Shown: positions 1-56,710 of the stretch, piece by piece
How positions within the stretch are numbered: position 1 is the first letter of the stretch
How the letters are laid out: every line of letters starts with the position of its first letter
Virus record (IMG/VR): IMGVR_UViG_3300031256_000055
Location: 1-56,710 of that record
DNA: 56,710 bases
From: a virus
Direction: 5' to 3' (one strand)
Translations under genes and position numbers: made by a program
The notes under the pieces: model-generated
Database searches by the model: none
Told to the model about the DNA's origin: nothing
What the model saw: only the letters and a program-made list of their open reading frames with translations

Positions 1-180
1 ATGATAGACATGAAACAAATAATAATGAATTGCACAATATGCGGAAAGGAAACTATCCTTACGAAACACAAAAGGTTAAGTTTTTTAAAAACGGGAAGAG
101 GTTATTGCTCAAAAAAATGTTCAAACGCTTACAGAGCGAAAATTTCTTCAATAACCATGTCAAGAACAAACAAGAAATAT
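1..180. repeat. terminal overlap, left copy
   Basis: Identical to 56531-56710 except at one base: C at 53 against T at 56583. The helicase/intein reading frame that begins at 55897 continues in frame into position 3 of this copy, which means the repeat is an overlap of a circular or circularly permuted molecule and not a true end. Confidence 0.95.
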
Positions 181-612
181 GCCAAGGCATTTTCTTTAAG
201 AATGAAAAAAAACAATCCCATGAACAATCCTGTTATAAGAGAAAAAGTAAGCTCAAAATTAAAAGCTATCGGGCATCGTCCTCATATAAGAGGTGGAAAC
301 GGGAAAGGACCTACGATTCATCAATTAGCTTTGGCAAACGCAATAGGCTGGGATATGGAGGTATCCATAAAAACAGGAATGAAAAAGGGGAGCGGGATGC
401 CCTATGTTTACAAAATAGATATTGCAAACGAAATATTAAAAATAGGGGTAGAAGTAGACGGGAATTCTCATGGAACGTTAATAAATCAAGAACGAGACAA
501 AAGGAAAACAGAATTCTTGACTGGATTAGGGTGGAAAATATTGAGATTCAAAAACATAGAGATAGAAAGAAATCTGGAAGAGTGTGTGAATATGATTATG
601 TCTATGATTTAG
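1..612 (+). CDS. homing endonuclease, Vsr/DUF559-like, nested out of frame inside the intein
   Basis: A 203-residue protein is encoded in the +1 frame relative to the helicase/intein frame. Residues 11-40 hold a zinc-finger pattern (C11, C14, C36, C40). Residues 70-90 (KNNPMNNPVIREKVS) resemble the NUMOD3 DNA-binding repeat of homing endonucleases. Residues 138-190 match the Vsr/DUF559 PD-(D/E)XK-like fold: D140, then EVDGNSH (E151, D153, H157), D166, and GWKILRFKNIEI. The family cleaves DNA and is known as the EDxHD homing endonuclease group linked to split inteins. The TAG stop at 610-612 falls inside intein block F of the other frame. No good Shine-Dalgarno precedes ATG 1, 10 or 25, so initiation is unclear. 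In the right-hand copy base 56583 makes residue 18 Ile instead of Thr, while the intein frame is unchanged. Confidence 0.85.
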   Translation: MIDMKQIIMNCTICGKETILTKHKRLSFLKTGRGYCSKKCSNAYRAKISSITMSRTNKKYAKAFSLRMKKNNPMNNPVIREKVSSKLKAIGHRPHIRGGNGKGPTIHQLALANAIGWDMEVSIKTGMKKGSGMPYVYKIDIANEILKIGVEVDGNSHGTLINQERDKRKTEFLTGLGWKILRFKNIEIERNLEECVNMIMSMI

Positions 613-1682
613 AAATTGAAGATAATCATAATTATTTTGCAAATAATATACTTGTGCATAACTGCCACCATATAGGAGCGTCAACCTGGCAAAAAATAAG
701 AAGTCATTTCCATAAAGCTAATCTTTATGGAACAACTGCAACCCCTGTAAGGCTGGACGGATATGGTATGGGTAATGATTTTGAAACTATGGTTGTCGGA
801 AAATCGTATGATTATCTTGTTGATAAAGGTTTTTTGTCATATCCGATTTATTATGTCCCAGAGAACCTACAATTAGATTATGACTTAGCTCATATAAAAA
901 AGAACGGCTATGATTATAATAAAAAACAATCCGAATTAATCCTTGATAAACGAGTAATCACCGGAAATGCTATTGATGAATATGCAAAGTTATGTGACAA
1001 AGAACCTGCCTTGGTGTTTTGTGTATCAATCAAACATGCGGAGCACGTAGCGGAGGAATTCAAAAATGCTGGATATCTAACGGATGTTATACACTCAAAA
1101 ATAAAACCTGATAAGGTTGCCGAGACCATCGAAAAATTAAGACGCGGGGAATTACATGTTGTAACCTCTTGTGATAAGGTCGGGGAAGGGACGGATATCC
1201 CGAAATTAAGAGCGGTGATATTATTACGTTATACGGCATCAATAACGGTCAATCATCAGCAAAACGGAAGGGCATCCAGGCCGTATGAGGGGAAAGAAAA
1301 TTCTATACATATTGATCTTGTCGGGAACTGTAAGACCCATGGGCTGATTAACTTTCCGATAAAATGGGAATTAACCAAGGGGAAATTTGAACCGCCCGTA
1401 CAAGGTGTTATAGAATGTGAATTCTGTATGAAATATTATTCCATTAATTTGCGAGCCTGTCCCCACTGTGGAAAGATGAGGATAATAAAAAAGAAGAAAA
1501 GGAAAGATCCGGTCGTAGTTCCCGGGGAATTGAAACGAATTGATTATGTGAAATTGAATGAGGAAGTGCAAAGAGCCGAATCCTTAGCTGATTTTCATAA
1601 AATAGCTAAGGAAGTTGGATACAAGCCGGGATGGGCTTATCATCGATGGAAACATAAACAGCGGGTAAAAGAGAAAGTTTAA
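1..1682 (+). CDS. SF2 DEAD/DEAH-type helicase, C-terminal part (with C-terminal part of its intein)
   Basis: This is the second part of the gene that starts at 55897; the first complete codon here is at 3. Codons up to 660-662 belong to the intein, and the helicase resumes at 663 with Cys-His-His, completing the motif II DE|CHH. Visible helicase motifs follow: GTTATP (motif III), ALVFCVSIKHAEH (motif IV), TSCDKVGEGTDIP (motif V) and QQNGRASRP (motif VI, arginine finger). The C-terminus has a zinc-ribbon pattern, CEFC...CPHC, then a basic tail. Without the intein the protein is about 459 residues (120 + 339). Its likely role is ATP-driven remodelling of phage DNA during replication or recombination, in the manner of UvsW/RecG-like phage helicases; the substrate is inferred. 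The gene ends 20 bp before promoter P1, so it closes the rightward replication operon. Confidence 0.92.
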   Translation, partial: DRHETNNNELHNMRKGNYPYETQKVKFFKNGKRLLLKKMFKRLQSENFFNNHVKNKQEICQGIFFKNEKKQSHEQSCYKRKSKLKIKSYRASSSYKRWKRERTYDSSISFGKRNRLGYGGIHKNRNEKGERDALCLQNRYCKRNIKNRGRSRREFSWNVNKSRTRQKENRILDWIRVENIEIQKHRDRKKSGRVCEYDYVYDLEIEDNHNYFANNILVHNCHHIGASTWQKIRSHFHKANLYGTTATPVRLDGYGMGNDFETMVVGKSYDYLVDKGFLSYPIYYVPENLQLDYDLAHIKKNGYDYNKKQSELILDKRVITGNAIDEYAKLCDKEPALVFCVSIKHAEHVAEEFKNAGYLTDVIHSKIKPDKVAETIEKLRRGELHVVTSCDKVGEGTDIPKLRAVILLRYTASITVNHQQNGRASRPYEGKENSIHIDLVGNCKTHGLINFPIKWELTKGKFEPPVQGVIECEFCMKYYSINLRACPHCGKMRIIKKKKRKDPVVVPGELKRIDYVKLNEEVQRAESLADFHKIAKEVGYKPGWAYHRWKHKQRVKEKV

Positions 1683-1701
1683 ATTTATTTTAAGAAAAAG
1701 C

Positions 1702-1730
1702 TTGACTTGTTTTACCCGAAAGGGTATATT
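1702..1730 (+). promoter_or_regulatory. promoter P1 with palindromic operator
   Basis: TTGACT (1702-1707), 17 bp spacer and TATATT (1725-1730). Inside the spacer lies TACCCGAAAGGGTA (1713-1726), an inverted repeat shared with five other promoters in this genome. It drives the 1765-9390 operon. Confidence 0.8.
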
Positions 1731-1764
1731 GAGTATAAGAATATTTTATTTAAAGGAATAAACC

Positions 1765-2259
1765 ATGGGACGAAAAGAACGAAAAATAATAAATGCCGAA
1801 CTACTCGAAGGATGTAAAAAAGGTTATCGATGGCGAGCTAATTCCGGGATGGCATGGCAGGGTAAAAAAATAAAACCCCCTGAACATATTTTAAAAATAC
1901 TTTCTTCATGGATGAAAGCCAACGGAATTAAACATAAACAAATAATAATACTTGCGGACCCTCGCCCATTTCACGGAATGCCTTCCGGTTTTTTTGATGT
2001 ATTCGGGTGGGAAAATATGACTGTTTGCGAAATAATAAAAAAACGAGACGATCATTCTCCATGTATGATAGATGAAACATCGAAAAAATCAGATTGTGAA
2101 GGTTGTGATTTAAATAATTCCGTTGCTGTCTTCGTGGGTGTAGAATGTAAAACCACAAACGATAATTTAAAACCGGATCAAATAAAATACAGGGATGCAT
2201 TGAAAAAATCCGGGGGTATATATCATGTAAGGAGGGAAGATGGCTATGTGGAAAAATAA
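1765..2259 (+). CDS. VRR-NUC domain nuclease
   Basis: A 164-residue protein of the virus-type replication-repair nuclease family, a small PD-(D/E)XK fold. The core is visible: MPSGFFDVFG (metal-binding Asp), then VGVECKT (the ExK), then DNLKPDQIKYRDALKKSGG, the typical helix that ends these stand-alone domains. An inserted Cys-rich stretch (CMIDETSKKSDCEGCDL) lies between the Asp and the ExK and is not a standard part. Known VRR-NUC domains cut branched DNA; in phages they sit beside helicases and recombination genes, as here (helicase upstream, SbcCD fusion downstream). First gene after promoter P1, with RBS AAAGGA before ATG. Confidence 0.85.
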   Translation: MGRKERKIINAELLEGCKKGYRWRANSGMAWQGKKIKPPEHILKILSSWMKANGIKHKQIIILADPRPFHGMPSGFFDVFGWENMTVCEIIKKRDDHSPCMIDETSKKSDCEGCDLNNSVAVFVGVECKTTNDNLKPDQIKYRDALKKSGGIYHVRREDGYVEK

Positions 2260-2698
2260 GACGAGAAGTAAGAATAAACAAATAAGATTAAGAAAACATA
2301 AAGACTTCCAAGAAAAACTCGAATGGTTAACCGAGTATTTCAATCAGCAATATCCCGGATGGCAAAGAACAAAAAACGCCGACCACATTAAAATGAGGAT
2401 AAATCGAACGGCCAAAAAATGGACTACCGGGATATACAACAGGAAGATAAAAGCTGTATATAAAAAAGATTTCCCCAAGGATCAATGGCCGTTCAAAAAA
2501 GTTGACCAGGTTATTATAGTACAGACGAAAAAGAAAAATGCCATTGTTAAGATGGTAACCGTTATGATAGGATTAGAGGAGTATGCTTTGTCAGGGCTTG
2601 CGGCTGATTTTTTTAATATTACATTACTGAGTGCAGCAAATTGGCAGGTTCCAGGGATATCAACCGGACCATTTTGGAAGATCGGGGTGGAGTTGTGA
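2240..2698 (+). CDS. hypothetical basic protein
   Basis: A 152-residue protein, strongly basic in its first 80 residues (MAMWKNKTRSKNKQIRLRKH), which suggests nucleic-acid contact. I do not recognise the family. ATG follows AAGGAGG with 4 nt between and overlaps the VRR-NUC gene by 20 nt, so translation is probably coupled. It is followed by a GTGA start/stop overlap with the next gene. Confidence 0.8.
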   Translation: MAMWKNKTRSKNKQIRLRKHKDFQEKLEWLTEYFNQQYPGWQRTKNADHIKMRINRTAKKWTTGIYNRKIKAVYKKDFPKDQWPFKKVDQVIIVQTKKKNAIVKMVTVMIGLEEYALSGLAADFFNITLLSAANWQVPGISTGPFWKIGVEL

Positions 2699-2910
2699 GT
2701 GAATGGATAAGCATAAAAGATAAACTACCAGATAATAATGATCCTATTTTAATTCATCATTTGGGGATAAGAGGTCATAATTTTATTTCTATGGGATGGT
2801 ATAATTTAGAGTATAAAATATTTATTCTTAATATTGGAAGTGAATGTTCTTCTGTTACTCACTGGATGCCGCCACCCGATAAACCAGAGGAGTTTAAAAA
2901 TGAAATATAA
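2695..2910 (+). CDS. DUF551-like protein
   Basis: A 71-residue protein starting at GTG 2695, which overlaps the preceding stop (GTGA) and follows GGTGGAG. The pattern W-I-x-V/I-x-D-K-L-P near the start (EWISIKDKLPDNNDPIL) and THWMPPPDKP near the end is the hallmark of DUF551, a family common in phages and of unknown function. A start further upstream at 2641 would lie within the neighbour and lacks an RBS. Confidence 0.8.
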   Translation: MSEWISIKDKLPDNNDPILIHHLGIRGHNFISMGWYNLEYKIFILNIGSECSSVTHWMPPPDKPEEFKNEI

Positions 2911-3100
2911 AATAGCATTGATTATTGTTTTAACGATTATTTATATAGGTTTATTTTGGGGAATTCCTACAATTATATTGTCTGTTGCGAATAACATTAA
3001 AAATTATTTTTTTATAGTTATGTGGCTTCATATTATAGTAGGTGTTTGCCTTGGAATATGTATATTAATTGCATATTTATTATGTAAGGCGGGATATTAA
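2900..3100 (+). CDS. small membrane protein, two transmembrane helices
   Basis: A 66-residue protein with two hydrophobic helices (about residues 5-26 and 37-62) and little else. ATG 2900 follows GAGGAG with 7 nt between; the start overlaps the end of the DUF551-like gene. Function unknown. The next gene, also a membrane protein, begins at the very next base, so the two may act together. Confidence 0.75.
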   Translation: MKYKIALIIVLTIIYIGLFWGIPTIILSVANNIKNYFFIVMWLHIIVGVCLGICILIAYLLCKAGY

Positions 3101-4243
3101 ATGAACATAAAAAAAATACTTAAAAACATACATTATTTTATCTTGATCCTCATCCCTGCTGGCTGGATATTAAACTGGTATTATTACTATTCCCGGTTTC
3201 AATCGGAGGGGTTTGCCCCGGAGTTACAAATAATGATCCCTGTAATATTGGTTATATTCGCATCGGTTTGTTTTACAACTGGCAATTATCTACATAAAAA
3301 GAAAAATAAAATGTCAATTCTGTTTTTTATAATTTATGGCATCTTAGCTTTTTATTCAATTAACTGCACAACTGCAGGACAATATTGGAGCCAGGTTGTA
3401 AAAAATCAGGAAACCGAAATAAATGAAAATGTAAAAGATAATTCCTTATATCTTGTTGAGCGATATAAAACAAAGATAGCCGAAAAGGAAGAGGAATATA
3501 AAAAGCTTAATGAAATCAAGGATAATTCCATTAATGATTTATCTGATTTATACGGATTTAAAAACACAACAAAAACCGTTGAAGAAATGAAAGATAAAAT
3601 CGAAGCTGATATAAAAGAACTCGAAACTGAACTTGAAAAAATACTTAATCAAAATATGATATCCGTAAAAGAATCCGAAAAAAAGGAAAAGTCAAAAACA
3701 CTATATCAATTCTATGCAGGAAAAGACGGAAACCCAGATATTATCCAATTTATGTTCCAAGTTATGTTGTCGATAATAATTGAGTTAATTGCTCAAATGT
3801 CAATATATATTTTTATGATTATTGAAGATTATAAAAAACGAAAGACACCGGAAATGGAAGTAATCGCCTGTGAATCCGAGAGCGGTGATATTGTAGAGGT
3901 AGAGATTGAGCCCAAATCCGAGACAGAGATTGAACCGGTTGATAATCCCGGTATTTCTGAAAACAAAATAACCCCCGATGAATTGAAATATTTTTCAATT
4001 TTAGCATGGGAGGGAATACACCGGGGATGGTATAAGCATTTGTGTGAGAAAGATATGATTATAGGAAACATGCCCAAATTTAAACAAAATAATTTTACCG
4101 AAGAAAAATATAATAAGATAATTAATTTAGCTCTTCAAAATAAACTTATTAAAGAAGTAGGTAATAATTATGAACAATATAATGAATTTACAACCAATGA
4201 ATACTTTTTCAATAAAATGAAGAGCTTACTAAATTTGACTTAA
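3101..4243 (+). CDS. membrane protein with central coiled coil
   Basis: A 380-residue protein. Three hydrophobic helices lie in residues 10-92, a long charged coiled coil at about 105-205, a fourth helix at about 225-250, and a soluble acidic C-terminal region ending in a possible small winged-helix-like domain. I do not recognise the family. It follows a small membrane protein without any gap. A role at the host membrane (superinfection exclusion or replication anchoring) is only a guess from topology. Confidence 0.8.
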   Translation: MNIKKILKNIHYFILILIPAGWILNWYYYYSRFQSEGFAPELQIMIPVILVIFASVCFTTGNYLHKKKNKMSILFFIIYGILAFYSINCTTAGQYWSQVVKNQETEINENVKDNSLYLVERYKTKIAEKEEEYKKLNEIKDNSINDLSDLYGFKNTTKTVEEMKDKIEADIKELETELEKILNQNMISVKESEKKEKSKTLYQFYAGKDGNPDIIQFMFQVMLSIIIELIAQMSIYIFMIIEDYKKRKTPEMEVIACESESGDIVEVEIEPKSETEIEPVDNPGISENKITPDELKYFSILAWEGIHRGWYKHLCEKDMIIGNMPKFKQNNFTEEKYNKIINLALQNKLIKEVGNNYEQYNEFTTNEYFFNKMKSLLNLT

Positions 4244-4267
4244 TAATATAATTTGATTATATTATTA
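4241..4267. repeat. all-AT perfect hairpin
   Basis: TAATAATATAAT (4241-4252), loop TTG, then ATTATATTATTA (4256-4267): a 12 bp perfect stem made only of A and T. The stem includes the stop codon of the upstream gene. It lacks the GC stem and U-tract of a terminator, so processing or insulation between two cistrons is more likely. Confidence 0.6.
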
Positions 4268-4300
4268 TAAATATTATTTTAACTTAAAGGAGAATAGATT

Positions 4301-4501
4301 ATGGAAGAAAACAAACCAAGGGTAAGACTTAATGTAAAAACAAACACGAAGGGAGAGTGTCAGCTTGATGTTACTGTTGAAACATTCGGACTAGAAGAAA
4401 CTCCTGGAGTAAGAGCATTTAGGATCGTAGATCAAATTGAAGCGTTCAAGAGAGAATTAAAATTGGCAGGCTGTAAAATTGCCGGGGAGGATGGGAAATG
4501 A
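4301..4501 (+). CDS. hypothetical small protein
   Basis: A 66-residue protein with no recognised domain; the first half looks like beta strands (RVRLNVKTNTKGECQLDVTVE) and the second like a helix. ATG follows AAAGGAGAATAGATT. It overlaps the next gene by ATGA, so it is likely produced together with the 4498-5634 protein, perhaps as a partner. Confidence 0.8.
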   Translation: MEENKPRVRLNVKTNTKGECQLDVTVETFGLEETPGVRAFRIVDQIEAFKRELKLAGCKIAGEDGK

Positions 4502-5634
4502 TAACAAACAGCATATCAAAAGAAGAGGCAATAAAAAAATATGGTAACTGTGGACCCGGGGCAAAGCATATTTTTATAAATTTTGAGGATCTCAAAAAAA
4601 AGAAAGGTATCTATGATATTGAGATCAATGAATTAATATTCGATGCCTCATCTGATAAGACACTTTCCGCCGATTTTACTTTTCTAAAAACAAGCAAGAA
4701 TTTTTATCCTAAACCTCATTTTTTCAGAACCATCGCTGAATTAACAGGTATTCGCGGTGTTGGTTCTGTGAGAATAGAAAAGGAAAAAGATGTGGTAAAT
4801 ATAAATCATTTACTCGCGAATCCAATTGAAGCACCACCCATTGAAAGGAAAATGCATATCGCAACCATAGCATATTCCAAAGCAGAAATTCAATGTAATG
4901 ATGGAACTTGGCGGACTTCGCCTGAATGTACCGGTGAATATAACTTCTGGCAAAAAGCAATAAAAACCTGGGATAACGATGAAAAATATAATAATAAAGA
5001 ATATACTAAGTCGATAGACAGAAGAACTTATTATAACATGTTAGTTGAACATTCTACATCTATAGCGCAAACAAAAAGTTTTAATGCGTGCGTATGTTTC
5101 CTTGTAGGAATACCAAAGGGTTTTACTATCGAAGATTTAAAAAAATCAAAAGGTATTTTTGTTTTTCAAAAAATTATAGAATCTCCTGTATATCAGGCGA
5201 AGATAATGGACGCAAGAATTCAAGGAATTAGAAACGGAAATACTAATCCATTAAAACAGATATCCGGTGAAATCTTCGGAGAGGAGAATATAAACTCGGA
5301 TATAGTGAATGATATCGATGATACCGAAACACCCGAAGACGATAATATGAGAAATGCAAACGAAATGCCTCCACCCCCACCGGAAAATAAAAAGCCGAAC
5401 CCGTTCGCTGATTTTTCAAAAACTGTAAATAATCCGCAGGATACAAGAGAAGAGCATATTAAAATTCTCCGGGGATATTTAAGAAACGATATACTTAAAA
5501 AAACGGAAGGGGCTATATCCAGTATAGCGCAAGTGTTGAATAACCTTGATAGTCATACAGATCAAGATTTAAAAAATCTTATTGATACCTGTTCTGAGGT
5601 TATTCAAAAAGCAAAAGGGGAGGAATTGTTTTGA
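4498..5634 (+). CDS. hypothetical protein, possible recombination or ssDNA-associated protein
   Basis: A 378-residue protein. The N-terminal 260 residues look globular; residues 285-315 are an acidic and proline-rich linker (DDTETPEDDN, then PPPPPENKKPNP); a helical C-terminal part follows. I do not recognise the family by eye. Position directly before an SbcD-SbcC fusion is the place where many phages keep a single-strand annealing protein, so that is a possible role, but no RecT, Erf or Redβ motif is evident. Confidence 0.75.
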   Translation: MITNSISKEEAIKKYGNCGPGAKHIFINFEDLKKKKGIYDIEINELIFDASSDKTLSADFTFLKTSKNFYPKPHFFRTIAELTGIRGVGSVRIEKEKDVVNINHLLANPIEAPPIERKMHIATIAYSKAEIQCNDGTWRTSPECTGEYNFWQKAIKTWDNDEKYNNKEYTKSIDRRTYYNMLVEHSTSIAQTKSFNACVCFLVGIPKGFTIEDLKKSKGIFVFQKIIESPVYQAKIMDARIQGIRNGNTNPLKQISGEIFGEENINSDIVNDIDDTETPEDDNMRNANEMPPPPPENKKPNPFADFSKTVNNPQDTREEHIKILRGYLRNDILKKTEGAISSIAQVLNNLDSHTDQDLKNLIDTCSEVIQKAKGEELF

Positions 5635-5837
5635 TGAAAAATAAATCATGTTTTAATTGCAAAAATCAAAATATATGCAAACATAGAGATAGAATTTTTG
5701 ATAAATTTGAATTTATATCATGGATCGAAGATACATCAGGGTTTGTTTCGTTAATTGCAAAGGCCATAGGAGAAAGATGTAAATATTATATTCCTTATTC
5801 AGAACAAGAATTAAAAGAAAGGGGAATAACAGAATGA
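5634..5837 (+). CDS. small Cys-rich protein
   Basis: A 67-residue protein with CFNCKNQNICKHRD at its start and a later Cys, a likely zinc site. ATG 5634 overlaps the previous stop (TGATG), and GGGGAGG lies 11 nt upstream. The TTG at 5631 is a less likely start. Function unknown. Confidence 0.75.
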   Translation: MKNKSCFNCKNQNICKHRDRIFDKFEFISWIEDTSGFVSLIAKAIGERCKYYIPYSEQELKERGITE

Positions 5838-5986
5838 AAAAAGATATTGACGAAGAAATAGGAATTATCTATCTAAATTTTAAAAATGGTTTAATAAGCA
5901 AAGAAAATGCTTCAATTGAAATATCAAAATTATTAGGGAAAGATATTGATATTGTTGAATATTTTAATAAAGGGGTAACGGAATGA
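5834..5986 (+). CDS. hypothetical short protein
   Basis: A 50-residue acidic helical protein. Its start overlaps the previous stop by ATGA, and its own stop overlaps the next start in the same way, so it belongs to a tightly coupled cistron chain leading to the SbcD-SbcC fusion. RBS GGGGAATAACAG. Function unknown. Confidence 0.7.
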   Translation: MKKDIDEEIGIIYLNFKNGLISKENASIEISKLLGKDIDIVEYFNKGVTE

Positions 5987-8900
5987 AAATACTTGAACTT
6001 TCCGACCTTCACCTTGACCCGAAATGGATTGAAGCACAAAAACCATGCTTGAATAAGATAATAGAAACCGGAAAGAAAGAAAAACCGGATTTTATTTGTA
6101 TTGCTGGCGATTTTTCTAATAGACCTTTCTATAATTCAGACAAAGATTCTATATCCTTTGTTAGACGATTCGTAAAAGACCTGCTTAAAATTGCCCCTGT
6201 CGTTATGATAACCGGGACACCTGCCCACGATGCCCCTGGAAGCTATGGGATATTTGAGGACTTAGGATGTCATGTAATAAAACCAAACAAGCCGGAAATT
6301 ATAAACGATGTTTTATTCATAGGACTTCCTGAAATCGATAAAATAAGTCTTATGACAAGAAGTAAATTATCTATGGAAGAAGCCAATGCATCTATTATGA
6401 AATCCTTAAATAATTTTATGGATAGATACTGGAAACCGGTCCGGGAAGCAAATAAGGACAAGCCCTGTATATTTATGGGCCATGGCGTTTTTGTTGACGA
6501 TCTTGAAAAATCAAAAAGTAACCCCATAATAAAAAACTCCGACTTTGTGATAGATAATCGAATATTGAAAACTATAAATGCGGACCGGTATATATTCGGT
6601 CATTTCCATACGCCGGAAGAATCGAAGATTTTAAACGGAGGATATGTTGGTTATGCCGGATTTGACAAAACGCCGTGGAATAATACAGGGTTTCAACCAG
6701 GGTTTAATCTGACAAAATTGATGAAAAGGGGAGGCATAGCACAAGGGGAAACATTACCTATCACCGATTATGTGCCAATAGTTACCCGCATTCCCTACCC
6801 CGTTACACGTCGCGAAAAACGAAACATCAAATATAACCCTAATATGAAATTAAACACCCTTGCTCAATGGCATCACTGTGACGTAAGATTAAACATGGAA
6901 ATATCTAAATCGGATTTAAGGAAAATCGATATTGAAGAAATGCAACAAAAGTACGTTGATGATTTCAGTCTTAATTCTTGCCTTATAGTACCTCAACTTA
7001 TCCGCGAAGAATCCGACAGGATAACAGTTGAGCAGGCAGAGGAATTGAATACCGATTGGAAAAAGTATTGCTTCTTCAAGAAATGGGAAAAGCCTGAAGA
7101 CCCGGGCCATAAATCCGTTTACCTAAAATTTACCGAAATGATTGACAACGTTTTATCCCGTTCGATTTCAAAAGAAAAAAAAGATGTTTATCTGTTAGAT
7201 GCAACAATTCACGGGAGTATTTTCTCAAAAGATGCACATAACAAGGATACACTATATTATGATTTCAGTAATGACCCAAAAGGCTTGACGTTGCTTTCCG
7301 GGGATAACGGAAAATGTAAAAGTACATACCTCGGGTTCCTGTTACCTTATCCGTATTTTGTCGGGTTTGATTACAGGACTCTTAAGGAATTTTTCATCCT
7401 GGATGATTCATACATTAAAAAAAACTTTATGGTTAATGGCCAAAGACACCAGCATTTAATTTACATTCCTGAAAAAAAAGGAATAAAATGTTATTGGAAT
7501 GTAGAAACGGAAACCGGGGAATTAAAATCTTTCATGGAAACCGACAAATTATCTGATTTCATGGAAGCCTGTGAGAAATATTATGGTCCTATGGATTCAT
7601 TCATTTCAACTTGCTTTCATGCGCAGGAACCACACCGGATGTCAAAATATGTTTCTTCCCTGGCAAGTTCTTCCTCTACCGAACTACGGAATGCGTATAT
7701 GAAAATAATCGGAATTGACCGGGAAGGCGAGCGGGAATATGCAAAACTTAAAAAGAAAAGTATTGAGTCTGAAATACACGACCTTGAAACACAGAAAAAC
7801 ACTATGAATGATTTCATAGTTGATAATGACACGGTGTATGAAGAAAAGAAAAGGCTTGAATCTGAAATCGAAAAACTTGAAAAGGAAATAAATAAAATCA
7901 GAGTTGAAGAAAAACACGCAGAGCAGGAATTGAAAAATAATACCATAAAAAAAGAAAAACAGGATAAAATAAAAACTGAACTGGAAATCATAAAAGGCAA
8001 CCTGAACAATCTCAATTTTTCTATAATCGAAAAACAAACCAAACTCAAAGAATTTGAATCTATAAATATTGAAGAGCTTAAAAAACAAATTGCCGATAAT
8101 GAAACCGTAAAGGCTCAACTTGATAAAACCCGTGACGACTGGAAAGGATATTCAGAAGCAAAGCAGAAAATTGAAAAAGAAATTGCAGAGATTCAAGAAA
8201 AAATAAATAATAAAAATAATGAATTAAAAGATCATAAAAATAAAATAGAAAATAATAACTTACAGATTAAAAATTATGAAAAAGAAAATGAATTATTAAA
8301 TAAAAAATGTTTTCACTGTGGTAAAAATCCAAATCCCGAAAGCGAACAAAAGATAAATGATAACAGCCATCTTATAGATCAATACAAAGCGTATAACAAA
8401 GGTCATGAAGAACTTATAGCAAAGAAAGAAAAAGAAAGTGCCCAACTCGAAACAGAAATACACAAGTTTGATGAATCAATATATAACGTAACTTTAAATC
8501 TTGAAAATATAACCGATGAAGGAAACAAACTCAAAGCAAAATTATTATCCCTTGAAAAAATCCAGGCTATCAATAATAAACTTGATGAATGCAAGGATTA
8601 TGAATCTCTTAAAAAATCGATATCCGAAATTGAAACCGAGATTAAAAAACTTTCCCAGGAAATCGATGATAAAACAAAAACTTTGAATCCATTCATTACT
8701 ATACAGTACGAAAAATCAAAAACCGAACTCAACAAAGTCACAACGGAATTAAACAATAAAAATAATGAACTTTCAAAACAAACCGGGTTACTTGAGGCAA
8801 TCAAAAATCAGATTGTCAAGATTGAAAAGTATAAAACCGAACTTGAGGTAATTTTAAAAGCCCTGGATGAAAAGGTAATTGACTTAACTGAATGGGAAGG

Positions 8901-9390
8901 ATTATACTTCGACATGGCCGCAAACAAATTCCCGGCGCTGGAACTCGACTTGATCACAAAAGAAATTGATTTTGAGGTGAATAAAACCCTTAATGAAAAA
9001 TTCATTATTGAAACAAAAACACAATACATTAATGATAAGGGTGAATTGATAGACGGTTTTTCAATTAATGTTTATAATCCACAATCCGGAATTGAAAAGG
9101 AATTATTGAAACATTCCCCAGGGCAACGCGCAACATATTTCAATGAACCAATCATGGAAGCATTAAGGAAACGGCGGCAGCAACGGGAAGGCGTTGTTTT
9201 TCACTGGTCAATCTTGGATGAGGCTGATAATCCTATCAAGTCGGAGCACATACTTGACTATTATATGATGATGAATAATGCTATCGGTGACGATCATACG
9301 CGATTCGTTGTGAGTCAGAAATCCGAGGCATATGGGTTGATTAAGAATACTATTGAGATTGACAAGGTGGCTTGTGATAGTCCGGGTTAA
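5983..9390 (+). CDS. fused SbcD-SbcC-like nuclease/ATPase
   Basis: A single 1135-residue chain joining the two subunits of the Mre11-Rad50/SbcCD (T4 gp47/gp46) complex. Residues 1-270 are the metallophosphatase: SDLHLD, AGDFS, TGTPAHD, MGHG, FGHFHT. Residues about 415-620 are the N-terminal half of the ABC ATPase, with P-loop SGDNGKCKST (439-448), in which the third glycine is Cys445. Residues 590-1010 form two coiled coils around a zinc hook CFHC (776-779). The C-terminal lobe carries a divergent signature, HSPGQR, and Walker B ILDEAD (D1079, E1080). The known complex processes DNA ends and hairpins, and in phages degrades host DNA or supports recombination. Last gene of the P1 operon; a strong terminator follows. 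Confidence 0.92.
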   Translation: MKILELSDLHLDPKWIEAQKPCLNKIIETGKKEKPDFICIAGDFSNRPFYNSDKDSISFVRRFVKDLLKIAPVVMITGTPAHDAPGSYGIFEDLGCHVIKPNKPEIINDVLFIGLPEIDKISLMTRSKLSMEEANASIMKSLNNFMDRYWKPVREANKDKPCIFMGHGVFVDDLEKSKSNPIIKNSDFVIDNRILKTINADRYIFGHFHTPEESKILNGGYVGYAGFDKTPWNNTGFQPGFNLTKLMKRGGIAQGETLPITDYVPIVTRIPYPVTRREKRNIKYNPNMKLNTLAQWHHCDVRLNMEISKSDLRKIDIEEMQQKYVDDFSLNSCLIVPQLIREESDRITVEQAEELNTDWKKYCFFKKWEKPEDPGHKSVYLKFTEMIDNVLSRSISKEKKDVYLLDATIHGSIFSKDAHNKDTLYYDFSNDPKGLTLLSGDNGKCKSTYLGFLLPYPYFVGFDYRTLKEFFILDDSYIKKNFMVNGQRHQHLIYIPEKKGIKCYWNVETETGELKSFMETDKLSDFMEACEKYYGPMDSFISTCFHAQEPHRMSKYVSSLASSSSTELRNAYMKIIGIDREGEREYAKLKKKSIESEIHDLETQKNTMNDFIVDNDTVYEEKKRLESEIEKLEKEINKIRVEEKHAEQELKNNTIKKEKQDKIKTELEIIKGNLNNLNFSIIEKQTKLKEFESINIEELKKQIADNETVKAQLDKTRDDWKGYSEAKQKIEKEIAEIQEKINNKNNELKDHKNKIENNNLQIKNYEKENELLNKKCFHCGKNPNPESEQKINDNSHLIDQYKAYNKGHEELIAKKEKESAQLETEIHKFDESIYNVTLNLENITDEGNKLKAKLLSLEKIQAINNKLDECKDYESLKKSISEIETEIKKLSQEIDDKTKTLNPFITIQYEKSKTELNKVTTELNNKNNELSKQTGLLEAIKNQIVKIEKYKTELEVILKALDEKVIDLTEWEGLYFDMAANKFPALELDLITKEIDFEVNKTLNEKFIIETKTQYINDKGELIDGFSINVYNPQSGIEKELLKHSPGQRATYFNEPIMEALRKRRQQREGVVFHWSILDEADNPIKSEHILDYYMMMNNAIGDDHTRFVVSQKSEAYGLIKNTIEIDKVACDSPG

Positions 9391-9414
9391 TCTTTCATCT
9401 ATTTTTCTCCTTCG

Positions 9415-9441
9415 AAGGCCGGGTAAAACCGGTCTTTTTTT
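9415..9441 (+). terminator. intrinsic terminator of the P1 operon
   Basis: Stem AAGGCCGG / CCGGTCTT with loop GTAAAA, then a seven-T run. Placed 25 bp after the SbcD-SbcC stop codon. Confidence 0.85.
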
Positions 9442-9539
9442 ATAAATACGTTGCACGAGTATTACCGTGGTGATATTTTGTAGGGCTTATTGATATAATA
9501 ACACCATTGATATTTTTATATAACATTTGTGTAGTAGTT

Positions 9540-9620
9540 TTAATTCCTTATAGCATAGTTAATTATATGCCAATAGGTGATAATATTCACATCATATAAT
9601 TTATACAAATCAACCGACAT
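9540..9620 (-). CDS. possible 26-residue peptide gene
   Basis: An ATG preceded by AAGGAG at 4 nt, about 20 nt downstream of leftward promoter P6, opens 26 codons (start MSVDLYKLYD). A second frame of 28 codons begins soon after, at 9514-9512, without a well-placed RBS. Support is only the promoter and RBS; the transcript may instead act as a non-coding RNA. Opposite in direction to the HTH gene. Confidence 0.4.
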   Translation of the reverse strand: MSVDLYKLYDVNIITYWHIINYAIRN

Positions 9621-9648
9621 GTAACTCCTTATATTATAGACAATTATA

Positions 9649-9677
9649 ATTATACCCGTTTAGGTAATATTTGCTAA
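9649..9677 (-). promoter_or_regulatory. leftward promoter P6 with palindromic operator
   Basis: On the minus strand: TTAGCA (9677-9672), 17 bp spacer, TATAAT (9654-9649). The operator TACCCGTTTAGGTA (plus strand 9653-9666) sits in the spacer as in P1. Confidence 0.65.
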
Positions 9678-9745
9678 AATATAAAATTATTAAAAATAAA
9701 ACTTCGTGACGGCGATCCTCGAAGCACTTTATTATTAAAAAACCC

Positions 9746-9774
9746 TTGACTTTTATGTCCCGTTTAAGTAAATT
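9746..9774 (+). promoter_or_regulatory. promoter P2 of the HTH gene, giving a leaderless mRNA
   Basis: TTGACT (9746-9751), 17 bp spacer, TAAATT (9769-9774). The spacer holds GTCCCGTTTAAGTA (9757-9770), a degenerate copy of the operator. Transcription would start at or next to the ATG at 9781; there is no Shine-Dalgarno. Confidence 0.65.
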
Positions 9775-9780
9775 AAAGAT

Positions 9781-9993
9781 ATGGACACTAAAAATATTGA
9801 ATTCCCGATAGGGGCAAAAAAAGCGGCTGAGTTACTTAATGTTAATCACCGAACTTTAAAATATTGGTGTAGAGACATTGTTATAAAAATGGTAGGAAAT
9901 TCTTATTGTATTTTTGATGAAGATTTTGACATACTCGTTACCTATGCCAAGAGATACCATACTCATCAAAAATACTTATCATCTGTTAAGTAA
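9781..9993 (+). CDS. small MerR/excisionase-like HTH protein, candidate operator-binding regulator
   Basis: A 70-residue protein. Residues 9-35 (PIGAKKAAELLNVNHRTLKYW) form a helix-turn-helix of the MerR/excisionase-like winged type. The rest is a short wing and helix ending in a His/Lys tail. It has no effector domain. Its own promoter contains a weak version of the shared TACCC-N4-GGGTA operator, so autoregulation is plausible, and it is the best candidate among the visible proteins to control the other five operator promoters. Translation probably begins on a leaderless message because the ATG falls at the predicted transcription start. Confidence 0.8.
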   Translation: MDTKNIEFPIGAKKAAELLNVNHRTLKYWCRDIVIKMVGNSYCIFDEDFDILVTYAKRYHTHQKYLSSVK

Positions 9994-10041
9994 TCACATG
10001 AAAAAAAAATAAAAAAAATATCGATTTGGGGGTATTTTTAC

Positions 10042-10070
10042 TTGACTTCTTACCCGATTGGGTATATATT
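10042..10070 (+). promoter_or_regulatory. promoter P3 with palindromic operator
   Basis: TTGACT (10042-10047), 17 bp spacer, TATATT (10065-10070). Operator TACCCGATTGGGTA at 10051-10064. Drives the small genes from 10126. Confidence 0.8.
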
Positions 10071-10125
10071 ATAAGTATAAGATGATTAAATAAAGATCAT
10101 CAATTTTGAGTTAAGGAGAGCAAAG

Positions 10126-10302
10126 ATGAAGACATTAAACATTACAAAGAAACTTAATAATTACAGTAGAAGAATTCATAGACATGAGTCATGGTCATAT
10201 GGAAAACAAAACGAATTGGTACTTACACCACAGGGAGTATTATATCAGGGCTTACAAGCTGCAATTATTCAAAAAAGAACGCAGACTCATGTAGTTTGTT
10301 AA
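10126..10302 (+). CDS. hypothetical 58-residue basic protein
   Basis: First gene after promoter P3. ATG follows TTAAGGAGAGCAAAG. Basic and His-rich in its first half (SRRIHRHES). No known domain. Position right behind an operator-controlled promoter suggests an early host-takeover factor. An intrinsic terminator-like hairpin follows 8 nt after the stop. Confidence 0.65.
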   Translation: MKTLNITKKLNNYSRRIHRHESWSYGKQNELVLTPQGVLYQGLQAAIIQKRTQTHVVC

Positions 10303-10309
10303 TTCCCCC

Positions 10310-10339
10310 GGAGAGCAATACGTAAGCTCTCCTTCTTTT
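10310..10339 (+). terminator. terminator or attenuator hairpin
   Basis: GGAGAGC (10310-10316), loop AATACGTAA, GCTCTCC (10326-10332), then TTCTTTT. A second hairpin (CAGCC at 10343-10347 with GGCTG at 10363-10367) follows. Genes downstream have no separate promoter that I can see, so partial read-through is likely. Confidence 0.7.
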
Positions 10340-10390
10340 ACCCAGCCTCATTCGTTGAGTGGGGCTGAGCGAAATAAAGGAGATAAGAGT

Positions 10391-10531
10391 ATGAAAGCAG
10401 AAAAGAAGATAAGAGAAGACCTGGTATTAGTCAGATTGATGATAAGAGAAGGAAATATATATTATTACAAGTATTTCCAAAGCAAGAATTCCCCGGAAAC
10501 CGACATAGAGCGGGACCGGAGATATAAATAA
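10391..10531 (+). CDS. hypothetical 46-residue charged protein
   Basis: ATG follows AAAGGAGATAAGAGT. Highly charged helical protein (KAEKKIREDLVLVRL...) with a YYYKYF cluster. No known domain. Lies between a terminator-like hairpin and the next cistron. Confidence 0.6.
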   Translation: MKAEKKIREDLVLVRLMIREGNIYYYKYFQSKNSPETDIERDRRYK

Positions 10532-10556
10532 CTTAATTTATAAGGAGAGTGAAACT

Positions 10557-10886
10557 ATGATAACTAACTATACAGAAAAACAGAAAAACAGAATTAAAAC
10601 ATTTGGTTTCGATTGGTTCGCACAGAACCATAGAAATGAGTATGGAAACAAAATCTATCCTAAAAAAATGAGTTCAAAAAAAGAAGTCGATGATTATGTT
10701 AAGTTCTGGAAAAATTGCGACGGGTGCAAGATCCCCATGTCGATTATTGAAGGACCGGGATTTTATATTGCCATGTCCAACACCGGGACGGCAAATATTC
10801 AAGCTTATTATCTTGCAGACGATTATGACAGAACACAAGTTTACAATGCGTATCATGATTATATGCATATTTGTTGTGGGCAATAA
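10557..10886 (+). CDS. hypothetical protein
   Basis: A 109-residue protein with RBS AAGGAGAGTGAAACT. Aromatic-rich with a C-terminal HDYMHICCGQ. No recognised family. Part of the P3 set of small genes. Confidence 0.75.
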   Translation: MITNYTEKQKNRIKTFGFDWFAQNHRNEYGNKIYPKKMSSKKEVDDYVKFWKNCDGCKIPMSIIEGPGFYIAMSNTGTANIQAYYLADDYDRTQVYNAYHDYMHICCGQ

Positions 10887-10908
10887 TAATAATTAAGAAA
10901 ATACCTGG

Positions 10909-10931
10909 CACCCAGGGTCAAGGGGAAGGAG
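10909..10931 (+). repeat. leader repeat L1 (copy 1)
   Basis: A 23-nt element, CACCCAGGGTCAAGGGGAAGGAG, that ends in the Shine-Dalgarno of the 10941 gene. Copies stand before the genes at 11745 and 12419. It contains ACCC-A-GGGT, a tiny palindrome. Confidence 0.75.
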
Positions 10932-10940
10932 AGTTAAATT

Positions 10941-11702
10941 ATGGATAAACGATTTTATGTTGATGATAAAAAAAGGAAATTAAAATCAATAGGAAATAAT
11001 ATTGCATTTGATGGTTCGGGTACTTTTTACCAATTTAATGACGAAGATTATTTCGATGGTAACTTTCATCAAAATAATCTTCCATACTTTGTATCTGATT
11101 ATCGCGTTATAGGTCCAAAATCTACCCGTAATCATTATGATGGTCTTGGTTATGAACAAGATAGTTCAGGTCCAACTCGTATTATAAATGAAGATGTTAC
11201 TAAATTTGTAAGGGACTGGTATGAGAAAGCTCATATATATGATATTTGTTTTTTCAATAGAGACGGGGAAATAACAACGGATATTACTGATATTTTTATC
11301 ATTTTCTATCCTGAACATGGAAGTGTTGAGGGGTCCATTCGTGCGCTACGAATGGCTTATAAAATAACTGATACTGATGTTTCAGAAAATTTAAATCTTG
11401 AAACATTAAAGTTATTGGTATTACAAAAACTACTCGAAAAATTAGGGAATTTTTGGTCTGGGATGTGGTGCGGACCGAATCAAGATGATGAATCGTACGG
11501 AAATGCGAGATTATCTTGTGAAAAAAGATATATAGACATTGATATTGTCAATCGTAAAAATGGAATAGTTAATGCTATCTCATTTGATACTGAAAGTGCA
11601 CATGACGTAAAAAATGTCTTTTATGCTTTAACAACAAGTGAAATGTATCTTGAAATATTAAGCAGATGCATAAATAAAAAATTATCAGAATATAATAAAT
11701 AA
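10941..11702 (+). CDS. hypothetical protein
   Basis: A 253-residue soluble protein, acidic, with mixed alpha/beta character and a C-terminal helical part. I do not recognise a family or catalytic motif. Translation begins behind leader repeat L1. It is the largest gene of the P3 set, otherwise composed of tiny genes. Confidence 0.8.
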   Translation: MDKRFYVDDKKRKLKSIGNNIAFDGSGTFYQFNDEDYFDGNFHQNNLPYFVSDYRVIGPKSTRNHYDGLGYEQDSSGPTRIINEDVTKFVRDWYEKAHIYDICFFNRDGEITTDITDIFIIFYPEHGSVEGSIRALRMAYKITDTDVSENLNLETLKLLVLQKLLEKLGNFWSGMWCGPNQDDESYGNARLSCEKRYIDIDIVNRKNGIVNAISFDTESAHDVKNVFYALTTSEMYLEILSRCINKKLSEYNK

Positions 11703-11715
11703 ATTATAAACCCAG

Positions 11716-11738
11716 CGCCCAGGGTTAAGGGTAAGGAG
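11716..11738 (+). repeat. leader repeat L1 (copy 2)
   Basis: CGCCCAGGGTTAAGGGTAAGGAG, matching the 10909 element at 20 of 23 positions and the 12390 element at 22 of 23, ending in the RBS of the 11745 gene. Confidence 0.75.
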
Positions 11739-11744
11739 AGAATC

Positions 11745-11930
11745 ATGGAAAAACATTACGAAGTAACATTAGAAATAAAAAAGTATGTACAATTCTCAAT
11801 CGATGGTCCTGATAATATTCAAGATTTAGAAGAAGTATCGAGATGCAGAGCAATAGGGCTTGGGTATAACCCCGACGATATTGTAAGCATTATTGAGGAA
11901 ACCCCAGTGAGGGAAGGAGAAACATTATGA
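11745..11930 (+). CDS. hypothetical small protein
   Basis: A 61-residue acidic protein translated behind leader repeat L1 copy 2. The stop overlaps the next ATG by ATGA. The pattern KHYEVTLEIKKYVQFSIDG suggests a short beta-sheet domain. Function unknown. Confidence 0.7.
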   Translation: MEKHYEVTLEIKKYVQFSIDGPDNIQDLEEVSRCRAIGLGYNPDDIVSIIEETPVREGETL

Positions 11931-12118
11931 AGACAAACAATACCAATACAGTGAACAAAGAAGACACAGTACCTTATATGCTTTTCGTCACTACGGAAAC
12001 TAATAAGGCATTCAAAAAAATTATAGAAAATAATGAAGAGGCAAAAGCTACTTGCCAAGAAATTACAGATATAGCAACAAGAACCCGTCAGCGGGTAGCT
12101 GATTGTTTTAGAAAATAA
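11927..12118 (+). CDS. hypothetical small protein
   Basis: A 63-residue protein, start coupled to the previous stop. The first 15 residues are Asn/Thr-rich and probably disordered, the rest is helical. No recognised family. Confidence 0.65.
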   Translation: MKTNNTNTVNKEDTVPYMLFVTTETNKAFKKIIENNEEAKATCQEITDIATRTRQRVADCFRK

Positions 12119-12165
12119 AACCCTGGGAGGGGAACTATATAGGCCATGCGACACAGGAGGCAAAT

Positions 12166-12402
12166 ATGAGAGAACTTACAAAAGAGCAATTTTTAGTTCG
12201 GGCAGAAAATATCTGCACTACGATAGGAATGGAAACCGGAAAATACTTTTATATTGAAAAAGTAAATTCCGGACCTAATTATGATATTTTTTGTGGACAA
12301 ACACACATCATACAAAGTGATGATTTTTCATTTATTCTTGGATTTTTAGGAGGCATGTTATATGTTTTTCGCGATGAAGTATTACCCAACACCCAGGGTT
12401 AA
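12166..12402 (+). CDS. hypothetical small protein
   Basis: A 78-residue protein with RBS CAGGAGGCAAAT. Mixed alpha/beta with a hydrophobic region at residues 52-66 (FILGFLGGMLYVF). No recognised family. Confidence 0.7.
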   Translation: MRELTKEQFLVRAENICTTIGMETGKYFYIEKVNSGPNYDIFCGQTHIIQSDDFSFILGFLGGMLYVFRDEVLPNTQG

Positions 12403-12412
12403 GGGTAAGGAG
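12390..12412 (+). repeat. leader repeat L1 (copy 3)
   Basis: CACCCAGGGTTAAGGGTAAGGAG. This copy overlaps the last codons of the 12166 gene and supplies the RBS of the 12419 peptide. Confidence 0.75.
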
Positions 12413-12418
12413 GCGAAC

Positions 12419-12514
12419 ATGCAAATTATGGTTACTATTTTGGTTATTGAGTTTATCATCTGGGGAGGCTTATTGGTTTCTTCGATGAGTGGAAGAAAAC
12501 CTGAAAAAAAATAA
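12419..12514 (+). CDS. 31-residue membrane peptide
   Basis: One transmembrane helix (residues 3-21) followed by a basic tail, GRKPEKK. Strong RBS from leader repeat L1 copy 3. Single-span peptides of this size often regulate host membrane complexes, but there is no direct evidence here. Confidence 0.55.
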   Translation: MQIMVTILVIEFIIWGGLLVSSMSGRKPEKK

Positions 12515-12536
12515 AAGGCAGAGGAGAGTGTAAATA

Positions 12537-12716
12537 ATGTACAACACATATTATCTTGTTTTATTCCTTTACTACTTCTCTGGTTATGTCAATGCCTGGA
12601 ATTATTACAAATGGATCATGTCGGAATCATTCATAACTGTCCCGGGAATAATCCGAAAGACCTGGAGATCAACAAAGCATCCCCGAATGAATAAGGGGTG
12701 GAAGGGGTCAAGATAA
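12537..12716 (+). CDS. small membrane-associated protein
   Basis: A 59-residue protein with an aromatic N-terminal hydrophobic helix (YYLVLFLYYFSGYV) and a basic C-terminus. RBS GAGGAG lies 11 nt upstream. Last gene of the P3 set; a terminator follows directly. Confidence 0.6.
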   Translation: MYNTYYLVLFLYYFSGYVNAWNYYKWIMSESFITVPGIIRKTWRSTKHPRMNKGWKGSR

Positions 12717-12723
12717 TTATACA

Positions 12724-12750
12724 AGCCGGATTTAAAACCCGGCTTTTTTT
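12724..12750 (+). terminator. intrinsic terminator at convergent operons
   Basis: AGCCGG (12724-12729), loop ATTTAAAAC, CCGGCT (12739-12744), then seven T. It ends the P3 operon and touches the end of the leftward lysis genes, for which it would be a weak terminator. Confidence 0.85.
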
Positions 12751-13258
12751 ATTTCAATAAGTATCTACCAAAAAAATAACCTAACGCCAAACATCCAATT
12801 CCAACTATCGATAATTCAATTATTCTATTTTTTTTCAACTTCTGCAAGCTGTCTTTCGCAGTTTTCAAGAGCTTTTTGAATTCTTGAACTTCTATCAATA
12901 AGCTCTCTAATTGCCTCTTGTCTTTCTTTTGTGATTCCGTCAAGTTCTGTATTTGTTTTTCGTAATTCGTCAAGTATTCGTTCAATTTCGTTTCCATATT
13001 TCGATTTAAATTCTGCAAGTTTTCTATTTGTTTCTCGTAGTTCACTAATATATCTATTTCTATTTTTTGATTCTTTGATAATTTCATTAATACCATATTC
13101 AAAAAATACAATTCTTCTTTGGCTTTCTTCAATTGTTCTTTCAAGTTGTTTAATTTTGTCTCTGTTATAACATAGTTTTTTTCCGAAAAAGATATTGATT
13201 GACAGACTAATAATAAGACAAATACATAAAATAACAAATATAATTTTTTTGATTTCAT
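12749..13258 (-). CDS. u-spanin-like protein overlapping a second spanin frame
   Basis: A 169-residue protein with an N-terminal signal segment (KKLYLLFYVFVLLLVC, Cys at about 19), a long coiled coil, and a C-terminal transmembrane helix (VGIGCLALGYFFGRYLL). This order is that of unimolecular spanins, which link outer and inner membrane and fuse them in the last lysis step. The lipobox is imperfect (LLVC, Val before Cys). It shares 434 nt with another plausible spanin frame at 12825-13265. One Shine-Dalgarno (AGGTGAGG) serves both starts: 3 nt from the other ATG and 10 nt from this one. Placed directly after the endolysin. Confidence 0.7.
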   Translation of the reverse strand: MKSKKLYLLFYVFVLLLVCQSISFSEKNYVITETKLNNLKEQLKKAKEELYFLNMVLMKLSKNQKIEIDILVNYEKQIENLQNLNRNMETKLNEYLTNYEKQIQNLTESQKKDKRQLESLLIEVQEFKKLLKTAKDSLQKLKKNRIIELSIVGIGCLALGYFFGRYLLK

Positions 13259-13265
13259 TTAACAT
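12825..13265 (-). CDS. i-spanin-like (Rz-type) protein, overlapping frame
   Basis: A 146-residue protein with an N-terminal transmembrane anchor (residues 8-27, IIFVILCICLIISLSINIFF) and a charged periplasmic coiled coil (residues 35-145), the layout of Rz-type inner-membrane spanins. It starts 7 nt before the ATG of the 12749-13258 frame and is overlapped over nearly its whole length. In classical Rz/Rz1 pairs the outer-membrane partner is nested in another frame, which is the pattern here. Both frames look like real proteins by composition. Confidence 0.7.
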   Translation of the reverse strand: MLNEIKKIIFVILCICLIISLSINIFFGKKLCYNRDKIKQLERTIEESQRRIVFFEYGINEIIKESKNRNRYISELRETNRKLAEFKSKYGNEIERILDELRKTNTELDGITKERQEAIRELIDRSSRIQKALENCERQLAEVEKK

Positions 13266-13276
13266 TTACCTCACCT

Positions 13277-13870
13277 TCAAACCTGATTAGCATTTTTCCA
13301 ATTATAAAGCCATTGCCAATCTATTCTCATATATTTATATCTGGTTTTGCCTTTATATATTTTATTTGAAATGTCCTCAAAAGAACTCAACCTCCACCTT
13401 CTTGTATTTGCATTTGATCTCGGATTCAATCTATAATCACCCCCGGCCCCTTCGGTTGTTATTATATCATAATTCCCGAAAGGAGCATAAGTCATTACAT
13501 GATTATATTTTCCATAAACGATATCTCCTTTTTCATCTTTAAGAAGATTTCCGTTTTTCATTCCGGGGATGTCAACAAGAATTAAATCGCCTTCCTGGAG
13601 GTCTTGTTTTTTTATTTCAAACAGCCACCGTGTATTTAAAAAACTATTGACCGGCCTTCCATACAATTCTATTCCTGTTGTTTCTTCAAGAGCATACATA
13701 ATACCACCGCAACAATCAAAACCAACGGGCTCCCCATTCCTGTCTATATTATTATATTTGTCCCATTTTAGCATTTGACCGCCGCCTAACGCGTATCTTT
13801 CTCCGAGTTGTTTTTCAAGTTGTTTTATAAATTCTTTTTTCCAGTTATCTATAGTGTGTTCTGTTAACAT
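13277..13870 (-). CDS. endolysin, NlpC/P60-type peptidase
   Basis: A 197-residue protein with RYALGGGQ, then GFDCCGG (catalytic Cys at about 52) and YNHVMTY (catalytic His), the order of NlpC/P60 cysteine peptidases that cut stem peptides of peptidoglycan. It lacks a signal peptide and thus depends on a holin. RBS AAAGGAGGATAGTAT. The holin-like gene lies before it and the spanin frames after it. Confidence 0.85.
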   Translation of the reverse strand: MLTEHTIDNWKKEFIKQLEKQLGERYALGGGQMLKWDKYNNIDRNGEPVGFDCCGGIMYALEETTGIELYGRPVNSFLNTRWLFEIKKQDLQEGDLILVDIPGMKNGNLLKDEKGDIVYGKYNHVMTYAPFGNYDIITTEGAGGDYRLNPRSNANTRRWRLSSFEDISNKIYKGKTRYKYMRIDWQWLYNWKNANQV

Positions 13871-13883
13871 ATACTATCCTCCT

Positions 13884-14276
13884 TTAAATCCATTTCATAA
13901 TTTTTGCAAAAATCGTAAATGCCACAATTGCAAATAAGGATGTGAACATCCAGAAATAAAATTTATTTATACTGTCTCTTAACGATTTGAAATCTTCCTT
14001 GTCAACCGTATTTCCAATTTTAGAAAATATAATATTCAAGGTATCTTTTACATCGTCAAACCGTGCAATATAATTATTTTTTATTGTTCCGGTATCTTTC
14101 ATTCTTTCTTCACGTTCCCGGTCAATTTCTCTTGCATTAACTTGTTGCATAGAGTCGATACATAATATTTTCGGTTCGATATCGATTATAATTTTTATAG
14201 CCCGTTTTAAATCTTCTTCGTCAACATTCATTTCTTCTTTTAATGCCTGATTTAATTCTTCATTTTTTGTAAACAT
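13884..14276 (-). CDS. holin-associated protein, XhlA-like topology
   Basis: A 130-residue protein with a charged helical region and one transmembrane helix near the C-terminus (about residues 107-126), ending KIMKWI. This is the topology of XhlA-type lysis proteins. It directly precedes the endolysin, so a part in the lysis pore is probable, yet the family match is by architecture only. Confidence 0.6.
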   Translation of the reverse strand: MFTKNEELNQALKEEMNVDEEDLKRAIKIIIDIEPKILCIDSMQQVNAREIDREREERMKDTGTIKNNYIARFDDVKDTLNIIFSKIGNTVDKEDFKSLRDSINKFYFWMFTSLFAIVAFTIFAKIMKWI

Positions 14277-14296
14277 ATATTTTTATACCCCCTTGT

Positions 14297-15352
14297 TTAA
14301 TATCCCTGCACTCTCCAATATCCCCCGATATATCTCAATGCAACAGATCCATATGTTGCCATTACTATATCTGCACCATCAAATGTTATAATTTTTTGTG
14401 TCCCTGATCCCTCAAGATGCTCTAATGTCAAAGTATTCGCAGACGGATGCTTGTAGACCCAAATCTCTTGACCCTCTACCCCATTAGCGAAACCACCTAT
14501 AATGATATTACCGCTTGTTGTATCACATAATACATTTGAAATGCCAGTAACATCCACTGAATCAGAACTTGTATCAATAGTTTTTATTTCTGTAAAAGCT
14601 ATACTATTTTTAACACTAAGAAGTCCTGCAAATGACAATCTAAATTTCTCTGTCCTTACATCTCCTTTATACGTATAAAATACAAAAGCTCCTTGATCAT
14701 CAGCTCCATCTCTAACCATTTCGACAAATCCAAGATAATTAGGTACTCCGGCGTCATCTTCAATTGCAAAAGAAATCCCAGTACCAAAGCCATCGATCAT
14801 ATTTTCGCTTGTGGTATGTTTTATTATAATGCCCGGCATAGGAATCCCGATAAAATCCGATGTCCTTTCAAAGACCCCACCTATATCAGGCCAAGCTGCC
14901 ACACTATGCAACCTCCATGAAGGATCAGATGTACCAATACCTAATTTATCCGAAATATAAACTTCAACAAATTGGCTTGTTATACTTTCCCATCCATCGC
15001 TATTATATATGAACATCTGAATATACCCGGCTTCCAAAGTATGATTTATAGGAACACCGGCGGTACCAAGATTTACTGTAATTGAGCTAACGTTAGTATT
15101 TTTTATTAAAACAATATTTCCTTCGATTTTCAATATTTCTAAATTAATATTTATATCCGTTTCGATTTTTATAATTTCCGAAAACGGCAACTCATCACAC
15201 TGACTTGATCCATCCCCCAGCACGGAGCACGGATGCGTTATTCCCGTCAATATTGTATCAAAATATCGTCTTTCCCCTTCCAGAGGTATATCCGTTTTAT
15301 ATGTCGCGTAATCAAATATTTCATGTCTTATTCTACAAAGCTCCTCAGCCAT
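14297..15352 (-). CDS. tail fibre or tail-tip protein
   Basis: A 351-residue protein rich in beta strands, Gly, Ser and Thr, with repeats of short strands typical of trimeric fibres, e.g. DKLGIGTSDPSWRLH, a motif seen in fibre shafts and before chaperone-processed tips. Last tail gene before lysis, the usual place of host-binding proteins. ATG follows GGAGGGAGCAT. Confidence 0.65.
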   Translation of the reverse strand: MAEELCRIRHEIFDYATYKTDIPLEGERRYFDTILTGITHPCSVLGDGSSQCDELPFSEIIKIETDININLEILKIEGNIVLIKNTNVSSITVNLGTAGVPINHTLEAGYIQMFIYNSDGWESITSQFVEVYISDKLGIGTSDPSWRLHSVAAWPDIGGVFERTSDFIGIPMPGIIIKHTTSENMIDGFGTGISFAIEDDAGVPNYLGFVEMVRDGADDQGAFVFYTYKGDVRTEKFRLSFAGLLSVKNSIAFTEIKTIDTSSDSVDVTGISNVLCDTTSGNIIIGGFANGVEGQEIWVYKHPSANTLTLEHLEGSGTQKIITFDGADIVMATYGSVALRYIGGYWRVQGY

Positions 15353-15362
15353 ATGCTCCCTC

Positions 15363-17285
15363 CTATGGTGTATATCCTGTTATACTATCAAATAAATCTG
15401 AATATTCTCTTTGTCTTATTTCAATATCTATAGTTTCATTTTCAAAATCGGGCGTTATTCCAATAATTTGAAATCTTTTATTCCCTAAATATTCCCGGTA
15501 TCCTATTATTATATCAATCAGGGTTTCCCTGATTGCGGTATATAAATCATATGTATCCCTATCGGCGGTATATGTAGTTCCGGTCGTACCTCTTCCAGCT
15601 ACATAAATCGTTCTTTCAACATGTCCGGTTTTTATACCTGGTTTAGATATCTCAGCCATAACGATATCAAATATTTTTAGAGTATAGAATTCTTTTCCGT
15701 ATAACGTTATTATACCGGTTGGTCTTTCTTTCTGCAAATCTTCAAGCAATATCACCGATTTGTCATCGGCAAGGTCTTCTGTTCCAAGTAGACATTCAAC
15801 CTGGAAAGGGGTATCTTTTCTATGCTCCCTAAAAACAGTATTATAATAATCATCATTTTGATATCGCATATAATCATCAGTATAATTATTTTTTTTATAA
15901 TCAACTATTACATGAGTTGCGAAAAAATCCTCATTGTTATTGAATTTTAATTCTCCATTATTTAATATTTCAACTGATTGTATACTCCTTACCGGGGTTC
16001 TGTTCGGATTGTCAAGCCGTAACGTCCTTTTATTATTTTCAAATAGATATTGGAATCCAACAGTTGAACCGTTTTGAATAATTTCGATCCATTCAAAAAG
16101 TTCCTTTTCGTCTTTCATATACAAACTTATATCTTCAAGATATTGCTTTTCATCCTCCCATTCCGTTGTATCATAGTTAGATGAATTGTATATGATTGAC
16201 AAATACTTGTCGTTAAGGTCGGCTATAATATCCCCTGGATTTCCCAAATCAATAAAGGTACCTTCACAAATTACATCAAATATACCTTTTGAGTTGTCAC
16301 CGTCAACATGTATATCTGCAACCGCAAAGGTAACCATTCCGTGTATATAATCTGTTGCTGACGGAACGACTACCACGAAAATATCATCTTCATATTTTTT
16401 GAACACTGGGGCCGGGACCGATTGGATAATGGATGCAAAATAAAAAATCTTTGCCCCTGCATTCTCGGAATTGACACATATTCCAGGAACCGACGGGGGG
16501 GAGTTGTATGCATCCGGTTTTATATCACCGACAATGTCCGGGTCCAAGTCCGGGAATTCCTCAAGCGTGAAGGTATCAGTAGGCGCTTGTTTTGACTGTT
16601 GTTCCCGTTTATCCTTCGTTATTACCTCAACTTCATCAAGGGAAATAATAGTATTCTCAATATAATTATTGGCTATCAAGATCAAATCATCATAGTCGTC
16701 GTCGTCATTACCGCATAATAAATAAATATCATTCCCGGTAAATTCAATATTCGAATCAAACGATCCATCATCCGAACCGTCAACCGGATGATTATTGAAA
16801 ATAACTGACCCGGAATAAAAGGCTTGTCGTCCATAGCGAAGAGGATCTACTTTCAATTTAAAACTCGGGATTGATTTTAATAGCGGTAAATAATTTACAG
16901 AATTAAATGTCCTTACTTTATCATTTGTATATCCGTATACTTTCCCATATTCGATAATACAATCATTAGGGCTTGTGTCGTGATCAAGGTGAATATACAA
17001 TAATTGATTTACAAAATCGAAATAAAAACTTTTTTCATTATCTTCACAGTCATCTATTGAAATTTGGATACTATAAAAATTATTTATATCAACGATAAGT
17101 CCTTTAATATTTAATATTTCTTTATTTGTATTATCATCAGCACCTAACGTTGTTAAAAAGTAAGATGTAAAAGTCGGAAGTGTTGTGATTTTAGCTTTAT
17201 AAACAAAAGGCGATTCTACCATTAATAGATCAGTGTCGAGTTCAAAATATTTTATTAATTCTGCTATTACGAAAAAATCAGCCAT
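15363..17285 (-). CDS. large tail-tip/baseplate protein
   Basis: A 640-residue protein of mostly beta structure, placed three genes after the tape measure. By position it is the tail hub or adhesin-bearing tip protein. The middle region (residues 200-330) has an acidic, Pro-rich low-complexity part. No enzymatic motif recognised. Confidence 0.65.
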   Translation of the reverse strand: MADFFVIAELIKYFELDTDLLMVESPFVYKAKITTLPTFTSYFLTTLGADDNTNKEILNIKGLIVDINNFYSIQISIDDCEDNEKSFYFDFVNQLLYIHLDHDTSPNDCIIEYGKVYGYTNDKVRTFNSVNYLPLLKSIPSFKLKVDPLRYGRQAFYSGSVIFNNHPVDGSDDGSFDSNIEFTGNDIYLLCGNDDDDYDDLILIANNYIENTIISLDEVEVITKDKREQQSKQAPTDTFTLEEFPDLDPDIVGDIKPDAYNSPPSVPGICVNSENAGAKIFYFASIIQSVPAPVFKKYEDDIFVVVVPSATDYIHGMVTFAVADIHVDGDNSKGIFDVICEGTFIDLGNPGDIIADLNDKYLSIIYNSSNYDTTEWEDEKQYLEDISLYMKDEKELFEWIEIIQNGSTVGFQYLFENNKRTLRLDNPNRTPVRSIQSVEILNNGELKFNNNEDFFATHVIVDYKKNNYTDDYMRYQNDDYYNTVFREHRKDTPFQVECLLGTEDLADDKSVILLEDLQKERPTGIITLYGKEFYTLKIFDIVMAEISKPGIKTGHVERTIYVAGRGTTGTTYTADRDTYDLYTAIRETLIDIIIGYREYLGNKRFQIIGITPDFENETIDIEIRQREYSDLFDSITGYTP

Positions 17286-17291
17286 TAGATT

Positions 17292-18059
17292 TTATATCCT
17301 CACCGTATAATTGATATATCCTCTATTTCCAGCTCCATTAAATTCTGCATCATCAAATACTCCACCCGTTCTAACATACATTCTCAATGCCCCTATAACA
17401 TATATTCTCCAAGAACCGTCGTTTTCCGTGAATCCTGGGGCTTCAGAAAAATTGAGAGGATACATCTGTGTTCCAGAATCATTTACTATATTTACGGAAT
17501 TTATACCTATAACATAATTGCCATATTCTAATGATGCATTATGTACTGCTAAAGATGTCATGTCCCATGCCCCAATCTCTGCAATTAAATCAATAATAAT
17601 ATATGAACTGATATCAAACTTATTTATAAGTTTATCAAGATTAAATTTTGTCCAATTGCCACTATCTAACCATAACACGTAAGGTAATAATTGACTACCA
17701 TCTGCATGGTAAAAGCCGTTATATATATAATTCCAGGAATACCCCGTTGTATCATCCGTGAATTCAGCTTCTAACACATCCCCGGACCGCTCAACCTTTA
17801 TATAAACCCTTCCATCTGCCACCCCCGGATCAGTAATAGCATAATCAGAATCTTGAACTTGAAAAATTGCTCCCCCGTGATTTATATAAACATAACGTGT
17901 GATAGCCGGAACTGTTAAGGTATCCCATTCGGTTAATAATAATGATTTATTTAAAAGTACATTTAATAATACACCTATATCAACATTCTGATAATTATAA
18001 TCATTTGTTGATAAAGGAGCCCCCCCGGTTGGTTGTGTAATTAAATTTATAGTTCCCAT
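17292..18059 (-). CDS. tail-tip structural protein
   Basis: A 255-residue beta-rich protein with TQPTGGAPLSTNDYN near the start. Start shares a base with the preceding stop (TAATG). Likely a distal tail component; family not recognised. Confidence 0.6.
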   Translation of the reverse strand: MGTINLITQPTGGAPLSTNDYNYQNVDIGVLLNVLLNKSLLLTEWDTLTVPAITRYVYINHGGAIFQVQDSDYAITDPGVADGRVYIKVERSGDVLEAEFTDDTTGYSWNYIYNGFYHADGSQLLPYVLWLDSGNWTKFNLDKLINKFDISSYIIIDLIAEIGAWDMTSLAVHNASLEYGNYVIGINSVNIVNDSGTQMYPLNFSEAPGFTENDGSWRIYVIGALRMYVRTGGVFDDAEFNGAGNRGYINYTVRI

Positions 18060-18781
18060 TATCTACTCTCCCTATAAGTTATTGAGGCGTTATACGTAAA
18101 ATTAGAAGTTCCGCGTTTGCCGAGAGGTATATTTTTTGATTCAATCGTACCATAAAAAACGGGCTGTTCATCGTGAGCATCAGGATATAAATCTATAAAA
18201 TGAGGGATTGAAGTTTGAACAAACGTTGTATAAGCTTGCATTTCACCCCTTTCCGTATTACTTATGTTTGCAAATTGTAAAGGATATCTATTGAAATTTT
18301 GTTTTCTATTCCCGGATGATTGCCCCCCAGAAGATTGGAAACTACTATCATTTATTATTTTTGTGTTTTGCGGTCCTGCGAGAAAATCCGGTAAATCCAG
18401 ATATTCACCTATGGAAATACATCCAATATATAATAATAAAGCCAGACTTGAAACCGTAACAATTGCTTTTCTTACACCTTCTATTTTTGTGAAGTAACCT
18501 ATCGACTCATTATCCTCTATTGTAATAACTTGTGTATCAAGTAATACATCTAACATATCATAAAATGCAATGGACATAGCATTAAGATTGTGATATCCAT
18601 ATGCTACATGGTCAATATCAACATCTTCGTCAAACTCTATTGTAATCACGGAAGAATTCCCAGTTGAATAAAATGGAAGTTCAAGGAAATTATGGGTCAA
18701 ATTTGAAACCGGATTATTCGCATTTTCATTTGTTGCGGTTATTGTTGCGTCTTTTAATTTGTTATCATAACTGACAATCAT
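18059..18781 (-). CDS. distal tail protein (position-based)
   Basis: A 240-residue beta-rich protein immediately downstream of the tape measure gene, where siphophages encode Dit. It contains a Gly/Ser/Gln/Asn-rich loop at about residues 150-163 (SFQSSGGQSSGNRKQNFN). No motif secures the assignment. Confidence 0.6.
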   Translation of the reverse strand: MIVSYDNKLKDATITATNENANNPVSNLTHNFLELPFYSTGNSSVITIEFDEDVDIDHVAYGYHNLNAMSIAFYDMLDVLLDTQVITIEDNESIGYFTKIEGVRKAIVTVSSLALLLYIGCISIGEYLDLPDFLAGPQNTKIINDSSFQSSGGQSSGNRKQNFNRYPLQFANISNTERGEMQAYTTFVQTSIPHFIDLYPDAHDEQPVFYGTIESKNIPLGKRGTSNFTYNASITYRESR

Positions 18782-18783
18782 AA

Positions 18784-21700
18784 TTAATACGTACTCCTTG
18801 GCTTGAATTCTATTATACCATTATTTTGAGTTTTTGCAACAGCTCTTCCCAACACATCAGACTCCAATTTCATTATAACTGTCACGGCTATTTCGCCATT
18901 TCCTTGGACACTACCACCCCCGGATGCAACCATATTGAATAAGTTTTTCATTTGATCCTCGTTAAAAACCGCCTCGGTACCGTGTAAAATTGCCGGGTAG
19001 CCTGATTTTGGACCGGTAGAAATTCCTCCCGTTTCAAATTGTGGGGGCTGAGGTTTTGCTGCCGCAACCGCCGCGACATTTACACCTTGAGCAACCGCGA
19101 AAGTAATTGCTGGTATATTAGCGGGCCATGGGGCAGCGGCCGTAGCAACCATTATTGCCTGTGCAAGACTTGCCGTAGCCGATGTAAGTTTGATGTACCA
19201 TTCATTCATCGCGGCTTTATATTGCAATTCTGCTTTCTGTTTTTCGTATTTTTCTTCGATATCAAGTCGGTCAAGCGCATTTTGTATTTCAAGTTCTTTG
19301 TCTTTATCCCCGGCTTTCCTTGCGGCTTCGAGTTGAGCCTCTAATCTTTCTCTTTCCGTTTCTTCTGATAATCCTGCCGCTTCAAGCTCTGCCCTCATCT
19401 GTCGGTCAAGTTCATCAATTCTGTTATCAGTTAGTTGAGAAAATAAACTTGTTAATGCGTCGGTTAACTGTTGTGCGGATGATATTATTTCATAAACTAA
19501 ATTTCTAAACTCTTCTTTTTTCTTTTCTGCCTTATCGTCACCTATCGCATCCCAGTATCTATTAATTGCATCAATAGCCGCATTGGTTGCCGTCTCTGAT
19601 GCACCCATATTTTTTACAAGGTCAATAGCTTTTTCTTTTTCAGATTTATTAACGTCTTCCAATTTTTTTTCATAATCTGCTATCAAATCGGAAATATCTT
19701 TTGATATTTTTTGCCGTCTTTCCTGCACTGCAAGATCATCTTTCTCGGATTGTATAAGCTCATCAAGTGCTTCTTTCGTTCTATCATATTCTTCTCTTAT
19801 CTTAATCATTATTGCACTTAAGGGGTCAAGTCCTTCTTCCTTTGCCGCCAGATAAGATTCTTTGAGAAAATCCATTCTCGCCTTTAATACATCTTGCTCA
19901 TCACCAAACAATCTTGCTTCGGTTGTTGCTTCTTCAATTCCTTTGAGATAATCTTTCCAGGATTTTATAATTTCATCTTTTATTGAAGGAACCTTTACAT
20001 CTTTATCAAGTCCAGCAATATCATTTTGTATATCACGTAATGATTTTTCAAGTTCAACTATTTCGTCAAGTTTTGCTTTTGCATCTTTGTATAATTGTTC
20101 CGATTTTGTCGGTTTATCAATACTTTTTTGTAGTTGATTTAATGTTTTGTTTGCATTTGATATTTCCTGTTCAACCCGGATAAATTGATTATCTTCAAAG
20201 ATTTCTCCCTTTGATACATCTCCTTTGACTTCGTTAAAAGTTAATCCAACACTTTTTAATTCATCTTTCATTTCAGAAAGAACCTTATTAAAATTAGCTT
20301 GATATAATGCGAAAGTTTGGAAAGGTCCGTTAGGTTCTTCCTCTTGATCTTGCAATAGTTTGTATTCCGTTCTGAATTTCTCAAGCGTAGCAAGTCTCGC
20401 CTGAGCATTTGCACTTTGAGCAATTAATCTATTTCTATTTTGTTCGGTTGACTTTGCATCAGCTTCGGTTTGTAATATGGTTCTTTTATATAATGATTCA
20501 CTCATCTTTAGTTGAGTCAAACCATTTTGTATTGTTGCTTCTCTTGCAAGTAACATTTGCCGTGCCGCTTCTTTTGATTTTTCACCACTTACTTCTATAG
20601 CGTTTCCATACTCATCGAACTTAGTAACAGCGGATGGCATTATTTTCTCTATTTGGGAAATTACGGTTTTTAATCGTCCTTGTTCCGATTCAGTGAGATT
20701 TGTTTTCTTCGACAAGGCTTCATACTCATCGGTTAATTGATTCAACTTCTTTGCAGTATTCCCTAATTCCCCGGCTTTTTTTATAGCCTCGGAAACTTTC
20801 GCCAACCCTTCACCGGCTTTTTCCATTGGTGTCTGATTACTTTTAAAACCGTCTAATAAAGCGTTAAATATTCCGGTTATTACATTAGTACTTATAGATG
20901 TAAATTTTAAAATTATATTAAATATATTCCCCAGGAATTCCCCTATAGGTTTAGTTGCATCTAAAAAATTAATAAAGGCTTTTATTAAATCTCTCAACCC
21001 GGGTTCAAACTTTTCTACTATCGAAATGGCTACACCTTCCAATTTAGATTTTAGAAAATCCATGCTTCCGGCAAGTGAATCATTTTGTATCTTGTATGCC
21101 TCAGCCGCCGCATTTGTCCCCGTCACATCGTCCGTATACCGTCTTAATGCATCACCACCCTGCTTAATGAGTACTGCCATTTGTGGACCGGCTACCTTAC
21201 CAAATGCATCTATAATATTTGCAGTGGTAGCACCTGAATTACCTAATACGTCTATGATATCAGCGAATGAATTTGTTTCCGGGTTTACTTTTGATAATTC
21301 AATCCCCAACTTTGCAAATATCGTTTTTATATTTTCGGTAGGGCTTGCTAAATCGGCAAGGGCTGATTTCAACGCTCGCCCTGCGGCTTGCCCCTGGAAA
21401 CCGGCGTTATACAATTCCTGTAATATTCCGGTAGTTTCTTCTACCGTATAACCAAACCCAGCCGCAACAGGCCCAACTTGTCGGAATGAGTTTGTTAATT
21501 TTTCCATGGTGGCTTGACTATTACCTATGGCCGCCGCGAAAACGTTTGAAATATTTGTTGCCTCGCTTGCTTTGAGACCGTACTGACTTATAATAGACGC
21601 AACACTTTCCGCGGTTGATGCGAGATCCGATTGAGTTGCGCCTGCTAACTGCAATACACCATCCAGAGCGGCTATCGATTGGCTTGCAGAAAAACCAGCC

Positions 21701-22089
21701 GAACCGAGATAGTATAACGCATCGGCAGCTTGCCGTGCCGTAAAGCGAGTGTTCTCACCGGCATCTTTTGCGGCTTGAGTCATAATCCTTAATTCTTCAC
21801 CGACAGCCCCGGTAACAGATTTAACATTTTGCATTGACTGTTGAAATCCGGAAAAAATCATTATACCTTGTTTTATGCTTGAGAAAAACTTATTGACAAG
21901 TTGAACCGCTCCGAAACCAAAGGCGGTTGAAAAAGAGTTTTTCCAGAACTCGCTGAACCCCTGGGAAGTCTTTTTTGAATCACTTACGAATGAGCTGATT
22001 TTTGCTTTTGCGGTTCTAAAGTCGGCTTCAAGGTTATTGAGACGAATTCGCAAATCTGCATATATGGAGCCTGAACTTATACCAGCCAT
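18784..22089 (-). CDS. tail tape measure protein
   Basis: A 1101-residue protein, longest of the structural operon. Residues 70-400 match the TP901-type tape measure core (AKDAGENTRFTARQAADAL, GLKASEATNISNVFAAAIGNS, then QGQAAGRALKSALADLASP). The middle is long charged coiled coil; residues about 965-1020 are hydrophobic and Ala-rich, able to cross a membrane; the C-terminus is Gly-rich. In siphophages it sets tail length and passes DNA through the envelope. About 1100 residues predict a tail of roughly 160 nm by the usual ratio. Confidence 0.93.
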   Translation of the reverse strand: MAGISSGSIYADLRIRLNNLEADFRTAKAKISSFVSDSKKTSQGFSEFWKNSFSTAFGFGAVQLVNKFFSSIKQGIMIFSGFQQSMQNVKSVTGAVGEELRIMTQAAKDAGENTRFTARQAADALYYLGSAGFSASQSIAALDGVLQLAGATQSDLASTAESVASIISQYGLKASEATNISNVFAAAIGNSQATMEKLTNSFRQVGPVAAGFGYTVEETTGILQELYNAGFQGQAAGRALKSALADLASPTENIKTIFAKLGIELSKVNPETNSFADIIDVLGNSGATTANIIDAFGKVAGPQMAVLIKQGGDALRRYTDDVTGTNAAAEAYKIQNDSLAGSMDFLKSKLEGVAISIVEKFEPGLRDLIKAFINFLDATKPIGEFLGNIFNIILKFTSISTNVITGIFNALLDGFKSNQTPMEKAGEGLAKVSEAIKKAGELGNTAKKLNQLTDEYEALSKKTNLTESEQGRLKTVISQIEKIMPSAVTKFDEYGNAIEVSGEKSKEAARQMLLAREATIQNGLTQLKMSESLYKRTILQTEADAKSTEQNRNRLIAQSANAQARLATLEKFRTEYKLLQDQEEEPNGPFQTFALYQANFNKVLSEMKDELKSVGLTFNEVKGDVSKGEIFEDNQFIRVEQEISNANKTLNQLQKSIDKPTKSEQLYKDAKAKLDEIVELEKSLRDIQNDIAGLDKDVKVPSIKDEIIKSWKDYLKGIEEATTEARLFGDEQDVLKARMDFLKESYLAAKEEGLDPLSAIMIKIREEYDRTKEALDELIQSEKDDLAVQERRQKISKDISDLIADYEKKLEDVNKSEKEKAIDLVKNMGASETATNAAIDAINRYWDAIGDDKAEKKKEEFRNLVYEIISSAQQLTDALTSLFSQLTDNRIDELDRQMRAELEAAGLSEETERERLEAQLEAARKAGDKDKELEIQNALDRLDIEEKYEKQKAELQYKAAMNEWYIKLTSATASLAQAIMVATAAAPWPANIPAITFAVAQGVNVAAVAAAKPQPPQFETGGISTGPKSGYPAILHGTEAVFNEDQMKNLFNMVASGGGSVQGNGEIAVTVIMKLESDVLGRAVAKTQNNGIIEFKPRSTY

Positions 22090-22836
22090 TTATCCCCACT
22101 TATAATTATTTTTTCTCAAGCCTTGTTCTCTTTTTTTATCTTCAAGATATTGACTCAACAAGTAATCGGAATGTTTATTTATATCGGTTTTTTGAAAATC
22201 GGTTAATATCCCGGATATCATATCCGTTGCCAAACAATTTTTATTATACGCCATAATTGCCGCACTAAGAAGTATATCTCTTGATATCCTTTTTATATCT
22301 GTGATCTGAATTCCTAACGCCCACGCGGATAAAAAATTCATCGTGTCGTCAGGCAACAAAAAGCCCAGATAAAATTCCACCTTTTCGGCTTGCCTTTCAA
22401 GTTTTCTTCGTTTTCGTTTGTCGGGTTCGGAGGTTATTAATTTATTTATTTTTTCCAGTTCCGATTTTTTTTCCGAAATGTTGAAATTCGATTGTGTTAT
22501 TTCGTTAACAATCTCTTCAAAAGTAGGCTTAATAAGGGTTAATTTTATAAGGGCTTCTTGTGCGTTTTTTATTTCGATTAATTCGTCTAATGTTTTTTCT
22601 TTTTTAATATCCTCTTCATCGTCCGGTAAATACAAACAAGATATTTTACCACAACTCTGAATTTGTAACGCATTCAAACAAGTCACATAACACCATATTG
22701 AGTTATTACCGATTACATTGGAGTTGAACGGTACACAAATCCAGTGAAACATTGCCCCCCGGATTGCGGCTATTGGATTATAGCCTACCGGAGGACAATT
22801 ATTTTTTAATTCAAGTTGATTTTCTTGTTGTTTCAT
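22090..22836 (-). CDS. tail assembly chaperone candidate
   Basis: A 248-residue protein between the major tail protein and the tape measure, the place of gpG/gpGT-type chaperones. Residues 75-150 are highly charged helices (KSELEKINKLI, PDKRKRRKLERQAEK). It has six Cys in the first 70 residues (NCPP, HWICVP, SCGKISCLY), unusual for a chaperone. I see no clear slippery site or second frame, so a frameshifted GT form is not supported. Confidence 0.55.
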   Translation of the reverse strand: MKQQENQLELKNNCPPVGYNPIAAIRGAMFHWICVPFNSNVIGNNSIWCYVTCLNALQIQSCGKISCLYLPDDEEDIKKEKTLDELIEIKNAQEALIKLTLIKPTFEEIVNEITQSNFNISEKKSELEKINKLITSEPDKRKRRKLERQAEKVEFYLGFLLPDDTMNFLSAWALGIQITDIKRISRDILLSAAIMAYNKNCLATDMISGILTDFQKTDINKHSDYLLSQYLEDKKREQGLRKNNYKWG

Positions 22837-22838
22837 TC

Positions 22839-23810
22839 TTAGGTGTCATCCTCCATTGATGCCTGTATACTTTCAACGTCTAACGCATCAAATTCGTCTG
22901 TTGTATAAATCTTGTCAGTATAGAACGGCTGTCGTACCCCAGCTTCATTCGTCCATTCAGTAGCATCGCAATTGTAAGCCGTTTCCTTAAGAGTTTTTGT
23001 TTCATGGGATTCGTCTGCCTCAAGGCCAGTCACTGAATATATTTTTTTCATAAGATATCCGGCTTTCGTTCCTCTTTGGTTTGTACCCTTACCGTATTCA
23101 GGCCCGAAGTAATATATTGAAAAAATAGGGCTTGTGGTAACGGACGATAGAGGGGGTGTATATTCATTCGTAAGGGGAGCCCATGTTCCACCCTGTACAA
23201 CTTCCTTAATATAATAATCATCGTCTGTCATGGTCAATACGGGAGTATACCCCTTCATAATTGCATTAAGGATAACAGAGATTATAGTCCCATCGCCTGA
23301 CTCAGTTTCAATTTCTTCTTTTGCTTTTATGTTTTTCGGCAATGCAACAGTTTTTAGATTATCGAAAGCCTCGAAAAAGACAATTCCATTTCCGCCAAAA
23401 TCTTGACCTTGACCAAAATCCAGAAGTGCCGCGAAAGTCGGATCCGTATCTACGGAAAAAACTTGTAAGAAATCAACCGAGGCCGGTGTGTCATAAACAA
23501 TCAATAGTCTGTCCGTGTAGGTGTCCTGGGATGCCGTGATATTTGTGAATGCCGCATTTGTTATTGCCGTCACCATTTCGGCAACCGTCACCGCTGTCGG
23601 ATCAACGGCTGCGGACCAATCAACGGTATTGATTTCCTCTGTGCCATTATCTATCTTAATCCCCAACCTTGCATTAGTTGCGCCGATAGACGAAAGATCA
23701 ACGGTCCCGTAAAACCCAAGGATACGGCTCGGCGTAGCCGGTGTTCCATCTGGGTTATTTCTGACTATAAACGCGCCTTCAGGCCCGAATACTGTTTTCT
23801 TATTTATCAT
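22839..23810 (-). CDS. major tail tube protein candidate
   Basis: A 323-residue beta-rich acidic protein with VDLSSIGATNARLGIKIDNG near the start. It follows the tail terminator candidate and precedes the chaperone and tape measure, the normal site of the tail tube gene. The length is on the long side and could include an extra surface domain. Confidence 0.7.
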   Translation of the reverse strand: MINKKTVFGPEGAFIVRNNPDGTPATPSRILGFYGTVDLSSIGATNARLGIKIDNGTEEINTVDWSAAVDPTAVTVAEMVTAITNAAFTNITASQDTYTDRLLIVYDTPASVDFLQVFSVDTDPTFAALLDFGQGQDFGGNGIVFFEAFDNLKTVALPKNIKAKEEIETESGDGTIISVILNAIMKGYTPVLTMTDDDYYIKEVVQGGTWAPLTNEYTPPLSSVTTSPIFSIYYFGPEYGKGTNQRGTKAGYLMKKIYSVTGLEADESHETKTLKETAYNCDATEWTNEAGVRQPFYTDKIYTTDEFDALDVESIQASMEDDT

Positions 23811-23816
23811 AATTAT

Positions 23817-24194
23817 TTACCTCCCATAAATCCCAACAGTACTAATCTTTTGCTCTTTTGAAATTGTACCATCGGCATTATTAATTATATCGCTCGGCGC
23901 GCCCTCAAAGCGCACCTCTAAAACTCTTGAATCTCTTGTTGTCAAATCTTCACCGGCTAATAATTCACGTACCTCGTTAAAAATATAATCATCTAAATCG
24001 TTGGTATATCCTGGATTAAAATGCACTATTATTGTATACAGATCAGTCCCCTGATTTTCGCCTTCGATTTGTCGTATGAATTCCGGACCGGATAAAACAA
24101 CATAAGGTGGATTAGGATTTACAATATTATCACCTTTGGGAAAAACATTTGTGATAGACCCGGTTTTTAATATTGTTTCGATTGCTGTAATCAC
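23817..24194 (-). CDS. tail terminator/completion protein candidate
   Basis: A 125-residue protein; gene order (connectors, this gene, tail tube) and size fit the tail terminator of siphophages. Pattern PNPPYVVLSGPEFIRQIEG resembles this family. Function inferred from position. Confidence 0.6.
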   Translation of the reverse strand: MITAIETILKTGSITNVFPKGDNIVNPNPPYVVLSGPEFIRQIEGENQGTDLYTIIVHFNPGYTNDLDDYIFNEVRELLAGEDLTTRDSRVLEVRFEGAPSDIINNADGTISKEQKISTVGIYGR

Positions 24195-24197
24195 TTA

Positions 24198-24563
24198 TCA
24201 TCCACCACCAAATATTTTTTTTACGTCGGCAAAATACCGGCTTGAAAATCTTTTTATAATAGGCCATAAGGCTTGATGTTTTCTATCATTAGCAAGCTCA
24301 AGATATACACCATAATCAACCCCGTGTGAAATGAACCACCCGTAACCATAATAATCTTTGAACGCATTCGCAAACATCCTTGTAGCGGCTTGTGCCGTTT
24401 TGTTATCCCAAAATTTACCCGGAGTATCTACCCCGGGGGGTTGTACTGACAAAAAATAATTTATTGCCTGCACCGCATAATATCGGTTCAAGGCTTCTAA
24501 CATCGCAACACGTCTTGTCAAGAGTTCATATGCCATGTTTGCAATGACTTGTTGATTAGCCAA
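24198..24563 (-). CDS. neck / HK97 gp10-like head-tail protein candidate
   Basis: A 121-residue protein with an N-terminal helix rich in Ala and Arg and a hydrophobic aromatic middle (FKDYYGYGWFISHGVDYGVYLE). Similar patterns (GVxYAxYLE) are seen in HK97 gp10-type neck proteins. Overlaps the next upstream gene by 8 nt. Confidence 0.6.
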   Translation of the reverse strand: MANQQVIANMAYELLTRRVAMLEALNRYYAVQAINYFLSVQPPGVDTPGKFWDNKTAQAATRMFANAFKDYYGYGWFISHGVDYGVYLELANDRKHQALWPIIKRFSSRYFADVKKIFGGG

Positions 24564-24750
24564 TTTTCACCCATTCCCTTTTCCCAGCCTCTATTAGACG
24601 AATTTGACCCTCAAGGCTTTTGATTATATTTTCTGCCACCTCAATATCAATATAATAAGTCACATTGTCAGGCGTTTTTAAAATTACTAAGTTATCTTTA
24701 TCATCAATCTTTTTACCATCTTCATCAATAACATTGATATCTTTAAGCAT
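24556..24750 (-). CDS. hypothetical small protein in the connector gene group
   Basis: A 64-residue protein, strands then helix, overlapping its neighbours on both sides by 8 nt. No recognised family. Its position suggests a role in head-tail joining or assembly. Confidence 0.65.
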   Translation of the reverse strand: MLKDINVIDEDGKKIDDKDNLVILKTPDNVTYYIDIEVAENIIKSLEGQIRLIEAGKREWVKIG

Positions 24751-25141
24751 ACAACACCGCCTCAGTCAATTCTTTTAACTCGTATTCATAACCTATCAAA
24801 CTGTTATACTTTCGTAATTCACGCCTTTGAATTACCTTTAACTTTATCCCATTATACACGAATTCAAGTCTGTTGTCAACAAGCGTTTCATAGTCGGATA
24901 TCATAAAATAAACGCGCTGTTGTATATAAATCGGCGATCCGTTTTCTATTTTCCGTATAGGCTTTGTCGTAAAACTTATCCGGACATTATTTGTATAAAT
25001 TTTTAATTCCGGTACCGCATCTTTATTCTCGTTATACCGTCCGTGTCCGTTATCAAATAACGGGTATAAATCCCCGGATAATGAAAAAGGATTCAAGGCA
25101 ATTTTCTGTTTGTTTGCCGTCCTCAACATAGCGGCTGACAT
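24743..25141 (-). CDS. head closure protein candidate
   Basis: A 132-residue beta-rich protein between the connector and the neck gene, where head-closure/stopper proteins lie. The start overlaps the previous stop by one base. Assignment by order and size only. Confidence 0.55.
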   Translation of the reverse strand: MSAAMLRTANKQKIALNPFSLSGDLYPLFDNGHGRYNENKDAVPELKIYTNNVRISFTTKPIRKIENGSPIYIQQRVYFMISDYETLVDNRLEFVYNGIKLKVIQRRELRKYNSLIGYEYELKELTEAVLYA

Positions 25142-25485
25142 TATATATCACCTCCGGCTATAGTCGGTGGAGTGCTTGCAATATATTTCCCGGTTGTATT
25201 ATTTTTCTCGCTTTCATATTCATCCTTGAACATATCACGCATAGACAATAACAAATTCAGTCTATCCCTGACCGGAGCAAGGGCAACAACTTCTTCCCCC
25301 GTATCATCTTTCTCAAGTAATTGTTTTCTCAGCTTTGGGATTAACCGCATAATAAGTTGATAGCTGGCATAATTCACAGAAGATTTAAGGTCAATAAAAT
25401 ATTCTATTTGTGCGTCTGTAAAATCAACACTATCCTCATCGGCTATATTCAATCTTACAAGTTCTATTTCGGCCGCTGTTGCCAT
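25141..25485 (-). CDS. head-tail connector (gp6-like) candidate
   Basis: A 114-residue mainly helical protein. The start, ATAAEIELVRLNIADEDS, then FTDAQIEYFIDL and a long helix are typical of HK97 gp6/SPP1 gp15-like connectors that sit under the portal. Good fit by sequence pattern and by place in the operon. Confidence 0.7.
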   Translation of the reverse strand: MATAAEIELVRLNIADEDSVDFTDAQIEYFIDLKSSVNYASYQLIMRLIPKLRKQLLEKDDTGEEVVALAPVRDRLNLLLSMRDMFKDEYESEKNNTTGKYIASTPPTIAGGDI

Positions 25486-25486
25486 A

Positions 25487-26107
25487 TTAAACGCCCTTCC
25501 TTATATTCTTTGCTTTCCGTCTCGCACATATACGATAGGCTTTATTCTCATTACGGATGATTTCAACAGCGGGGAAAACTTCTTTTACTTTTTCGATTCC
25601 ATCCGTATTGACTCTGATATCAACAATAAAAACCCCGTTTTTAGATAATAGCTCATTCGCTTTGTCAAGATAAAATGAAACTGGATAATGATAACCGCAC
25701 GACAACAGTGATATAATTATATCCTGCTTGCCTATGTTTGATGGTATATCGTTTCCCGTTTCGCCTTCTATGAATTTATAATTTTCTATCCCGTTAGCCT
25801 TCAATAACTCACCTGCAACGCCGAATGAATTATAAAAAGACCCCTTGGTTTTATATCCATAATGAATATCTTTATCAATCTTGTTTTTATCGACAAGATT
25901 GAATTTTACATTTTTGTAATAATCGTTCAGAAAAACATCTATTGCACATACGCCACACCCGATATCAAGAACGTATTTACATTTTTCTGGAAGAAATGAT
26001 TTAATCTCATTATATTCTCTTTCTATTTCAGAAATAAAAACATTTACATCAGGCATCTTTGTCCGTTGTAGGTTTATAAATGTCAATGCTTGCTCTGGTA
26101 TTTTCAT
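25487..26107 (-). CDS. class I SAM-dependent methyltransferase
   Basis: A 206-residue protein with SAM-binding motif I VLDIGCGVCAIDVF at about residue 46, then FNLVDKN (motif II acidic) and IIISLLSCGYHYP (motif IV region). Substrate unknown. It overlaps the glycosyltransferase gene upstream by 59 nt and is the last gene of the modification island set between capsid and connector genes. A role in methylating a sugar or a virion protein is inferred from context. RBS weak, so the exact start may be further in. Confidence 0.75.
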   Translation of the reverse strand: MKIPEQALTFINLQRTKMPDVNVFISEIEREYNEIKSFLPEKCKYVLDIGCGVCAIDVFLNDYYKNVKFNLVDKNKIDKDIHYGYKTKGSFYNSFGVAGELLKANGIENYKFIEGETGNDIPSNIGKQDIIISLLSCGYHYPVSFYLDKANELLSKNGVFIVDIRVNTDGIEKVKEVFPAVEIIRNENKAYRICARRKAKNIRKGV

Positions 26108-26801
26108 ATTTTCTTGCCCTTTCTAATATTGGAATAAGATAATTATGTTTAGGTATCATTTTTTGTCTACCGAAAAATATTTTTCTTAATCCTGATTTTA
26201 TGTGCACCGCTCTTACGTTCCCGGATAAATTACACCAGCAATTTTGTTCAGCATTCCATATGCTACATGGTAATTCAAGTATTTTTATATCACTCTGGAA
26301 TTCCTGCAATGTTGCCGCGAGTGAGGCTTGATCAATTCCCCAATATCTGTTTATTTCGTTAAGGTCAAACCTTTTAGCTATCTCTTTAGTTTTATTACGC
26401 CAATCCTTGAGAAATTTTATCGCCGCGAAGGTTGGCTTGACAAAACAAATACCTGTATTATATTTACACCGATGATCTCTTACCGTGATTGCGATGTCAA
26501 AATCTTCACACCATATATCATTAACCGACTTATAGAACATAATATCACAATCCGACATCAATACATTTTCATATTCTTTTTTACATATATTTATAGCTTC
26601 CGTTATTTTTCTCATGAATGCAAAATAAGTATCCCAGTGATGATTGTTTATTCTATCATCCCCATACTTTTTTTGATTTGGCTCAACATCAAATATTCTT
26701 ATTTCTGAATTCGGCATAAACTCAGATGCTGAATTATAAAATATATTTAATAATTTTCTATATTTAGGTTCACGGTCAAAAAATGTAGAAACAATAATCA
26801 T
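26049..26801 (-). CDS. GT-A-fold glycosyltransferase (paralogue A)
   Basis: A 250-residue protein with MSDCDIMF (DxD-type metal and sugar-nucleotide site, about residues 83-90), YNTGICFVKP, WGIDQASLA and AVHIKSGLRK, motifs shared in the same order with 27405-28106 and 28462-29199. GT-A enzymes with this layout move a sugar from a nucleotide donor onto a protein, glycan or lipid. Three paralogues in a row suggest stepwise building of a glycan. This copy is the most divergent of the three. Confidence 0.78.
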   Translation of the reverse strand: MIIVSTFFDREPKYRKLLNIFYNSASEFMPNSEIRIFDVEPNQKKYGDDRINNHHWDTYFAFMRKITEAINICKKEYENVLMSDCDIMFYKSVNDIWCEDFDIAITVRDHRCKYNTGICFVKPTFAAIKFLKDWRNKTKEIAKRFDLNEINRYWGIDQASLAATLQEFQSDIKILELPCSIWNAEQNCWCNLSGNVRAVHIKSGLRKIFFGRQKMIPKHNYLIPILERARKYENTRASIDIYKPTTDKDA

Positions 26802-27415
26802 AAAGACAAGTCCCCCTTATATAAAAATATTGCGGTCCCTAATTTTTTATTTACATATTTTAATTTAAAACTTTCAGGCTTTGATTCTATAAAATCTTTT
26901 TGAAACTCTAATTTTTTATCATTCGGCCTTGCAAGGTAAAAATAATAATCCATGAGTACAACAATTGTTTTCATAGGAATCCAGGAAGATGAAAATATTT
27001 TTAAAGCCTTAATAAAATTTTCCTCATACTTGCATGCATCATCGATATATAAGTAAATAGGTTTTCCGTTCCATTTGTTTTTTGTAATTTCACCCTTGTG
27101 TAAATATAATTTTATCCCGGGAACATATAACCAATCCATAACTAAAGACAAAATATTTTGTCCTTGTTTTAATTCGACTCCAAACTTTGCGGCTTTATCA
27201 ACTTCATTCCCCTGGATAATAAAATCATCATATCCATGTATTTCTACATCATTCCCAGAGTCTTTTACACCATTAACTAACGCCTTTGTACCAGCCCCGC
27301 ACCAAGTTCCCAACTCAACCGCTGCGCCCCCTGGGGGGATAGCCTTTGCATAATCAAAAAATATTTTATTTAATTTCCCACCGCCCATGGATGGTATTAC
27401 AAAATTATCTTCCAT
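26798..27415 (-). CDS. class I methyltransferase-like protein (TylF/cephalosporin hydroxylase-like)
   Basis: A 205-residue protein with AAVELGTWCGAGTKAL (about residues 31-46, SAM-type glycine loop), HGYDDFI (second motif) and YIDDACKYE (metal-type acidic motif). These are features of the TylF/CmcI-like family of sugar O-methyltransferases and relatives. It lies between two glycosyltransferase paralogues, which supports a sugar substrate. Stop and start overlap with both neighbours. Confidence 0.7.
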   Translation of the reverse strand: MEDNFVIPSMGGGKLNKIFFDYAKAIPPGGAAVELGTWCGAGTKALVNGVKDSGNDVEIHGYDDFIIQGNEVDKAAKFGVELKQGQNILSLVMDWLYVPGIKLYLHKGEITKNKWNGKPIYLYIDDACKYEENFIKALKIFSSSWIPMKTIVVLMDYYFYLARPNDKKLEFQKDFIESKPESFKLKYVNKKLGTAIFLYKGDLSL

Positions 27416-28106
27416 TATTTATATACCACTCTTTCATAGTATTTTTAAAAACTCCTATTGGTTTATTGCCTTGTAAAACAAGTTTTCTGATTTTAGATTT
27501 CATATGTACAAACACAGTGCTATTATCAATATCCTGCAAATCACGGTCAATTGCGTTCCATTCCCTTGTCATATACTTATGCACTTTAGCCCCGTTTATA
27601 CCGGTTTCAAGAATACACCCCATGGCCGCTTGATTTATTCCCGCATATCCTTTCTCTGTCCGCCATTTTTCATGGAAATCTACATCTTTAAACATCCGGT
27701 TGTTAACATCTAACAACTCAGTAAGAAATTCATAGGCTTCTTCCGTGGGACGGGTCATTATGACCCCACCATTTATTTTAGCTTTATATGGTTGCTTGAT
27801 TGCCGTATAAGCTATGTCAAACGGTATATTAAACGCATGTTCACCATTTCTTAATGCTAACATATCACAATCCATAAATATAATATTATCATTTGTTTTA
27901 TTAAAAAACTTAACCCACAAATCAAGTTTAAACGTGTTGTCTAAATATCCCGGAACCCGGTATCTTTCATAAGGCGGGGGTATAGGTTCAACCGATATGA
28001 AATTAACATCCGGCATATGATGTTTAACAGATTTCCGGAAAACTTCAAGTAATATTTTATATTCCGGTCTATCCGGATATTTAAAACATACCGTATAGAT
28101 AGTCAA
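27405..28106 (-). CDS. GT-A-fold glycosyltransferase (paralogue B)
   Basis: A 233-residue protein with IIFMDCDMLA (DxD), KINGGVIMTRP, GINQAAMG, TREWNAIDRD and VHMKSKIRKL. These match paralogue C (28462) closely and A (26049) more loosely. Probable nucleotide-sugar transferase acting in the cytoplasm on a phage or host acceptor. Confidence 0.82.
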   Translation of the reverse strand: MTIYTVCFKYPDRPEYKILLEVFRKSVKHHMPDVNFISVEPIPPPYERYRVPGYLDNTFKLDLWVKFFNKTNDNIIFMDCDMLALRNGEHAFNIPFDIAYTAIKQPYKAKINGGVIMTRPTEEAYEFLTELLDVNNRMFKDVDFHEKWRTEKGYAGINQAAMGCILETGINGAKVHKYMTREWNAIDRDLQDIDNSTVFVHMKSKIRKLVLQGNKPIGVFKNTMKEWYINNGR

Positions 28107-28465
28107 TTTTTTTCTCCTGGATTATCATTATAGTCAACAAAACCACAGCCATTAATTAATGAGTTTTCTATATCCCTATCATTTTTTTTAAAATAAATCC
28201 TGAATTTTTTACCACAAAAAATTTGAGTAATAGTCGAAAATAAAGTAATAACACTAACACCGTCAACGTATGGTACGTCTCCGACTGTTTTTTTATATTC
28301 ATTAATAAATAAATCTAATTCAGGATATTCTTTTTTTAATTCCATCAATTCATCTAATTGATGATCTTTCATTTCATAAATTTTATTAAAATCAGAATAT
28401 GATATATTTAAAATTTTAAATAATTTATTAAACAATTCTTTTAATCTTTCTTCTTTTTTAATCAA
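28103..28465 (-). CDS. hypothetical protein in the glycosyltransferase island
   Basis: A 120-residue protein, helical first half, then a shorter mixed part (VDGVSVITLFSTITQIFCGKKF). No known domain. Start and stop overlap both glycosyltransferase neighbours by 4 nt, so it is produced with them and may be an adaptor or acceptor. Confidence 0.7.
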   Translation of the reverse strand: MIKKEERLKELFNKLFKILNISYSDFNKIYEMKDHQLDELMELKKEYPELDLFINEYKKTVGDVPYVDGVSVITLFSTITQIFCGKKFRIYFKKNDRDIENSLINGCGFVDYNDNPGEKN

Positions 28466-29199
28466 TTTTTAATACTCCTTTTTCTTAATAATTCTCTTCT
28501 GTAATTTTTCCACATATTTAAAACATAATTCCACTCTGAATTTGATTTTGAATTTTCTATCAAAGCCCTTCGGAGCGGACCTTTAAAATGTATGACTTTC
28601 GTTCCCGAATTAAGATTTACTTTACTCCAATCACAATTTATAGCATTCCATTCTCTGGTAATTAATTTATGCACTTTTAATTCCGGAATATCCTCTGAAT
28701 AATGATCAAGCATATAACCGAATGCAGCTTGATTTATTCCAAGGAATGTTTTACTCCACTTAGCATGGAATTTTCTATTATGTAGCATTATGCCGTCAAT
28801 TTCCAAGAGTTTACGCAAAAACAATTTTGCGTTTTCGGTAGGTTTTGCAAATAAGATTCCCAAATTAAACGGAACCCTTTTTTTACTTGTCGCTTCGGTA
28901 TAGGCTATATCAAAATCAAAATTAAACGCATCTTCAATTGTATTTGTAAATAATAAATCACAATCACAAAAAATAACTTCTTCATTCAATTTTTCAAATT
29001 GACCAATCCAATATTTTAACTTTAAATCATTATAAAAATATCTGTCCGGTCTTCCTGAATTATTAACCGGAACATCTTTTTTTATTTCAATTATTTCTAT
29101 ATCCGGCATATGTTTTTTAGCGGAGAATTTAAAGACATCCATGAGCCTTGAATATATTTTATTTTTATCATTATCAAAACAAACAGTAATTATTTTCAT
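28462..29199 (-). CDS. GT-A-fold glycosyltransferase (paralogue C)
   Basis: A 245-residue protein with VIFCDCDLLF (DxD), FNLGILFAKP, GINQAAFGYM, TREWNAINCD and VIHFKGPLRR. First gene of the island, following the major capsid gene by about 55 bp. The basic C-terminal tail (RRELLRKRSIKN) is not in the other two. Confidence 0.82.
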   Translation of the reverse strand: MKIITVCFDNDKNKIYSRLMDVFKFSAKKHMPDIEIIEIKKDVPVNNSGRPDRYFYNDLKLKYWIGQFEKLNEEVIFCDCDLLFTNTIEDAFNFDFDIAYTEATSKKRVPFNLGILFAKPTENAKLFLRKLLEIDGIMLHNRKFHAKWSKTFLGINQAAFGYMLDHYSEDIPELKVHKLITREWNAINCDWSKVNLNSGTKVIHFKGPLRRALIENSKSNSEWNYVLNMWKNYRRELLRKRSIKN

Positions 29200-29254
29200 A
29201 CAAATAAGAGAGCGCCCGAAGGCACCCTCTTTATTCCTTTCTCTTTATCTAATT

Positions 29255-30520
29255 CTATGTTTCCTCGTCGGCTATCTGAGGAAGTGTCATTCTTACAATA
29301 TAGCCATGCTCGCTCGTCAAAACCGTCGGATTATCACTGGCGGCCGCCGTGCCACCAAGAAATTGGGTATTCCAAACTGCCGGAGCAAAATACCACGCTT
29401 CCTTGTCGCCCATAATACCGAATGTGTCGCCGGGACCAACAACGTGAGTAAGATCACGCTTAAGGGCCAACCAATAATAATTATCCTTTGGTATGAATAG
29501 ATAAGCCGTATTTATTCCGCACCCGGTATAGGTTATTGTTTCATTCCCGTAATACTGGTATTTAGTGTTATACGGAATGATACGGGAAATCTCATTAATT
29601 GCCAGGAGGTTTTTTATAGTCGATCCAGGCGTAAGCTGACCACCTATACAACGCCCTATATCACGCACGCGAGTTGAATGACAAATCAGGGACAGCCCGG
29701 AAGTTACATTGTGATAATTTTTTGTCTGGAAATCCATTAAGAGACCAAGTTTCTTAATCGCTTCCTGGAAGGTATTATACATTTGCTCTTCAAATGTTGT
29801 ACCATCAGTATCGTCGGCAATAATCTTGTTATCCGGGTAGGCATAAGAAAAGATAGGTGAAAAAACAAGATCATTTTTCTTAATCATATACCCTTCAGCA
29901 ACAGCAGAGGTAACTTTTTGCATTTCAAAAATGTTATTAAACATTGTGTTATACAAGTCAGTCTGAAATCCAACACCCAGGATTTGAAACGTGATTGATT
30001 CAGTATCCCCGGTTTTAATCTGGACCATCGGGACATGTTCACCACGACCGTCTATACTCTTGAATACCGCAACATATTTGAGGAGCCACTGAACACCTAA
30101 CGGATCGGTAAACGCGTCATTCTGAATCACACGGGCAATATAACCGGTTAAATCCGGTTCATCGAGGATCCGTGCGGTAATATCTACTCTCATTGCATCC
30201 CACAGATCGGAAGCGCCGGACGGCATATGTGATACGTTCATTAAGAGTTTGTCAAATGTGTTAATTCCATTCGCTTTACATATTTTCATCCGATATTCAA
30301 TAAGATTTGACATTTTAGCTTCAGCCGCAGAGCCAACATAATTAACCCAGTTTTTACTAATTGTACGCCTAACCTGGCGGCCATTTTGAAGCCGTTCTAT
30401 TTCACCGCCTTCCTGCCTAAGCATACCCAACCCATGGTTGTTATACACTTTTATCGTATGGCTTTTTTCGTTTTCTTTATTATATTTTAACAAAAATTCT
30501 TTATCAATAATCTGTACCAT
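29255..30520 (-). CDS. major capsid protein
   Basis: A 421-residue protein in the right place: after protease/scaffold and cement protein, before connectors. The N-terminal part is charged and helical, the rest mixed alpha/beta with long beta segments, as expected for an HK97-fold shell protein. RBS AGGGAGGGCTAAAAT. Assignment by size and order; no single signature motif. Confidence 0.8.
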   Translation of the reverse strand: MVQIIDKEFLLKYNKENEKSHTIKVYNNHGLGMLRQEGGEIERLQNGRQVRRTISKNWVNYVGSAAEAKMSNLIEYRMKICKANGINTFDKLLMNVSHMPSGASDLWDAMRVDITARILDEPDLTGYIARVIQNDAFTDPLGVQWLLKYVAVFKSIDGRGEHVPMVQIKTGDTESITFQILGVGFQTDLYNTMFNNIFEMQKVTSAVAEGYMIKKNDLVFSPIFSYAYPDNKIIADDTDGTTFEEQMYNTFQEAIKKLGLLMDFQTKNYHNVTSGLSLICHSTRVRDIGRCIGGQLTPGSTIKNLLAINEISRIIPYNTKYQYYGNETITYTGCGINTAYLFIPKDNYYWLALKRDLTHVVGPGDTFGIMGDKEAWYFAPAVWNTQFLGGTAAASDNPTVLTSEHGYIVRMTLPQIADEET

Positions 30521-30534
30521 ATTTTAGCCCTCCC

Positions 30535-30936
30535 TTAAGCTACTGAAATTTGAGGCGGTGTAAATTGCACCTTGATATAATCCGCATCATCCTCGACATC
30601 CTCATAGAGATATCCTACGAGATAATCACCGGCAACTCTTACCGCGTGAAATGTAGCACCACCGGGAGTCATGAACACTGCATCGTATTTTTCACCGGCA
30701 GCAAAAGAATCATCAATTTGTGCAATCTGCCACACATCGCCAATTACAGATCGTATATTCCCCGCTTCACCATCTGTTATTCCGTCTTCGTCCGGTACAT
30801 ATCCGCAGACGTTGAACGATACCGCATCGGGATCATTGACCCACATTATAAACTGATATTGTGTAAGGTCTGCCCCCTGGTTGTTTTCATAATTATATGT
30901 CTGACCGTCGTTTCCGGCCCTTTCTAATAGATTCAT
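30535..30936 (-). CDS. capsid cement/decoration protein candidate
   Basis: A 133-residue acidic beta-rich protein directly before the major capsid gene. Features such as GEKYDAVFMTPGGATFHAVRVAGDYLVGYL resemble DUF2190-like or lambda D-like cement proteins. Expected to bind the outer shell. Confidence 0.65.
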   Translation of the reverse strand: MNLLERAGNDGQTYNYENNQGADLTQYQFIMWVNDPDAVSFNVCGYVPDEDGITDGEAGNIRSVIGDVWQIAQIDDSFAAGEKYDAVFMTPGGATFHAVRVAGDYLVGYLYEDVEDDADYIKVQFTPPQISVA

Positions 30937-30961
30937 ATATCACCTCACTCTTTTAATTTTA

Positions 30962-32140
30962 TCATAACTTAACAAACTGATCATTTCCAAGAATCGAATT
31001 ACTTAGTTTATCAGCTCCCGGACCCTCTGTCGAAATCAAATTTGATTCGGAATAAACATCAGCGGCCTGTTTTGACAAACTTAAAACAACCGGGTTCTTT
31101 TTCGCGGTTTCGATTTGCGCTTTCAATTCGTCTATACTTTGTTTGTTTTTTAATACAAGCGGTTCCGCGGCATTCCGGATAAGATTGTCTGTCTCAACCC
31201 CATTGACCTTCTTTTTTTCAGGACCGAATTCTTTAAACATAATTTTTTCACGCTCATTATCATACAACTGTTGTTCAACTTTACCGGCGTTTAATTTCAA
31301 TTCGTTAATTGCCGCAATTGGATTTTCACCCACGATGGTTTTTATTTCATCGATCATTTTAATTGCGTTCATATGAACATCGGTTGCAATCGGTATCTTA
31401 AGCCGATTCGCAAGATCAACAACCGAGACTGTACCGTTTGTTAGTCGATTACCCAGGTTTATAATTATTTCATCAAGTGTTAATGTATTTTCTGGCATAC
31501 TTCTTTCCTCCGTTTTATCTTTATTTATATTATTTTTATCCTGGTTTTTATCCAGGTTTTTATTAACTTTCTGTTCCATCGCTCCCATGTCACGCTCTAC
31601 GGCATCGTTGCGCTCACCTTTCGCGGACCGAATAGCTTTACGGGAAATCACATTTCCTTCCTCATCATAATCGACTGACATTTCAGGCCATGTAACAATC
31701 GAAAAATGAATAACTCCGGTTTTAACAGCCTTGATAAATGTCTCATTCGATGAGCTTTGTCCCATGGGGGGAATGTACATTTTTAATTTTATAGAGTTTC
31801 CTGATATCTCACCACCAACAACGAAAAAATCAGATTCCCCGGTTGCCCACCATTCCCAAGGGTCGGTATGCCCTGACTTTGCCCCTGGAATTGGTGCATC
31901 GTTTAATTTTGCAATATACGATTCCCAAAATTCGCGGGTGTACTCAATACCATTCGCGGGTAATGTATAATCAAGAATTTCCTCGACAACATAATAAGGC
32001 TTTTTATCGCCTGCCGTTAATACTGATAGCGAGGCGTTTGGGATGAGGTTTGGTATTGTTTCTGGTGGGATAGAGAAATTTAAAACAGTTCTGCATAAAA
32101 AAGGGGTATCGGATAGAGTTTTTTTATTAGTTATTATCAA
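30962..32140 (-). CDS. capsid maturation protease/scaffold protein
   Basis: About 392 residues from TTG 32140. The N-terminal 190 residues resemble a prohead protease-type domain with GHTDPWEWWATGE and HFSIVTWPEM; the middle (200-230) is Lys/Asp/Asn-rich; the C-terminal half is helical and charged as in scaffolds. I chose TTG 32140 because GGGAGG lies 9 nt before it and because the late promoter (-10 at 32178-32173) lies inside the longer frame that would start at ATG 32200. First gene of the structural operon; its RBS is the target of the antisense element at 35395-35414. Confidence 0.75.
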   Translation of the reverse strand: MIITNKKTLSDTPFLCRTVLNFSIPPETIPNLIPNASLSVLTAGDKKPYYVVEEILDYTLPANGIEYTREFWESYIAKLNDAPIPGAKSGHTDPWEWWATGESDFFVVGGEISGNSIKLKMYIPPMGQSSSNETFIKAVKTGVIHFSIVTWPEMSVDYDEEGNVISRKAIRSAKGERNDAVERDMGAMEQKVNKNLDKNQDKNNINKDKTEERSMPENTLTLDEIIINLGNRLTNGTVSVVDLANRLKIPIATDVHMNAIKMIDEIKTIVGENPIAAINELKLNAGKVEQQLYDNEREKIMFKEFGPEKKKVNGVETDNLIRNAAEPLVLKNKQSIDELKAQIETAKKNPVVLSLSKQAADVYSESNLISTEGPGADKLSNSILGNDQFVKL

Positions 32141-32144
32141 AATA

Positions 32145-32164
32145 TAAAGCCTCCCAGCTACTAC
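32145..32164 (-). promoter_or_regulatory. RBS of the structural operon, complementary to an RNA loop at 35395-35414
   Basis: The mRNA reads GTAGTAGCTGGGAGGCTTTA here, which contains the Shine-Dalgarno GGGAGG. Its complement is present at 35395-35414 in the plus-strand transcript with a single C/T difference, which still gives a G-U pair, so 20 contiguous base pairs can form. Confidence 0.8.
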
Positions 32165-32172
32165 ACTATATA

Positions 32173-32200
32173 AGTATACACTTGTTAAGTAGTTTGTCAA
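32173..32200 (-). promoter_or_regulatory. late promoter of the structural operon
   Basis: TTGACA (32200-32195), 16 bp spacer, TATACT (32178-32173) on the minus strand. It lacks the TACCC-N4-GGGTA operator. The spacer holds ACTTAACAAGT (32190-32180), a short palindrome that could serve another regulator. Confidence 0.75.
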
Positions 32201-32240
32201 GAAAAAAATAAAAAAAACTTAATTATTTTTTGAAAAAGAC

Positions 32241-32269
32241 TTGACTTATTACCCAAACGGGAGTATTAT
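32241..32269 (+). promoter_or_regulatory. promoter P4 with palindromic operator
   Basis: TTGACT (32241-32246), 17 bp spacer, TATTAT (32264-32269). Operator variant TACCCAAACGGGAG at 32250-32263. Divergent from the late promoter. Confidence 0.75.
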
Positions 32270-32316
32270 ATATATAGATAGCGTGAATGAAACACGCAAG
32301 CTTGTAGGAGGGCATT

Positions 32317-32838
32317 ATGATAATTAAAGCAAATGAAATATCTAATTCATATAAAGGTTGGGTAAAGAAAATTACCCCCGACAAAGTTAATTTAAAAAAA
32401 TATAATGGATATTCCCTAATCGGGAATTTTTACAAACCGGATGAGGCTATTGTTATTGATAGCGGAGAATTTTTTGTTATTGATTCAGGGGGCAGACGCC
32501 CTGTAAGAAAATTGTATAGTTCTTCTTCAAAGGAAATAACAAAAAAAATGAGACGTTCTGTTCAAAAGAAAGCTAATTTTTCAGAAGAAATATTGGCAGG
32601 AATTGAAAATTCTATATTATATGATTTTGGTGCATATGTAGTTGCTTTATCTATTATTACAGAAAAAATAAAAACCCCTAAAAAAGAATTCAATCCTCTT
32701 GAAAAATTTACGATTGAACAGCTTATTAAAGAACTTCAAAATAGAGGGCATAATATAAAATTAGACGATAAAGATATTTTCTTAAAAAGTTCTAAACCGG
32801 AAGAAAAAGGCCGATTTGCAGCCTTAGAATTGGAATAA
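32317..32838 (+). CDS. hypothetical protein
   Basis: A 173-residue protein, first gene after P4, with RBS GTAGGAGGGCATT. A short beta part, a central basic region (KKMRRSVQKK), then a SAP-like or lipoyl-like end (FTIEQLIKELQNRGHNIKL). No clear family. Ahead of the IbrA/IbrB-like pair. Confidence 0.75.
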   Translation: MIIKANEISNSYKGWVKKITPDKVNLKKYNGYSLIGNFYKPDEAIVIDSGEFFVIDSGGRRPVRKLYSSSSKEITKKMRRSVQKKANFSEEILAGIENSILYDFGAYVVALSIITEKIKTPKKEFNPLEKFTIEQLIKELQNRGHNIKLDDKDIFLKSSKPEEKGRFAALELE

Positions 32839-32842
32839 TATT

Positions 32843-33157
32843 ATGAAAATAAAAACATATACAATTGAGAAAAATGTAAGAGATAATATCAAAGTCTGGG
32901 GGGCTATTATAGTCGGATTACACCCTAAATATAATTTTAATCGAGTGTTTTCTTCATATCGATATTTAAATGATTGTAGTTCAAAACACGCTTATTATGA
33001 TTATTATATTGATGTGGAGGAAAATCAAATAATAGAAATAGGCATCAAAAGTCAATATAAAAACAAAAGATTATATTACCATCTTAATAACGGTCAATTT
33101 GTTTGCATTAAACAAGAAGATGTTGTAAGGATTTTAAATGAACAAGAAGTGGCTTAA
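32843..33157 (+). CDS. hypothetical protein
   Basis: A 104-residue beta-rich protein with many Tyr (AYYDYYIDVEEN). It overlaps the IbrA-like gene by 20 nt, so it is translated with it. RBS is weak (GGAATAATATT). No known family. Confidence 0.7.
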   Translation: MKIKTYTIEKNVRDNIKVWGAIIVGLHPKYNFNRVFSSYRYLNDCSSKHAYYDYYIDVEENQIIEIGIKSQYKNKRLYYHLNNGQFVCIKQEDVVRILNEQEVA

Positions 33158-34400
33158 TATAAATGTCTTAGAAGCTGCAAAAGAAAGGATTAAATATATA
33201 TTCGATGAATTTGAATGTATTTATATTTCTTTTTCGGGTGGAAAAGATTCAACGGTTATGCTTCATCTGGTAATGGATGAATGTATAAAGCGTAATAAAA
33301 AGATAGGGTTACTATTTATTGACTGGGAAGCTCAATACAAGTACACAATAGAACACATTAAAAAATGTCTTGAATTGTATAAAGAATATATAGACATATA
33401 TTGGGTGGCGTTACCGTTAAAAACAACCAATTCGGTTTCTCAATTCGAACCTGAATGGATATGCTGGGAAAGGGGGAAAGAAGATATATGGGTAAGAGAA
33501 TTACCAAATAATTGTATATCTGCTTATAATTTTTTTGATTTTTATCATTATGGGATGTTATTTGAAGAATTCATTTTTGAATTTGGTAAATGGTATCAAA
33601 AAAGACAAGCGGGTAATAATGAATACACTAATATTCACACGGCTTGTCTTATAGGAATAAGAACTGACGAAAGCTTTAATCGACTCTTGAAATTAAGAGT
33701 TGAAAAATATAGAACTTTTTATAAAAAGAAAAAATGGATTCTTAAGCAGAAATCGACACAAAGGAATATTTTTTCTGTGCATCCTATTTATGATTGGAAA
33801 ACAAAAGATGTTTGGACTTATACAGGAAAATACGATAAGATTTATAATAAATTATATGATAGGATGCATCAAGCGGGTGTTAAATTATCTCAGCAAAGAA
33901 TATGTGAACCGTATGGGGATGAACAAAAAAAGGGATTATGGTTATTCCATATTATCGAACCCGAAACATGGGGTAAGATAGTTTCCCGAGTTAATGGTGC
34001 TAATAGTGGAGCTTTATATGCTAAAGAGAATGGAAGTATTACAGGTAGAATAAAAATAACAAAGCCAGAAAATCATACATGGGAATCCTTTGCGAGATTT
34101 TTATTAAATTCTATGCCAACAGCAACCAGAGAACATTATGAAAATAAAATATTGATTTATATTAATTATTGTAACAGTCAAAATATTCCTATTCCCTATT
34201 TTCAAGACAAAGATACAGGGACAAAAGATATTCCTTCATGGAGAAGAATATGTAAATGTTTACTTAAAAATGATTATTGGTGTTATATGCTTTCTTTTTC
34301 CGCAAATAGAAGTGAATTGATTGATAAATATTTAAAAATGATGAGACGTAGAAAACAAACGCAAAGATTTCAACAATTAAAAAAAAGACATCAATTATAA
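33138..34400 (+). CDS. ibrA: IbrA-like PP-loop ATPase (PAPS reductase superfamily, DUF3440)
   Basis: A 420-residue protein with PP-loop SFSGGKDS (residues 31-38), the ATP pyrophosphate site of the PAPS reductase/DndC-like superfamily. GLLFIDWEAQY follows (residues 56-66), then CLIGIRTDES, SVHPIYDWKTKDVWTYTG and RICEPYGDEQKKG, all typical of the IbrA/DUF3440 branch. E. coli IbrA acts with IbrB to raise expression of eib genes, and related enzymes take part in DNA phosphorothioation. The gene pair here is intact, but no DndD/DndE-like genes are near. Likely function: nucleotide activation for a modification or control process, unproven. Confidence 0.88.
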   Translation: MNKKWLNINVLEAAKERIKYIFDEFECIYISFSGGKDSTVMLHLVMDECIKRNKKIGLLFIDWEAQYKYTIEHIKKCLELYKEYIDIYWVALPLKTTNSVSQFEPEWICWERGKEDIWVRELPNNCISAYNFFDFYHYGMLFEEFIFEFGKWYQKRQAGNNEYTNIHTACLIGIRTDESFNRLLKLRVEKYRTFYKKKKWILKQKSTQRNIFSVHPIYDWKTKDVWTYTGKYDKIYNKLYDRMHQAGVKLSQQRICEPYGDEQKKGLWLFHIIEPETWGKIVSRVNGANSGALYAKENGSITGRIKITKPENHTWESFARFLLNSMPTATREHYENKILIYINYCNSQNIPIPYFQDKDTGTKDIPSWRRICKCLLKNDYWCYMLSFSANRSELIDKYLKMMRRRKQTQRFQQLKKRHQL

Positions 34401-34420
34401 TGAAGATAAGAGAGGTTAAA

Positions 34421-34966
34421 ATGGATTTACAAATATTATCTAACGAACAGGCTTTAACAGAATTAAATTTTGTTAAAGATAATCCCGTATCAAAAATATA
34501 TTGGATTCCTATTTATATGATTTCTGCAAATAATTATAACCCTAATTCAGTAGCTAAACCAGAAATGGAATTATTAGAATTGAGTATTAACAAAGATGGA
34601 TATACACAACCAATTGTTGTTTGGAAAATTGATCAGGACAAATTTGAAGTCGTAGACGGATTTCATAGATACTTAATTGGTAAAAATAAATTAAAACTAT
34701 CTCATCTGCCTTGTGTAATAATAAATAAAGATCGTATAGACCGGAATGATAGAATTGCTTCAACAATAAGACATAATAGAGCAAGGGGAAAGCATAAGGT
34801 TGAATCTATGAGTGATATAGTCGTCGAATTATCTCGAAGGAATTGGAGTGATAAAAGAATAGCAAAAGAACTGGGTATGGATCAAGATGAAATTTTGAGA
34901 TTGAAACAGGTTACAGGACTTGCTGATTTATTTAAAGATGAAGAGTTTAGTCAGGCATGGGAATAA
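34421..34966 (+). CDS. ibrB: IbrB-like ParB/Sulfiredoxin-fold protein
   Basis: About 181 residues. The pattern PIYMISANNYNPNSVAKPEMELLELSI..GYTQPIVV, then VVDGFHRYLIGK and RHNRARGKHK is that of ParB-like nuclease/CTPase-fold domains, as in IbrB. A C-terminal HTH (DKRIAKELGMDQDEILRLKQ) suggests DNA binding. I prefer ATG 34421, with AGAGAGG 5 nt before it, over ATG 34400, which overlaps the ibrA stop and has no RBS. Partner of the IbrA-like protein. Confidence 0.85.
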   Translation: MDLQILSNEQALTELNFVKDNPVSKIYWIPIYMISANNYNPNSVAKPEMELLELSINKDGYTQPIVVWKIDQDKFEVVDGFHRYLIGKNKLKLSHLPCVIINKDRIDRNDRIASTIRHNRARGKHKVESMSDIVVELSRRNWSDKRIAKELGMDQDEILRLKQVTGLADLFKDEEFSQAWE

Positions 34967-34995
34967 AAATAATTAAATTATTTTCACTTTACCTA

Positions 34996-35024
34996 TTGAC
35001 TTATTACTCGTTTAGGTATATATT
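34996..35024 (+). promoter_or_regulatory. promoter P5 with palindromic operator
   Basis: TTGACT (34996-35001), 17 bp spacer, TATATT (35019-35024). Operator TACTCGTTTAGGTA at 35005-35018. Drives 35071-36907 including the structured RNA. Confidence 0.8.
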
Positions 35025-35070
35025 GTATATATAAGGGTTGCAGAAAACAACCTAAACCAAGGAGGCGATT

Positions 35071-35268
35071 ATGATAGACAATACAATAATTAGTGCTATA
35101 GTTGAAGGGCAAATAAGAAAAATTATTGCCCTTTGTGACACAAAAATAGCCCAGGGTGACCGGGTTGAAAACATGCAAAGAATAAAAAAAAGTGCGCAAC
35201 AAGTAGTTGATTCAGGCGATGATGATCTAATGGTTGCATGGTGTCAAAAAATGGGCGTTAAGCTTTAA
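35071..35268 (+). CDS. hypothetical small helical protein
   Basis: A 65-residue protein with strong RBS AAGGAGGCGATT. Helical throughout; no known family. Its stop codon directly adjoins the structured RNA at 35269, so the RNA could be the 3' part of this message. Confidence 0.75.
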   Translation: MIDNTIISAIVEGQIRKIIALCDTKIAQGDRVENMQRIKKSAQQVVDSGDDDLMVAWCQKMGVKL

Positions 35269-35433
35269 CGTTCCGGTGTCGCGAAGCCGGTAAGAGTCGG
35301 GTAATTTCCCGGCGTAACGGTGTGTCGGGTAATCGTGCCAATCCTGACAGTTCACGTGAGACTATACCACGAATCCAAATTAAAACGGTCGGTGTAAAGC
35401 CTCCCAGCTATTACGCCGACCTCGGGAGGAAAG
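35269..35433 (+). ncRNA. structured RNA with anti-Shine-Dalgarno loop
   Basis: A 165-nt gene-free stretch with a dense set of stems: CGTT 35269-35272 with AACG 35316-35319; CCGG 35273-35276 with 35287-35290; GTCGGG 35296-35301 with CCCGGC 35308-35313; TGTCGGG 35323-35329 with CCTGACA 35343-35349; and an 11 bp hairpin GGTCGGTGTAA 35387-35397 with TTACGCCGACC 35411-35421. The loop of the last hairpin (35398-35410) contains CCTCCC, perfectly complementary to the RBS GGGAGG (35424-35429) of the next gene. The same segment is complementary over 20 nt to the RBS of the structural operon (32145-32164). I do not recognise a known riboswitch class. Confidence 0.75.
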
Positions 35434-35622
35434 ATGTTTATTATTATATTGTTTTTACCTGCATATCTATTGTCAGGATATGGTGTCTTTAAAGGATTAA
35501 TTGATAAAAATATATATTCAATAGCTTCCTGGGGTTGTTTGATGATAGTGATATCTATTTTTGTGATAGGAATAGAAATATGCAATTCAATAAACAACAT
35601 AAACAAAAGAACAACAAATTAA
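35434..35622 (+). CDS. small membrane protein
   Basis: A 62-residue protein with two transmembrane helices (residues 1-18 and 28-50). RBS CGGGAGGAAAG may be masked by the CCTCCC loop just upstream, which would put this gene under control of the structured RNA. Function unknown. Confidence 0.75.
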   Translation: MFIIILFLPAYLLSGYGVFKGLIDKNIYSIASWGCLMIVISIFVIGIEICNSINNINKRTTN

Positions 35623-35634
35623 GGAGTGACAGCC

Positions 35635-35829
35635 ATGACAACGATTGATAAAATTGCAACCGTAGATTTTTTGAAAGAAATCTACAAAAAAATCAAACCG
35701 TCAAACACCAAAGGGATAACTATATCTCATCCCTTGTTTGTGTTTGATAAGCCGGAAAAGGAAAGTCACCTTGCTAAACTCATCATAAAACTTGAAGAGG
35801 AGATATTCTTTGATGAAAACGGAGAATAA
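35635..35829 (+). CDS. hypothetical small protein
   Basis: A 64-residue protein. ATG 35635 follows AAGGAG by 8 nt; the GTG at 35626 falls inside the RBS and is rejected. Ends with an acidic helix. Overlaps the next gene by 17 nt. Confidence 0.7.
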   Translation: MTTIDKIATVDFLKEIYKKIKPSNTKGITISHPLFVFDKPEKESHLAKLIIKLEEEIFFDENGE

Positions 35830-36049
35830 CGCCGAGACAATAACCTGCATAATATATATCAATAATGAACCTTTTTTATGTTTTCCGGAATCGAAGGAAG
35901 TTTATAATGAAATGATATATTACAAACTTCCTTATCAGAAAAGGGCAAGATTCAGATTGTCTGAAATACCAAATCTTAAATTCAGGTTTTTAGAAATTAG
36001 AGAATCATTATATAACGGATTCTTTAAAATCAATTGTGAAATGGAGTAA
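35813..36049 (+). CDS. hypothetical small protein
   Basis: A 78-residue protein, beta strands first then basic. ATG 35813 follows GAGGAG by 10 nt. No known family. Confidence 0.65.
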   Translation: MKTENNAETITCIIYINNEPFLCFPESKEVYNEMIYYKLPYQKRARFRLSEIPNLKFRFLEIRESLYNGFFKINCEME

Positions 36050-36052
36050 ATT

Positions 36053-36289
36053 ATGAAAGATGAAATTGTTTATAAAGAAAAATATCGAAAACCAGGTGTG
36101 AAACATATTAAACCTCCTGTGGTTGATAGCGACATGGAATGCTTTGAGGCTTATACAATCGAAGCGGGGATAATTGAAAGAGACGGGCAACGGCTTGAAT
36201 ATCAAATTATTAAAGCTTTTTTTAAAGAGAAGGATATTAATCATGACAATAAACGATTTTTTAAATATGGATGTAATTGCATTAAGTAA
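36053..36289 (+). CDS. hypothetical small protein
   Basis: A 78-residue protein with weak RBS ATGGAGTAAATT. Basic N-terminus, Cys at the C-terminal end (YGCNCIK). Overlaps the next gene by 47 nt. Confidence 0.65.
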   Translation: MKDEIVYKEKYRKPGVKHIKPPVVDSDMECFEAYTIEAGIIERDGQRLEYQIIKAFFKEKDINHDNKRFFKYGCNCIK

Positions 36290-36488
36290 TTATATTGATG
36301 ACAAAAAACATTATGATAAAATATCAAAAGATTTGTATCGTTCAACCTGCGAATGTATAGATGCGATAGACGCATTAAGCAATGAAAATTTTCCCGTTAA
36401 TACTGCAGGTAATAGACAGATGAATGTAATCGTAATTGAGATACTCAAAGACTATACCGAACGAATAAAACGAGGTGAAATAAAATGA
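36243..36488 (+). CDS. hypothetical small helical protein
   Basis: An 81-residue protein from ATG 36243, which has AGAAGGA at 8 nt; a longer frame from 36174 has no RBS. Helical, mildly acidic. Function unknown. Confidence 0.65.
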   Translation: MTINDFLNMDVIALSNYIDDKKHYDKISKDLYRSTCECIDAIDALSNENFPVNTAGNRQMNVIVIEILKDYTERIKRGEIK

Positions 36489-36676
36489 AGAAATGTATTT
36501 TTTTATATTCCCGAATATACACAATATTAAAAAACACAAAACGTAAAAAAGACAGGATAAAAAATAAAAGACTATTTACATGCAAAAACTTTATGGCAAC
36601 AAACCTGAACGTAAGCAAACCTTTTAAAAATAGGTTTCTACATTGCTTTTTATGTCCGTTCAAAGAAAAGGAGTAA
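36485..36676 (+). CDS. hypothetical basic protein
   Basis: A 63-residue, very basic protein (NTKRKKDRIKNKRLF) with a CFLC pair near its end. RBS CGAGGTGAAATAAA with coupled start. Possibly nucleic-acid binding. Confidence 0.6.
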   Translation: MKKCIFLYSRIYTILKNTKRKKDRIKNKRLFTCKNFMATNLNVSKPFKNRFLHCFLCPFKEKE

Positions 36677-36679
36677 CCC

Positions 36680-36907
36680 ATGAACCCATCAGATCAGGAG
36701 TATAATGATATAATGAGACAAACACCCGAGAAACCGCGGTGTAAAGTCTGTGATAATGAATTCGCCGACAGAGACCCGAAAATTAAAACGGTCTTATTAT
36801 TAAATTACGATGCTAAAGATAACGCTCCGATATATGGTGAATTCTATATTTGCCGGGGGTGCATTTACCGTATATCAGCAACGATTGATGTTATGTTACA
36901 AGATTAA
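36680..36907 (+). CDS. zinc-ribbon protein
   Basis: A 75-residue protein with CKVC (residues 21-24) and CRGC (residues about 59-62), a four-Cys zinc site. RBS AAGGAGTAACCC. Its stop overlaps the stop of the leftward head protein gene (shared TTAA), so the operons converge with no spacer. Confidence 0.75.
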   Translation: MNPSDQEYNDIMRQTPEKPRCKVCDNEFADRDPKIKTVLLLNYDAKDNAPIYGEFYICRGCIYRISATIDVMLQD

Positions 36908-37914
36908 GCCGCAAGATATACATTACTGTACCATGAGTCAAGATGCGGAACTCCTATACCTTTTCCCCATTCGATTAGATCCTCTACGAATTTATCGCGG
37001 CTCATAATCTTTTGAGTTATATAGCATAAGCAATTCGGATGAGGAAAATCAGGAACACTCCCTTCCTGGTACGGTGAATCCGCCGCAAGATCCGGACAAA
37101 TACAATTTTCATGAGATACACCTCCGGTTAGATTCCATATATATTCCAATATCGCCGGGTTTAATTTTCCTTGCAATTTCGCGGCATCCTGCAGGGATAT
37201 ATACAATTCCGATCTTGCAAGACGCATCGCCCTCCAATCTATATTTTTAGGGATGCGTTTCCTGAATTTGCCGGATCCACTGACAAGATCCCCGTATCGT
37301 TTCATCAATCCCGACTTGCCCTTGTTAGCATATACTGACAAGTCTTTTGCTATATCCAAGACATCCCGCCCCTGGGCCAACCCGGATAAGACAAGATCCT
37401 TGACATTATTTTCCCAATATTTCGCTAACCCTGGCAGGTACGGTTGTTGATCGGTCCCGGGAAACCCCCATATTTTATCAGAAAATTTATACCCGTCATC
37501 CCATATCCTGTTATATGTTAATTCTATAAGATCAATATTTATTTGGGTATACAATCCTTCGATAACATCAAACTTGATTTTTTCTATATCAGCGGCCCGT
37601 AATGCATCAGAAATATATTTTATATGCGGTTTGCTTGTCTCTGTTATAGATTTATTTATTGTGTCAATTATTGATATTTCAACCTGAGCGGCTATATGCG
37701 CACCGGTATCCCTTAATGATTTTTCAAGGGCTTTAAGGGAATCGGCGGTTAATGATTTTCCACTACTTTTTATTTTAAGTGTTTTTATTTTTTCGGCGAC
37801 TTCATCCGCAGCCTTAATATATATATATGCTATCTCACGACGGATTGTACGTGTTATGCGTTTTATAGATTCCTGTGATTTTTTTTGTGCTTTGTAAAAA
37901 TCGGCTTGTGTCAA
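36904..37914 (-). CDS. phage head morphogenesis protein, Mu F / SPP1 gp7 family
   Basis: A 336-residue protein. The C-terminal 110 residues show the family pattern: RAMRLARSELYISLQDAA, WNLTGGVSHENCICPDLA and DFPHPNCLCYI. These minor head proteins bind the portal and are injected or stay in the head. Start is TTG 37914, with GAGG 10 nt upstream and overlapping the stop of the 47-residue gene; no earlier or later ATG fits. Confidence 0.88.
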   Translation of the reverse strand: MTQADFYKAQKKSQESIKRITRTIRREIAYIYIKAADEVAEKIKTLKIKSSGKSLTADSLKALEKSLRDTGAHIAAQVEISIIDTINKSITETSKPHIKYISDALRAADIEKIKFDVIEGLYTQINIDLIELTYNRIWDDGYKFSDKIWGFPGTDQQPYLPGLAKYWENNVKDLVLSGLAQGRDVLDIAKDLSVYANKGKSGLMKRYGDLVSGSGKFRKRIPKNIDWRAMRLARSELYISLQDAAKLQGKLNPAILEYIWNLTGGVSHENCICPDLAADSPYQEGSVPDFPHPNCLCYITQKIMSRDKFVEDLIEWGKGIGVPHLDSWYSNVYLAA

Positions 37915-38054
37915 TTATGGTTAACCTCAAATGTCATGTTTAAGGTTCTATTATTTAGTTTATCCGGATAAAATAAAGTTAACATCCCGTATGAATAATA
38001 AACCGGGGCATTATATAGATAGATGGCTTTACCGACTTTTATTATTTTTTTCAT
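37911..38054 (-). CDS. hypothetical 47-residue protein
   Basis: Start ATG 38054 overlaps the stop of the zinc-ribbon gene (TAATG), with AAGAGGAAAACT upstream. Tyr-rich centre (YLYNAPVYYSYG). It ends in TGA overlapping the TTG of the head protein gene. Function unknown. Confidence 0.6.
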   Translation of the reverse strand: MKKIIKVGKAIYLYNAPVYYSYGMLTLFYPDKLNNRTLNMTFEVNHN

Positions 38055-38185
38055 TAAGTTTTCCTCTTAATTTTTTTTGAACATTTTTGACAAATAGTTT
38101 TTCCTTTTAATATAAATCTAACATAAGAATTCCTTCCACATTCATCACAAGTGCCTCTACCAGTTATATATTTTATTTTTTTCAT
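38054..38185 (-). CDS. 43-residue zinc-ribbon protein
   Basis: Pattern CDEC (residues about 12-15) and CQKC (about 33-36) with basic residues all over (KKIKRKT end). Start overlaps the methylase stop by ATGA, RBS CAGGGGAATCT. Such mini zinc ribbons are common in phage operons; partner unknown. Confidence 0.7.
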   Translation of the reverse strand: MKKIKYITGRGTCDECGRNSYVRFILKGKTICQKCSKKIKRKT

Positions 38186-38871
38186 AGATTCCCCTGGAAA
38201 ATTAAATCTTGCATTTCATCTTGTGGGAATAAATTGGTTTGTGATATATGGTTTTTATACCGGTCCTCTTGAGCTTGCCAGTAATCCGGGTCATTTTCGG
38301 TGCCGATAAAATCAAACCCCATGTCATAACAGGCGATACGGGAAGAACCGGAACCCACGTGTGAATCAAAGATTTTCCATTCGGATTGAGTGTAGTTTTT
38401 AAGGAGCCATTTATATAAGGCAATGGGTTTTTGATGCCTATGGATTCTTATTTCTTTATTTCTCATATTTCCCTGCAGCATACCAGCCCATCTATATTTA
38501 AAAATCCTTGTTGCTATATTAAAAGAAGTCCATGCAAGTTCACAATCCGCATAATCAGTATTTCCATTTTCTTTATCCCAGATTATCATGCATGAGGTAT
38601 CATATAAATCATTTATAAAATAATTGCCACCCCATATTATTTGATTTTTTGATATTCTAAAAAGTTCTTTAAAATAATTTGAGTCTGGTCTTTTACATTC
38701 ATAAGGTTTGTATTTTTTAGCAAATGCTTTTTTACCCCTGGTTTCATTTTTCGATGTTTCCTCTCCATTCCCATACGGCGGATCCACAACCGCCAAATCA
38801 AAAAACTTATCCGGTACCGTCGACATATACTCCATATTGTCGACGCAGTACACTTCATTTTTAATACTCAA
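38182..38871 (-). CDS. DNA adenine N6 methyltransferase, beta-type
   Basis: A 229-residue protein with catalytic motif DPPYG (residues 30-34) near the N-terminus and SAM-binding motif FDSHVGSGSSRIA toward the C-terminus, the order of beta-class N6-adenine/N4-cytosine methylases. HRHQKPIALYKWLL precedes the SAM motif, typical of this class. No endonuclease partner is adjacent, so it is an orphan that probably protects phage DNA or sets timing. It lies between portal and head genes, in the late operon. Confidence 0.88.
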   Translation of the reverse strand: MSIKNEVYCVDNMEYMSTVPDKFFDLAVVDPPYGNGEETSKNETRGKKAFAKKYKPYECKRPDSNYFKELFRISKNQIIWGGNYFINDLYDTSCMIIWDKENGNTDYADCELAWTSFNIATRIFKYRWAGMLQGNMRNKEIRIHRHQKPIALYKWLLKNYTQSEWKIFDSHVGSGSSRIACYDMGFDFIGTENDPDYWQAQEDRYKNHISQTNLFPQDEMQDLIFQGNL

Positions 38872-40367
38872 TTTTCACTCCTCTTGTCTGTATTTTCATC
38901 ATCCTGGTTATCATCATTACCGTTCCCCGTTCCGTCATTTTTCATATCATAATACGCCTGGTCAAGATAAGACGATAACTCACCATCAGCTTTTATAGCA
39001 GCTTCAAAATCTTCGTAAGATATTTCGACCTTATCCTTTAGCAATTCCTTAAGTATATTATATGCCGTGCGCCGTGAAACCGCCTTACTATTCAATAACT
39101 GCATTATCGAATCTGAATAATTTTTAAAAATTACACTTCGTTCTGTTTCGGTTAGACTGTCAATATCATTCCAGGGAATATTTATTTTTTCAGGCGGTGT
39201 CATGTTATACGCTAACCCTATCAATCCAAGTGTTGCAGTTATTAATTCATGATAGGGGTTATAATATTGAGCCTGTAATTTCCCGATATAAGCTATGAAT
39301 GAACTTTTTTGAGTTTCCGGCGATGAGGCATTCCCAACCATCTGCAATCCCCATAGCATTTCAGGAATACCGGTAGTCTGACATATACCCCAATAATCAA
39401 TGTTTAATATTTTTTCAAAATTTTCGATAACGTGTTGAGGGACAATAATTTCTGTTTTTTCAACACCTGTTTTATTAATCACAAAATTTTTATTCGATAT
39501 CGAAACCTGTGATAAATCATCATACCCATTATTAGAAAGCCATGTGTCAACGTCGGATGTTTCCTGTATTTGCTTCGCAGTGGTACTTAAACCATTTTCA
39601 TGAGTTACTTTGTTAACCTGCGCATATGCCTTAATCAAGGGTATTATTTTCTCAATTTCGGAATGGCCTTCAAAATCACCTTCTATTTTCCGATTGCAAA
39701 ACAATACCGGTAATATCCCGGTTGGGTTTTTCCTGATTACGCTTTGATTGATTCCCCTGGGAAGTATCCCGTACCTTGTAACAATTATTTTACTTTTCGT
39801 ATAGGTGGTTTTTTCTTTAAAATTATACAACGTCTTATCATCCATCGTGTAGAACTGATAATAAACCGTCGTGACAAACCCGAAATACTGTTTTGTTGAT
39901 GGATCTATTAAGACATCGGATATATCTTTTGATTTGATGAACCTCCATTTTACTCGCCCGGTCGACGCTTCAAACCACGGGAAAACAGCCAGGGTTCCTA
40001 TGAGATTTGCAAGCAATTGAATGTTTTGTTTTATAATTACAAACTTTTCGTTATAGTATTCTAATTGCTCATCCCAGAATTCATCCTGGTTATCCTCAAA
40101 TTCAAAATGAGGAAAACCCATAAAATTAAGAGGGATGTCAATAACCGGAGCACAAAGAAAAGCCCCGAGTTTATATCCTGGTTCAGTGTTATTATATAAG
40201 TTGATAAGCAAATCATAATTGGCGGTTTCCGGAAATGTCAAATCTATCCTGGCATTATCAGATCTTCCAACGGTCCCGCGGTTAACCGCGGATGAAGAAG
40301 AAAACAAACTTGAATATAAATTGCTTAATGAAGCCGCAACACCATTCCACCAATCAGAAAAACCCAT
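38868..40367 (-). CDS. portal protein
   Basis: A 499-residue protein directly downstream of terminase (with one small gene between). Portal features: helical and beta mixed core, KVTHENGLSTTAKQIQE, then TGIPEMLWGLQMVGNASSPETQKSSF (portal wing and stem region), a long helix and an acidic Asn/Asp-rich tail (NGNDDNQDDENTD). Start coupled by ATGA to the methylase. Confidence 0.85.
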   Translation of the reverse strand: MGFSDWWNGVAASLSNLYSSLFSSSSAVNRGTVGRSDNARIDLTFPETANYDLLINLYNNTEPGYKLGAFLCAPVIDIPLNFMGFPHFEFEDNQDEFWDEQLEYYNEKFVIIKQNIQLLANLIGTLAVFPWFEASTGRVKWRFIKSKDISDVLIDPSTKQYFGFVTTVYYQFYTMDDKTLYNFKEKTTYTKSKIIVTRYGILPRGINQSVIRKNPTGILPVLFCNRKIEGDFEGHSEIEKIIPLIKAYAQVNKVTHENGLSTTAKQIQETSDVDTWLSNNGYDDLSQVSISNKNFVINKTGVEKTEIIVPQHVIENFEKILNIDYWGICQTTGIPEMLWGLQMVGNASSPETQKSSFIAYIGKLQAQYYNPYHELITATLGLIGLAYNMTPPEKINIPWNDIDSLTETERSVIFKNYSDSIMQLLNSKAVSRRTAYNILKELLKDKVEISYEDFEAAIKADGELSSYLDQAYYDMKNDGTGNGNDDNQDDENTDKRSEN

Positions 40368-40385
40368 ATACTACCTCCCGAGACT

Positions 40386-40754
40386 TTAAATAGTGTTATT
40401 ATAGTCTATTAACTCTTGTTTTGTCAAGTATTTTCTGTGTTTGTTTTTTATCTTACAAATTCTATGCTCTTCAACACTTCCGGGCGATTTTTTCCACCCG
40501 GGCATAAAAAAAATTATATCACATTTCAACATCCAGGAAATGCAATCATCAAGAATAGCTTCCCTGCCCTCAATTGTGTAGTCGGCCCCCTCTAAATACA
40601 TAAAATTAGTATGAGGACAAAAAACTGTATATCCCTTGCTTCTCAAATAAGCTGCCGCTTTCATAGCCTCCTGGATATTTTCTCTTATGGTTTTTTTGTC
40701 CCCCGAATAAGGCCCTGCAACATAAGCAAATATTTTTTCTTTCGTTTTGTTCAT
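40386..40754 (-). CDS. DUF4406 / nucleoside 2-deoxyribosyltransferase-like protein
   Basis: A 122-residue protein: YVAGPYSGD at residues 11-19, then AAYLRSKGYTVFCPHTNF, LDDCISWMLKCDIIFFMPGW and SPGSVEEHRI. This is the fold of nucleoside deoxyribosyltransferases (DUF4406), with the conserved Glu of SxxxEh retained. In phages such proteins may modify nucleotides or ADP-ribosyl compounds. Its RBS region (40768-40784) is the second site resembling the antisense RNA loop. Confidence 0.8.
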   Translation of the reverse strand: MNKTKEKIFAYVAGPYSGDKKTIRENIQEAMKAAAYLRSKGYTVFCPHTNFMYLEGADYTIEGREAILDDCISWMLKCDIIFFMPGWKKSPGSVEEHRICKIKNKHRKYLTKQELIDYNNTI

Positions 40755-42136
40755 ACATCCAACCTCCCAGCATTACGCCTGATATTTTTTCTTACCTTCT
40801 CTCGCATCTTTTCCCGGTTTTCCGACGACACAATAAGACTATTCCCTGACACATAACAAGCCAATACAACCGCGTCACCTTCATCCGGGGACCGACCATA
40901 CAAATCCTTAAAATCTTCTTTTTTCTGTATTTTTTTTCGGATCTTCGTATCATATCCATACGTCCGGGCCGTCAAATCTTGCACTAAGTCTGTTGAATTA
41001 GAATCTCTGGGGATTTCAAGATATTGCATCATTTCGGCGGTTTCAAAATACATTTCCGTTGCTACATTCGCATATTCCTTGTCATCTTTTGCGGTTCCAC
41101 CGAAGTTTATAGGGTTCACATTTTTAAACCCCCATAATTTTAATTGATCTATCATACCACCGGCCCCTAATCCCCCGTTATCTATATTTATGATAGAGAA
41201 TTTATTATCTGCCTTGGCCGCAACCTCTCTGGCTGTCACTATAGGAGCTTCGTGTTTTATCCTAAAAAGTTTTTTCATCTTATATCCACGTCTCTCATAA
41301 GCAATAGAAAAATCATCGCCAAACCTTGCAACGTCTACACCTATTACCTGTTTCCCGGATGCCTTGACAATCCTATTCATAGCAAGATCAACAAGATCAC
41401 GTCTCATTATAGCTTTTTCAACCTGAGCTATGGGTTCATTCATATAGATATGTAAATATTTGTCATAATTATTTTTACGCATGATTTCCATTTCAAGGCG
41501 TAGTACATCAGGAAACCACGGATTGTCTATATAATTACATTCGATGAATAGGGTTGATGGATCATCTTTACACATGTTGTATTGTTTCATCACCGGGTCA
41601 ACCTCAAAATATTTGTTCCATATCATCCATATTTCGGAGTCAGGCGCGCGGATGGTATGAATAGCCATATCCCAGGACACTTCCGGTACCGCTTCCCCTT
41701 CATCGACTATCAGATAGTTGAAATTAGAATATCCCTTGATTGATCGTGCAGCCCGTAAATCACGCAACCCTTTGAATTTAAAAATACTGCCGGTTTTTAT
41801 ATTAACAATTTTTTCGTTTTGTATATCCCAATTCGGATATCCCATATACCGTATCATTTCTGCAATTTCTGAGTGCAAGGAATCCGCTATTGAATCCAGG
41901 ATTTCCCTTGCCCACAAAACCTTGATTCGTCTAATCGAAGCAATACGTATCATTATCCGCACAACAGATTGTGTTTTCCCGGACCCCCTCCCACCAGTTA
42001 TAAATTTCTTACGGTAAGGTTCCCACAAGGGCATGAGCTTAGGCGGGATTTGATCAAGCTCTTGCTGTCTCAATAATTGCAAGAGCCTAATATTATCGTG
42101 TGTGTCTATTGTTTTTTTATATACTGGTTTTATCAA
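40751..42136 (-). CDS. terL: terminase large subunit
   Basis: A 461-residue protein with Walker A GGRGSGKT (48-55), Walker B YLIVDEGE (141-148) and nuclease acidic sites GVDVARFGDD (266-275), INIDNGG (317-322) and SPDEGDAV near the end. It packages phage DNA into the prohead and cuts it. Relationship looks like the PBSX/SPP1 type, which usually cut by headful; this agrees with a circularly permuted genome. Gene overlaps the next by ATGA. Confidence 0.95.
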   Translation of the reverse strand: MIKPVYKKTIDTHDNIRLLQLLRQQELDQIPPKLMPLWEPYRKKFITGGRGSGKTQSVVRIMIRIASIRRIKVLWAREILDSIADSLHSEIAEMIRYMGYPNWDIQNEKIVNIKTGSIFKFKGLRDLRAARSIKGYSNFNYLIVDEGEAVPEVSWDMAIHTIRAPDSEIWMIWNKYFEVDPVMKQYNMCKDDPSTLFIECNYIDNPWFPDVLRLEMEIMRKNNYDKYLHIYMNEPIAQVEKAIMRRDLVDLAMNRIVKASGKQVIGVDVARFGDDFSIAYERRGYKMKKLFRIKHEAPIVTAREVAAKADNKFSIINIDNGGLGAGGMIDQLKLWGFKNVNPINFGGTAKDDKEYANVATEMYFETAEMMQYLEIPRDSNSTDLVQDLTARTYGYDTKIRKKIQKKEDFKDLYGRSPDEGDAVVLACYVSGNSLIVSSENREKMREKVRKNIRRNAGRLDV

Positions 42137-42153
42137 TATCTCATTCCAATATT

Positions 42154-42372
42154 TTAATTTATTCCATTCCTGTTTCTACAATTTATTTTTATTTCACAAT
42201 TAAAGCACCCCGGTTGATTTATGCAAAATTCATTAAAAGAATCTCTAAATAATTTATCAAACATAAGCGCCCACACAATATGACTTTTTTTGCTGGGTAA
42301 ATTATTATAATATATAATATAATTTAAAAAATCTTCTACAAAGTCTATGAATGTTTTAATTATTATTTGCAT
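42154..42372 (-). CDS. hypothetical small protein with Cys cluster
   Basis: A 72-residue protein with a C-terminal CFNCEIKINC. Overlaps its upstream neighbour by 17 nt. RBS poor. Function unknown. Confidence 0.6.
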   Translation of the reverse strand: MQIIIKTFIDFVEDFLNYIIYYNNLPSKKSHIVWALMFDKLFRDSFNEFCINQPGCFNCEIKINCRNRNGIN

Positions 42373-42709
42373 TATGTAAAGGATCCTTTTTTCTTAATTC
42401 CTGCAATAAAATCCCTGTTTTCAACTCTAAAAAAGATTTATCCCCACAATACGAATCATTAAGTTTTAAAATTTCCTCCCGTCGGTAAAATACACTTTTC
42501 CCTTCAACCAACCTTTCCCAGGCTGTCAAGATCCCGGAAAATGTGTCCCATTCGTCGATGTCATTACATAAGGACCATCCGCAATAGCCATTATTTATCA
42601 AAATAACGCCTATCTTTCTACGGGTTTCATCCCGGACATAAATCAACCGGTCAACCTCTGCCGGTAAGTTCTCAAACTCGTCTACAAAACATTTCGGTAG
42701 TTTACTCAT
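42356..42709 (-). CDS. hypothetical protein
   Basis: A 117-residue protein with RBS AAAGGAGTTGTAGTA. Centre IGVILINNGYCGWSLCNDIDEWD. No known family. Lies between small and large terminase genes, where accessory packaging genes may occur. Confidence 0.7.
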   Translation of the reverse strand: MSKLPKCFVDEFENLPAEVDRLIYVRDETRRKIGVILINNGYCGWSLCNDIDEWDTFSGILTAWERLVEGKSVFYRREEILKLNDSYCGDKSFLELKTGILLQELRKKDPLHNANNN

Positions 42710-42765
42710 TACTACAACTCCTTTTCTTTAGTAAGTATTTTAAAAATAATTATCTATATAGACTA

Positions 42766-42912
42766 TTATTTTTTATCTATATTTTTTTTAATTGCTTCTT
42801 CTATACAATTCAAAAGCGCTGCATTTCTTTTATAATTATGATTTAAATTAAGATAATCTATAATATAACTTAATGATTCCTTTGCTGCCTTTTCTATTTG
42901 TTGATTATTCAT
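42766..42912 (-). CDS. hypothetical 48-residue protein
   Basis: Start ATG 42912 with AAAGGAG upstream. Helical, overlapping no neighbour. Function unknown. Confidence 0.6.
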   Translation of the reverse strand: MNNQQIEKAAKESLSYIIDYLNLNHNYKRNAALLNCIEEAIKKNIDKK

Positions 42913-42918
42913 GAAAAT

Positions 42919-43212
42919 TTACTCCTTTTCTTTCCTAAACTGTCTAATATAATTCACCAACGGCAACGCCGTGATCGGTGTACGATGTTTCAAGCTATAT
43001 GCAAGATACACAATCTCGCCTAAAAATTCAACCAAAATTAAAACTTTTGTATTTGACTGGATTTTGTAATCAATAATATCCCCACTTTCAATCTTTTTTA
43101 TGAGATTCTTTATATCTCGCCTGTTACATAATAATTCATATCTATGCCATAATCGGCTTTTAAAATGAGCTTTTTTGAATCGTTTAACATCAATATAACG
43201 CTCATTCTTCAT
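42919..43212 (-). CDS. hypothetical basic protein
   Basis: A 97-residue basic protein (RFKKAHFKSRLWHRYELL). It overlaps the terminase small subunit candidate by 11 nt. No known family. Confidence 0.7.
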   Translation of the reverse strand: MKNERYIDVKRFKKAHFKSRLWHRYELLCNRRDIKNLIKKIESGDIIDYKIQSNTKVLILVEFLGEIVYLAYSLKHRTPITALPLVNYIRQFRKEKE

Positions 43213-43810
43213 TTTTATTTTCCGGTATGTCTATGGGTGGGGCTATGGCTAAAACCTTATTACTTGATATATATTCTTGAATTTCAGCTATCCTTTCTGC
43301 ATCGGTCATTTCGTATATAGGCTTTTTCCCGGTGGCATCTTCATTTAGATCCGTGTCATGAATCCTGAACACTTTCTCGACAAACTCACGGGCTTTATCA
43401 CGGTCACATAATTTTATCTTGATCTGTTTTCTCCCGAGTCTATCATAACTTGTTTCTATTGATTCAATACAATATGCGAAATCATCCAGGGCTTTTAATG
43501 TAGTTGCCCCCTTCGGTAGATTTAACTCACCATCAGGCGTTATAATATCACCTGGATTAAAACAAGTTCGGATCAACCATATTTTTATCAACCGGTCTTT
43601 AACAGTCTCGCGCCTAACGCCTGTCATATACTCGCCATAGCGGATAAGTGCTTGACGGCCCTTTTGAGATTTCAAAAATCTGGAAGGATATATAGACGTT
43701 TTATATCCGCCGATGCCCGGGAAGATACGATAATCGTTATCTACATAATCAATTATCGTTTGTTGCTGTTTATCGTTTAATCCCTGGGTCCAGTAATCGT
43801 CAAAAAGCAT
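43202..43810 (-). CDS. terminase small subunit candidate
   Basis: A 202-residue protein in the operon before the large terminase. Pattern RRETVKDRLIKIWLIRTCFNPGDII in the middle is seen in small-terminase-type DNA-binding domains. Ends with an acidic helix and a Pro-rich tail. By position and size it should recognise the packaging site. Confidence 0.65.
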   Translation of the reverse strand: MLFDDYWTQGLNDKQQQTIIDYVDNDYRIFPGIGGYKTSIYPSRFLKSQKGRQALIRYGEYMTGVRRETVKDRLIKIWLIRTCFNPGDIITPDGELNLPKGATTLKALDDFAYCIESIETSYDRLGRKQIKIKLCDRDKAREFVEKVFRIHDTDLNEDATGKKPIYEMTDAERIAEIQEYISSNKVLAIAPPIDIPENKNEE

Positions 43811-43813
43811 TTT

Positions 43814-43981
43814 TTATTTATCATCCTCTTTTGTTTTGTTTAGCTTATCCCCGCAAGCACTTAATCCCTTACTATCCATCTGCTTTAGATATTTCATACA
43901 GTTTTCATCATACAGCTTAGCATTGCAAACAAACCGAGCCGCACATTCTTTTCCAGTAGGGGTCAAACAATCAGCTTCCAT
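43814..43981 (-). CDS. 55-residue Cys-rich protein
   Basis: Five Cys over 55 residues (CLTPTGKEC, VCN, ENC, ACG), likely zinc-binding. Starts inside the end of the upstream membrane protein gene. RBS GAGGACGATAT. Function unknown. Confidence 0.6.
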   Translation of the reverse strand: MEADCLTPTGKECAARFVCNAKLYDENCMKYLKQMDSKGLSACGDKLNKTKEDDK

Positions 43982-44141
43982 ATATATCGTCCTCGTCTAT
44001 ATTTAATTCAGCCATTCCTTTTTTAGTAATTATTAATTCATCGTTTTTTAGTTTTAAATAAATGCCATATTCCATGATTTTATACATCATAAACAACCCG
44101 GCTAAAAAACAAACTATTGCCGTTATTATTGTTATAATCAT
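43971..44141 (-). CDS. small membrane protein
   Basis: A 56-residue protein with one transmembrane helix (residues 3-20) and an acidic C-terminus. RBS AAGGAGAATGAAAA lies just upstream. Overlaps the next gene by 11 nt. Confidence 0.6.
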   Translation of the reverse strand: MIITIITAIVCFLAGLFMMYKIMEYGIYLKLKNDELIITKKGMAELNIDEDDIYGS

Positions 44142-44144
44142 TTT

Positions 44145-44348
44145 TCATTCTCCTTGTTCCTTTTGATATCCAAAAAGAATATCATCAATTATACAATCTC
44201 CCATATACATATGACCTAATTCTTTAAAAGAAAAAGGAGGAATTCCTCTTTCTTTTAGCTTATTAACGCATTCCTCAAGGATATTATAATAATTTTTCCC
44301 ATGTTTAGGGCTACCACTTCCGGCCATTTTTTCATTTACTGCTTTCAT
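44145..44348 (-). CDS. hypothetical small protein
   Basis: A 67-residue protein, start coupled to the previous stop (ATGA). Contains KHGKNYYNILEECVNKLKERG, probably helical. No known family. Confidence 0.65.
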   Translation of the reverse strand: MKAVNEKMAGSGSPKHGKNYYNILEECVNKLKERGIPPFSFKELGHMYMGDCIIDDILFGYQKEQGE

Positions 44349-44755
44349 ATCCTCATCTTCCTCGCTTTCTTAAATAACTTATCGTCTATAGTCGCGGCGC
44401 ACTTAATTACCTGTGAAGCTAACCACTGCCTTCCCTCTGCGACCGAACTAACAACCGTCGAATCTTTCAGAGACGAAAAGCAAAATATCTCGCCTTCCCG
44501 TACTTCAAACATAATACCGAGAAATATACCGAAGTATGTAACTTTTTTTGATTTACATATTTTTGATAATGCAATTACTTCATCGGAATAAAATAATTCA
44601 TATCCCCTGCGCTTCCGTTTAGGTTTATACTTTTGGCGCTGTTCAATTTCACACTCCTTACATTTCGGTCGATATCCACCCATACCGGATTTATAGAATT
44701 CATGAATGGGTTTTGTTTCATTACACTTTGAACAGGTTTTTGTTTTTTCTTCCAT
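44345..44755 (-). CDS. zinc-ribbon protein with HNH-type N-terminal finger
   Basis: A 136-residue protein with CSKC (residues 8-11) and CKEC (about 32-35) around the motif KPIHEFYKSGMGGYRPK, the finger commonly found in front of phage HNH nucleases. No HNH core follows; the rest is mixed alpha/beta. May be a remnant or a DNA-binding protein of its own. Start not overlapping. Confidence 0.7.
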   Translation of the reverse strand: MEEKTKTCSKCNETKPIHEFYKSGMGGYRPKCKECEIEQRQKYKPKRKRRGYELFYSDEVIALSKICKSKKVTYFGIFLGIMFEVREGEIFCFSSLKDSTVVSSVAEGRQWLASQVIKCAATIDDKLFKKARKMRI

Positions 44756-44758
44756 GGG

Positions 44759-45496
44759 CTATATGTCCCAATTTTCAGGATCATTTTTAAAATTAACATC
44801 ACATATATTTTTCAAAAAACAAAAAGTGCAATCAAGTCTATCGCTACAATATTTTTTAATTTTATTAAGTATTTTTTTTGCTTCTTTTAAATTTAATATT
44901 TCCCGGGATACATCGGTTGGCTGTATATTTTCCCCCGACTTCCCGGGAACTTCTTCAAGCCATTCGGGGAGCCAGAAAAATCCATAATCAAAATAGTTTC
45001 CTTCCCCCTCCGTGCTATTTGAATTTATTTTTTTACCGCAATAATCAAACATTTTATTAGAAAAACCACAATTATCAATTTCTCTGTGTACATATCCTGT
45101 AATATATTCTATATACCCATTACTCTTAAGCCACTTCACTATCTCGTCTTTCGATTTTACGTAAAGCCCTGGCTCGCGGGTGTCGGGGTGAATAACAGAA
45201 AAAACCGTTTTATCTTTACCCGATGCGATATCAATACCAACAAATGTTTTTTGCAGTTTATTAACCAAATCGTCAAAATCTTTTTTTAATTCTGTGATCT
45301 GTTTTTTAAAATCAACAATATCACAATGCTGCTTAGTAAAATTCCTGGTATTATCATCAACAAAAGTACTGAGTATTCCTCTTGATGATTCAAGGGTTTT
45401 TATCCGGGATTCGAGTTCCTTTAAAATCCAAGCTTGCCATTTGTCAAAATTATTATCAATATTACAGTGGACAAAATTAATTTTTTCTTCACTCAT
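44759..45496 (-). CDS. hypothetical protein, first gene of the packaging operon
   Basis: About 245 residues from ATG 45496, placed 8 nt from AAGGAG; ATG 45502 is too close to it. Coiled coil at residues 20-85, then a FVGIDIASGKDKTVF part that resembles the first strand of an RNase H-like fold, and a C-terminal Cys cluster (CSDRLDCTFCFLKNIC) that could bind zinc or an iron-sulphur centre. Family unknown. Confidence 0.7.
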   Translation of the reverse strand: MSEEKINFVHCNIDNNFDKWQAWILKELESRIKTLESSRGILSTFVDDNTRNFTKQHCDIVDFKKQITELKKDFDDLVNKLQKTFVGIDIASGKDKTVFSVIHPDTREPGLYVKSKDEIVKWLKSNGYIEYITGYVHREIDNCGFSNKMFDYCGKKINSNSTEGEGNYFDYGFFWLPEWLEEVPGKSGENIQPTDVSREILNLKEAKKILNKIKKYCSDRLDCTFCFLKNICDVNFKNDPENWDI

Positions 45497-45537
45497 GTTC
45501 ATCACTCCTTATAAATTAAATTAAACATATATAAGAT

Positions 45538-45566
45538 ACTATACCAAACTCAGAAATAAAAGTCAA
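45538..45566 (-). promoter_or_regulatory. promoter of the packaging operon
   Basis: Minus strand TTGACT (45566-45561), 17 bp spacer, TATAGT (45543-45538). No TACCC operator. Serves the leftward genes from 45496 to 36904. Confidence 0.75.
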
Positions 45567-46085
45567 GTAAAATCTTTATTTGTGACCCTTTGTGACAATA
45601 AATTACAATTACAACCATTTGTCAAAAATAACTTGTTATACCATAAGGAATTAACTTGATATAGAAAAAGTTTTGACAAAAAAAATATTGAGTCTGTCAA
45701 AAATAACTTGTTATACCATAAGAAATTAAATAAATATTTGGGAGTTTTGACATTTTGACAAGTTCTGCACACATATATATATGTATTAATATATTTTATA
45801 TAAATTTATATAAAATTCTCTATGCGTATATATATAAATTTTAAATTTAATAAATTTTTTATTAAAGAGGGATTAATTGCTTATACCATAAGAAATTATT
45901 TTTGACATCGAATTGTCAAGGCGTGTCAAAACTTTTTGGAAAGTGAGTTAACTTGTTATATTATAAAGAATTAGTTTTGACACGAGTTTTGACAAAATGA
46001 TTTATTTTTTGTCAAAAAACCTAATTTAATTTAGAAAATAATTTATTTATATTTATTATTTGATTATTTTTATTATTTTTAATAA
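45567..46085. other. repeat-rich AT-rich region, candidate replication origin or centromere-like site
   Basis: A 520 bp gene-free stretch between divergent promoters. It has four copies of a unit like AACTTGTTATACCATAAG (45630-45654, 45705-45729, 45879-45898, 45949-45974). The first two are identical over more than 25 nt and lie 75 bp apart. It also has many TTTTGACA/TGTCAAAA half-sites in both directions and a block of pure A/T (45771-45870). Iterons beside an easily melted block resemble theta-type origins; the neighbouring ribbon-helix-helix protein could bind the repeats. Confidence 0.7.
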
Positions 46086-46090
46086 AATAC

Positions 46091-46119
46091 TTGACATTTT
46101 TATTATTATTTGATATAAT
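46091..46119 (+). promoter_or_regulatory. consensus promoter of the rightward replication operon
   Basis: TTGACA (46091-46096), 17 bp spacer and TATAAT (46114-46119), a perfect match to the sigma-70 consensus. It carries no TACCC operator. RBS AAAGGAGG follows at 46131. Confidence 0.85.
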
Positions 46120-46147
46120 AAATATAAAATAAAGGAGGTTGAGTGAG

Positions 46148-46315
46148 GTGGATAAAATTACTACAATAAAACTTAACAATCAAATATGGATCGAATTAAA
46201 AAAGAAAGCACTGGATAAACAAATTAAATTTAATGAGCTCTTAAATATTATTTGCAAAGAATACCTTGAGAAAAATGCCGGTATTAATAATAATGAGAAA
46301 GTAGGGTTGGTATAA
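46148..46315 (+). CDS. ribbon-helix-helix (Arc/CopG-like) protein
   Basis: A 55-residue protein from GTG 46148. KITTIKLNNQIWIELKKKA, then KFNELLNIICKEYL: one strand and two helices, the RHH fold that binds DNA as a dimer. First gene after a perfect promoter and next to the repeat region, thus a likely binder of those repeats. RBS AAAGGAGG, 9 nt. Confidence 0.7.
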   Translation: MDKITTIKLNNQIWIELKKKALDKQIKFNELLNIICKEYLEKNAGINNNEKVGLV

Positions 46316-46321
46316 ACATAA

Positions 46322-46456
46322 GGGGTTATGGTGTAATTGGTAACATGATAATGGCCATACAAGAAGATGAGCCCGCAGATACAAGATGTTAGGTTGGATA
46401 ATCGGATAGCTCTTCTTGGAATTTTTATTATACAGGTTCGAATCCTGTCAGCCCCA
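46322..46456 (+). tRNA. tRNA-like gene with enlarged anticodon region
   Basis: Acceptor GGGGTTA (46322-46328) with CAGCCCC (46449-46455; one mismatch, one wobble), D arm GTGT...ACAT (46331-46346, with TTGGTAA in the loop), T arm ACAGG-TTCGAAT-CCTGT (46432-46448), discriminator A at 46456, no CCA encoded. The space between D and T arms is 85 nt in place of about 27-45. Within it, ATAAT (46348-46352) pairs with ATTAT (46427-46431) and AAGAAGATGAGC (46361-46372) pairs with GCTCTTCTT (46409-46417). No clear anticodon loop. It could carry an unusual intron, be decayed, or be a tRNA mimic. Confidence 0.6.
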
Positions 46457-46484
46457 TTTTATTATTTTATGGAAAGGAGTATAA

Positions 46485-46727
46485 ATGATAACAGAAAAAC
46501 AAATTATGAATATTATAAAAAATAAAGCTGAATTGATATCAGGTGTAATAGTGACCGATGAAGATAGAAAACTTGCAAAGATATTAAGGTCTCATTATGT
46601 TAATGAAAAGCCGGAAATATGGCAAAAAATATACAAAGAATTATCTTCAATAAGTTTTGAGCATGCTTCATTAGAAGCGAGTGCGGTATTATTGGCTATG
46701 CATAGAAAGCGGGAGGTAAAGCCATGA
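46485..46727 (+). CDS. hypothetical small protein
   Basis: An 80-residue helical protein with RBS AAAGGAGTATAA. Sequence IWQKIYKELSSISFEHASLEASAVLLAMHRK. Start of a chain of coupled genes; ATGA overlap with the next. No known family. Confidence 0.7.
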   Translation: MITEKQIMNIIKNKAELISGVIVTDEDRKLAKILRSHYVNEKPEIWQKIYKELSSISFEHASLEASAVLLAMHRKREVKP

Positions 46728-46900
46728 AATGTAAAAACAGATTTTGCTATATGTTTTCAGAAAAGGAAAAAGGGAATTGTAAAGTATTTTATCCATATCA
46801 AATGGAGAATTGTCCAACAAAGAAAGAATTTGACCAGTTTGTCCTGGTAAACGGGATAGGTGAAATAGAGACAGGGGAGGAAATAAGCGATGAACGGTAA
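46724..46900 (+). CDS. small Cys-rich protein
   Basis: A 58-residue protein with CKNRFC, NCKVF and ENCP, an arrangement suited to zinc. Coupled start and stop with its neighbours. Function unknown. Confidence 0.65.
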   Translation: MKCKNRFCYMFSEKEKGNCKVFYPYQMENCPTKKEFDQFVLVNGIGEIETGEEISDER

Positions 46901-47543
46901 AAAAGAGTTTGCTGATAAATTATTATCCGAACCATCATATAAAAGACGGTTGAGGATGATTAAGGAAATATGTATAAATGGATTTTGTGATGAATGTATT
47001 TTTTATAGTGGTCCATTTTGCAAAGCAAGAAATCTTAACAAGAAAGCTTTCCCCCAAAGGCCCAGTCTATGGGAAATAGAAGACTTACAAGAAAATCCAG
47101 AACCCGAGAAAACAGAAGTCAAGATGACTCGTAAGCGATTGAAGAAACTGTGGAAGATTAAAAGGCATTGCGAAAAACAAAACGATTGTTCTTATTGTGG
47201 GTATTTTAGCAATAAAACAAATATTAGATCGTTACCTGTATGTTATTTTTTTAACGAATATGCTAATAAAATGACCGTTCCTGTTTTTTGGAATCTCCCT
47301 CCACTCCCTAAAAAGAAAAGATTTAAAGATAGGTTTGTGTTAGGCGAGAAAATCGATAAAAAATTAAACAAGGGTATCGTGAAGGCGTTATATATAAAAG
47401 GTTATTATTCAATAACATGCAATGTATGGGATTATGACAAAAAAAATAAAAATGAAGAAGAAATTATAAGTATAACTTCAGATTGTCGCTATATATCAGA
47501 AAGCGGGTTTGATTTTATGCACGCCGAACCGGTGGAAAGGTAA
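46890..47543 (+). CDS. Cys-rich hypothetical protein with two similar clusters
   Basis: A 217-residue protein with two Cys-rich clusters: MIKEICINGFCDECIF...FCK (residues 24-46) and WKIKRHCEKQNDCSYCGYF...VCYF (about 88-115). The clusters look like a duplicated mini-module, each preceded by a basic helix (K/R-R-L-R/K-K). RBS AGGGGAGGAAATAAGCG. No enzymatic motif. Confidence 0.7.
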   Translation: MNGKKEFADKLLSEPSYKRRLRMIKEICINGFCDECIFYSGPFCKARNLNKKAFPQRPSLWEIEDLQENPEPEKTEVKMTRKRLKKLWKIKRHCEKQNDCSYCGYFSNKTNIRSLPVCYFFNEYANKMTVPVFWNLPPLPKKKRFKDRFVLGEKIDKKLNKGIVKALYIKGYYSITCNVWDYDKKNKNEEEIISITSDCRYISESGFDFMHAEPVER

Positions 47544-47545
47544 TA

Positions 47546-47689
47546 ATGAAAAGAAATAAATCTCAAGATTTAGAATATTATAAAAATATTTTAAAGAAAA
47601 ACGAAAAAACAGAGAAAGAGGCTAAATCTAAAAGATGGTATACAGAAGATGATCCAGCACGGATAAAAATCATAAGAATTTTTAATTAA
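47546..47689 (+). CDS. hypothetical 47-residue charged protein
   Basis: Lys/Glu-rich helical protein (YKNILKKNEKTEKEAKSK) with a weak upstream RBS (GAAAGGTAATA). Function unknown; coding status moderate. Confidence 0.5.
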   Translation: MKRNKSQDLEYYKNILKKNEKTEKEAKSKRWYTEDDPARIKIIRIFN

Positions 47690-47708
47690 TATAAATAAGG
47701 AGCATTAA

Positions 47709-47984
47709 ATGGAATCAATAACCAGACAACAGAGAATTAAAAGAAACACATTAGTTATTATTGCGGCTATATTATCAATAATATTTTTTATTATGTGTAC
47801 AATATTATTTTTATATTTATCACTTAAAAATAGTGTATGGTATAAAACACCTATAGACGGCAATGAATTGGAATGGAGCATAAACGTTGTATTATGCACT
47901 GTTTATTGGGCATTATTTATAATTGATATATTTTTAGTTATTTTTGAACCCATCGTTATTATAACAACATGGTGGATAAAATGA
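47709..47984 (+). CDS. small membrane protein, two helices
   Basis: A 91-residue protein with transmembrane helices at about residues 13-36 and 59-82. RBS AAGGAGCATTAA. Overlaps next gene by ATGA. Function unknown. Confidence 0.7.
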   Translation: MESITRQQRIKRNTLVIIAAILSIIFFIMCTILFLYLSLKNSVWYKTPIDGNELEWSINVVLCTVYWALFIIDIFLVIFEPIVIITTWWIK

Positions 47985-48088
47985 ACGAATATACATTCTC
48001 CACTCCGGATCATAAACATAAAATAACTGTCCGGACAAAATATTACAAAGATGCAGAGGATCAAATGAAAGCCATTAAAAAACGGTGA
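47981..48088 (+). CDS. hypothetical 35-residue protein
   Basis: Short His/Lys-rich protein, start coupled with the upstream stop. No further support for function. May be part of a small gene pair with 48104-48181. Confidence 0.45.
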   Translation: MNEYTFSTPDHKHKITVRTKYYKDAEDQMKAIKKR

Positions 48089-48103
48089 GGTATTACTGGG
48101 ATT

Positions 48104-48181
48104 ATGAACTGCACAGGCTGGATTGATAATATAGAGATTGAAGAGGAAAAAAATAAACCTGGACAGTTGGATTTATTTTAA
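48104..48181 (+). CDS. 25-residue peptide ending in a sliding-clamp binding motif
   Basis: MNCTGWIDNIEIEEEKNKPG followed by QLDLF at the extreme C-terminus. QL(S/D)LF is the established consensus for binding the bacterial beta sliding clamp. The peptide has only a weak RBS (GAGG, 13 nt away), so expression is unsure. Confidence 0.4.
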   Translation: MNCTGWIDNIEIEEEKNKPGQLDLF

Positions 48182-48210
48182 TTATATTAAATAGATAAGG
48201 AGATTGAGAA

Positions 48211-48609
48211 ATGAAATTAAGAACGCAGGAAGAATTGTTAAAATATCATAAAGAGAATAATGGGCTAATATACGCTATGACAGATATTGATATTATATGC
48301 TTTATGGATTTTGATATAGTCAAACCTTTTTTGAAAGAAGGAACGACAAAAAATACATGGGACAACGGCAGAGAAACTTATACGTTAGAAAACGTTATGA
48401 AAGAAATGAAAGATTATTTAAAATTTGCATTTGAAAAAGCAAATGGCAAGAGGGGACTTTCAGCGGCCAGATCTTTACAGCATTACAAAAATTGGTTTTT
48501 TCTAATTGGCGAAGATGAAATGTGTAAAAATATAAATATAGGGGAATATAATTATGGTTTGTCAAAATTAGAGGAAATCAAGAAATGGTTAGAGGAGATT
48601 AAATCATGA
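48211..48609 (+). CDS. hypothetical protein
   Basis: A 132-residue protein, helical with aromatic clusters (KNWFFLIGEDEMC). RBS AAGGAGATTGAGAA. No known family. Coupled to the next gene by ATGA. Confidence 0.7.
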   Translation: MKLRTQEELLKYHKENNGLIYAMTDIDIICFMDFDIVKPFLKEGTTKNTWDNGRETYTLENVMKEMKDYLKFAFEKANGKRGLSAARSLQHYKNWFFLIGEDEMCKNINIGEYNYGLSKLEEIKKWLEEIKS

Positions 48610-48965
48610 AGAAAGCATATATTAAAATTCACAAAAAAAGGTTATTTCACATAAGTATTATATTGATTTTGTTTTTATTTATAATAATTGGAAGTTTTTA
48701 TTTATGTACAATAGCTAAAAATAAAGTTGGTATATTATTTCTTTTAGCTATTGTTTTTAATGCTGGATGGTATTTACATGAATATAGAATGTGGGTTGAC
48801 AAAAAATATCCTGAAAAAGAAGAGTGTTGTGGAAATTGTTTTTTCCATTACATAGATCCTTATGAGATTCATCGATGTAATGAAAAAAATATGTATAAAC
48901 CATATGTTGATGACCTTGATTATGTATGTAATTATTATAAGAATAAGGATAAACAAGATGAATAA
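48606..48965 (+). CDS. membrane protein with cytoplasmic Cys cluster
   Basis: A 119-residue protein with two transmembrane helices (about 15-36 and 40-58) and a Cys-rich end (CCGNCFFHYI, HRC, VCNYY) that may bind metal. Function unknown. Confidence 0.7.
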   Translation: MKKAYIKIHKKRLFHISIILILFLFIIIGSFYLCTIAKNKVGILFLLAIVFNAGWYLHEYRMWVDKKYPEKEECCGNCFFHYIDPYEIHRCNEKNMYKPYVDDLDYVCNYYKNKDKQDE

Positions 48966-49143
48966 AATCGAAATAGATAATAAGATAAAAGAACTTAAAG
49001 AACAACTCTCAGAGGTGGAAGGAACCGAAACGGAAATATACACCCGTATCGTTGGATATTATCGCCCGGTAAAAAACTGGAATAAAGGGCAGGCTGCTCA
49101 ACGATCGCATAGGGTTAATTTTGATATAAAGAAAACAGTTTAA
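48958..49143 (+). CDS. small protein resembling the C-terminal tail of anaerobic ribonucleotide reductase
   Basis: A 61-residue protein: a short coiled helix (KIKELKEQLSEVE), then TEIYTRIVGYYRPVKNWNKGQ. That second part matches the characteristic C-terminal end of NrdD (class III ribonucleotide reductase: E-x-Y-x-R-x-x-G-Y-x-R-P-x-x-x-W-N-x-G-K). The NrdD glycyl radical and zinc Cys residues are missing. It overlaps the previous gene by 8 nt. Could bind the NrdD partner or NrdG, or serve a new role. Confidence 0.7.
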   Translation: MNKIEIDNKIKELKEQLSEVEGTETEIYTRIVGYYRPVKNWNKGQAAQRSHRVNFDIKKTV

Positions 49144-49275
49144 CCCCGTACGTTGTGCGGATAATATATTTTACGATACTCTTTTCCAAGGAGGCTGGTA
49201 TATAAAAATACGTTTGTAGTAGTAGATAAGGTAATCGGTCCGGAGTAGTAGCCGGGCCGGGGTTATAAGGAGGGT
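49141..49275 (+). ncRNA. structured leader RNA upstream of SSB operon
   Basis: TAACCCC (49141-49147) pairs with GGGGTTA (49259-49265) and closes a 125-nt domain immediately upstream of the RBS AAGGAGG (49268-49274). Inside: hairpin GGTCCGG (49237-49243) with CCGGGCC (49252-49258), loop AGTAGTAG. A second Shine-Dalgarno-like sequence, AAGGAGG, lies in a short CCA/TGG stem at 49188-49200 with no start codon in frame nearby. The segment at 49245-49256 (GTAGTAGCCGGG) mimics the RBS region of the structural operon. Probably regulates 49279 and ssb. Confidence 0.6.
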
Positions 49276-49278
49276 TAA

Positions 49279-49500
49279 ATGAAAACAATAGATATTAAGA
49301 TTAGTGAATTGTGTGATGAGATAGATTACTGGAAAGAAAGGTGTTTTGATGCCAGGGAAGAACTTGAAAATATCAAAGCTAAATATCATAAACAAACCAT
49401 AAATTCTATCAAACATAATGAACATATGATGGGTAATTTTTTAAAATTGGCTTTAACTTCGGATTTAACTAAATTACAAAAAGCCTTTAAGGAGGAATAA
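49279..49500 (+). CDS. hypothetical coiled-coil protein
   Basis: A 73-residue helical protein with heptads in the middle (ISELCDEIDYWKERCFDAREELENIKAKY). RBS AAGGAGGGTTAA. Directly before ssb with no spacing; may be an SSB partner. Confidence 0.7.
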   Translation: MKTIDIKISELCDEIDYWKERCFDAREELENIKAKYHKQTINSIKHNEHMMGNFLKLALTSDLTKLQKAFKEE

Positions 49501-49890
49501 ATGGACTTCAAAAACGATTTAAATCATGTGATATTAACCGGGCGATTGACCAGAGACCCGGAATTAAAGTATACGAATTCCGGTATGGCTACATGTCAAT
49601 TCGACATAGCGGTTAACAAGAAGTACAAAAAAGATAATGAAGAAATAAAAAAGGTGTTATACGTTACCATAAAAACCTGGGGAAAATCCGCCGAAAATTT
49701 CAACCAATATAAAAAGAAAGGTGATATAATCCGGGTTATAGGTGAACTTGATTGCTCAATCTGGAAAGACGACCAGGATAAAAACCACCGGAAAGATTTT
49801 GTGAATGCGGTAACGATTGAATACGGATACTCCGATAAAAAACAGGATGGATCCGGAGTTGATATATCGGATGATGATATACCATTTTAA
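49501..49890 (+). CDS. ssb: single-stranded DNA-binding protein
   Basis: A 129-residue OB-fold protein: NHVILTGRLTRDPELKYT, ATCQFDIAVNKKY, VTIKTWGKSAENFNQYKKKGD, IRVIGELD. The C-terminal DDDIPF tail is the standard docking peptide for partners. It coats ssDNA in replication and recombination. Preceded by the structured leader and followed by an attenuator-like region. Confidence 0.95.
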   Translation: MDFKNDLNHVILTGRLTRDPELKYTNSGMATCQFDIAVNKKYKKDNEEIKKVLYVTIKTWGKSAENFNQYKKKGDIIRVIGELDCSIWKDDQDKNHRKDFVNAVTIEYGYSDKKQDGSGVDISDDDIPF

Positions 49891-49929
49891 CCCCAGGTTA
49901 ACCTAAGGTAAAACTAAGGTTTGTTATGC

Positions 49930-49958
49930 TTGACTTTATGAAGTTATTTTATTATGTT
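49930..49958 (+). promoter_or_regulatory. candidate promoter after ssb
   Basis: TTGACT (49930-49935), 17 bp spacer, TATGTT (49953-49958). It lacks a TACCC operator. Would transcribe a short structured RNA that ends at 50078, or at the second terminator. Confidence 0.5.
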
Positions 49959-49964
49959 TGTTGT

Positions 49965-50078
49965 AATGAAAACAGACCGGATTAAATTGACCGGCGGAAA
50001 GCATTAGGAGAGACGCAGGTTTGAAACTGCATGAGGGGGGAGTTCGATGGCATGATCCTTTAACCCCTCATTTTTTTT
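49965..50078 (+). ncRNA. candidate small RNA with terminator
   Basis: Short hairpins CCGG...CCGG (49977-49994) and GCAG...CTGC (50015-50030), then ATGAGGGG (50031-50038) with CCCCTCAT (50064-50071), followed by eight T. It looks like an independent RNA or an attenuator leader behind the 49930 promoter. Confidence 0.5.
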
Positions 50079-50108
50079 ATTCAGCCACGTGAATAACGGT
50101 TATTATTG

Positions 50109-50169
50109 GGTTTTTGTGGGGTTTAACCCGGGTTCGTGGCTGGCTCGGGGCCCTGCAAAAACCTTTTTT
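50109..50169 (+). terminator. second, very long terminator or attenuator hairpin
   Basis: GGTTTTTGTGGGG (50109-50121) with CCCTGCAAAAACC (50151-50163): 13 base pairs (two G-U) then TTTTTT. Its loop includes AACCCGGGTT. The RBS of the next gene follows 5 nt after the T run. Confidence 0.7.
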
Positions 50170-50187
50170 ATTGTAAGGAGTGAATTG

Positions 50188-50673
50188 TTGAATATTGATT
50201 CTGATTTTTTGAAAACAAAACTTTTATTTTATTGGCGATTTAAACGCGGATATTATTATTGTGCAACGGAAGTGAATACAGGGAAAGAAATTGCAGATGT
50301 GATGTTATGTAATGATAAGGAAATAATTGAAATTGAGGTAAAAATAACATTCAGTGATTTTATAGCTGATTTTAAAAAACCTAAACATTATATACATCAA
50401 GCAAACAAAAGAGAATATCATTATTTAAAATCAAACAAATTCTTCTTTTGTGTTCATCCTGATATATCAGATAGATGTAAAACATATTTAGATGAAAATA
50501 ATTATCAATATGGATTAATTACTTTTAGAGGAAAATTGATTATATTAAAATCATGTAGAAAATTAAAAAAAATAGATACCCGTGAATTTAATTTTGTAAA
50601 AAATGAAATAATTAGAAGGGCTACGAGTGAATTAGTAAATCTAAGGGAGGCAAAAACATGTCAGCTGAAATAA
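50188..50673 (+). CDS. MmcB-like PD-(D/E)XK domain protein
   Basis: About 161 residues from TTG 50188 (AAGGAG 7 nt upstream; TTG 50185 is also possible). EVNTGKEIADVMLCNDKEIIEIEVKITFSDFIADF, then KPKHYI, KSNKFFFCVHPDI and YQYGLITF fit the MmcB/DUF-type family with a restriction-nuclease-like fold, common in phages. A longer frame from GTG 50089 would include the terminator hairpin and lacks an RBS, so I reject it. Likely acts in DNA repair or processing. Confidence 0.75.
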   Translation: MNIDSDFLKTKLLFYWRFKRGYYYCATEVNTGKEIADVMLCNDKEIIEIEVKITFSDFIADFKKPKHYIHQANKREYHYLKSNKFFFCVHPDISDRCKTYLDENNYQYGLITFRGKLIILKSCRKLKKIDTREFNFVKNEIIRRATSELVNLREAKTCQLK

Positions 50674-50822
50674 TAGAAATGATAAATGAATTGCGATCCC
50701 GAATTGATTCATTACAACAAGCCTTGATTGAAGAACGCAAATTAAGTTTCGACTTAGCTAAAGAAATTGAACGGCTCAACCGGATTATAGCAGAAAATAA
50801 TGACAAGGATGATGGAAAATGA
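50658..50822 (+). CDS. small coiled-coil protein
   Basis: A 54-residue coiled coil (ELRSRIDSLQQALIEERKL), RBS AAGGGAGGCAAAAAC. Overlaps neighbours on both sides. Function unknown. Confidence 0.65.
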   Translation: MSAEIIEMINELRSRIDSLQQALIEERKLSFDLAKEIERLNRIIAENNDKDDGK

Positions 50823-51220
50823 ATTTAAATAAAGAAGAAAAACATATATTATTACATACTTTGGGATTATCAAATATCAGGTGGTACGATAAAGATAAAA
50901 TAAAAAATCCATACCGGAATAGATTTTACACCTCAGAAAATACAACAGATTACCCGATTATAAAAAGCTTAATTGATAAAGATTTAATGCAAGATACGGG
51001 GAAAGGGTGTGGAAATAATGACCAATCGAATTGTCGGTATTTTTTTGCTACTTTGAAAGGAATTGAAACTGCTCAAAGAATAGTGCTTGAGTCTATACCT
51101 AAACTATCCAGGTCAAAAAAAAGATATCAATTATATTTACACATGGAAGTAGATGAACCTTTTATAAACTGGTTAAAAAATCCGTATTGGGATGATTGTC
51201 GAAAACGGAACGGAGTGTGA
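50819..51220 (+). CDS. hypothetical protein, possible winged helix
   Basis: A 133-residue protein with helical start, then YPIIKSLIDKDLMQDTG and a FFATLKGIETAQR part that looks like a wHTH recognition region. No clear family. Confidence 0.65.
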   Translation: MNLNKEEKHILLHTLGLSNIRWYDKDKIKNPYRNRFYTSENTTDYPIIKSLIDKDLMQDTGKGCGNNDQSNCRYFFATLKGIETAQRIVLESIPKLSRSKKRYQLYLHMEVDEPFINWLKNPYWDDCRKRNGV

Positions 51221-51221
51221 A

Positions 51222-51548
51222 ATGAAAATCTCTAAAAATATAAGGATAGCACAAGAAATTATTATTTGCTGCAAATGTAAAAAAGGAATTCATATTGGTG
51301 AAGCGTACTGGGTTCATGGCAAGCTATCACTACATATTTTATGCAAACAAAAAAACAGTGATTATCAATATAAATCCGGCGATAAAGTCAAGGTTGAGAT
51401 TTTCCCTGGGAATTGGATTTCAGGGGTTTTCCAGTCTTACGTTCCGGTATCGCTTAAGGAAAATCATTATTATAATATAAGTCTTAATCTCGGGGATGGG
51501 AAGTATAAGATTCAATCATCCCCCGAGAAAGTGAAGAAGGTAAAATGA
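51222..51548 (+). CDS. hypothetical protein with CxxC site
   Basis: A 108-residue protein from ATG 51222 (CGGAG 6 nt upstream). CCKCKKGI with HILC form a possible zinc site; second half is SH3-like (YKSGDKVKVEIFPGNWISGVF). Function unknown. Confidence 0.65.
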   Translation: MKISKNIRIAQEIIICCKCKKGIHIGEAYWVHGKLSLHILCKQKNSDYQYKSGDKVKVEIFPGNWISGVFQSYVPVSLKENHYYNISLNLGDGKYKIQSSPEKVKKVK

Positions 51549-51928
51549 AAGAAGTTGAATGTCTTAATTGTTCAAATAGAATAAAGAAAACACAAGGTTA
51601 TTTCTCAACTCTTATTGAGTGGTGCTCAAGAGCAAGAAGGCCTATTACTGACTTGGGGGAATGTCCTTTAAAGAAAAAGGATATTAAATCAATTATAAAA
51701 TATAATATTCAGAATGCTAAAAATTTTTTAATGGAAACTTCTTCCTTGCCTATGGGGATGAAAACCCATGATATAATATCCAATAGAGCAAAATTAGAAT
51801 ATTGCTTAAAAAAGTTTAGAATTTCTAAAGTTAAAAGTTTGAACGATGATAATTTTAAAGAAATATTACGTTATGTAATTTTAATAAAATCTTTCTATTT
51901 TGATATTATGAAAACAAAAGGAAGGTAA
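51545..51928 (+). CDS. hypothetical protein with N-terminal Cys cluster
   Basis: A 127-residue protein; residues 5-40 hold ECLNC...WC...ECP, a probable zinc-binding finger, followed by helices. ATGA overlap with upstream gene. No known family. Confidence 0.65.
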   Translation: MKEVECLNCSNRIKKTQGYFSTLIEWCSRARRPITDLGECPLKKKDIKSIIKYNIQNAKNFLMETSSLPMGMKTHDIISNRAKLEYCLKKFRISKVKSLNDDNFKEILRYVILIKSFYFDIMKTKGR

Positions 51929-51932
51929 ACCT

Positions 51933-52130
51933 ATGATAACAGATAAAACCCGTGAAAAATGGGATGAAAAAATTGATAGTATTTTTACTTGTTTAGTTGC
52001 TGGAAACATTTCTTGTACAGATTGGGAAATAGAATTTATTGATTCGATTTTCGAGAAACGAGAAAAGGGAATTGATTTATCATATCGACAATCTAAAACA
52101 TTAAATAAAATATTTGGAAAAATTAAGTAA
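51933..52130 (+). CDS. hypothetical small protein
   Basis: A 65-residue helical protein with RBS GGAAGGTAAACCT. No known family. Confidence 0.6.
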   Translation: MITDKTREKWDEKIDSIFTCLVAGNISCTDWEIEFIDSIFEKREKGIDLSYRQSKTLNKIFGKIK

Positions 52131-52142
52131 GGAGAAAAAGCT

Positions 52143-52400
52143 GTGAAAACAAAATATAAATATATCGAAATGCAAAAAATGGAAACTATTGATAAAAATA
52201 GAAAAACTGATATTTATATAATTAAAAATATAAAATCACAATCAGGAATTGGAAAAATAAAATGGAATCCAGGTTGGCGTCAATATTGTTTTTTCCCGGA
52301 TAATGAAACTGTTTTTTCACAAGGATGTCTTGATGATATAGGAGATTTTTTATGGCAATTAAAACAAGAAAAATCAAGTAAGGAGAAAGGCGATGGATAA
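52143..52400 (+). CDS. hypothetical protein, GTG start
   Basis: An 85-residue protein from GTG 52143 (AAGGAG, 8 nt). Beta-rich with a WNPGWRQYCFFP part seen in small phage proteins of unknown function. Overlaps the next gene by 8 nt. Confidence 0.65.
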   Translation: MKTKYKYIEMQKMETIDKNRKTDIYIIKNIKSQSGIGKIKWNPGWRQYCFFPDNETVFSQGCLDDIGDFLWQLKQEKSSKEKGDG

Positions 52401-52722
52401 TTGTGTAAAAAAATTTGATGATATATGTAATTTGTTAAAATCAATTTCTACTGTTACCATATGGCCATTCATATGTATAAGAGATATATGTTTTGAAATT
52501 AAATGTATTCCAAATATTGTTTTTAAAATAACATATTATAAAAATATTTCTACATTATATTTATACACAAAAGACAAAAAATCTATCATTAATAAAATAT
52601 ATCACTTAGAATTCAAATTTAACAAAATGGAATTAAGTTCTACATGGCCCAATAGTCATAAATTAGATTTAATGTTATATAGAGAAGACAATCTTGTTTC
52701 TGTTATTGGTGTTGAATTATAA
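52393..52722 (+). CDS. hypothetical protein
   Basis: A 109-residue protein, RBS AAGGAGAAAGGCG. Beta and helix mixed; no known family. Confidence 0.65.
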   Translation: MDNCVKKFDDICNLLKSISTVTIWPFICIRDICFEIKCIPNIVFKITYYKNISTLYLYTKDKKSIINKIYHLEFKFNKMELSSTWPNSHKLDLMLYREDNLVSVIGVEL

Positions 52723-52745
52723 CTAAAACGATAAGGAGAAAACCG

Positions 52746-53102
52746 ATGTATAAAATGCCTAAATTAGCAATAATTACAATTTTAATTTTATTGATAGGCT
52801 TGAATTTTTGTGTAGTATATTTAATTTGGATTGTTTCACAAAGGAATCAAATCTTAACCATCGATCAAGACCAATATATTATAATATTTTTTATTATTTC
52901 AATTTTTTCGTTTGTTTCAGGCATCCTGTTTTTAGCCGGTCAAAAATCCTGGACCATGGAAAACTTGTGTAGTCGGATAGAAAACTCCCGGACTATAAAC
53001 AATTGTATCCTATTACTTGATCAACGTAAAAAGGAAATTGACGATGGTATACCTGACTTTGTAGAAGTCAAAATTGTTACGCCCTCAAAAAATAAACTAT
53101 AA
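52746..53102 (+). CDS. small membrane protein
   Basis: A 118-residue protein with two helices (residues about 7-28 and 41-63) and a soluble C-terminus. RBS AAGGAGAAAACCG. Function unknown. Confidence 0.7.
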   Translation: MYKMPKLAIITILILLIGLNFCVVYLIWIVSQRNQILTIDQDQYIIIFFIISIFSFVSGILFLAGQKSWTMENLCSRIENSRTINNCILLLDQRKKEIDDGIPDFVEVKIVTPSKNKL

Positions 53103-53114
53103 AGGAGTAGACCC

Positions 53115-53372
53115 ATGGAAAATATAAATAATAATTTAATCTGTTTATTAAAGGCTTACCCGAATGCTAAAATATACACCCTAACTCATGCTGAGGTTGT
53201 GTGTGATGATTATGGGTATTGGCAAGGGAAAATTGAAAAAGTTTATTATGGTAAATTCTGGAATGATGATTGTAATTTATTTTTGAACGAGAAAGATGCC
53301 TTGAATTATCAGGAAGAATATAATTATAAAATGGAAGAAATTGTAGGCATTATAATTTTAATCAATAATTAA
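53115..53372 (+). CDS. hypothetical protein
   Basis: An 85-residue protein with RBS AAGGAGTAGACCC. Tyr/Trp-rich centre (DDYGYWQGKIEKVYYGKFWND), possibly related to small DUF proteins of Gram-positive and Gram-negative phages. Function unknown. Confidence 0.65.
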   Translation: MENINNNLICLLKAYPNAKIYTLTHAEVVCDDYGYWQGKIEKVYYGKFWNDDCNLFLNEKDALNYQEEYNYKMEEIVGIIILINN

Positions 53373-53383
53373 AACAGGAAACC

Positions 53384-55678
53384 ATGAAATATAAGCCGAT
53401 AATAAATCCAAAACTTCCACCATTCAAGGATGAAGACTATAAAAAACTCGGGGAATTTAAAAAAGCATATAAGTATACAAACGAATTGGGCGAATGGATT
53501 TATTGTACTGCTTGTTACTTGTTAGATGGTAAACGTAATTATCATAAATTTATATACAACGAAAAAGAAAATGAATGGTCCCGGGAAGTTAATATAAAAA
53601 ATAATGTATTGTATAATCTGGATAAAATATACAAATATCATGGTCGTGATATAGTAATGGTCGATGAAGAATCCAGTATTTCAATATTAGAAGAATCTAA
53701 CCCTGATGATTTTATTTTTACCACTTACACCGGAACACCGGCAGACATAGAAACGACCGATTTAAAACCGTTATTGAATCGTGAAGTTTTTTATTGGTCT
53801 GGGTCATGGATGATCTCAAAGGCTATAAGAAAGTACATAAAATTAAAAATGAAACATTTCATTATTGTCGAACCATTGATTGATCGGCAGGGATGGAATA
53901 TAACCGATGATTTAAAAGCGATTGGGTTTGAGCCAGAGCAAATAAAGAAATACATATACAATATACAAGATACCATCGAAGATAATGAAGAGTTAAAAGA
54001 AAAAGATAAAAAGAAAACAATTGAAGAGATGGAATTTCCGTTTCAATTGTTAGGGTATGGTCAAGGGTATATGTACATTCTCCCTGGGGAAACAGGACAA
54101 ATATTAAAAATTAAACAGGGGACGTTAAATATGAACCATTTAAAAGCTATAGCGCCTTTGGAATTCTGGCAACAATATGCGGGTTTCCCTTGTAAAACAG
54201 GTGTGCGTGTTGCCTGGGATATAGCTATTGACGATGTTATACGCAAATGTTACGCTATGGGACCATTCGACAAACAAAAGATACGGGGCCGGGGTGCTTG
54301 GCTTAATGAAGAAAATAATAATTTGATTATTCATACCGGTAAATATTTGATAGAACAGAATAAAAAAGTCGATGTGAGAAAGTATCAAATGAATGGATAC
54401 GTTTATGAGCGACTCCCGGAATTAAAATTATCAATAAAAAATGAAATGATAGAAGAAGCTGACCTAAAATTGATAATTGAATGTTTTGGGTATCTGGCGA
54501 TTGAAACAAAACTACAATTAAACTTGCTTATAGGATGGTGCGTGTTAGCTCCGTTTTGTGGTGCGTTAACTTGGCGGCCTCACATATGGGTAACGGGTGG
54601 AGCCGGGACGGGTAAATCTACTATTATTCAAAAAATCATATGGAAAATGCTTGGACCCTTCAAAGTATGCCCGAAAGGTGACAGTAGCGCCGCTGGAATT
54701 TTCCAGTATCAAACTAATGATTCATTGGCAATATGCTATGATGAGGCAGAAGCGAGTACAAATAAAATAGATAATATAAGGGCTATCCTGGATATAGCCA
54801 GGGCAGCGTCAAGTTCCGGGGGTGAAGAAAAATTATTAAAAGGAACATCCGATCAAACTGGTAAAGTATATGAGACAAACTCTATGTTTTGTCTTGGATC
54901 GGTTCATACCTTGTTGACTCAAAAAAGCGATACCCGGAGATTTTCTGTAATAAATTTAGAGAAGAATAATAGAATAGCCTGGAAGGATTTATCACCGAAA
55001 ATATTAAAAGCTTTCTCCACGGAAAATTGCGAAAAAATAAGATCATATATATATCATAATTGGCATATTGTAATTAAAAATATCGAAAATTTTAGTAATG
55101 CAGCCGGAACATATCTCAACGAAATGGGGTTAGGAGATCAAATAGGGACATTACTTGCCGGGTCTGCATCCTTGCTTAATATGAAAGAATATGATTATGA
55201 AACCTGCTATGAAATATGTAAAAAATATTTAGAAGATTTCAATACTGAAAGTGACCAGGTAACCGACGAATTAGAATGTCTAATAAAAATAATGACATCA
55301 AAAATAAGATATATAAATAATGCAGACCGGAACGAAGAAACCACCTTATTGAATCTTATAAATATGGCCGCTGGAAAAGCTGAGTATGAAACCGTTAACG
55401 GTAGGGCAAAACGGGAATTGTATAAATATGGTATCAACTATAGCGAAAAAAATGAAATGATATACATTGCAATAAATTATCAATGGATAAAGGATATATT
55501 AAAAAATACACCTTGGGTGCACAACTATCATAAAATATTGATGAGACTTGATATAGTGGAAGATAAAACCGTTACGAGTGGGTTTGGGTCATATTATAAT
55601 GGTAGAGCTATCGCTATCAAGGCGGAATATATTTTTAGATTGTCTGATGATCAAATATTTATGGAAGCGGGGTTTTGA
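53384..55678 (+). CDS. primase/helicase-like replication ATPase with degenerate TOPRIM domain
   Basis: A 764-residue protein. The C-terminal half holds Walker A GGAGTGKS (405-412) and Walker B CYDEAE (D453, E454), plus GSVHTLLTQKSDTRRFSVI (sensor and arginine region), of the DUF927/plasmid-phage replication helicase type. Residues 75-165 align by order with TOPRIM primases: LYNLDKIYKYHGRDIVMVDEE in place of a VVEGE strand, and FYWSGSW where WPDND is expected. Both metal-binding motifs have lost key acidic residues. Likely replicative helicase or initiator of the phage; the primase activity is in doubt. RBS AGGAAACC. Confidence 0.82.
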   Translation: MKYKPIINPKLPPFKDEDYKKLGEFKKAYKYTNELGEWIYCTACYLLDGKRNYHKFIYNEKENEWSREVNIKNNVLYNLDKIYKYHGRDIVMVDEESSISILEESNPDDFIFTTYTGTPADIETTDLKPLLNREVFYWSGSWMISKAIRKYIKLKMKHFIIVEPLIDRQGWNITDDLKAIGFEPEQIKKYIYNIQDTIEDNEELKEKDKKKTIEEMEFPFQLLGYGQGYMYILPGETGQILKIKQGTLNMNHLKAIAPLEFWQQYAGFPCKTGVRVAWDIAIDDVIRKCYAMGPFDKQKIRGRGAWLNEENNNLIIHTGKYLIEQNKKVDVRKYQMNGYVYERLPELKLSIKNEMIEEADLKLIIECFGYLAIETKLQLNLLIGWCVLAPFCGALTWRPHIWVTGGAGTGKSTIIQKIIWKMLGPFKVCPKGDSSAAGIFQYQTNDSLAICYDEAEASTNKIDNIRAILDIARAASSSGGEEKLLKGTSDQTGKVYETNSMFCLGSVHTLLTQKSDTRRFSVINLEKNNRIAWKDLSPKILKAFSTENCEKIRSYIYHNWHIVIKNIENFSNAAGTYLNEMGLGDQIGTLLAGSASLLNMKEYDYETCYEICKKYLEDFNTESDQVTDELECLIKIMTSKIRYINNADRNEETTLLNLINMAAGKAEYETVNGRAKRELYKYGINYSEKNEMIYIAINYQWIKDILKNTPWVHNYHKILMRLDIVEDKTVTSGFGSYYNGRAIAIKAEYIFRLSDDQIFMEAGF

Positions 55679-55681
55679 GGT

Positions 55682-55900
55682 ATGGAGCAAGAACTATTCC
55701 CAGAAACCGAATATATAAATCAAGATATCCTTCGTTCATATTGGTGGTGGCGTAAAATATTTGGACATGAAAATTCTATAGACATGATGTGTCATGTTGC
55801 TTCCCGTAAAAATGCCAAAGAATGGATACAAGTAATAAAAAGCCAGTGCAAGATTATATATGATAAGAATATAAAATACAAACGGGTAAAAAAGAAATGA
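55682..55900 (+). CDS. hypothetical small protein
   Basis: A 72-residue protein with two Trp runs (RSYWWWRKIFG), RBS TGAGGT just before ATG, and an ATGA overlap with the helicase. Basic end. Between primase-like and helicase genes; a loader or accessory role is possible but unproven. Confidence 0.65.
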   Translation: MEQELFPETEYINQDILRSYWWWRKIFGHENSIDMMCHVASRKNAKEWIQVIKSQCKIIYDKNIKYKRVKKK

Positions 55901-56710
55901 TATACGAACCACGTGACTATCAATATAAAGATATAGCGAAAATACGAGATACGTACAAAGCCGGATCAAAGGCGACTATTTACGTGTCTCATACGGGAAG
56001 CGGTAAAACTATAGTTTTTTCATATATCACCGAACGGCTATATCAGAATAAACAAAAAATATTAATCTGTACTCATCGTGATAATATACTGCAAGAAACA
56101 TCAAAAAAGTTAACGGCTATAGGATTGAAACACGGTATTATTGCCCCCGGGTATCCTTTGGTTAGATATCAAATACAACTTGCAAGTATTCAGACATTAG
56201 TTAGACGGTTGAATCAATGGAACTTCGACTGGTTTGACTGGATGATCTTCGATGAGTGTTTTGTAAAAGGCACAAAAATATTAACTGAAAATGGAAATAA
56301 AAATATAGAAAATATAAAACCAGAGGAGACGGTTTATACTGTAAATGAAAAAACAAAGCAAATTGAAATAAAAAAAGTTAAGAGACTAATAAAAAAGAAA
56401 AGAATAAAAAATCTTGTAAAAATAAATAATATCTTATGTACTGAAAATCACAAAATATATACACAAAGAGGCTGGATTGAAGCAAAAAATATAAAAAAAG
56501 GTGTTGACATGGTGGCTACCATCATGTATAATGATAGACATGAAACAAATAATAATGAATTGCACAATATGCGGAAAGGAAATTATCCTTACGAAACACA
56601 AAAGGTTAAGTTTTTTAAAAACGGGAAGAGGTTATTGCTCAAAAAAATGTTCAAACGCTTACAGAGCGAAAATTTCTTCAATAACCATGTCAAGAACAAA
56701 CAAGAAATAT
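55897..56710 (+). CDS. SF2 DEAD/DEAH-type helicase, N-terminal part (with N-terminal part of its intein)
   Basis: Start ATG 55897 overlaps the preceding stop. Helicase residues 1-120: HTGSGKT (motif I, about 31-37), ILICTHRDNIL (Ia), LASIQTLVRRL (Ib) and MIFDE (first half of motif II). At 56257 the intein begins, so motif II is split between Glu and Cys. The frame stays open to the window end and continues in the copy at position 3 and on to 1682, giving a 771-residue precursor (459 residues after splicing). Confidence 0.92.
   Translation, partial: MIYEPRDYQYKDIAKIRDTYKAGSKATIYVSHTGSGKTIVFSYITERLYQNKQKILICTHRDNILQETSKKLTAIGLKHGIIAPGYPLVRYQIQLASIQTLVRRLNQWNFDWFDWMIFDECFVKGTKILTENGNKNIENIKPEETVYTVNEKTKQIEIKKVKRLIKKKRIKNLVKINNILCTENHKIYTQRGWIEAKNIKKGVDMVATIMYNDRHETNNNELHNMRKGNYPYETQKVKFFKNGKRLLLKKMFKRLQSENFFNNHVKNKQEI
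56257..56710 (+). other. intein in helicase, N-terminal part
   Basis: Block A is CFVKGTKILTENG with Cys1 at 56257-56259. Block B is LCTENHKIYTQRGW with the T-x-x-H signature at residues 62-65. The splicing N-domain ends at about residue 91 (56530), exactly where the nested endonuclease frame starts. Insertion point is the catalytic motif II of the helicase, a typical conserved intein site. Confidence 0.92.
56531..56710. repeat. terminal overlap, right copy
   Basis: Second copy of the 180-base overlap; differs from 1-180 only at 56583 (T against C). It contains the start of the nested endonuclease frame. Confidence 0.95.

Follow-up and report, generated by a model that had tools for sequence, protein, structure and literature searches.

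An intein of a viral helicase gene with an EDxHD-type endonuclease in an overlapping +1 reading frame

The window, i.e. the whole stretch of 56,710 nucleotides of viral DNA analysed here, carries a helicase gene that is interrupted by an intein, and an EDxHD-type endonuclease is encoded in the +1 frame within the same DNA. We consider it probable (roughly 85%) that this intein is mobile and that splicing and homing reside in two distinct proteins, encoded by overlapping frames. The original prediction had two products arise from a single stretch, and this is supported computationally by signs that both frames are maintained.

The helicase, its intein and the overlapping frame

Both ends of the window consist of the same 180 nt, thus the record appears to be circular and to close on itself. 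The two copies differ by a single mismatch (53 C / 56583 T), which exchanges Thr and Ile in the endonuclease frame and is synonymous (Asn) in the helicase frame; among the end-overlap lengths of 100-299 tested, none fits except 180. The joint, deduced from this end overlap, is supported by unbroken contigs of relatives and by isolate genomes with the same layout. After joining, the helicase frame runs without a stop from the ATG at 55897 through the junction to 1682 (771 codons), as had been predicted. The precursor matches Pfam ResIII (1.7e-16) and the PHROG DNA helicase family (9.5e-73). A Pfam scan of the genes neighbouring the locus within the window found little. The features are collected in Table 1.

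Table 1. Features of the intein-bearing helicase locus in the window
Feature	Positions	Strand	Basis or detail
N-extein of an SF2 helicase (ResIII-type), up to ...IFDE of Walker B	55897..56256	+	translation
N-terminal Hint half (Cys1, blocks A/B, invariant T62 and H65)	56257..56532	+	Pfam Intein_splicing 1.5e-12
Terminal repeat of 1-180, inferred circular joint, inside the endonuclease start	56531..56710	+	end overlap
Predicted EDxHD homing endonuclease ORF, 203 aa, +1 to helicase, stop TAG 610-612	1..612	+	Pfam DUF559
Linker between the Hint halves, Lys/Arg-rich, no stop	3..545	+	endonuclease DNA read in the helicase frame
Zinc-finger-like Cys pairs C11, C14, C36, C40, nearly invariant	31..120	+	family alignments
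Putative catalytic D140, E151, D153, H157, D166, invariant or nearly so	418..498	+	family alignments
Dual-constraint segment: endonuclease C-terminus (GWKILRFKN...) and Hint-C strand (RVENIEI...)	523..612	+	both omegas 0.33-0.42
C-terminal Hint half (blocks F/G, ...VHN)	546..662	+	family HMM 7.2e-19, helicase frame
C-extein of the helicase, beginning Cys(+1)-His-His	663..1682	+	Pfam Helicase_C 6.7e-13

The intein (56257-56710 plus 181-662, 312 aa) is inserted in the Walker B motif between DE and CHH, a site written DE/CHH below. It has the features of a Hint-fold intein, namely Cys1, the Thr and His of blocks A/B, blocks F/G, and a terminal His-Asn followed by a +1 Cys nucleophile. The family alignment identifies the Thr and His as T62 and H65, and a family HMM finds the N-terminal half in the helicase frame with 9.6e-24. 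Translation, Pfam and the family HMMs thus uphold the intein as it was originally read. Over blocks F-G (598-662) the DNA also matches part of the DNA polymerase gene in Campylobacter phages, CP21 among them, with 80% identity, which suggests a related intein in that gene.

The endonuclease has a candidate start ATG of its own at position 1, with alternatives at 10 and 25. Pfam DUF559 matches residues 137-202 (8.9e-12), and zf-FCS matches the Cys pairs weakly (E 0.069). The conserved E-D-H-D of the EDxHD (Vsr-like) group in a PD-(D/E)XK-like fold is present as E151, D153, H157 and D166, in agreement with the DUF559 match and the fold match described below. A complete EDxHD-type enzyme with zinc-finger-like CxxC pairs, overlapping the helicase at +1 over about 610 nt, is therefore what the locus contains, as the first reading of the letters had proposed. 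Its placement just after block B also holds. Its stop, which had been placed within block F, lies at the beginning of that block (YDLEIE); the overlap is not all linker, because the last endonuclease codons overlap the C-terminal Hint half.

The AlphaFold model of the endonuclease has a mean pLDDT of 92 and a pTM of only 0.56, perhaps reflecting a loose placement of its two parts. Its best PDB matches are I-Bth0305I (3r3p; Foldseek prob 1.0, E 1.2e-3) and NGO0050. The intein was modelled on a relative, L014, because the window's own intein crosses the joint. In this model residues 1-92 and about 250-304 reach a pLDDT near 96 and match many inteins, while the pLDDT of the linker is about 44, a low confidence consistent with disorder.

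Recurrence of the layout and selection on the two frames

The original prediction had left room for a frameshift error joining the two frames. A tblastn search with the endonuclease against 50,697 phage records gave 40 matches, all of which lie inside genes annotated as helicase, hypothetical, coil-containing or P-loop protein. Eight isolate-phage groups from these records were opened (Vibrio phages 159E43-1b, CP-T1, 104E43.1, K391, 1.088.O and 1.027.O, Corynebacterium phi673 and Pseudomonas MR14), and in all eight the endonuclease is offset by 1 modulo 3 inside one long annotated CDS. Further scans added 80 loci from IMG/VR and 31 from bacterial genomes. After clustering at 85%, the endonucleases of phage isolates, IMG/VR contigs and bacterial MAGs fell into 89 clusters. 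According to family HMMs of the Hint halves, the two halves share one register and the endonuclease is at +1 to them in all EDxHD intein loci, including a split clade described below. All insertions lie at or adjoin Walker B or motif II of P-loop ATPases, mostly at DE/CHH, otherwise at DEAH/C or near it. The hosts are helicase-like in 74 clusters, clamp-loader ATPases in 5, SNF2-like in 3 and the GAFPKP helicase in 4, with Pfam support for the clamp-loader and GAFPKP assignments; one further cluster sits in another ATPase with no Pfam match.

The stop-free +1 layout that had been proposed as a search target was thus found in more than 80 clusters, i.e. it belongs to a whole family and not to a single locus. 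Since it recurs in so many distinct phage sequence groups, we regard it as a conserved architecture rather than a sequencing slip, and the sequence comparison indicates that it is old, widespread, kept among highly divergent relatives and distributed over several host genes. A normal bifunctional intein, with its endonuclease in frame, that was broken up by frameshifts of sequencing or assembly would fit the position of the window's joint, which is deduced and falls in the endonuclease start; however, the same +1 register in more than 80 clusters and in isolate genomes, and a host frame that is stop-free far beyond chance, reduce this explanation to a practically negligible one. Conservation of the layout leads us to reject it.

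The layout was also sampled without reference to the endonuclease, by a DNA pattern for ...NG..VHN/CHH that gave 58 contig stretches (some contigs being shared with the first set). An EDxHD endonuclease is carried by 50 of them, at +1 in each case, and no host-frame stop was seen in any locus of this set with a locatable intein start. The others comprise three in-frame LAGLIDADG endonucleases (assigned by eye), two LAGLIDADG endonucleases in the other shifted frame, one mini-intein, one apparently unrelated stretch and one incomplete stretch. The mini-intein (L146, 131 residues) occupies the same site with both endonuclease and linker gone.

Openness of the second frame was compared with a null in which synonymous codons of the endonuclease were permuted within the same gene, cluster by cluster. 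Shuffling of the 203 codons of the window gave a mean of 13.4 helicase-frame stops and no stop-free shuffle, against none observed; the third frame has 35 stops where 32 are expected. The host frame is stop-free across the endonuclease in 82 of the 89 clusters, with a summed expectation of 693 stops, while the third frame is unconstrained (1347 stops summed over the clusters versus 1258 expected). Chance openness is rejected by this shuffling. Neither is the open linker a by-product of endonuclease codon usage, because free-standing and split relatives have stops at or near expectation: the expected rate is found in the free-standing, intein-less L071 and L112 and in the split GAFPKP clade (L074, L075, L078 and L085), and the free-standing L095 has 21 stops versus 28 expected in the helicase-equivalent frame. 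Relatives with a broken endonuclease frame and a persisting linker, which would have spoken against the overlap, did not turn up in the family; both frames are intact in 82 clusters.

The helicase might instead be made as two split-intein halves, the gene being fractured and the open linker incidental. The split clade, with Hint halves in the same register and 15-25 stops between them, is such a case. Stops are specifically avoided in the other 82 clusters, whereas the split clade has them at chance level; linker openness is therefore selected, and a fractured gene is a very improbable reading of the window. A single host-frame TAG (L003, position 4108) was seen in an otherwise open clamp-loader intein; the start of splitting, recoding or an error are possible explanations.

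Substitutions were analysed in both frames in nine independent close pairs, a comparison the original prediction had proposed. In the linker part (638 substitutions) omega is 0.26-0.27 for the endonuclease and about 1.3 for the host frame, where 9.5 stops were counted versus 32.6 expected; the counted stops come from multi-change codons, as neither member of a pair has a stop in this frame. For the C-terminal part, based on 46 substitutions, the omegas are 0.33-0.36 and 0.38-0.42 for endonuclease and host, respectively. The endonuclease frame is under purifying selection, the linker is unconstrained except for stop avoidance, and the C-terminal part is constrained in both frames. There the host motif R-V-(D/E)-S-(V/I)-E-(V/I) is conserved beyond a null that recodes the endonuclease (e.g. 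entropy 1.21 vs 2.83), and it forms a confident strand in the L014 Hint model (residues 256-268). Endonuclease GW(K/T)VLRF.N and Hint strand RVDSVEV therefore share one DNA stretch, and the last ~35 codons serve both proteins. The helicase frame across the endonuclease had been described as linker only. This stands for the linker proper, which has no domain of its own, and fails for the C-terminal part, a constrained Hint strand (RVENIEI); for the last ~35 codons the description is rejected by the omegas and by motif conservation beyond recoding.

Expression, mobility and origin

We propose that the helicase frame would be read from 55897 to 1682 as a first product, whose Hint halves, connected through ~180 residues of probably flexible linker, would fold and carry out splicing, so that DE-CHH of the helicase would become contiguous again, as the anatomy of the intein implies. 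The second product would be a free EDxHD endonuclease, for which ribosomes would initiate internally, in the +1 frame and directly behind block B. From its family and the fixed insertion site this enzyme is expected to cut intein-less alleles in the DNA coding for Walker B, upon which the whole element would be copied in; site-specific cleavage by the predicted enzyme is suggested by the fixed site.

Candidate endonuclease starts were taken within 14 codons of the first CxxC in 78 clusters, and ATG was found in 71 of them. The best SD energy has a median of -6.6 versus -3.3 in controls with equal numbers of starts per locus (p 8e-12, an optimistic value owing to repeated draws), and energies of -6 or below occur at 58% of candidate starts and 17% of controls. 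As far as start-site composition can tell, the family therefore probably uses internal initiation. The window's own start is weakly SD-like (-1.5 at position 1; -4.9 with a slightly different stretch), unlike most other genes of the window, which have strong SD sites. An alternative is +1 ribosomal frameshifting or transcript slippage out of the intein frame, generating a fusion of the N-terminal intein half with the endonuclease. An A7 run lies just upstream in the window, where a strong SD site is missing, and in many loci the stretch from block B to the endonuclease is free of stops. However, a stop only a few codons before the endonuclease ATG leaves little room for such an event in several loci (e.g. 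L006, L002 and L039), ATG and SD-like sites are enriched at the starts, and no common slippery motif was noticed in an informal look at the loci. We hold frameshifting to be unlikely and retain internal initiation.

A re-fused split intein, which had been suggested as the origin of the overlap, is not supported by the family: the split members fall into a single clade, overlap prevails, and free-standing relatives stand beside intein-less helicases. In a quick tree of the 89 endonucleases the four split members are grouped with full support and overlap is found nearly everywhere else; this tree is unrooted and poorly resolved, and carries no direction between split and overlap. Re-fusion is possible, and the tree fits equally well with split forms having arisen from overlapping ones. 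As overlapping members served as queries, split members that are remote may be under-represented in the sample. Among the free-standing forms, the L095 enzyme (3031-3642), 54% identical to that of the window, lies directly before an uninterrupted helicase of the same type with DE/SHH. In L071 a free-standing EDxHD endonuclease is found upstream of a helicase (~3900) in which CGGA replaces the Cys codon at DE/CHH and shifts the frame; either a scar left by repair at the cutting site or a sequencing error could account for this.

LAGLIDADG_2 endonucleases that occupy the +2 frame of a DE/CHH intein were observed in L184 (Xanthomonas phage FoX3, 2444-3241), L163 and L177, and Pfam confirmed LAGLIDADG_2 in the other shifted frame for the two loci of the endonuclease-blind set, one of which is FoX3. 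The FoX3 enzyme is offset by 2 in the annotated helicase. Its shuffle test is weaker (0 stops versus 3.3 expected, P 0.007; 0.09 for the core alone), and in a relative from phage KLEP7 the LAGLIDADG is in frame. These sequences suggest a second invention of an out-of-frame intein endonuclease. In L105 (~3030-3530) the C-terminal domain of the helicase that bears the overlapping intein carries a second insert, a frame-shifted Endonuclease_7 (Pfam 9.1e-20); it has no recognisable intein domain, like the ShiLan element discussed below.

We somewhat favour the view that these elements are an undescribed, widespread kind of "overprinted" mobile intein, with separate products from overlapping frames, at least two origins (EDxHD at +1, LAGLIDADG at +2) and one DNA stretch coding for an essential strand of both proteins, connecting free-standing endonuclease genes with continuous and split inteins.

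Relation to known systems

In the proposed arrangement homing would be kept without an endonuclease inside the spliced protein, and expression and regulation of the enzyme could therefore be uncoupled from those of the host gene. The host-frame linker would be free to evolve provided that no stop arises in it. The family comprises free-standing, overlapping and split members, which makes the origin of split inteins testable. In the sequenced phage records that we opened, these enzymes are covered by the annotation of a single long gene, and surveys of homing endonucleases therefore miss them. The locus also offers a clean natural example of gene overlap in which dual constraint is confined to one segment.

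I-Bth0305I, also of the EDxHD group, is predicted to share the fold of the catalytic domain. It belongs to a group I intron, not to an intein. Fractured genes, in which an EDxHD endonuclease stands between split-intein halves, have reportedly been described. They resemble the present locus in endonuclease family, in residing in phage replication genes and in having the endonuclease gene between Hint halves. The host gene of the window, like that of 82 clusters, is one continuous ORF with the endonuclease overlapping at +1, whereas separate ORFs are found only in the split GAFPKP clade, which is the fractured form in the present data. The fractured genes of Dassa et al. 2009 are cited in PMC12350094.

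The closest published case found is the ShiLan domain, an out-of-frame HNH endonuclease in a methylase. It shares the shifted endonuclease frame, the stop-free host frame and the likely translation on its own; it differs in endonuclease family, in being thought to be retained in the host protein and in having no intein splicing domain, while Hint halves are present in the window. A passage on a brucellaphage terminase remarks on an "intein-encoded" out-of-frame HNH, likewise an out-of-frame endonuclease in a host gene; it is a remark only, and that passage holds no analysis of splicing domains (PMC4422536). For overlapping frames the ShiLan paper refers to Gosselin, Arsenault and Gogarten 2025, a preprint on inteins of "non-canonical architecture" in actinobacteriophages, which may describe the same principle. 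The EDxHD family is probably not its main subject, since none of the EDxHD matches in our phage collection comes from a Mycobacterium phage.

Canonical bifunctional inteins with LAGLIDADG or HNH endonucleases in frame share with the present element the Hint fold, the position of the endonuclease after block B and the role in homing; in-frame LAGLIDADG inteins occur at the same DE/CHH site in L132, L140 and L144. Inteins are normally taken as one polypeptide with splicing and homing domains. In the EDxHD family, by contrast, the endonuclease is always at +1 to the Hint halves and lies outside the spliced-out polypeptide.
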